A stretch of 64,000 nt of DNA from Antennarius striatus (Eukaryota > Chordata > Actinopteri > Lophiiformes > Antennariidae). The DNA lies in NCBI RefSeq assembly GCF_040054535.1, contig NC_090785.1, positions 7,455,001 through 7,519,000 on the forward strand. The letters run 5' to 3'. The notes beneath the pieces were generated by a model that was not told the origin of the DNA, did no database searches, and saw only the letters and a program-made list of their open reading frames with translations. The position numbers and the translations under genes were made by a program. Of the stretch, positions 1 to 64,000 are shown piece by piece (position 1 is the first letter of the stretch; the number at the start of each line of letters is the position of its first letter).

Positions 1-481
1 GTGTGACCACAGCTCAGTAGGAAGGTTTTCAAGGTTGGGGGGTTGATGGGATTGAGCCAGACGGTCTAAAAATATGACCTCAGCTTTCCAGGGAGGGCCT
101 GATGAAAAGGCTGCTGGCCAGGATGCAAGCAGACAACAAGCAGACATCCATAGTCTGTGTTTTTTTTTTTTTTTGTACCTTATTCACGCTCCTCTCATCG
201 GTTTGGAATGCTGCTCTTAGGGCCTAAAACAGCGTGGCTTCTTCATATTAAATGGAGAACATATTTAGTCACATTTCTGCGCTGATTTTGAGGTATAAAG
301 GTTGGAGTCTGAGGGTTAATAAGCACTCAAAGGAGATGTTTCCTCTTATTTGGTCCTCTGAGCAGTAAAGTGATTTTAATAAACTGTGGGAATGGTGGAA
401 AGGGCCACACCATCTCCATCTGCTGTCCAAAGAGAATGTCCACTCAGGTGGACATCAGAAAGCTGACTTGTGTTTCCACAG
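1..481. other. Upstream or first-intron DNA of fhl1
   Basis: No coding exon is visible here. The stretch ends in a splice acceptor at 480-481, so it is probably the end of an intron behind one or more noncoding first exons that lie left of the window. It holds a short poly-T run near 161-174. I see no promoter that I can defend. Confidence 0.5.
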
Positions 482-507
482 GTCCCAGGAGTTACCTCAC
501 CTCCACC

Positions 508-2880
508 ATGACTGATCGCTTCGACTGCTTCTACTGCCGTGACAACCTGCACGGGAAGAAATACGTGAAGAAGGACGACAAACACGTTTGTACCAAGTGC
601 TTTGACAAGCTCTGCGCCAACACCTGCGCAGAGTGCAGACGCCCCATTGGTGCTGACTCCAAGGTGAAAACACAGCAAGAGTTATAGGTGGAGGTGGAGG
701 AGGTGGCCAGAACATCAACGTAAACAACGACAATAATGACAAAAGCTACGTGAAGCTATGTGTTCTACTATCTATATTAACAATACTTTTGTGTTCAGGA
801 GCTGCACCATAAGAACCGCCACTGGCATGAGGACTGCTTCCGTTGTGCGAAGTGCTACAAGAATCTGGCCTCTGAGCAGTTCAGCGCCAGGGATGATGGC
901 AAGATTATGTGTGGCAAGTGTGGCGCCATAACGGATGGCAACCGCTGCCAGGGCTGCTACAAGGTGGTCATGCCAGGTGGGAGTGTTATGATGCTTTAAA
1001 TAAGCTCTTATCAATGTGTGTTTAGATGAGTGCAATATTTTCAGCCACACTTAGAATAAGCTCACTGCTGTATTGGGTGGGTGAGGCTTAGTCAAAAAAA
1101 TGTTTCACATTTCAGGCGTAAGTTAAGGTTATTTGATTACAATTAATACATCTAATGATTGTTTATAAAACTGTAACTTAATTTTTGCTTATTTAGTCAC
1201 AATTATTTAATGATGGACAAAAAATAAAAATAAAATAAAAATAAAGAAAATTCCACGAGCTTCTTATATTTGGTTTTTATTTCTGACATATTCTGCTTTG
1301 TAAGTCCTTGTGGTTTTTAGATTCGTTTTAAATTTTGTATCTGAACTCTGATACTATTTCACTGACTACACAAACATAAGTTATTACCAGTTGTCACCAG
1401 TCTATTTTTTTTCATGGACCCCCGCCCTTCCCAAGGCATTTTATATGTAAATGAATGGAGTGTGCATAAAAGATGTGAATATTTCTATTTCTATATTTTT
1501 TATTTCACTCATCAAAAGCTTTTGCAACGAGACAAAACAGATGCAAAATACGACAAGTGTTTTTTTTAAAAATACATGAATAACAAGGGAAATAACCAAA
1601 CTGCATACAAAGGATGATTTTACTGAAGGTTTCTCTTTTAGGATCCCAGAATGTGGAGTACAAGAACAAGGTGTGGCACGAGGACTGCTTCAAATGCTTC
1701 GAATGCAAGCAGCCAATCCGCACGCAGAGCTTCCTGACCAAGGGCGATGACATCTACTGTGCTCCCTGCCATGACAAGAAGTTTGCCAAGAAATGCTTCC
1801 ACTGCAAGCAGGTACAATGTTTATTCTACCACTGTGTATTTTATAGCTACAAAAATATAAATTATTTTACAATTTCTTGCCAGTATGGATGATCAGACTC
1901 TGTCTGTCCTTCAGCCCATCACCTCCGGAGGGATCAGCTACCAGGACCACCCCTGGCACTCTGAGTGTTTCGTGTGCCGCAACTGCCGTAAATCTCTGGG
2001 GGGCATTCGCTTCACTTCCTCTGAGAACAACGTTTACTGCGTGGATTGTTACAAGACAGACGTGGCCAAGAAATGCCACGGCTGCAAGAACCCAATCACA
2101 GGTCAGGGTGCTATAAACACTTTTATGTTCATATGATGTCTGATGCAAACACATAGCAGGGTTGTCTTGAAGTTTATTTTGATGAAGATATATTAAATTA
2201 TTGCAATATTTTTATGTCCCGGTGTAGTAAAAAAGATTGACGATGCTAAATTTTCCTAAATGCTCATTAAAACCGTAACCATTTATGAAAAGTGAATTCA
2301 TAAATACTTTTAACAGGGAAAACTGTAGAATTGCAGTTAACTGCAGGTCAGTTTAGCATTATACAATTCAACACATTGCTTCCGATAATTCTTACTTGGG
2401 TTTGAACTGATAATTTCTTTCCATTACCATTATTTTCCATTAGTACCAAATTAAATAAAATTATGTACATGAAGTTATACATAAATTGGAACTGTTCTCC
2501 AGTCGACAAAATCTAACTTAAACATTATCAACCCAATTGCTTCTTGTTTTTGAATTCAAACTTTTCAATAAACCAGCATATCTTAAAAAACACACAAATC
2601 ACACAAATCTATGCTGATTGATATTTAAAAAAATGTACAGGTATTGTTTCATAAACAGGTAAAGAATTTGATTATGTGTTAAGACAAACTGTTTTGCACT
2701 GCTGATGATCCTTCCGTCACCGCAGGGTTTGGACATGGCACCAACGTGGTGAACTACGAGGGCTTCTCCTGGCACGAGTACTGCTTCAACTGCAAGAGGT
2801 GCTCCCTCTCCCTGGCCAACAAGCGCTTCGTCATCAGCGCCGACCACATCTACTGCCCCGACTGCGCTAAGAAGGTGTGA
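508..2880 (+). CDS. fhl1: Four and a half LIM domains protein 1 (FHL1), complete, 281 aa
   Basis: LIM-only scaffold that in vertebrates acts in muscle sarcomeres and in the nucleus through protein-protein contacts. Coding exons: 508-663 (exon starts at 482), 799-976, 1642-1811, 1915-2101, 2726-2880. All borders are AG/GT, phases fit, and the total of 846 nt gives 281 residues against 280 for human FHL1. The start is the first ATG of the spliced exon and gives [12 protein letters not shown], matching the half-LIM start of the family. The half LIM is followed by four full LIM domains with the Cys/His zinc ligands in place, for example [11 protein letters not shown] and [11 protein letters not shown]. 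The end, [13 protein letters not shown], is the FHL1 type, not that of FHL2 or FHL3. Its neighbour map7d3 is also the human neighbour. I cannot tell whether it is the teleost a or b copy. Confidence 0.95.
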
Positions 2881-3436
2881 GCCGCATCAGCTGTGCAGAG
2901 AATGCGCTGTTTAAAGGAGTTACACCAAAACTGTTCCGTTTGACCATGAATATATTTTTCAAACATAGTTCTACTTCTGGCATTGTCAGCAGGAAACCAC
3001 CTGATGAATGTTTCTGAATGGGCATAAAAATGGTAATTTTGGTGCAACTTTCTTTTATCCAGTCAACAGAGAGATCATTTCAGATTTAATGTACCGTAGC
3101 TTAAGTCATTTATCTACGCTTTCTTCAGTATTGGATACTAACATGAGGAAGAAGAGGTTCTTTTAAGGGATTTTGATGTGCACTAATCTAAAATCTTCAG
3201 CCTTGTGAGACAAAAGCTTCGTCAGCGCCAGACTGGAAACTTTCAGAGAAAACATGCTTTTTACATGCATACTGCTACTCATACATTACAACCACCATTA
3301 ATACTCTTTCACATCCGAATGGATGAATGCTGCAAGTGATTTTGAAATACAATGTAGGACTATGAGATTGGCACTGACATATAAACTGCTCATGTATTCA
3401 AGACTTTGAGTGACGTTAAATGTAAAAAAAAATAAT

Positions 3437-3442
3437 AATAAA
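3437..3442 (+). promoter_or_regulatory. fhl1: Likely polyadenylation signal of fhl1
   Basis: An AATAAA hexamer lies 557 bases past the fhl1 stop and is followed by GT-rich sequence at about 3455-3482, as expected downstream of a cleavage site. No earlier AATAAA is seen after the stop. The opposing map7d3 signal lies only about 80 bases further on. Confidence 0.6.
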
Positions 3443-3523
3443 ATGAAGACGGAAGTGATCTGAAGTGTCTTGTTTCTTTGCGGAAGGTTTAAAAACAAGC
3501 CAAACTGAATACATTTCCAAAAC

Positions 3524-3529
3524 TTTATT
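3524..3529 (-). promoter_or_regulatory. Likely distal polyadenylation signal of map7d3
   Basis: TTTATT on the + strand reads AATAAA on the - strand. It would end a 3' UTR of about 2.6 kb running from the map7d3 stop at 6096. The call rests on position and hexamer only. Other TTTATT motifs within 3530-6095 could give shorter UTRs. Confidence 0.45.
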
Positions 3530-6095
3530 GTTTGAACAGTTTGAACATTAGACATATTTACAGAACATATTTTATTCATGGGCAGGGCATTGTTAGATTT
3601 TTAAATCTCAGAGAAATATGCATATTCACAAAGTTGCCCCAGCTGGGTAGACTGATTGTCAAAGTCGAGGTAAACACAAGCTTTCTTAGTGAAACACAAT
3701 AAAAGTACTACATCTCAATCTAAGGCACTGTTCTATCCTATTGTTATGAACCATGATGAGGACTAAGAGCAGTCAGCTCTCCTCTCAAGCCCTCAGAGAT
3801 GCAGCAGGACCTCGGATGGAAACAGAATCTAACAAGGTGAAAGGATGGGCACTTCTAAAACACCAGGGAAAATTTCCAACAGGTCTGTACAGTAAAGCTA
3901 GCTACTTATTTCTTTCGTTAAACATAGTGAGTAATCTGTGACAGTGCAAAAAGTTATGGTTACCTGGAGAATAATGTATGGAAGCTAAAAGCAGGTCCGA
4001 GAGAAGAAGTGAATAATGAGGGACGGTTTCTGAGCATGTCACATTCTTTGAGCTAACTAGTCAAAGCAGCATCTAAAAACCCTAGAAGAGATTTTAGTCA
4101 GCAAGAATGTAAGAAAGCCAGCAGGTAACAAGGCATAAACAGGTCCACAATCCTAGAGCTTCAAATATTCAAGCATATGGAATTTAAAAAGTTTTAATAC
4201 TGCTATTAACAGACCAAAGGACAATAATGGAAAACTAGTCAGACCCGTGCTGCACTGTGCTCGGCGTTCCACAGGAAAAGTAAGTAGGTCCAGGTCTGAG
4301 CTGACAGTCCTATAATTACCCAACATGCCTCCAACTTTTGACATAACAGAAAACATTTGATGGCATGAAAAGCAGCACCAAGAGGTTCGGACATGCGTCC
4401 CGATGCCAGAATGTCATCTTATCAAGTCAAGTTGTGCTGCTAGCGCCCACTAGTGGGCATCAGCAGGAAACACAGGGAAAGAGGCTGAGTGACACAAATG
4501 AGGTGCAAGGACTGGGGGGGGGGGATCATGTACAAACACCCGTCTGATTTTCCTACTGAAACCTGGCGTATGCTCACATCTAGAAAACATGAATCCAAGC
4601 ACATTTCCTGGAGTACACTTGTTGGGAGTAACCGTCCCCTCCCTGTCCATGCCCCCATTTAAACACAAATCACACAAATGTAAAAAAGCTCAGGACCTGA
4701 GAACACATTCTCTGCAACATCAATTTTTTTTTAATTTTTAAAAAAAAGATAAGTAAGACTGGGGGGAAAAAAGAACTTCAGTAAATTGGACATCTACTTG
4801 TGTAAGTAGCACCTTCAATTTGCTTTCTATGAAATTATTTTTATCCCCATCTTACTCATTAATTTTCTGATCATGCAGCCTAGAGAATCTCAGGTGGAGG
4901 GCTTGTTTAAATATAACTTGCATATTTGAATGGGATTGTGGACGGGGAGGGGTTGAGTACTCTAACATACACGCTCAATTCCAGGACCTGTACTTGGATT
5001 CATGTGTGAGCGCAGATGCACACATCTGGATATTTTTTGTGTGAACAACTTTTTCTTGATTTGAGCCATGTTTCGGTAAGAAATCCACACAAGTGTTTGT
5101 AGATGAGGCCCCTGATCTGTGAAGTGAAACGTGACTAAGGAAATGGCAGATGATGATGGTGACTGAGATTCAGCACAAACAATTTAGTACTTTCATACTT
5201 AAACAATCAAAGTTGGGGAAAAATGTTAAGGCCATGTTTGCTGGTTGCTACAAAAAAGGAGCCAGTCAAGTAAATTTAGACGAATCTCGTATAAAACCTG
5301 GTCTGTATCCTCATCCAAATGCACACACCATGTTTTAAAATGTTCCTTCAACTCACAAAAAACAAACATTTGTTCAATTCACAAAGCCTTCTGTGCACGT
5401 GCTTTAATAATCCCATACAAGAGAAAAAAACTAGACATATAATAATGACAATAACAAAGGAGCCAAATTAATAAATTACAACAATGCATCCCTGACAAAG
5501 ACGCGTCTTAAAAAAAACATCAAAATTCGACAAAACATAGAAAAAAAAATTGGAGAAGAATTAAACACAACAAGAAAAGAGACCTGAAGCAACCATACTG
5601 AATACAAGGGACTTCCCTGAAGCTTTTTTTTTTTTTTTTTACATAAACATTATTTAGGGATGCATGATATGGACATACAGACAGACTAGGGACCCCGTCA
5701 GGGAATAATTTACCTCATCACCCAGCAATTATTAAAGAGCTGAAAGGTTGAGCCAACAATATGAAGGCATTTTCCTTTCAACACGGCATTCACACACAAT
5801 GCAGTAAGTGGTGTTAATCCATAAAGATGGTTTACAGTCTGACAATAACCACAGAGAAAAGGGTGTTGGAGGAAAAGAACAAAAATATTAGTTGAAAAAC
5901 ATCTGTATCATGCATCCATAAAATAATCCTGATGTGCAAATACAGCACAAGACATGGTCTTTCCGCTTCACCTTGAGCTCCTCCTTCTGGAAGAGGAGCT
6001 GAAACAGGAAGAAGCCCCTCGGAACTGGTGGAGGAATATACATTTCTCAGCGGGACAGGAACTTCTCGAGTACAATGGAAAAAGGCTTCTCAGCG
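3530..6095 (-). other. Probable 3' UTR of map7d3
   Basis: No coding signal is found on either strand. The stretch is AT-rich with A and T runs (for example 5624-5640) and lies between the map7d3 stop codon and its likely poly(A) signal. A conserved UTR would be usual for this family, but conservation cannot be seen here. Confidence 0.5.
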
Positions 6096-28479
<22,384 letters not shown>

Positions 28480-29497
28480 TTCTATGAAGTTTTCCTGCTG
28501 TGTTTTCTAAGGCAGGGGCGCGTAACACATCACTGTCGGTCTAGCACCCGGACACCACGGGGACGTGGACATCAAAGATAATGTGGAAAAATGGAGAGGT
28601 GCAACTCTCGTCCATTTTCGAAAAAACACAAACAGCATGGCTTGGAGCCACTGTGAATTCCACTATCTGTAGTCAGTCTGTGGTTAAACCAAGGCACAAT
28701 TACAACTGTAATCATACAATGTTTAGCCATTCCTTGACAACATCCAAGCAAATTTTTATAATATATAAATGAATGAATAAACTTGGAGGATCAACGTAAG
28801 TCCACGGGTGGAAATCTGTGAGGTGTCAGCATTAAATCTCTTCAGACGGGATCCGGCATAAACCCTATAATGTGTATTTAAAATAGCCCAAAAGATCATA
28901 ACTTGGTAATACATCAAAACCAGAGTTTTCATCTGTATGGTCTCCTTGCCATTAAATTAACAAACAAGTAAGATGATAATAATATATTGTGATAATAATT
29001 TCTATTTAAATGTACATCCATCAAGTTACGTGTTTTTCATAATCACTGTGAAACCTTACCATTGCTGTTTCTTGTCATTCTTACGTTAGAACGATTGGAC
29101 TCAAATCTAGTATAATTATAAGTAGTAGTTGAACATCCAAAAAATAGGCGATCTCCACAAGTACGCTTAAGTTATTAAAGTTTCTAAAAGATGCGTGAGC
29201 GCCCTCCAGCGATGAAATCATTTGTTACAGATAAACTACATAAACTGTAAAGGCATCGCCACAACACCAGCTACTTAGTTTATAAGTCCCTTATTGCCGC
29301 CATGAATTTTTTTTTTTTACAAATAAAATACATTAATATATATTCAGCTAACCTTCAAAGTGTTCACAGCGGAAGTAAGTTGAATGTAAAACTCTATACT
29401 AAACTTTCAGAGCATAACTACAATGGGTGATAAACAAACACTGCATCAAAATTAAATAAAAAATTGCTCGTCTGCTGTGATGAATTTAGAAACTTAC

Positions 29498-29642
29498 CCG
29501 ATTTTCTGAGAATCTGCAGAGCTTGAGATCGATAGACTTCTCCCAATGAGACAATTTTCTCTGGGCTTTGTTGTCTCATACCATGACTACCACACCTTCT
29601 ATCCTGGTGTAACTCACATGATCTAGCTGGAGGCCTTTTCAT
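29498..29642 (-). CDS. Possible alternative first coding exon of map7d3 (48 codons)
   Basis: An ATG at 29642 opens a frame of 48 codons plus one base (MKRPPARSCELHQDR...EVYRSQALQILRKS) that ends at a strong donor, GG|GTAAGT. The phase is 1, the same as that leaving the standard first exon at 28434-28479, so it could splice to the exon at 19688-19789 in frame. It lies 1 kb upstream of the standard start. I recognise no homologue of the peptide. It may also be chance sequence. Confidence 0.3.
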
Positions 29643-30268
29643 TATTTCACATGGTATATAAGAAGCAACATCATTTGCAAACTTCAGCTGCAGTTTCCAT
29701 ATTTATATTGAGAGCTTTAACTAATGCTTCACGTGTTTTTTTTGCTTTTTGTATTCTCCAAAATGTTAACGGTGTCAACCAGAATTTCTCTAATGTTTCT
29801 GGGTATTTAATCACTGTTTTACTTTATAAACCTTTGTCATCTGATTTTGATTTTTTTTTTCCTCGTGGTGTCTCTCAGGCTGGTGTCCCTGTTTCTTCTG
29901 AGTCATGATGTTTTTCCTTTCAGTGTTTTGTATTTATTTAACTTGCCTCTGCTGTTTTTGTTGCTTAACAGCTTTTTTTGTGCAATAAACTTCATGTTGT
30001 TTTGTTTCTTATTCTTCATGCTTTGTGTCTAGCGTTTGTGTGGTTTTTTTTTGACTTTCAAGGATACAGAGAGATAAAACACAAAAGCTGGAGCGCCCAG
30101 AGGGATGCCATGCTGACAGAAACCCAGAATGTTTGTGCTGTGAGGCAACACTGCTGATCATCTACATCAATTATACAACATGGAATATATTGGATTCAAT
30201 TCAGGTAGAACAAAATAAAACAATAGCGTATTTAAACAGAGTAATAGAAAAGGTCAAATACAATGTTC

Positions 30269-30274
30269 TTTATT
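30269..30274 (-). promoter_or_regulatory. Likely polyadenylation signal of the TNF receptor gene
   Basis: TTTATT on the + strand gives AATAAA on the - strand, 136 bases past the stop codon at 30410. Position and hexamer are the only evidence. Confidence 0.5.
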
Positions 30275-30409
30275 CACATGTATTACTTTTGTTCACTCAT
30301 AAACAGATAATTCAGAATAATTTCTTTGTTCCGCTTAAGTCCTCAATCATGTAAAGTGAGTTGGACATGATGTGTAACAACTGAAGTCCTGGGAACACAA
30401 CCACAAGCC

Positions 30410-33196
30410 CTATGTAGTCACAGCTCTGTGTATCCGAGCAACGACTTCTGGATGAGGCAAGAGGGCAGCAGCCTGGGCCAGCTGGGGCAGCAGTGTGTAG
30501 CTGGAGGTGCACAGGTACTGAAAGAGGTCCTGAAAGCCTTTGAGATGAGCAATGACCTGAGGTGGAACACCCAGAGACCGCCCCAGCTTCCTCAAAGCAC
30601 AGCTGTTGTTGACAGAGTCAAGCAGCAGCGACAAGTCCTGGACTGAGTCGTAGTCAAGTGTCTCGATAGTTTGCCCTGTACCAGGACAAAACAGGAAGTT
30701 AAATCAAATATATAGAGAGTGTTGAACGTGGTAGAATTCATATTCATTCATTCATTCATTCATTCATTCATTCATTCATTCATTCATTCATTCATTCATT
30801 CATTCATTCATTCATTCATTCATTCATTCGTTTTCTCTAACTGCTGCTTATTTTATTCTGAAAGAAAAAACATGCATACCTTGTGCCTTTTCCCATATTG
30901 TCTGAAGATTTTGCTCCATCTAATATGAACATAGAAAATGTAAAACAGGTCCAGATCCATGTACAGTATAACACAATTCCTGCATGAGCTCAGTACACTA
31001 GTACATTATGGACATTCTACTGTGTATCTCCGTCGCTAAATGCCACAGTGGATCACAGGGATTTAAAACTGTGGTTGTGTGATTTGCTCACCACCATGTT
31101 TGATGCACCCCAACTGCAGGAACTTAACATTGAATTTAAAAATAACTGAAAACAGCTGCTCCATCGCTCAGTAACTTTGGCACAGATCCATCATAATGAA
31201 TGCATCGTCCTTACCTCCTCCATGGAGCAGCTGCTCTGTTGCTCCTCCTGCAAGCTGCAGGCCTTCTGACCGGAGGGCTTGATGTTGGTGGTGACATTAA
31301 TCACAATGGAAGTAGGATGCACCTCCTTCTCATGGCCACTGGACAATGATGAAATTGATTATGATAGAGACACAGGTACTGGTAAAATTACACTGAAATG
31401 GTAATCAAGTATTTAACATGTGTTCAGAGCACCTCAGGAGCATCTTTGCAGGACTCTGGGGTTGTGGGGCTGTTCTCTCTGTGTGGGCGGAAAACCGGAG
31501 GCCATCTGCAGACATTAGTCCCTCAGGATCAGGACAGTGCTTAGGAATCCGATCTGAATGTCACAGGAAGTGCGGATGATCCAAATTTAGAAGACAAAAC
31601 GAGAGACACATGTGCAGATGTGCAACATGCCATGTGTGTCCAACTCACTGAATCTCTCAGCCGACACGACGAAAGCCCAGAATAGCAGGGCAAGGAGGAA
31701 AAGTGAGGAAGCTGCTGCTGAACTAATCAGGACCATTGAAATTGCGTTTTCTTTCACTCCTTCTTTAAACAAGAAATCAGTCAATCCAAACTATAATAGT
31801 AAAATTAAAATCTCCAAACCAAAATTCCACAGGGATACTCACTCTGTTCTTTGGGTTCTTCCAAGTCCATGGTCACGGTGACGGCGGTCTCTATCATAAG
31901 ACAACATTAATTACTTTACCTTGGCAACGTTTCTGGAAAATCACTGGTCAATAAAACTATTTATAGAGGCTTATTAATACTGTTTGGTGTAGCATTTATC
32001 AGTGGATCTTACCTCCCTTGGCCCTCTGAGCTGTCAAATGCAAACACTCTTTATGAATCATGTTGCGACTGGAACAAGGAACACAGGGCAGCTCCACAGC
32101 ACCAGTCATGCTTCTGAGTTCATAATGCCTGTGGACACAACCACATTCATCACTCATATATTGATTTTATAGATTGATTGATTAGGGTTGGTGCTGTGGG
32201 TGGAACTCACCCTGAGAGGCACCGACCACACCGGGCATCCCCGGTGGGTGAGCATCTTGTCTCTTCCAGGCGGTTCAGCAGGTCACATTGGGTGCAGCGC
32301 ATGCAGGGGCCCACACCTGTGTCTGCACTGAACCTCCCCTTTTCACACAGAATACAGACTTCTGCTCCTCCATCTCCAAAACCACAGTCCTGCAAATGAC
32401 GCACGGACATAAAATGGCAGCAGTAAAAGGAAGGAGCACTACATGGAGGGAAGTAGTGAAGCCATTGTTAGGTGTAACGTGTGCTACCTCTGACAGCTGC
32501 ATTCCTGGCCCACATAAAAGACATGCGACACATGAACCGTTAAGGTGCAAGAATTCTGTCTCGTCACAGATCGCCTCAGATTTTACCTGCACGTAACAAA
32601 CCTGAGGAAACACATTAAAACACCATCGACAAAAAATAGCTCATTGTCAAAGTATGCGTACACTTACTTATGTGTGTGTGTCTTTGTACACAGTGTACTG
32701 CTGTGTTGTGTTACGTAATCGGGTTCTTTGCAGGAAAGATATCATCATTTCATTCAAGTTTAAAACTTGAATCAAGACTTTTAGCTTAAAACAAGTAGGC
32801 TAAGAAAATAGATATATGAAAAATAATATTCACAGAAACAAGGTGATATTTATTTATTTAAAGCTTATGACTGTATTAAAATATAATGTATTATATGTGC
32901 AAAATGAAGATAAGACATCAGTGGCCCAATTAATTAAAAGCTACTGAAATAAAACAGATTTCGTACAAATGTATCACATCATATCATATCTGAGTGTAAA
33001 CTGTGCCAATAAAGTACTGCACTATTTGTATAGTATTTTTCAGTATTTTACCAGGAAAAATATAACAGGGGAAATATTTTCATCGTTTTCCTCCCCAATA
33101 AATAATTATCACACGAAAATAGTAGAGATATGTGCAAAGAAGCATTTTAAATGTTAGACATACCAGGAGTAGAGCGGCGTAGAGACAAGCCTCCAT
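30410..33196 (-). CDS. TNF receptor superfamily member, EDA2R-like ectodomain with C-terminal death-like domain, 384 aa
   Basis: Type I membrane receptor of the TNFR family. Coding exons: 33164-33196, 32488-32601, 32211-32389, 32013-32128, 31843-31890, 31649-31762, 31433-31553, 31215-31338, 30880-30919, 30410-30675. The sum is 1155 nt and the phases fit. Residues 1-18 form a signal peptide (MEACLYAALLL...). Cysteine-rich repeats follow to about 140 with CGPGMQLSEDCGFGDGG and C..CDLLNR......GDARCG, closest in my reading to EDA2R (CGPGQELSKDCGYGEGG) and then EDAR. One membrane segment lies at about 168-194. The last exon (about 297-384) looks like a death domain (LRKLGRSLGVPPQVIAHLKG ... LPHPEVVARIH), though the usual Trp is missing. 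Human EDA2R has no death domain. It could be a fish-specific branch of the EDAR/EDA2R/TROY group, so I give no symbol. It is head-to-head with adgrg4. Confidence 0.8.
30736..30830. repeat. (ATTC)n tetranucleotide microsatellite
   Basis: About 23 units of ATTC, nearly perfect. It lies in the last intron of the TNF receptor gene, between its death-domain exon and the 40 nt exon before it. Confidence 0.95.
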
Positions 33197-34165
33197 CAGG
33201 GATGCGTTTACTGTCCCTCAAAAGAAAAGATTGAGATCCTAAAATTTAGTTTAGACTAAAGAAAAGGAACCATTATACTTGAAACCCTTTTTGAGTCAAT
33301 CTTGCAAGTTTTATCTTTGCAAAAGGAAAGAAGAATTACGCATATGTACAGACTGATTATAGGAAAAAATGCATGCACATTCTAAGAGGCTAGAGGCTGA
33401 TCTGCACCATCCATCAGTAGCAGCGTCACTGCAGCCTACTTCAAATTCAACATGGGTAAAACGGTGGGAAAGATCTTTGGGAATCCCCAATTCTGCGTCA
33501 CAAGTGACGCAGGGAAGGTTCCCAACCTGACAGTCAACCAGCAGACCAATGAATGCAAGACTTTCAGGTCTCCCCCACCTGGACAACCTCATGTCACACC
33601 TGGTATTCTCATATTCCCTCTGGGGAACCCGCTTGTTCTGGCTGTGGTTTGTCAGACGGGGAGCAAGGGTGGAGGGAAGGGAATAAAATGCATGAATGAG
33701 ACCCTTGTTAACGTGTGTGCGTGTCCAACAAGGTGACTTTGTGTGTGAGGGTGTTTGCTGACTTTCGCAAGAACAACTCTCAAAGTAGATGTAATACAGT
33801 GTTTGACCAAAAACTGGTATGGCGGCGCGGCGCCACAAAGTCCACCGTTCTGTTAGAACAGTCACCTATAGATAACCAAATAGGAGTTGATTGTATCAGC
33901 TAGGAAAAGGAAGTCTGAAATTTATTGTCTCCTCACTCAGACAGACATGACTGTCTTAACTCGCATGGAAAAACCAATTAGATTTGTTTGAGCAGTTATC
34001 ACTTGAGAACATCTACAAAGCACAAGAGTGTACAAGAATATTACTCTGAATGTTTGCTGAAGATGTACGATACACACAGACATATTTGGATTTATACAAA
34101 CCCACACACACAATCACATATATAGATACATGACATATGTTGTATTCTGTATATGTCTATATACA

Positions 34166-34272
<107 letters not shown>

Positions 34273-34289
34273 ATTTTTTATTTAATACA

Positions 34290-34668
34290 CTGTTATAATC
34301 CCTGAAGGGAAATTAAGAACGCACACTCTAGTTTTTGTTAGTCAATCAAATCAAATCACATGCATGCATATTAGTGTGTACAGGCCCCTGTAATACACAC
34401 ACCAGACACAAGGGGGCCTGTAGGCATGCAAGGGAGGTAGAGTGGCAGGCAGCTCCTTCTTGGTGTGCCTCAAATGAGAAATTTGTAAAGGGGACGGCAC
34501 CTTGCTCAAGGGTGCCTCGGCAGTGCTCCGGAGGTGAGCTGACACCTCCCACTGTCAGCTCACCTCCGGGTATTTTTTTTGGGTGGGAGCGGGAATCGAA
34601 CCGTCGATCTTGAATCATGGGACGACCCGCTCTACCTCCCGCTTTACCACTGAGACACTGCCCCCCCC
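34290..34668 (-). mobile_element. tRNA-headed SINE with internal hairpin
   Basis: Read on the - strand, the head is GGCAGTGTCTCAGTGGTAAA with an A-box-like motif. About 45 bases on comes GGTTCGATTCC, a near-perfect B box. The body holds an inverted repeat, GGAGGTGAGCTGACA against its complement, and the phrase CCTTGAGCAAGGTGCC. The tail reads AATTTCCCTTCAGGGATTAT, a common fish retroposon tail. AT microsatellites flank it at both ends. Confidence 0.8.
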
Positions 34669-34670
34669 CC

Positions 34671-34701
<31 letters not shown>

Positions 34702-35165
34702 TTCAATAAATAAATTCCTTCAATGTATCTGTCAAGATCCTGCAGTCTTTGTTTGACCTTTTCAACTCTGAGTAGACAATATCAACTGAAAATGTCACTG
34801 AAACTCTTTGGGAAAGGTTTCATGAAGTTGTAACGTTAATGTTATCTGCTTGTTAGTTATGTTTATTGCCAGTGATTAATGAGTAACTCGGGGTATTACA
34901 GGAAGAGGCGGGGATGTCTTCTTATAGAGAAATAAAGGCCATTTGGCAGCAGACTCATGGGTCATACAGCCTCTCATGAGCTGATATTGATCGCTCAGCT
35001 TCTTACAAATAGTTTAAACTTCTGGTCAAGGAGACGACCATGGTGAGTTCCAGCTCCATAATTACTTACACAGATAATTATGTTTATTGCAGGTAAAAAA
35101 TGCTCTTGTCATTTCAACATTTTAGCCGGTGATCACCTGACTGGTCTGACATGTTGTCTGCTGTC

Positions 35166-38100
35166 ATGAAAGCTCCTCGAGCCGTCGGCCTGTGTTTACA
35201 CCTGCTGCTGTGTGTTCTGGGTTCAAGTAAGATTTCGATTATATATTCAACTTTAACATTTACAAGGTTTTTAATGTAAAATCGGCAGGAGTGTAGGTTA
35301 AAATATTTTTAAAATAAACCAGATAAAGAAAGGGAAAAACAACTAAATAAATCCAAAATCAACATGAAATAAAATAAAAATGAAACAGCCAACATCTATT
35401 ATTTAAGGTTTAATGCATAAAACATTCCATTGAGCTTTGGCCTAAAATTTTAAAAAGTGTATTTAATTTAAGTTTAAGCTGTTTTCTTGTTTCATTTAAA
35501 TCTGCAATGAGTTGGAAAAAGAAGAGAATAATGAACAGTTTTAATGGAATTTTTAATTGCACAACTTCTTCCTCTCAGGTGTTTCTTCAGGTGCGTCTGT
35601 CAGCTCCAGCCTTTGGGGTAAGAAGATACAGCTCATCAGTCGTCCATGCGTGTGGCAGCTACAGACGGGCGTTGTGGTACCTTCCCTGAAGGAACTGAGT
35701 GTTTGCATGCTTTTACGCCTTGACTACAGAACAACATGGACTGGTTTTGTCTACAAAGCACCAGGAGAACGGCACATAGAACTGGGCCTGCAGGGTGCAG
35801 GGACTCGTTTGACAGTGTGGCTCTTGGGAAAAGAGCACCATTTGGAAAGAGAACTGCAACTAAAAGACTGGTACTCCATCTGTCTGACCTGGTCCGGCCG
35901 AGCTCGGAGGCTGCGGGTCTACATAAATGGGACCGCTGAACACGAGGCCTCCGTGGATCCCATTCTACCACAACAACTGACCCAAAACGGAACTCTCACT
36001 TTAGGGGTTTCTCATTATGTAGACCCACATGGTGAAGTGAAGCCGGAAAGCGGGAACAATCTGCTGGGAGAGATCGGTCTGTTCAGGATGTGGGCCAGAG
36101 AATGGACAGCTGAGGAGCTGAGAGCACGGAGCTGTGCCGATGGAGACGTGGTGAGCTGGGACAAGAGGCAGTGGAAATACAACTGTCCTCCTGAGCCAGA
36201 CACCAACTTACACTGTGGTAAATTAAAAGCAGCTTTTTTTCTTTGTTCCAAATTTTAAAAAATGAAATAATAAGGTGTCTCCAATCTAATGTGGGTACAT
36301 TTTGAGCTGATGACTGACACTTAATGCTTAGAGCTTTGATCACCCGTCAACCTGTTTATACGTCTAACAATCAGCTTGAACATATTTTAAAGAGCTCATT
36401 TTCTGTGCAAATTTTTTTCAGCATGGCCTCGCTTCAAAATCAAAATGTGGACATTCATGTTTCATTCATCAAGATCAGAAAATTGTTCACTGTCACTGGA
36501 TGACATCATAAGAAACTGGGTAAAGATTCAAACCACACCGGGAAATTACTAACCAATCACTGACCACTAACTGAGGTATTTACCTCTCTAAATGATTCCT
36601 GCTTACCTTTGTTGTCATCTCTTGTCAGTTGGAGAGCATTTTCCCTCACAACATTGCTGTCCTCAACATCTTTGTGTCATCCCCAAGGTAATGAGACTTC
36701 TGTTAGAAAACTTGTCCTCTTGGCTGGCAGTGATGGAGAAAAGATTTATATTCTGTACTACTGTCATGTACAAATACTAAATAATAAAAGAAAACTCCAT
36801 AAGTAAAAGTTATAGTGGAAGGATGCTTAAAGCTGTTGAAGTATAGATAAAAATAACCTAGTTCAGATGCCATTTTCAAAAATTGCTGTCAGCAATTTTC
36901 AAAAATTGCTGACAGCAATGGCATACAGTGCCATTGTCAGCAATTTTTGACAATGGCACTATATGCTTTTTTCCCATCAACACATCAAAGCTGTGTTTGT
37001 ATTGGCAGTAAACTACTGAATAAGTCTCACTGTCCCTCTCATGTTATTTGTTTCCATGCAGCCGTACCTGCTATAGGGTTCATAATCCTGCAGCTCTACA
37101 TCTGCAACAGCCTCAGGTACACACTATCAATCCTCCGTTTGATTTTCCACAAAAAGAAGCAGCAATTTCCTCAAAGAACATCTGCTTAGAGAACAGCTGA
37201 GAGGTTTGATGTTATTTACAGAGGAAATGAGCGCTGTACACCGTTATTAAGAGGTCAGGTGTCAGTAAACCATTAGAAGCTATCAGTGAACATATGAAAC
37301 GATTCTGTTTTCAGGCATCGGGAACATTGCCAAATGCCACCTGTGACAGATGGTAAGATGTATATCATAGCACACAAAGAAAGAAAATGATTCATATTTG
37401 ATTACAGGAGACTATATACAGATTAAATAGCAGGAAATGCATGGAAAAAGTTTTTGTGATTAATCCCTAGTTTTAGCTGTGAAGTCTACGTGAACGTGGA
37501 TCCTGCTGCTGATGTAGAGGCGGTCCAGACAAACATTTCATCCTTACTGAGTTTGAATTTCTCTCACGACTCCTTTAACCTGACATCTGACCCCAGCAGC
37601 ATCAGCATCCTACCCGTGGGTATGTGTCCTCCATGCAGTCGACATCATAACTCGCACACATGCTTATAAAATGTACTGTGACTTTGAGAATACCAGCATG
37701 AATCAAACACAGATTTTTTACAAAGCAATGTCCCTTGAAATATTCTCCTATGACGTTAACATCCATAAATCCATTAATATTGATTCCATTTGCTTTCCCT
37801 TGGTCTGAAGTAAAAGAATGTGTCATTGGAACAGTAATGAAAGCACATAGAGGAAATAAATTAGAGCCGGAGTACAATTATGCATCTCTAAAACTAAACT
37901 AGAAATGTGTCACCAATTACTTCCCTTTTCTTGTCTCATTTACAAGTGATTTTGTTTAATTCAGAGCTGTTTCCTCCAGTGACGGATGCACCTCCAACAT
38001 TCAGTCCTCAGGTTACTACGTCAGGTGTGTCACCATAAGTTCATAATGAATAAAGTCATTTTTTGTCTCTAATAAAGTCTTTGTGCTTTCCTATTTTGTA

Positions 38101-41100
38101 GTCAATTTTGTCATTATGTCACAGAAACTGTTCCAACTCAAAGTCTGACAACTGGACTCGCTAATGTGTCGACGACAGGAGAGCCTTTAGACATCAATGA
38201 TACGACCGGTCAGTTCACCCAGCAGCAGTGTGTCCATCTACACAGCCTGTCTTGTTTTATAGTGACTTTTTTAGAGCTTTATTGCTGTTCCGATGGGCGG
38301 CACAGTGGCAGAGTTGGTAGCAATGTCACCTCACAGCAAGAAGATTACAGGTTTGATCCCTTTGTGTGGAGAGTTTGTATGTTCTCTCCATATATGTGTT
38401 GGGCTCTCTCCGGGTTTTCCAGCTGGGAGAGGCTTCAGCAGACTAGTAGACGAGATGATTATGATATGATCTACAAGAAAATGGATTTTTTTTTTTTTAA
38501 ATTTATTTATTCGTCTGTACAGCACTTTGGTCGACTGAGGTTGTTAGTGCTCAACAAATAAAGATTGGATTGGATTGGATTTTACATAAACACAGCATGA
38601 ATTTCTGTTTGTCAATGATTAAATCAAATGTCATGCAGATTTTTGCATTATAGCTCGAGCTCAATTTCTCTCCAGTACAAAGATAATTGGAGCTCTTCAC
38701 AGTCTCAACTACCATATGTATTGTTTTTAGGATTGTTCAGTATATGATTATCACATTACTGTACAAGATCACAACCTAAGGGAGCATTTAGTGTTCATTT
38801 GTGTTAATTTGTCTCTGTCAAACTTGTGACTTGTGTACCAGATAATCATAGGTCTGTGGAAAATAAGTCAAGTCAGACACAATTTCATTTGTTTCTATAA
38901 AATCATGAACAATTTTGTTAAGATCAATAAAATACAAATGCAAAGTCGGATGCTGCATGATCTGGTTTTTCACTCCTTCAGTGGCAGCTGATATGTTCTT
39001 CAGAGTGAATATGACCTTGAGTCTCACTGGCAGCCCCTCGGATCCACAGGATTTCATGGAGAAATGGGTAAGAGTCTCACAAAATTCCATCTGTAATTTT
39101 TCACTACTGAAGCCTGATGTGAATAGTGAGGAGTTCTGTTTCGTCAAAAGGTGAAGGGACAGCTGGAGGTGAATAAAACCGTGACTGTGTTTAATCTCAT
39201 CATACAGACCAATGTGATGAGGTGAGTTCCTGTACATCAATTCTGTTTTCATTATCTTATGAAAGTTCAGGTTGCTTACAATTCATTGGTGACGTCTCAT
39301 AGGGACATGGACCAGAACAGTGGACCAATGGTGAGTATGAAAAATACAAAAATACAAGATTAATAATGATGTTTTTAAATTGGAGAACGGAGAATTAATT
39401 TCAGAAATAATTCTGTAATATTTTCTCACTTCTTTTAGACTTTACGTCGGCAAACAATTCAGTGAGTTTCTTAAAAAATTAAAAGAATATCAACCTGTGA
39501 AGCCTTGTTAAAGCAGACTCAGATTGATAACTTTGTGTGTCAACAGATATCCCTGCACCTTCCATGTCCAGGAACACACCACAAACAGTGCGGCAGAAAT
39601 TGAAAACGTTATTACAACTGCCTTGACATCAGAACACAAAAATGGCTCGATTACTATTCAAGGTGGTGACGTGATCATCAAACGCATAGGTAACATGGGT
39701 TCCCTCACATTAATACCAAGATAAAACTGTTATCCGGTATGGGATACGACATGGAAGTTTACATTTAATGTGCTGCTTTCAGTGCCTCAAAACTGTTTAG
39801 AAGACATAACATCCACAATTTATGGAGAATATTTTTGGCCGGAAACTTTTCCACAAGTCAACCAAGAAATGGGATGTCAAAAGCCGAGATCAGAGAGAGC
39901 CTACAGGCTTTGGTAAGACATTAACCTCCAGTGGATTCATCCAGACAATCATTAGATTGTCAGGTTGTTGAAGCATAACCACCAGTAAACCAGTAAAACT
40001 TTGAGTAGATCAGCAAGACGTCCCTACTGTATGAAATAATTCTGTATTTTCCTGACAGTGGTGTATTACATAAAACTTCTCTTTGATTATTAAAGTATGT
40101 ATTAGTTTGCTATGGTGATAAATTGTATCCATGTTCTGAATGGGGCTCAGAGAGAAATGTGTTGATGTTAATGAAGACTCGAAACATCTACATCAGCAGT
40201 GGAAAGATGAATTTTTATAGCTGTTTCTTTGGGGCTGTTAATGAGTCTGCTGCTGCGGTTCTGAGGTTCGGTATTACTTTACCCACAATCACAGACAAAC
40301 ACAAACCCTACTCCTGGATCAGCAGGGGAGACCAACAATCTGTCCCAATAAGGTTAATTCTTATTGTGCTAAAAATAACAATTCTTTTTCATCTCCCTTC
40401 AGCAAGTTACACATTGAGACTGATTCCACCCGCTGGGCTCGTCCTGATATGAAAAACTGCGAACAGCTTGTGACCATATCAGGCCTGGACAACATCACTG
40501 TCACTCCTGGTAAGAGGATCAGTCTCACACACAGTCTGGTTAATTTACATCAGTGTTTGTAATTTGTAAAATAATTTTTTCTCCCTTTATTTACCATTTA
40601 AAAAACAACAACATTAGCACTAAAGCTTTAATGATGTGCTCCATCTCCAGGTAATGCAGCCGAGGTAGTGGACATTATTCAGGACCTGGTAGACGTTCAG
40701 TTAGACACCAGTGAAGAGCTCTCTGACTCTGAGCTTCTCAATGTGGTGGATAAACTGATGGAAGTGGTTAACATCAGCATCGTCAAACCCGCTGTTGGGA
40801 CTGACATTGTTAATGTTGTCTCTGATATCCTGCTTTCTGATACGGACATCACTTCGGTGGCTAATTTGTAAGTGTGCAGGGATTGTGATTAATCTCAGTG
40901 TACGTGAAAGGAGAAATTCAAAATACATTTACCATAAACTCGAAATTTCCGGGCTTTTTTCATCTGTTGTTTTTTTTTTTCTCTCTTTGTATAAAGTGTC
41001 CTGAATCTGACAGAGAAAATGGGGAATAAGATGGATTTCCAAAATGAATCTGTGAGTGTAACAGCACCACTATTGGCCCTGTCTATGAGCAACGTAGCTC

Positions 41101-44100
41101 CAGACGAGTTCAAAGGCCTCACCTTTGGCGTGTCCTCCATTTCTTCAACCTTGGACCCACAGGTGAGTGAGCCTACATACATAATGTATATTGTACGTTT
41201 TAGTGTACTCTAAATGTCACAAGAACTGTTACTTATTAGCCATAATTATAGATATAACATACTTTTGTGAATGTCAAGTACTGGAGAGCAGGATATCGGA
41301 GACGACATTGACAATGTAGGTGATGCATCTACTAGAAGAGGAAGTGGTGTGTTTCTCTTATGTTTCTAAATTTAAAAATAGGCTCCTCCTGACTCCAGAA
41401 GAAAAGACGAAAAATGAGGGAATTTATTATTGTTCTTTTCCCTTAGATTTTTCTCAGTCAAAGCTTTGTGAGTGGACCGATCCCCGACACAGAGGCAGCT
41501 ATGTCTTTGCCTTCTGAACTCAATGACTACTTCCATCCCAGTGAAGGAAACAATACCCGTGTCCAGTTCCATTTTTATGGAACGCAAAAACTTTTTAAGG
41601 TACTTTCAATTTTTATGTCATTTTGTTTTCTTCTATTTTCTCCCCTATCTTCTCTTCTATTGTAAAACAAGCTGAAGAAACTATAATATTACATCAGACC
41701 CTGTCTTTTGAAGAGCTTAAAGAAAAAAACAGCATCACTTCCATGTCTGTGGGATAAATAAGAGACTATGACCAGGAGATAGCCAGCTTAGTTTAGCATT
41801 AGAACTGGAATCAGCCCAAGGCAATAAAAACCAAGTACCAAACCACTGCACACATTTTTGTCCAGTTTAATCCGTCTTCACTCATGTTTTATGGCATTAG
41901 CGGTCTATTCTTTGATTGAGTGTGTGAAATAACCTTCGGATTTGTTGGTATCACTTAAAGGTTACCAGGCCTTCAATTAGCTATTTTACACTATTTTGAT
42001 GTGATTAAACAAGCAATTTGTTAAATTCTTCATATTTTGTACTTTTTGTATTTCCCCCATTTTCCAGTCTGTATCTTAAACTAAGCTAAAAGGCTGCCGG
42101 ATGTACTACCTGCTCTTAGTTACATATTTTATTGACTAATTACCTTTTTACTTTGATTGATAGTCCTGCCTGTTAAAGTGTCAACCACTTTTGTTTTTTA
42201 TCCTTCAGGATCCGCTAATAACCAATGCTACACTGAGCAGCTGGACACTGAATTCCTACATAGTGTCTGCAAGTATCAATAACAGTCCTATCAGCAACCT
42301 GAAGGAGAGAGTAGTGGTGACTCTACGCCACCAAACCCCCACAGATGTGAGAAAATCAATACAACCAGTCATCAGTAAAAGGGCTTTTTTACTTGACTCT
42401 AAAGTCATGATCACTTCCCCGTTTTTCTTTTTGTTTATTTTTCAGCCAGAGGACAAAGTAAAATGTATGTTTTGGGATTTCCAGAAAAATGGTGAGTTCA
42501 TAAGAATTCACTACATTTAATATGATTACAAGTATTTTTTTGTGATTTATGGTGTGTTTGTATGTGTGTTTGTATGTGTGTGTGTGTGCGTGCGTGCGTG
42601 CGTGTGTCTCAGATGGACAGGGTGGTTGGAATGGAAGAGGATGTGAAACCCAAACCGTTTCCTCTAATCGTACCATCTGCCTCTGTGATCACCTCACTCA
42701 TTTTGCTCTGCTCCTGGTGAGTCATTGGATTCCTTGTCATAAATAGTACAAATATCTGCACCAACACACTGCGTGTGCAATCAGGCATTTGCAGAACTCT
42801 TTCATATATTTCTACCTGTTATGTAAGATGCCAATGTTGGCACCACAATGTGTGAAATTCTGTCAATGATTATTTTAACATATTTATGAGTGGATTACTT
42901 TTAATACCTTCCAGTGTCACTTTGCTCAGTGTTTTGTTTTGTTTTTATCCTATCACTAGGGGGAGCAAATGCAGACTTAAAGCACACATAACTTCTGTGT
43001 TGTATTTCAGGATGTATCTAGAGCTCCAATAAGCGAAGCTGACACTCACATCTTGACAGTGATCTCATACCTAGGCTGTGGTATTTCCTCCATCTTTCTG
43101 GGCATCACTCTTCTGACCTACCTTTCATTTGAGTAAGTCACCGTGAATGAAAAGGATCTCCTTGTTTTGTATTGTAAGGTTTCTTGTTTAAATAAATAAA
43201 TTAATACAAGAGCCTAAAAGAAGAAAGTATTGTACATTTAGCTGACAGAAGTTCTTAAATTGCCTTATTTTAGGGATAAAACATGTCATTACCTTTCCTT
43301 ACCTTGGTAGAGAAGGTTATGTGGTAACCCTTGTTTGTCTGTTTTTTTCTGCATAACATTTCAAAAAAAGTTGTCATTGAACACCAAGGAAGGGTTCATT
43401 AGGTTTTGAAATCACTACGAGTATGTTTTTTAATCTTATGCAATTTTGTAAATTGTACAGTTAGTCAGATTTTGTCAATTATGGTAAATGAGACTCTGTT
43501 ACATTCACTCAGGATGCTTCGTCTCCATTTGTTTCTCTTTTCCTAAGTTTTTCCATATTTATTTCTCTAACACGTCAGGAAGTTGCGTAAAGACAACCCA
43601 TCCAAGATACTCATCAACCTATCAGCTGCCCTGCTGGGATTGAACATGCTTTTCCTTCTCAACTCCTGGCTCGCATCCTTCTCCAACTACAGCCTGTGCA
43701 TTATCACCGCTGCATCAATGCACTACTTCCTGCTTGCTTCTTTCACATGGATGGGCCTGGAGGCAGTGCACATGTACCATGCACTGGTCAAAGTCTTCAA
43801 CATCTACATTCCTTCCTATATCCTCAAGTGCTGTGCTGCAGGATGGGGTAAGATACTCTTCTATAGTCTCTTCTATAGTATATATAGAAGATAGTCTATT
43901 GGTTTTTGTTGTGCTGGGATGGATTCTGATTGATTAGTTGGTATTTTTGTGTAAATCCACATATTAGTTTGGGTTTTCATTAGTACCATCAGTTTCAAGC
44001 ATTACTTATGATAAAGATCAAAACTGCACACCAAAAATGCATATGTTTGACTATTGAATTGCTCTCTTTTCATTTTCACATCGTGAGTTCAGTCGACTGA

Positions 44101-45296
44101 GATCTGAATTAGTGGAATGAAATGTGATTTTATTTTGAAGGTATTCCTCTGGTCATAGTCAGCCTGGTGCTGGCTGTAGATAAGGATGCTTATGGCAGTG
44201 CTGTGCTTGAAGACGCTGAAGTGGTGTCTCATCTTACAGACCAATTGTAAGTACAAGAACTGTGTGAGTCATCTCTGTCCTGGGAACAACGTGTCCAATT
44301 TGGGTGATAAAAATGTTTATATAGTATAAGCCTGATTTGATTGATTTGAAATGATGACAAAAGTGTCAAAGTTGTAGCAAACCATAAAACGAGGGCAACA
44401 GATTTCTACAAAATATCAGTGATGGCCTTCATCAGAAACCCCAGTGTGCACTAAGTCACGGACCTGTCCTTTCAGCTGCTGGCTGCAGAGCGATGTCTTC
44501 TTCTACGTGACGGTGGTGGCATTTGTTCTTCTGATCCTGTTGTGCAACATGTCTGTGTTCATCGTGGTTCTGATCCAGATCAGACAAATGAGAGTCAACA
44601 AGCCTTCAGCTAACAACCGCAGCTCTCTGCAGGACTTGAGGGCGGTGGCCAGTCTCACGGTCCTGTTAGGCCAAACCTGGGCAATGGCCTTCTTTTCATT
44701 TGGACCAGGCAGAGTGGTTCTGATGTACCTTTTCACCATCTTCAACACTTTTCAAGGTAAACATGAGCTGCAGCCGTAGTTGGAGCACTTTTAAGAGTGT
44801 GTTAAATGTTTTTTTATGTGAAACTGAACAATGAAATAGTGCTATGAGAAAATAAGAACGGCGTTACATCTATGATTTATTGCAGTAGTCCAACATAATG
44901 AAGTGACAGAATGATGGATGAGTTTGTCTACTGTCCCTGCTTGTTTCCCCCAGGGTTCTTTGTTTTTTTGTTCCATTGTTTAATGAAGGAAAATGTGAGG
45001 AAACAATGGAGGATCCATCTGTGCTGTGGACGTTTCAGACTTGGTGAATACTCAGGTACTTTTTTCAAAGGAAGTGCTTGTGGACGTATCGGACATGCTG
45101 CGGAATTCATTCCAGGTTGATGATTCTTGGTCTTCCTCTCTCCTGTCTGTGTTCAGAATGGAGTCGAACTGTGACAGCGGGCAGCCCACCCAATAGGAAC
45201 GACCGTGTTAACTCTGAATCAGTCGACACCTCAGCCAATCGGAAGGACTCAGGTTCTTCCACAGGATCGGCACCAAACCACCACCACGCAGCGTGA
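35166..45296 (+). CDS. adgrg4: Adhesion G protein-coupled receptor G4-like (GPR112 type), complete, about 1224 aa
   Basis: Adhesion GPCR at the cell surface. Coding exons: 35166-35226, 35579-36217, 36422-36519, 36629-36687, 37062-37116, 37315-37352, 37471-37619, 37965-38024, 38125-38208, 38982-39067, 39151-39221, 39303-39330, 39439-39461, 39547-39689, 39783-39912, 40403-40509, 40651-40867, 40997-41162, 41447-41599, 42209-42346, 42446-42491, 42613-42716, 43011-43132, 43579-43847, 44141-44246, 44476-44756, 44954-45055, 45157-45296. The sum is 3675 nt and all phases fit. Order: signal peptide; pentraxin/laminin-G-like domain about 25-233; two SEA-like modules at 234-366 and 415-531 split by a Thr/Ser/Pro stalk; hormone-receptor-like region to about 610; GAIN domain with GPS (CMFWDFQKN...[13 protein letters not shown], cleavage expected between L and T) to 885; seven membrane helices 898-1150; short Ser/Asn-rich tail. 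An in-frame ATG at 35151 would add five residues. Human ADGRG4 is near 3080 aa, so the long mucin-like part is absent. Confidence 0.9.
36867..36960. repeat. Set of hairpins in an adgrg4 intron
   Basis: Several inverted repeats are built from the same words (AAAAATTGCTG, TGCCATTG). The best is a perfect 13-base stem, AGTGCCATTGTCA at 36927-36939 against 36948-36960, with an 8-base loop. The left part (36867-36924) is itself nearly palindromic. It lies between the adgrg4 exons at 36629 and 37062. The origin is unknown. Confidence 0.7.
38292..38580 (+). mobile_element. tRNA-headed SINE with (ATTGG)n tail
   Basis: The head reads GGCACAGTGGCAGAGTTGGT (A-box-like) with TCACCTCACAGCAAGAAG next and GGTTTGATCCC (B-box-like). 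The tail ends AATAAAGATTGG with two more ATTGG units, as expected for a retroposon that copies short tail repeats. It lies in the adgrg4 intron between exons at 38125 and 38982, in the gene's sense direction. Confidence 0.75.
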
Positions 45297-45546
45297 TAAG
45301 ACCCATGTATCGTTCAATACTGCTCTCCCTTTTCATCTTCCATTTTACCAAAAACAATTACAGTAGAAATTACAGCAACTCTGAGTCTGTCATGTTCACT
45401 GGGAAAGATCACATTGGTAGGTATTCCTTAATCTGCATTACAATCAGTTATTAAAAGAAAAAACTGTTCTGTCAGTCGATGAATAAAAACCTTCAATCTG
45501 TTTTATGTTCAACTCTGAAATGATTGCCTGAAATATTCAGCTGAAC

Positions 45547-45552
45547 AATAAA
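45547..45552 (+). promoter_or_regulatory. adgrg4: Likely polyadenylation signal of adgrg4
   Basis: AATAAA 251 bases past the stop codon, followed within 30 bases by GT-containing sequence. Another AATAAA at 45482-45487 could serve instead. Confidence 0.45.
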
Positions 45553-45654
45553 GTTGTAATAGTAAAACAAAATAAAGTTGTGAGGAGTTTTCAAATGAAA
45601 TGGAATGAAGAAGTCAGTATTTGTAACAGTGTTAAAACACATCTATATGCCTTC

Positions 45655-46330
45655 TGAAATATATTCACTCCTATGGATAAAAGTATTAGGATAAGCCTCT
45701 TGAAGATTTAACAGGCGTTGCTTTCAGACACAATACCACACGTGTATAAAGTCAAGTCCCAAACCATGGAGCTTGCACTTAAACATTAACCTAACAACAG
45801 ATGGTCCTGAAGAGATCAATGAATTTAAGTGAAGTATTGTTATTGAAATGTCTTCCCTACTAAATTGTCTTGCATCAACTGAAGGTGGTATTATTGAAAA
45901 GTAAAAACATTTATCCAGATGTAGCCATGAACACGCTGCCACCAGACTCTGCAGCAGAGGAAACGTGTTCTGTGCAGGGACAAATGATCTTTCTCTGTCT
46001 AACAATCTGATTGTACAGGTCTGGGTTTGGCAGACACCAGGAGAATGTTGCTCCCTCACTGCATTGTGACAACTGTAAAGTTTGATGGAGGAGGGATAAT
46101 GGTATGGGTTAGTTTTTCAGGGGTTGGGCTTCAACCTTTAGTTCTATTGAAGAGAAGTCTTCTGTTTAGGGTAGGCCCCTTCTGATTGTGGCCATGTGCA
46201 CAAAGCAAGATCCATTAATACATGGTTTGCTGAGTCTGATGGGGGGGGACTTGATTGGACCCTACAGACCCCTGACCTCCAATGAAATGGAATGGACAAT
46301 GCAACCCCGTCATGTTTATTGATAACTGCA
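45655..46330 (+). mobile_element. Relic of a Tc1-like DNA transposon (transposase region)
   Basis: Nucleotide phrases match the coding part of a common fish Tc1-like element: CTCTGCAGCAGAGGAAACGT, then GTCTGGGTTTGGCAGACACC, AACTGTAAAGTTTGATGGAG, GGGATAATGGTATGGG, GTGCACAAAGCAAGATCCAT and CCTGACCTCCAATGAA. The match is on the + strand, but the frame is broken many times and the terminal repeats are not recognised. Old and inactive. Family assigned from memory of the element, not from a search. Confidence 0.7.
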
Positions 46331-47669
46331 TTCCTCCATATTTTTTATGAGAGAAAAAGCTATAGGATGCAGTGGTAACAATGAAAGCCACATGGAAGTT
46401 ATGGGTTCTTCAGATGTGGAAGTCCTTTTTTGTTACACTTCTTCATATGTTAATGAGGTTCAGTTCATGTTGCCATATCATAAATTTGAATTTGAACCCC
46501 AAATTACTTCAGAACAACTGCCTTTTAACTTTCGTGTGTTTTGAGAAATGTTTTAACAGGGTGCCATTCAGGTTCAGGAGGAACTGGCTGGGTGACATTC
46601 TGCCCATAACTGTCTGCATTCACCGAGCGTCCCACACCCTCTGAGTCGAAGACATCAAGTAGATTATGAGGCTCAGAGAGCAAAATGTTTTGTCTGTAGC
46701 AGAGAAGAAGGAAGGAAAGAAGGGTGACATTGGATTTTCAAACTTTATCGATATCTCTGATGTTTAAGCTCAAACCGAGCAATGCTTCTTACATGCAAGT
46801 GTGGCTGCTGCTCATTTGAGTGAAGACCAGTTTTGATCATCCAGTCAATGCGACAACACAGACTATAGTCATCTTTGGTTGATCGTTGGACCAGGTAAGA
46901 CAAGTAGATTATTTAAGAAATTGCTGGACCAGTGCTTTTTGTTTTGTTTTGTATGGGACAGATACATACTCACACATGTTGATCAGTTACATCTAATCCC
47001 AACCCAGGAAACAGACATGAAACAGCCTGCATTGAAAACCCGTGCAATATATATTCTATTTTGTAAAAATCACAAAACGTTACCACCTTGGGATAAATGG
47101 ATCACTGAGCATACAAACAGATTTTCAGAGCTGTTCAATTTAAATAAACGGAAGGTGCTCTTTTCAGTTTGTCTGTGTTAGCGCATTTGACGCTCAACCT
47201 GTTTCAAGGGAAGCCATTAGCTGTTGATGTGGTGAGTCATCAGAGTAAGTTCAGCTGGAAGTACGTCTTCTATGGAACTAGGTAAAAGGCAATCCACTCA
47301 TCTGAAGAACACTTAAGTCAATAAGATGAAATGAAAATGGTTCATTAAATGGATTCTAAACAACTTTTACCAACTAAAGACGTCATTTTGTTGTCAAAAA
47401 TAGACCAGATGAAAGGTTGTGTAGCCAAAATAGCACAAACAGGAAAGTAAAGTGATGTTGGCGCTAGCATCCGACAAATCTCAGAAACTGATTAAGTGAA
47501 ATGTGATTTAAATCTTTTTTTTTTAATGACTGCAAAGACAAAACAAACAAAACGAAAAACCATATTTTCTTGCTGAGATAATTGCAAGGTAATCCAAAAC
47601 CTGGAAGTCACATGATCAGAAAAGAACATCTTTAAATGATCCTGTTTTGTTTTCAGTCACAGCTGATGC

Positions 47670-48883
47670 ATGGAGGGAGAAACTGACTGTACGATGGCTG
47701 TGAAGGTGGAGAAACACTCTCAGTACGTCATCCTGACTTACTTCCATGGGGATACTAGCAGCATGGTAGACGCTCACTTCAGTCGTGCTCTCAGCAATGT
47801 GTCCAACACCAAGGCACCAGCAGCAAAAGTGAAGAGAGTCCGGAAGCCTATTAAATTGGGTAAGCACACACAAAACCAGCACAGTACGATCGTGCAAATG
47901 GACCAGTCAATCCCAAACATCCTCCTAAAGCAGCCTATATCTTTAACCCCCCAGAGAGAACTAGCTCCTGCCAGGGGAGTGCCGTTGACCCGTTTTCTGG
48001 GCCACAGGTCCCTTCTTCCGGTCGCCACTTGCCGTTCAGTCATGCAGACGATGTCCCCGACTCTTGGCACTCATTCACTACCAGGGCAGGAGAAGGTCCA
48101 GCGTTGGCACCTCTCGCTTACTCCCTGTCACCAGAAGGGCTGGGTGTTACCGGACAGCAATACACCACATCTCTGCTCAACCTACTGCACAATGATCAGG
48201 GTGACATGGGACCTAGCATGGCCTGCAGCTCCAAACCAGATCTGCATCCCAGCTGGACAATGCCGCAAGGATTTAGAGAGTCCATGGACCCCACTGTGGG
48301 CTTTGAACCTGGTAAGGCTTCAACTGCAATGTGACATTTCTAAAAAGGTCCCATAGAAAAACGTATTTTGATCAGACATTAGAATATCCACAAAAATCAA
48401 ACAACTTCATATTAATTATGAGATCAACTAAAAAGGGAACGTATCTACTGGTGAGCTTCTAAATGTTGTTATGAATAGTTAGTAGTTAATTGTTTTTCCT
48501 CTCTTAGAGGGATTAAGGATCATGAACCGACATGATCCTTAATCCCATGATTTAATTTCAAAGAGTAGATGAAAGTCTGACCAAAGAACATGAAGCCACA
48601 TCAGAATTATTTCTCCTTAAAATAATGTAATGATTAAATTTGAAAATAAGGATAGGATAAACTATTCATAGTGCAGGTGAAGTATTTATTGATTACCATG
48701 AAGTTCTTGATGTCCTTTTGGAAATATATGCATTTTGTTATTTGTGAAAAAAAGATAACCACTGTTTTTTTTATATTTTAATCCACATGTGTTCATATAT
48801 TAGAAATGTTTAGAAATCAATGGCATTTTGCCTCATCTCTGCCAGGACGGCATCTGGACAAGAAGGACTTGTACTGGTACTGA
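47670..48883 (+). CDS. vgll1: Vestigial-like family member 1 (VGLL1), complete, 194 aa
   Basis: Transcription cofactor that binds TEAD factors through a Tondu (Vg) motif. Coding exons: 47670-47859, 47955-48311, 48846-48883. The sum is 585 nt with phase 1 at both junctions. The first exon holds the Tondu motif at about residues 20-39: YVILTYFHGDTSSMVDAHFS followed by RALS. The middle exon is Pro/Ser/Gly-rich with LAYSLSPEGLGVTGQQYTT and LLNLLHND. The last exon gives GRHLDKKDLYWY. The start at 47670 is the first ATG in the exon opened by the acceptor at 47655-47656; an in-frame Met at 47694 is an alternative. Its place between adgrg4 and cd40lg agrees with human VGLL1. A frame open across 47860-48356 is intron read-through, not protein. 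Confidence 0.88.
48509..48546. repeat. Perfect 16-bp inverted repeat in a vgll1 intron
   Basis: GGGATTAAGGATCATG at 48509-48524 is followed after 6 bases by its exact reverse complement at 48531-48546. It lies in the second vgll1 intron. No known site type is recognised. Confidence 0.85.
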
Positions 48884-50657
48884 AGACAGCGGCCGGAGCA
48901 GCAGAGGGATCAGCTTCAGCTACACCGACAGCCTGTGGCTCTATGAATACACCATGTTTTCCCCATTAACTGTGGTAGATCTTAGATATTTTCTCATCGC
49001 ACTGAGTGTCGTACTATATGTACAGACTCACAGGAAACTGCTTGCTGCCCCTCTTCTTCTGCTTCTTGGTAAAGTGACCTCAGCACCTCAGTATTTATAA
49101 ACTGGAGTGAACTTTCTGGAAGGATACAATCCCTGACAAACCTGTTCTTCAACTCCATCATTCCTCTGGCAGATCTTGGAGCGCTGTCTACGCTGCTGCT
49201 CCCTCTCGAGCGAAGCTGGATGAAAACTTTTCATGTTTTAACCGTGCACTCTCTCTTATCGGGCCTTTATTATATGGACCAGTATTAAGTGAAAGTGTGA
49301 AGCCAGAAGCCTCTTCAGTGTGTAAATATTCATGTTTAGAATCACTGAGATGACTTAACCTTATTAGGACTCAATGAAACAGTCATGGGACAGTCATGTC
49401 ACGTCTATTTTTTTTCTTTCTTCATGTAATCTTAAACCTGACAACTTCAAAGTATGCAGTGAACTATGCAAAAATGTTGTTGTGTGAAAACTTTCTGAGC
49501 AGACAAATATGAAATCGTGTTTCACAGCATTGGTGTTTCATATATTAGCAGCTCTTAAAATATCAAGATACTTGATATATGTGAAACAATGTGAATTACC
49601 TCTAAAGAAGGAGATGTAAAAAAGGGTTTTCTATTTTCTTCATGAAGCAAAAATTATTAATACTGATACCTGATCGTGTAGTTTAAACATTAGTTTAAAC
49701 TGATGATAGAAAGACACAGGTTCAGTTGTGTAAAGTAATAACATTAGCTACTTCAATGTATTTCTTGCATTCTGTAGAGTGGATATTTTCACTACAGAAA
49801 TGTACGTTTTTAGTGAATATTTTTATAGTGTGCTTTTTCTCTTTACTCTGAAGTAATTAATTTGTGTAATTTAGTTGTGGCAGCATGGTGGCTCAGTCTG
49901 TCATTCCTGCTAACAATTCTCCTTGTGTTGAAGTGAAATTATCTTTGGATTATTGATGATAATCCAGAAACATGTGTCAGTTACCCTGTCAGTGCCTCTA
50001 ATTGACGTTATTGACCAGCTTGATTGGTCATTGATATTGTGGAAACACAAGGTATTCAGTTTAAATAAAAAAAACATTAAAGCATAAATAAAACATTTAC
50101 CCACAAGCTGCCAAGTCTTCCATGATTAAAGATATGATTAGAAATATAAAATTTAAAAAAACATTCCAGTGTCATGGTTACATGACTGTATATATTATCT
50201 GAGTATTCATATTAGGAGGAAATCAACAAAGGACACATGGATAATATCATACACAAAACCAAGGAGCTGATTGTTGAGGGGGTTTTTCATAGGAAAAGAT
50301 CCACATTGCCGTCTAAATCAGTGGAGGTGAGATGGATCAGGAGGACCGCAGGTATCTGGTATGAAGAATAAATTGTGAGTCCTGCTCATGCCAACCCCTG
50401 ACTTGACTGGGAGCTCAAAGTGACATCATTTATAAATGGCCCAGGACGGGGAGGCCCTGCAGTGAATGTTTAATACCACCCAGACCATCATTCATGCCCG
50501 TCTACCGAGCACCAGCCACACCACCATTAGTGAAGTGTTTTTGTCCTCAAACTCCTCTTCTTTTGAAAGCTTCATTTTTGGGATGTTTTTATTTATTTGT
50601 GTTTATATATATAATATAATATATATAATATATATTATTATGTATATTATTATATAT

Positions 50658-50707
<50 letters not shown>

Positions 50708-52081
50708 TGTTTGTTTTAAGAAGCACAGGGAACTATAAATTGAGTCTCATTGGAAAATCTTTTGCTGTTTAATGACATTTATACATAAATTAAACAATTA
50801 AATTCAGAATATTGAATCCTGTCTTCATTTAGTCCTGTGACAAACATCGTATCATTGTGCTGCTGGCAGACATCTTTTTCTGTTTTAAACTAGGATTGCC
50901 AAACTGTTTCAATTTATTAAGGTTATAATTTTGTCAGTCAGAATCAAGGAAATGAATAACTTAAAGAAAGCATAAAACAATCAATAGAGGCTGAATCAAA
51001 AGCAACAGGACTTTGACTGAAGGGTTTAAAGACGTCTCACTTCCCATTGGCTTCTTCACATCTAATGACAAGAGTGGAGTTTCAGATTTAACCTGGATAA
51101 ATAAGAATCTTCATCTGGGATGGTTGCAGTGTGGGCTAGTTGTAACACTTTCACTTTCTCCAAACAGGAACAAGTTACAACCCACCTGGGCTACTCCCCA
51201 CATGCCCAGTTTAGTCCTGAGTCCATATGTCAGGAAGTAGCACCCTGTGACTGACACAACTATAAGTTTACCAAAAAAAAAAAAAATTCTATTGTTGTCA
51301 AGCTGATACCTGGGTGTGAATAAAAAAGAAAAATAAAGTGTAAACCTTGTGACATCCAAGAAGAAGCAGAAATACATCCTTATTCTTCTCCTAAAAGAAA
51401 TCGTGTATAAAAAACAAAAACAAATTAAAAGTAAAACAAGGAGTAAAAGTAGTAATAAAATATGATTGTCAGCAGATGTTTAGGAGGAACCTGAACTGTT
51501 AATCCTTCCTGTCCTCTTGTGTTGGGCCTGATCAGGCTGATCTGAGGCAGAGGTGAAGAGTACCAGAGTTGGTCTGATGATGGTCTCCAATCAGTGATTC
51601 AAGGAAGCGATGGATGCAGACCAGGGTGCAATGATGGAGGGGTTGGGGGTTGGGGGTTGATGCCTTCTCTCCAGGGTGACTGGAACATTAAAACCTCACT
51701 CTGGAAAATCCCTTAATGTGACCTACACCAACGAGAAAGTTCCATTTCCTGCGCAATTTGCGAATTTGATTGGCGTGTCAAATGAGCTCAGCACAATGCC
51801 TCTTGAACGCACTGCATCTGCATCCTGAAAAGCAATCAGTTTGGAGGACTCGGTATCTTCCTGCGGACCACTGGCATCAAACGGCCTCATTGTGAGCATT
51901 TATGCGTGACAGAAATAAGGGGGTGGAGGGATTCAGATGGTACTGATGGAGGGGAAAATCTGAGGCTCAGCCTGATGACTGTTTTATTGGCTCTTATTGC
52001 GCGTGGAGCTGCCCTGGGGCTTGGAGCGTTTTCCTATGTGTGCCAACCTCCTCTCCAACCCTCCGCTCTCCTCTGTCTGAT
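48884..52081. other. vgll1 3' UTR and intergenic space before the opsin gene
   Basis: The first part is probably the vgll1 3' UTR; a frame open at 48828-49100 merely overlaps the last exon and UTR. AATAAA hexamers occur near 50064. An AT microsatellite lies at 50600-50702. Nothing else recognisable is seen between 50700 and 51850. Confidence 0.5.
50600..50702. repeat. (AT)n-rich microsatellite
   Basis: Imperfect TATA/ATTA sequence followed by about 20 uninterrupted AT units, between vgll1 and the opsin gene. Confidence 0.9.
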
Positions 52082-55000
52082 ATGGTCGTCCACTTACGAG
52101 GCTGCAATTTCAGCACCACAGACAGCTCAGTCTCCAACACCAGCCTCAGCACCGACGCCGCCACCCTGTGGGACACCAGGGCGTCCCAGAGCCCCGGCGG
52201 GTTGAGCCGGACCGGCCACACGGTGGTGGCAGTATGCCTCGGCTTCATTTTAGTAGCCGGCGTCCTCAGTAACTTTTTTGTTCTTCTCATCTTCGCAAAG
52301 TTTCGTTCCCTCTGGACGCCCATCAATTTCATCCTGTTGAACATCAGTCTGAGCGACCTGTTCGTGTGCGCCTTCGGGACGCCCTTCAGCTTCGCTGCGA
52401 GTCTGCATGGAAGATGGCTCATAGGAGAGCACGGATGCAAGTGGTACGGGTTCGCCAATTCCCTCTTTGGTGAGCGAACACGTCGGTAAACTGTCTGTTT
52501 AGTCTGGTTTTAGTTGTCTTAAGTACACAGTAGTGGGGGTTTTTGTGTGTGTGAGGGATTCTGGAAACAAAAGTCTGCGCGTAAAAGTATAAAACCCTCA
52601 GATCCCCCTCCGTGTCGGGTGCGCCTCGCTGAAGAACAACCGATAACATTTAATTGCGGCGTATTTCTAGTGAATGGTCAGTAAAAATAAATGAATAAAC
52701 CAGCAACTCCCAAGTTTGTGGGGAAACGTATAAACTGCCTAATGTTTACTGGAAACATATTGGATTATTGATGAGTTATGGCCTGTAAAACTTCTGTTTA
52801 CAGGATGCGTAAAATTAAACTTGTTACCATGGAAACAATTTCCCCCCCCCCGAATACGTTTATTTCTTTTGTTGTGGAAGAGAATGTTGAATAGTATTTG
52901 AGTAGCATGACATATAAGGCGGGACGGATGGAACCCATTCCCAGTCCTCTGGGAATTTAGGAATCCCACATTCCTAACACCCTAACCTGCCCCAATCCAG
53001 TCCGATTGGCCCGGCATGGGGATGGAATGACACCCTGGTGTCACTGCTTTCGTTATCTGAGATAGAACGCTGAGATACCGGCCCGATGATGGCGCTGTGT
53101 GTAAAGCCTGGGTGTGACTGCTACTCAGCTGAAGCTGGAACACAAAAAAAAAATTTTTTTTTGACCAAAAGCTTATAAGCACCAATCCAGGAGTGAAACG
53201 TTTCCGTTCAAAACTACCAATTTAAATCTAGATTTGTTAAAAGCTAGTGTCTTATTATAATTTTCATCTTTAGTATATACTTAAGAAACAGACATAGACC
53301 TGCTTATGTTTACACAAATGTAAAGATTTTTTTACTTTCTTAATTTCTATTTTATTTTGCTAAAAATAAAAGCTAAAAAGAAATCCCAACTTCTTCCATC
53401 CCGGTGTTTATTTTCTTCACAATTATATTTTTAAAAGGTGCAGAGTCATTCCCCATGTGTTAATCATATCTACCTTTCTGTCTTGAAGGGATTGTGTCCC
53501 TCGTGTCCCTGTCTGCTCTGTCCTATGAGCGCTGCACCACTATTCTAAGTTCCATCAATGTTGACGTGTCAGACTTCAGGAAGGCCTGGTTCTACGTTGG
53601 CGGCTCCTGGCTCTACTCTCTCGTCTGGACGGTGCCGCCCTTGCTGGGTTGGAGCAGCTATGGGCCAGAGGGATCCGGCACGACATGCTCTGTCCAGTGG
53701 CATCTGCGTTCAGCCAGCAGCATCTCATACGTGCTGTGCCTCTTCATCTTCTGTCTGCTGCTACCTCTTCTTCTTATGGTCTGCTCTTATGGGAGAATCC
53801 TGTTTGCAGTTTGGAGGGTGAGTTACGTATTCAGAAATAAATGCTGTTAGATTGTTTGTTTTTTTTGTTGTTTTTTTGTCTTTCTATTTGATTTTGTGAT
53901 AAACTGATGACAAAGTCATCTGGGACAGTCTCCATCCTGCCCTTCAACCCCACACAGGATAAGTAGTTATAAAAATGTAATGTGCTTCATTCATGTGTGA
54001 ATGGAAACTAACCATCCTTGTATGAAAGACCACACTAGAGAGAGCCACTGAAGTCAGCATGAATCTAAAAATAGACACCTGCCATTCATAACCACACAAC
54101 ATATGTCTGCCTTTATTATATTCCATACTGTGATCATTTCCTTGATAACAACGACACCCTGGGGGCTCATGGGAAGCTCCAATTTCTAATGTCTGCTGTA
54201 GTGAACTCTTACAGTTTGATTCAGTGAATTCACATAGAACGGGTCGTCACGCTAGATGTGTTAGTCATTTGTTTCTGAGGTAATTTTTAAAAAAAAAGCA
54301 CTGATACATACGTATGTCCTAGAAGAAATGCTTCACATTCACAATAAATATATCCACTGGGAGAGTAATCCCAGGTAATGTCTGGGAGTGCAAGGGGTTC
54401 ATTATTGGCAGAAAATTACACACTCTCTGTTTCCAGTGACTCATTCTCTCCTCGGTACAGCTTACATAACTCCGCCAGTCACTACTGTAATTGATCATCT
54501 GGAGTTGAGTCCATTATATACCGTATAACAGGGACCTCCTGGCAATGAATCACCCTGAAGATATTTTTATATTGCAGAAAAATCACGATGCTATGGTCTA
54601 CCTGCTGTTATATCAGCACCCACCTGCATTTCTTTAAAGCTTTACACCAAAGCAAGTCCTAGCTGAAAAGGGCTTTGCAGGCTTGAATATTATACTGATG
54701 AATGGGTCTTCAACAGCACACCAGTTGTCTTAATGAGAGCCTGCCCGTAGGCTCACAATAGAAACTGTGCAATCAGACAGAGGATTCCTCTGGTGGCTTA
54801 AACCGCCATGTCAGGAGGGGAGAGTAAATCATATCAACAGTATGGGTATTCTCAAGTTCTGGATGCGCATATATTTTGCATTCATGATACCTACCTAAAA
54901 TGAAGACAGCTGATCCCATAGCTTCAAGACTTTGACTGTCAATACTCTATCATCTATTAAGAATGGCTAAAATTGTACGGATAGATTACATATACAGTAG

Positions 55001-56263
55001 ATGGAGCAGGAATACCCAGTCATGTTAACACTAATGTAAATACTGTAATATACTGAATCCCAACCCGTGTGGTGTGATTACTATCACATAGACAGATTAC
55101 TGTTAATATTCAACACAATGTTTTTTCAAATATGTTGTATTCAAATGGTAGTTTTGACAAGGGTCTGGAATCCAAAGGTTGCGTTCAGACTGGCAGCCCA
55201 AATAACATTTTTAGCCCCTCCAGACTGAATGCGGATGTCTCTTTTATAGTCTGAACAGTCATATACAACACAAAATCGGATTTTTGCATGACTGATTGAA
55301 ATCAGTTTCGGGAGGTGGTTTCAAGTTCCACTTGGACAAATACGTCTCAGTCTGAACAGCTCTAAACACACTGATGGGGCTTGACTGTCTGTGACATCAT
55401 TCTATGTGCGGTCGTTGCTATGGCAACCTGTCAGATCGGCCAGTAATGTGGTCCAGTCTGAACAGAGCAAGATCCCATTTGGACACTTGGAATTTCGATT
55501 TGCCTACGGTCTGAACGCAGCCTAAGATCAAGTCCAGGTTATTTTTATCATATTGCACGTATGGTGTTTGGAAATGCAGAGGATGGGGCCAAATACATAC
55601 AGTAAAGGCGATTGTTATTCTTTTTTTATGACACCAGGTGGGTAAGATCAACCTGCTGGTGGCTCAGCGCAGAGAGCAGCATGTTTTGTTGATGGTGTTG
55701 TCCATGGTTTCCTGCTACCTGCTGTGCTGGATGCCCTACGGCATAATTGCGCTGATGGCCTGCTTTGGTAGATCAGGATTCGTCACTCCCGAGGCCAGTG
55801 TGGTGCCCTCCATCTTGGCAAAGTTCAGCACTGTTGTCAACCCCATCATCTACATGTTCTTCAACAACCAAGTAAGAGCTCACAGCAGGGTGGCATTGGT
55901 TTTTGATTGGCATTCACATGACAGATGTATGTTATATAAGATCTGATGAAGTACATCCTCAGCGCTGTCCAAACATTAAGTATAATAATCAATCAATCAA
56001 TCTTTGTTTATATAGCGCTTAATCACATGAGACATTACGAAGTGCCTTAACAAACAAAGAAACCCAGCAGACAATAAAAACAAGTGTCTCCACTTCATTT
56101 CTGCCGGTTGGTCTGGAGTCTTTAATCTATCTCATGTAATTATATTCTGCATGCACAAACATCCATCCATAATTTTTGAGCTTTTTTTTCCCCCCAGTTT
56201 TATAGGTGCTTTGTGACCTTTGTGAAGTGCAGTGGGGAACCCCAGCCTGTTCATGGAGAGTAG
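52082..56263 (+). CDS. TMT/encephalopsin-type non-visual opsin, 338 aa as read
   Basis: Light-sensing GPCR of the teleost multiple tissue (TMT) opsin group, related to OPN3. Coding exons: 52082-52469, 53489-53817, 55638-55871, 56198-56263. The sum is 1017 nt and phases fit. Seven membrane helices are visible. The N-terminus has likely glycosylation sites (NFS, NTS). The end of helix III reads SALSYERC in place of DRY. Helix VI reads CYLLCWMPYG. The retinal lysine is K301 in ILAKFSTVVNPIIYMFF, and NPIIY is the NPxxY motif. After helix VIII (FYRCFVTFVKC) the frame stops within 10 residues, giving an unusually short tail with almost no Ser/Thr (see findings). No opsin sits here in human Xq26.3. 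I cannot decide which TMT subtype it is. Confidence 0.88.
55176..55524. mobile_element. Nonautonomous DNA element with GGTCTGAACGCAGCC-type ends
   Basis: It begins AGGTTGCGTTCAGACTGG and ends CGGTCTGAACGCAGCCT, inverted repeats of about 17 bases with few mismatches, enclosing about 310 bases rich in 'CTGAAC' and 'GGATTTTTGC' phrases and no open frame. It lies in the third opsin intron. Such ends are common in fish and are probably hAT-type, but the 8-base target duplication is not clear. Confidence 0.7.
55979..56090 (+). repeat. Fish retroposon tail fragment ('TATAGCGC' type)
   Basis: AATCAATCAATCTTTGTTTA leads into TATAGCGCTTAATCACA and then GTGCCTTAACAAAC, resembling the widespread fish repeat in which TTTATATAGCGC is followed by a GCGCTTTACA-like phrase. 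Only about 110 bases are recognisable, in the last opsin intron. Confidence 0.45.
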
Positions 56264-57934
56264 TGTTCAACACAAAGGGACTAGTTCTCTGCTCTGTTCC
56301 ACAATGACCACGACCTCCTTCTTGGACATGACAGTTTTACAAACTCACGTGTCAAAGGAACTAGAAGACACAGATTTCCCTGAGGTCTCTCACCACCCTG
56401 CTACGAATTTTACATGAATAATACGTCTGTCAGCTCTTTTATTGTTCATGTTGAATGAATGCTCTGGAAACTCATGCATGTTCTCTGTGTATGCAGTTGT
56501 TGTAGATTTGAACAATTGTGCTCCAGAATGTACATCCAGATCCCAAATCAGCTTTAGTGATTTACATAAGAACAGTATCCGCCCTCGCAACTCCATGAAC
56601 TGATGATAAATTTAGTTTCTTGGACTGAATGTTTCTTTGAATTTTGGAATATCATTATTTTGATAAATAAAGAATCTTTTATGGTTCACAGATTTAGCTT
56701 TAATAGCAATATATGAATATATTCCACTGTATACACTATCTACAACAATGTGTACACACTAAAAATATTTAAAGTACACATAATAAGTGCTGCATAATGG
56801 AAACACTAAAGTCTCTACTTCCACACTGAGGTCTCTACTGCCACAAATCTATGACGAAAATGACAGTAAAAAGAGTGTCTGTTGTTTTTGTTGAACATTC
56901 AAGAAGACAAAAGATAAAGCTGAATACGTTTGCATTTTTTTTTAAAAACATGCAGTTCCAAACCGCAGTGCAACACTGACATATATTTAAAAATGTGCGC
57001 ACCATTACATTGGCGATATACCGGCCCGTCTACCCAGAAAAGACTATGCATCTATTTACAATAAAGTATGTCAAAGGAAGTAATGCCCCAGTTCAGGGCA
57101 GAGCTGACTAATGTCAGCTTATTTTGCAACTTCATGGAGGCAAAGACATCAGCATCAGCATTATCTGACTGTAATATTACCATTTCCCTATGTTTCGTCT
57201 CATATTTGTTGTAGGAAAATGACACAAAAACATTTCACAGGAGCCGAAACAGGCGTTGTGAGTTCAATGACTGACATGAGTTGGTCTCCTTGTTTGAATA
57301 GACCACCGCAGCCAAGCATAGTTAAAACAAGCATGTCCCTTACTGGTCCCAGGATTCACAGGATTCATTACGCTGATGTTTTTCATAAAAGTCACGCGTA
57401 ACAAAAGTGTTATTTCTGTAAAAAAGGTTTACAGCTGCTGTTGACCAAATCCATAACTTAGAAAATACCCACAGCGTGCAAACTGTCCACACAGATGTGT
57501 TTGGGCATATCCATCCCTATATTAAATACTTTCATGGCACTGTAAATCCTTATTTATTACATGAACCTTACATATAATTATATATATACATATACTGTAT
57601 ATCATAAAATATTCTGTATTTTCACTCTCAAAATGTAACAGTGATGCCACACTAGCAAATACATACCAGACATGTATGTGTGGCATTTAGAAATACATAC
57701 TTGAGAGAATGGAATTAGTTCATAAATACCTTACAGGCAACACAGATACTCATACACACACATTCACACACGCACATACAAACACAACACGCCTCTTTGA
57801 GGTCTACATGAAGGTTTCAGAGCTTCCTAGATGCAGCAATAGAAAAGCTCAGCTACTTGACAGAACAACAGTTCACAAGTGCATGGGATGTCATGCACGC
57901 TGGGTCTCTGTAGCTTTCACCAGCTTTCTCCATC
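56264..57934. other. Opsin 3' UTR and intergenic space before cd40lg
   Basis: AATAAA at 56666-56671 is the likely end of the opsin transcript. From 56700 to 57700 the sequence is AT-rich with nothing recognisable. The last 200 bases before the cd40lg ATG are probably its 5' UTR and core promoter, though no clear TATA box is seen. Confidence 0.45.
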
Positions 57935-59355
57935 ATGATCAACACCTACCAGACGAGCCTGGCTCCACCACCGGTGCCCCCACGCCACAGCAGGTCGCAG
58001 CTGGTCCGCATCCCGGATCCACTTCCATCACAAGGCAACAACAAGTTTCTCATCCGTTTTTTGGTTGCTGTAGTGTTGCTGCAGCTTTTCTTGACAGTTG
58101 GAGGATTTCTCTATCTGAACCACAACACAACAATGGTAAAAATAAATTTTGTAGATACGGCTTTTAATTAAATATATGTATAATACGTATGTTTGATACA
58201 TGTAATACGAAATAAGTTTAGCATAGTTGATGTTCTGAGGCAGGTAATTTCAATATTACACTTTGCATCTTAGATTATCGGGTTTTACTGGTCTAGAAAT
58301 CGTGTTATAATTGAAGTTCAAATATATACATTAAAAAACAAAGATTCATCTATTTATAAGGTTTTTCCAAATGATGATAAATCTTTATTCTTACATATTC
58401 ACAAATTTTAAATGTGCATTAATTTGCTTGGATTAAGCCACTAAAATATATGTAAATCTATTTTCTGGTGATTCAAAAACTTTGTGAATACAAACATGAA
58501 ACTGTATTTGAAGTGAAGTACAGGAGATGGTCTCGGTTAAGAAGACATAATGTTAACAGTGCAGTCTGTTATTGTTATAGACTACTTACTAATAGAAAGG
58601 TAATTTATTATGAATATTACACGTTTGTAAAAATGTTCTTTTTCATTGTAGGGTAAACATCTTCCAGCTGAAGGAAAAGGTACATTCATTTATGTTTATT
58701 TCCTTCCTGATTAGTTTCATACTTTTTTTACCGAATAACAATCCCAATAATGTCTCTGACAAGATGTTTGTTCTGTTCAGTGGCATATCTTTCAACAGAA
58801 GAGCAGAAACCAGCCTATAGAGCTTTGGCCCGCATGGTCGTTGAGCATCCGCAAGTGAAGAGAATTACATGTATGAAACTTGGATTTTTACATACTTGGA
58901 TTTAAAAAAAAAAAAAAAAAGACTTTTACAAATCTGTTAAAAGATCTATTTCCTATAATACTGCTTTTACCTCCTCTGTGTCTCCAGCCGGCTACCTTCA
59001 ATGGGACATCAAACACTCACTGCGTCGAAACATCAACTACTACCACAGCATTTGGTTGACAATCCTGCAGCCTGGTGATTACTATGTCTACTCACGGGTG
59101 ACTTTCTCCAGCAGTGACTATAAGCGGGCACTGGTCAGTATGGTCAAGCTGAGGAAGAATAACACAGAAGAGGAGAAAACTGTGATGCAGGCCTTCTGCA
59201 GCCTGGAGAGGCGCATTGTGCCTGACCTCTGCACGGCCTCGCAGGGAGAGGTGATGAAGCTGGAGGAAGGAAACCAGCTAAGTGTCTGGGTACCAGATCT
59301 TTCATGGGTGAACTACGAAGAAGGAGCAACAATTTTTGGAATGTACAAACTGTAG
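57935..59355 (+). CDS. cd40lg: CD40 ligand (TNF superfamily member 5), complete, 228 aa
   Basis: Type II membrane cytokine of the TNF family that engages CD40 on antigen-presenting and B cells. Coding exons: 57935-58135, 58652-58679, 58781-58870, 58988-59355. The sum is 687 nt and the phases fit. The cytosolic part is residues 1-42 (MINTYQTSLAPPPVPPRH), the membrane helix about 43-64 (FLIRFLVAVVLLQLFLTVGG). A short stalk follows, then the TNF homology domain from about 105 to the end: GYLQWDI, QPGDYYVYSRVTF, and the closing strand FGMYKL. A Cys pair (QAFC...PDLC) sits where human CD40L has its disulfide-bonded loop. At 228 residues it is shorter than human (261), as I would expect for a fish orthologue. 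The choice of CD40LG over other TNF ligands rests on LQW, the closing strand and the arhgef6 neighbour. Confidence 0.85.
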
Positions 59356-62300
59356 GACTGTCCTTTAAGCGCACGGACTTTAACGGAAGAGCGGAAACTT
59401 AAGGATACTGAGACTTTTCTGACTGGGTCAGTCTTTAAACTACGTGTTTTTGACATTTTGAGAAGGGTGGTGTGGGGGAGTTACAGGGACCACAGTCAAA
59501 CTATAATTTATTAAATTAGATGTTTTGTGTTTTGTTTTCTATTTAAATCAAGTTGTGTAGGTGTGAAATGAAAGTTTGATATGGAATCCAAAATATCTCA
59601 TCATTAGTTGGAGAATTTTTTCAGAGATACAAACTACATTTTTGCATCCAGACAAGAGAATCACAGGTTTGACACCTTCGGTGTTGGATTAAGCAGCTGT
59701 GCATACAATGCGTGCATGAAAATGAATATTTTAAATGTTGAAGTGAATTAAAACAAGTTACAAATGTGAGGAACCATCAACAGCATAAAATTTGTCAAAT
59801 TTATTAGACCACAATGACCCTTCTGATACCTGGGAAAATTCAAACATGAATCATATTTAGAGTGATGTGCAATAACCTACTGCATTTTGCATTCTAGCTA
59901 TTGGCTTTAATTTCTAGGACAAACAAACCACACGGCAAAGATGTGTCTTCTCATTTAAGCGAAGCCACAAGAAACGGGAACCCTTGAGACGTAGGTTTCC
60001 ATTTGAGGTTTTCTCGACTCAGCAGTGATCATCTTATTTTTTTGGTGTATTCAAAGAAACATCAACCTCCAAATGCATGGAATTTTAAATCTTAAGTAGG
60101 AGTTCAACATCTGACTTGGAGAACCACACCTCGGCTTCATTGCAAATACTGGACACAGTTCAGAATGGAAACTGCATTTGTTCCACTTTTGAAATGTATT
60201 TTCCCTTCTTCACAGTAAACTGAAAGCTGTTATCTATTTTCTGTAGTCATTAGGAGTTTGTTTAAATACCAATAAGCTGCCTGGTAATTAAGAAAGTTGC
60301 AAAATCGTGTATAAAATACTGTAGTTCCACCCACAAATGTACTGCAATGCAAATCACTCGCAGCGAAATGACAAAACCAAAGTGTGGTGGAGCATGGAAA
60401 GTGTGAGCCTCTGTTGTGTAGGGGGGGTATAAAGCACACACTGACAGGATGTCACCGATACTACTCACTCCTTCCAACCTTAAAACAGATTCTTAACCTA
60501 CAAATTCCTCATTGCATACATGAAGAACACCGAATGGAAAAGTCGATCACAGTCAATCCTTTAGTATAATGAAGGAACATGCAGCACACTTTTCCACTTC
60601 TCACACAGTATAATAAGATGTCAAAACCAGGACTTATATTTTTAATAAAAGAACGACCATACCAAGCACAAATTACAGAGTGTTTAGAAAAACAAAGCAT
60701 TACAATACTTGCAACCAACAATAATTGCATAGAATACCTGTAACCTTTCAAAAACAAACACAAAGGTCTGGAGACAGAATAAAACCAGAGTTCACACATT
60801 AAGTGCTTGCTGATGCTTTTGGGAACTTAAAAACTACATCATGTATTATTTGAAAACAGTTTAGAGTGCAGGAACAGCAAAAATGTTAATCTCAACAGTA
60901 ATGAGACAGATGCACACATATGTACAGGACGCAAAGTCTCTAAACAATCCTATTAGAAATAGCTTTGAGTTCAGCTAAAGCACCTCAACAAGTGCTTTTT
61001 TTTGTTGCTGAAGGACTCTCGGACAATTAGACAACTCTACAGCAAACGTACCGGTGCTGCCGTTAATCCTGCATAGTGTTCAGATCTGCCTGTAGAGCCA
61101 CGCCAGGAACAAACGGCACTTTGCAAACACGGATTGTGCAGTTCTGACACATATTTAATGACTTATGATAGAAATCAGGAACCTGGTTGATGACTTTTAA
61201 GCTACAATCAATAGCAAAAATTGATTGAATTAAAGGCAAATATTAAATCAATATAGTCTAACAGTGTGGTGTCCAGACCACATGGTCTTGGACCTTTTTG
61301 GTTAACAATTTGGGTTCATTCATTCAATGTTATTGCTATGTCTTCAAATCTGGCCCACCATGCTAGGACTAGCCCAGAGGTCAGTCAGTTAAAAGCAGTT
61401 ACTTATTGCATTTCAACAGCATCCACCGCTTCCCTGCATTGCTGCAAGTGCAGGTAACAGTATCAGAGGGCACACATTCAACCTCATGACGACATGAACC
61501 ACTTCTTATAAAAGGCTGCGTCTTAAATAGCATGCAAAGCTACGTATGTTTTTCAGACCCATTATATATTCAATGGGTACATTAAGCTTGAGTTACTTTG
61601 AAATAAAAAAAATATATATGCAATTAGACCCAGTTTGGCCTTAATCTCTTTCTCTCTCCCCCCCCGGAGCCAGGCTTCATTCTACACCCAAAAATAAATC
61701 TGTTTGTCTCAGTCTGACTCTACCCCCGCCACTGGGAGGACCATCCTGGTGACTGAAATCTTAATTCTCCTGTCGGCCTAACTATTTAAATACATTTTCT
61801 TCTTTTTGTGTTGAAAAAATGTTTCACGTTCATCACTCTACACCAGTTAAAATACAACAACTTCCAGATGGATGTAAAGGCAACAAATCGATAAGGCTAA
61901 TAAGACAAATGTGTAGGTGAACAATAAAGATGGTTTTTTTAAAAAAAGGCTGTGTACTTAAAATACTTGAATACAATTTTGGTGCAGAAACCAGGGCTGA
62001 CCTGTTGTTCATTACGAATAATCGTATAGAAGAAACTACAAGCCTTTTCTATTCTAATATGCAGCTGCATCCCTGATAACTTTGGACTATATGCCTGGTA
62101 TCTTGATTATCACATTTTATGAAGTGGAATTCATTGAAACACCAAACATTCATTCACTTTTTAAATAAACAGTGGAGGTCAACATTTAGAACTGAATGTA
62201 ACATGAAGAACTAGCTTGTTTCTGTTACTTGGAAATGTATAAAATCGGTCTGGAAACCTGCAATGAGAAGATCTTGAATATTACTAAGACACACGTTGCT

Positions 62301-62857
62301 CAGTTAAACCATCCCCCCCCCCCATGGGGTTTCCTTGTAACAATTAAGACGTGACAAAAACAAGTCATGATGGAAGAAATCAATCCCTTGTGAAAAGAAG
62401 TGCATACAGAAAAACACCTATTGGACTTGTTTCCATTTCCAACTAAATTTAAAAAAACAAAATCATACCAGCTTATCTTTGTCGCTTTCTGAACTTGTTT
62501 CATTTATTGGGGAGTGTTCACGGTGCCAGTTGCCAAGAAATTGTGTTTTTTGTTAACCATCCCACCAGATCGGTGATAATTCAGCTGAGTCTCTTGATGA
62601 GGAGACCCGTTTGTGGTCTCATTGGTGAGGCTGGACCACGAAGACAGATTCGATTTTATCAAAATGTCACATCGCCCCGCAGAAACCAACACAAACACAC
62701 AAAAAAACTCCAAGCATGGTCGTCAGACAGGAGACGCCCAACTCTGCTGTGTGTGATTGAAATATGAAGACACAACATAGACAGACCCACAAATGCACAT
62801 CTGGTCCCTCAGGTCCCTCCACAAGCATTCTTACCTTTATACACATGCACACACACG

Positions 62858-62913
<56 letters not shown>

Positions 62914-62938
62914 TAGGATGATGATTGTATGAGTGTAT
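59356..62938. other. Tail-to-tail UTR/intergenic region of cd40lg and arhgef6
   Basis: No coding exon is seen on either strand. An ATTAAA at about 59510-59515 may end cd40lg. Much of the right part is probably the arhgef6 3' UTR, read from the - strand. It holds short C and A runs and the CA microsatellite at 62841-62909. Confidence 0.45.
62841..62909. repeat. (AC)n microsatellite
   Basis: About 25 uninterrupted AC units after an imperfect start, in the likely 3' UTR of arhgef6. On the - strand it would be transcribed as a long GU run 30 bases after the stop codon. Confidence 0.95.
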
Positions 62939-63788
62939 TCAGTGGCTTCCGTCGTCCCAAGCACAGTCATTCTTCTGCTTGGCCAGTCTTCGTACAACTC
63001 TCTCTAGCTCCTTGCGAGACTTCTGCTCGTCCTCTAGAAACTGTTTCATCCACTTGTTCTCCTAGAAAACATTCATGAGCAGTGACCGTATTAAACTCAG
63101 ACGAATGCTATGAGTCACAGTAAAAGCCAAGATTACCAGCTGATGACGACTTGCTTGCATTTGCATTTATTTTTCGGTATAGCATGCATCAAGTGCCAAG
63201 CTAACAAAAAACAGCCAATTCAATCTGCATGCATGTAGGTGCAGAAAATGTTTTATATTCTACTTGATTCTTCAGTTTCCTCCTGCCTGTTCTTGTGCTC
63301 AAATATGGACTCCACACCTTTTAAATGGTAGCCACGACCAAATTCCTCCACATCACATTCTCAAGCCTTCTGCCAAGTTGGTTCAAAATCTTTCATCTAG
63401 TTTGTGTTTATCATCAGAAATGGTGAAAACAAAGGAAATCAAATTATAATACCATACAATGTATTCAACTGATATTTGAAACATAATGATCCTAAGATCT
63501 CATGAATCATTATTGGGTCAAATTTGTTTTAGAAGTCCAAAAGGGTCAAATATATGCTCAGTTATTTATTCAGTTGAAATCTTTAATTTAACTTAAATAT
63601 ATAATAGTTCATCTATTTATCTATCTATCCAATATGATTAATCCTCCTGTTCTGATTCTCATATATTCCCTCTCAACACTTCACACCATGATGGTTCTGT
63701 CAAAATGTTAGCAAAACCTTTCAGCCCATTTACCTTCTTAAGTTCATAAACCTCATCCTTTAACGCATAAACAGCATCAACCAGACTC
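62939..63788 (-). CDS. arhgef6: ARHGEF6 (alpha-PIX), last two coding exons, partial
   Basis: Rac/Cdc42 guanine nucleotide exchange factor that binds PAK and GIT proteins. Exons seen: 63734-63788 (SLVDAVYALKDEVYELKK) and 62939-63061 (ENKWMKQFLEDEQKSRKELE, then RVVRRLAKQ and stop). Together they match the C-terminal coiled coil of human ARHGEF6 (SLVDTVYALKDEVRELKQEN...SRRDLEKLVRRLLKQ), which mediates trimerisation. The junction phase is 0. ARHGEF7 has a similar coiled coil; synteny with cd40lg favours ARHGEF6. The rest of the gene lies beyond the right edge, and nothing coding is seen in 63789-64000. Confidence 0.85.
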
Positions 63789-64000
63789 CTGAAAGAAACG
63801 CAAAGAAAACACAGTTTAATAATAATTCGTTTTTTGCTCGTCAATATATATTTTTATTTTCAAAGTGATACTGGCTTCAAAATTGAGGTCACACATAGTG
63901 AAAATTTATTCGCTGACATACACTAAATCAATATTGTCTCAGAGAAAATTATGATCTGAACACAAAGAATCGCAAAGCCTGGTTTGTCATTGTTACACAA

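Follow-up and report, generated by a model that had tools for sequence, protein, structure and literature searches.

The locus treated here raises the question of which TNF receptor a fish carries when an ectodomain resembling that of EDA2R is followed, beyond the membrane, by a last exon resembling a death domain. To our knowledge, neither mammalian EDA2R (the human protein included) nor TROY has a death domain, and we know of no TNF receptor in the human Xq26.3 block, which we take to be the counterpart of the gene block surrounding the fish gene. The original prediction, made from a stretch of 64,000 nucleotides of the Antennarius striatus genome (contig C10, 7,455,001–7,519,000; hereafter, the window), offered two readings: an old member of this receptor branch that was lost from mammals, or an EDA2R with a death domain that other lineages have lost. 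Here, we analyse the gene in the window together with its relatives in the 548-Mb genome.

The receptor gene occupies 30410..33196 of the minus strand, exactly where it had been placed, with its ATG at 33196 and a stop codon that ends at 30410. The splice model, derived from the sequence, is intact and comprises ten predicted exons with a coding sequence of 1155 nt (384 aa); the nine introns are all GT-AG, their phases are continuous, and the frame is open throughout. Exon 1 (33164..33196) carries the ATG and most of an N-terminus that was judged by eye to be signal-peptide-like (residues 1–11), and its donor, GTATGT, is in phase 0; exon 2 (32488..32601) encodes the end of the signal-like stretch and cysteine-rich module 1 (residues 12–49), terminating in CGPGMQLSE. 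Module 2 occupies exon 3 (32211..32389; DCGFGDGG...CGRCLSG, with phase-0 and phase-2 borders) and module 3 exon 4 (32013..32128), which aligns within the match of residues 23–137 to the EDAR ectodomain described below. These are followed by the stalk (exon 5, 31843..31890) and the transmembrane segment (exon 6, 31649..31762), for which the best 21-residue hydropathy window begins at residue 171. The cytoplasmic side consists of a juxtamembrane part (exon 7, 31433..31553), a linker with the TRAF2-type patterns SLQE (270) and SMEE (280), which are pattern matches of putative function (exon 8, 31215..31338), a short linker exon (exon 9, 30880..30919), and exon 10 (30410..30675), which holds residues 297–384, a probable EDAR-type death domain on a single exon, and the stop codon. 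An AATAAA poly(A) signal on the same strand (30269..30274) lies 135 nt 3' of the stop codon, which fits exon 10 as the terminal exon. Simple repeats accompany the gene: an ATTC/TTCA tetranucleotide microsatellite in intron 9 (about 30740–30830) adjoins exon 10, and TA-repeat tracts (about 34190–34270 and 34670–34700) lie just upstream of the gene, before the neighbouring adhesion-receptor gene.

The CGPGxxLSxDCGxGxGG motif, cited originally for the resemblance to EDA2R, is present as CGPGMQLSEDCGFGDGG and spans the junction of exons 2 and 3. Eighteen cysteines precede the transmembrane segment, of which those at positions 4 and 13 fall within the signal-like part, and the succession of cysteine-rich modules and one transmembrane segment is that of the TNF receptor superfamily; Pfam TNFR_c6 matches residues 64–103 with an E value of 7e-5, under its curated cut-off. 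When the PDB was searched by sequence, the best solved relative of the ectodomain was human EDAR (7x9g_C, E 2.9e-6, residues 23–137), and TNFR1 chains ranked after it (E 9e-4 or weaker). The gene also has the exon arrangement expected of the EDAR/EDA2R/TROY branch, in which a single exon, entered from a phase-0 intron and left by a phase-2 intron, holds the CG(Y/F)G module. Comparison of the module-2 exon borders with those of EDAR and TROY from the same genome found the second module on a single exon between phase-0 and phase-2 introns in all three genes, the phase-0 intron preceding the DCG module in each.

It is highly improbable that an ordinary death receptor (of the Fas, TRAIL receptor, TNFR1 or NGFR type) has here been misread as EDA2R-like. 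The alignment of the ectodomain to TNFR1 and the pairing with NGFR in one of the trees discussed below (nine rows, 44/0 support) could be read in that way, but the best solved match is EDAR, the best paralogous place in the genome reads as TROY, the exon phases are of the EDAR/TROY type, and an NGFR profile ranks exon 10 only 537th.

Exon 10 reads as coding in the predicted frame, since its GC content by codon position 1/2/3 (0.63/0.40/0.61) is close to that of exons 1–9 (0.56/0.46/0.55) and unlike that of the introns of the gene (0.345 overall). Other reading frames are open in this exon too, and the frame call therefore rests on phase continuity and codon GC bias together with the match to EDAR. 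As to this match, 31 death-domain ORFs from the genome were compared (EDAR and 30 loci out of 39 Death matches, the nine weaker matches being left out), and EDAR is the best of them, with a score of 50 compared with 25.4 ± 4.4 for shuffled sequences, a score that none of 300 shuffles reached. An ungapped alignment of 60 columns, with 11 identities and 22 positives, has a score reached by one of 20,000 shuffles, and no other register (0/12) is positive. An EDAR profile places exon 10 (E 1.1; one of 2,000 shuffles scores higher) above the other 590 ORFs of the window that were tested and above all 591 reversed ORFs. Additionally, exon 10 and the EDAR death-domain exon share a phase-1 acceptor at one and the same codon, and the whole domain lies, as in EDAR, in one phase-1 exon whose entry is six residues ahead of the Leu that opens the alignment; the NGFR death-domain exon of the same genome also has a phase-1 entry, but farther upstream of its domain.

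The fold and profile searches that had been proposed as a check gave mixed results. The helical death-domain pattern attributed to the last exon agrees with an AlphaFold prediction, which gives residues 297–384 six helices in order at low confidence (pLDDT 60), and EDAR is, as stated, the best of the 31 ORFs; among 23 chains compared with this model, a chain of a death-effector assembly ranks first and a pyrin domain second. On the other side, neither Pfam Death nor Death_EDAR was matched, at E values of up to 10, by the whole protein or by exon 10, and none of the 13 Foldseek matches of the exon 10 model is a death fold by title. With exon 10 as the query, a PDB search by sequence returned two weak matches (E 0.33 and 0.61), neither of them to a named relative. 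Profiles of NGFR (rank 537) and EDARADD (rank 1834) do not single out exon 10, and a mixed profile of EDAR and NGFR places it fourth, below three shuffles of exon 10.

Together with the Leu that exon 10 has in alignment with the helix-2 Trp of EDAR, the want of Pfam and Foldseek death matches speaks for a mere look-alike of a death domain at the end of a fish EDA2R or paralogue, a helical tail lacking the fold or its function. We consider this very improbable in view of the ungapped EDAR score (one in 20,000 shuffles), the intron phase and codon shared with EDAR, and the order of the six helices. The death domain of the window gene is well supported, and exon 10 very probably encodes one of the EDAR type, which may have decayed and ceased to signal.

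Residues R375, L377, E379, L397, T403, I418 and R420 are ectodermal dysplasia positions in human EDAR, and the mouse downless-J mutation is E379K of EDAR. In the ungapped alignment, R375, L377, L397 and T403 are kept in exon 10, and E379 is replaced by Arg, I418 by Leu, and R420 by Pro; I418 of EDAR is also named in an excerpt of PMC2542418. This pattern suggests, at the level of sequence, a kept death fold with a changed EDARADD-facing surface. With Arg at the position of E379 and Pro at that of R420, binding of EDARADD in the manner of EDAR is not expected for the fish receptor.

When the genome was searched with the whole protein, 14 places were found, eight of which are exons of the window gene itself. 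The best of the remaining places, C6:20289109 (E 6e-9), reads as TROY (named by eye), its ectodomain being 75% identical to that of human TROY. EDAR (on C12, where both ectodomain and death domain were found), RELT (on C6 at 23.47 Mb, named by eye from its ectodomain and transmembrane stretch) and NGFR (on C9) are, like TROY, loci separate from the window gene; an EDARADD locus on C11 was named by eye against the death-domain sequence in an excerpt of PMC13367198. There is also a weak match to the window receptor on C14 (E 0.7), and a place on C16 looks by eye like a further TNF receptor. Two matches were dropped. One, on C7, contains two TGA codons; the other, to the transmembrane and juxtamembrane parts (C23:895539–895691, E 0.08), is hydrophobic and of low complexity, with a stop in the longer alignment and no cysteine-rich exon seen in the region, and is probably a low-complexity chance match.

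Human EDA2R, used as a query, found nine places, of which TROY was first (49%, E 7e-14) and the window gene second (37%, E 1e-7). The rest comprised further exons of TROY and of the window gene, NGFR, RELT, and two weak places (C10:7937417, E 0.4; C5:17113685, E 1.2). Among the best candidates scored, only TROY was higher than the window gene, and no better EDA2R was found.

The ectodomain of the window gene is 40% identical to human TROY and 35% to human EDA2R, 35% to fish TROY, 32% to EDAR, and, over fewer columns, 33% to RELT and 35% to NGFR. Since TROY and EDA2R ectodomains are 52–54% identical to each other, the window gene, if it is EDA2R, evolved fast. An ectodomain tree, of the kind proposed as a check, was computed for a nine-row set and three reduced sets, the fish RELT and NGFR rows being partial. 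In the nine-row tree, the window gene falls on the side of TROY, EDA2R and NGFR (85/91), paired with NGFR at 44/0; a grouping with EDA2R is not rejected (p-AU 0.24), one with RELT is rejected (p-AU 0.03), and those with EDAR and with TROY are borderline (p-AU 0.085 each). The gene joins EDA2R at 71/75 when RELT and NGFR are both removed and lies outside TROY and EDA2R when either one is removed alone. The union with EDA2R was thus obtained in one set of four and a position outside TROY and EDA2R in the other three, none of the four placements being firm, and in these three the grouping of the window gene with EDA2R has p-AU values of 0.24, 0.32 and 0.50.

The neighbouring genes are those that the original prediction implied. 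LIM/FHL exons lie at 313–2133 of the window and a MAP7-family exon at 7550–8107, the adhesion receptor has ADGRG4 as its best solved match (E 4.5e-38), and a Vestigial/Tondu (VGLL) exon lies at 47667–48353. A TNF-ligand gene follows on the plus strand at 57914–59352 (exon 58906–59352, Pfam TNF E 8e-17), about 25 kb from the receptor gene; its best solved match is FasL (E 4.5e-7), then CD40L (4e-4), and its position suggests CD40LG. The order of the neighbours presumably matches the human order with CD40LG. Between the Vestigial/Tondu gene and the ligand gene lies an opsin-like receptor gene (51947–55943, plus strand), one exon of which has rhodopsins as its best solved matches (E 7e-12).

On the first of the original readings, the gene would be a separate ancient receptor, which would make it a fifth member of the EDAR/EDA2R/TROY/RELT branch. 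Fish would have retained it in the FHL1–CD40LG block, with the MAP7-family gene and ADGRG4 on either side and the CD40L/FasL-like ligand gene nearby, and mammals would have lost it. Its death domain, altered at positions important for EDARADD binding in EDAR, would signal through another adaptor. We regard this as unlikely, and retain it because the ectodomain trees give no firm placement. The long branch, the identities of 32–40% to the named members, the position outside TROY and EDA2R in three of the four trees (none firm), and the location in a block where human has no known receptor are all consistent with such a history. It requires, however, that this fish underwent a second loss, that of EDA2R, and that a single ancestral chromosome carried two members of the branch; moreover, the grouping of the window gene with EDA2R survives the AU test, and both EDA and an AR-like copy are found on its chromosome.

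On this contig, EDA is placed at 14.47 Mb and the AR-like copy at 17.32 Mb, both 7–10 Mb from the window gene; AR has its best match on C13. Human EDA2R is located next to AR at Xq12. The table of PMC4731439 places human EDA and EDA2R at Xq12-q13.1. The movement of one gene within one chromosome is simpler than the presence of two branch members there, which favours EDA2R. On account of this shared chromosome and of the fact that no better EDA2R was found, the evidence leans to an EDA2R that kept a death domain lost in other lineages, and an old receptor missing from mammals is the less likely choice. We assign a probability of about 0.65 to the window gene being a fast-evolving teleost orthologue of EDA2R with an ancestral death domain that was lost in mammals.

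The originally proposed combination of an EDA2R-like ectodomain and a death-like domain is supported by the EDAR structure match, the EDA2R query, the EDAR exon match and the six helices. As the teleost orthologue of EDA2R (XEDAR, TNFRSF27), the protein would be a single-pass receptor with three cysteine-rich modules, probably binding a trimeric ectodysplasin of the EDA-A2 type. Inside the cell, a linker with TRAF2-type patterns would lead to a death domain at the C-terminus that is a homologue of the EDAR domain, both with putative partners. The death domain would be ancestral to the EDAR branch, and mammalian EDA2R would have lost it and would signal through TRAFs alone.

If the gene is fish EDA2R, a death domain common to fish and, reportedly, birds would be old and lost on the way to mammals, and the mammalian mode of EDA2R signalling, which uses no death-domain adaptor, would be derived. 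Fish models of scale, tooth and fin would then also gain a candidate EDA receptor in addition to Edar and Troy. A 2025 study of stickleback and zebrafish examined Edar, Troy and Relt (PMC12516321), and its main text, when searched for eda2r and xedar, yields neither term; eda2r is listed among differentially expressed genes in an excerpt of a transcriptome paper on the carp family (PMC10837935). Excerpts of PMC2659790 and PMC4731439 cite Drew et al. for the function of chicken Xedar. The open-access literature that was searched yielded no account of fish EDA2R with a death domain.

Among known systems, TROY (TNFRSF19) has the highest ectodomain identity to the fish protein and the same module-2 intron phases, and differs in being a separate gene on C6. 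NGFR (p75NTR) is also a death-domain receptor whose death-domain exon has a phase-1 entry, but this exon starts farther upstream of the domain, and the NGFR profile does not single out exon 10. EDAR has the closest death domain, on an exon that begins at the same codon and phase, and differs in its ectodomain (32% identity), its separate locus on C12, and the E379 and R420 positions, which are changed in the fish receptor. Mammalian EDA2R is given as a protein of 297 aa in an excerpt of PMC4731439 and as type III in one of PMC6001812. The former, a review, also assigns a death domain to human and mouse XEDAR in that excerpt; we take this to be an error, which goes against the usual description and may mislead annotation. 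Mammalian EDA2R shares with the fish protein the CGPGxxLSxDCGxGxGG motif, the cysteine-rich modules and one transmembrane segment, but its ectodomain is 35% identical, and the fish protein, unlike it, has a signal-like N-terminus and exon 10. The novelty of such a receptor was overstated at first: chicken Xedar was reportedly published by Drew et al. in 2007 with an intracellular death domain. By this description, to which our comparison is confined, it has the same architecture, an EDA2R ectodomain joined to an intracellular death domain. The architecture is therefore already known in kind, and the fish instance adds breadth.
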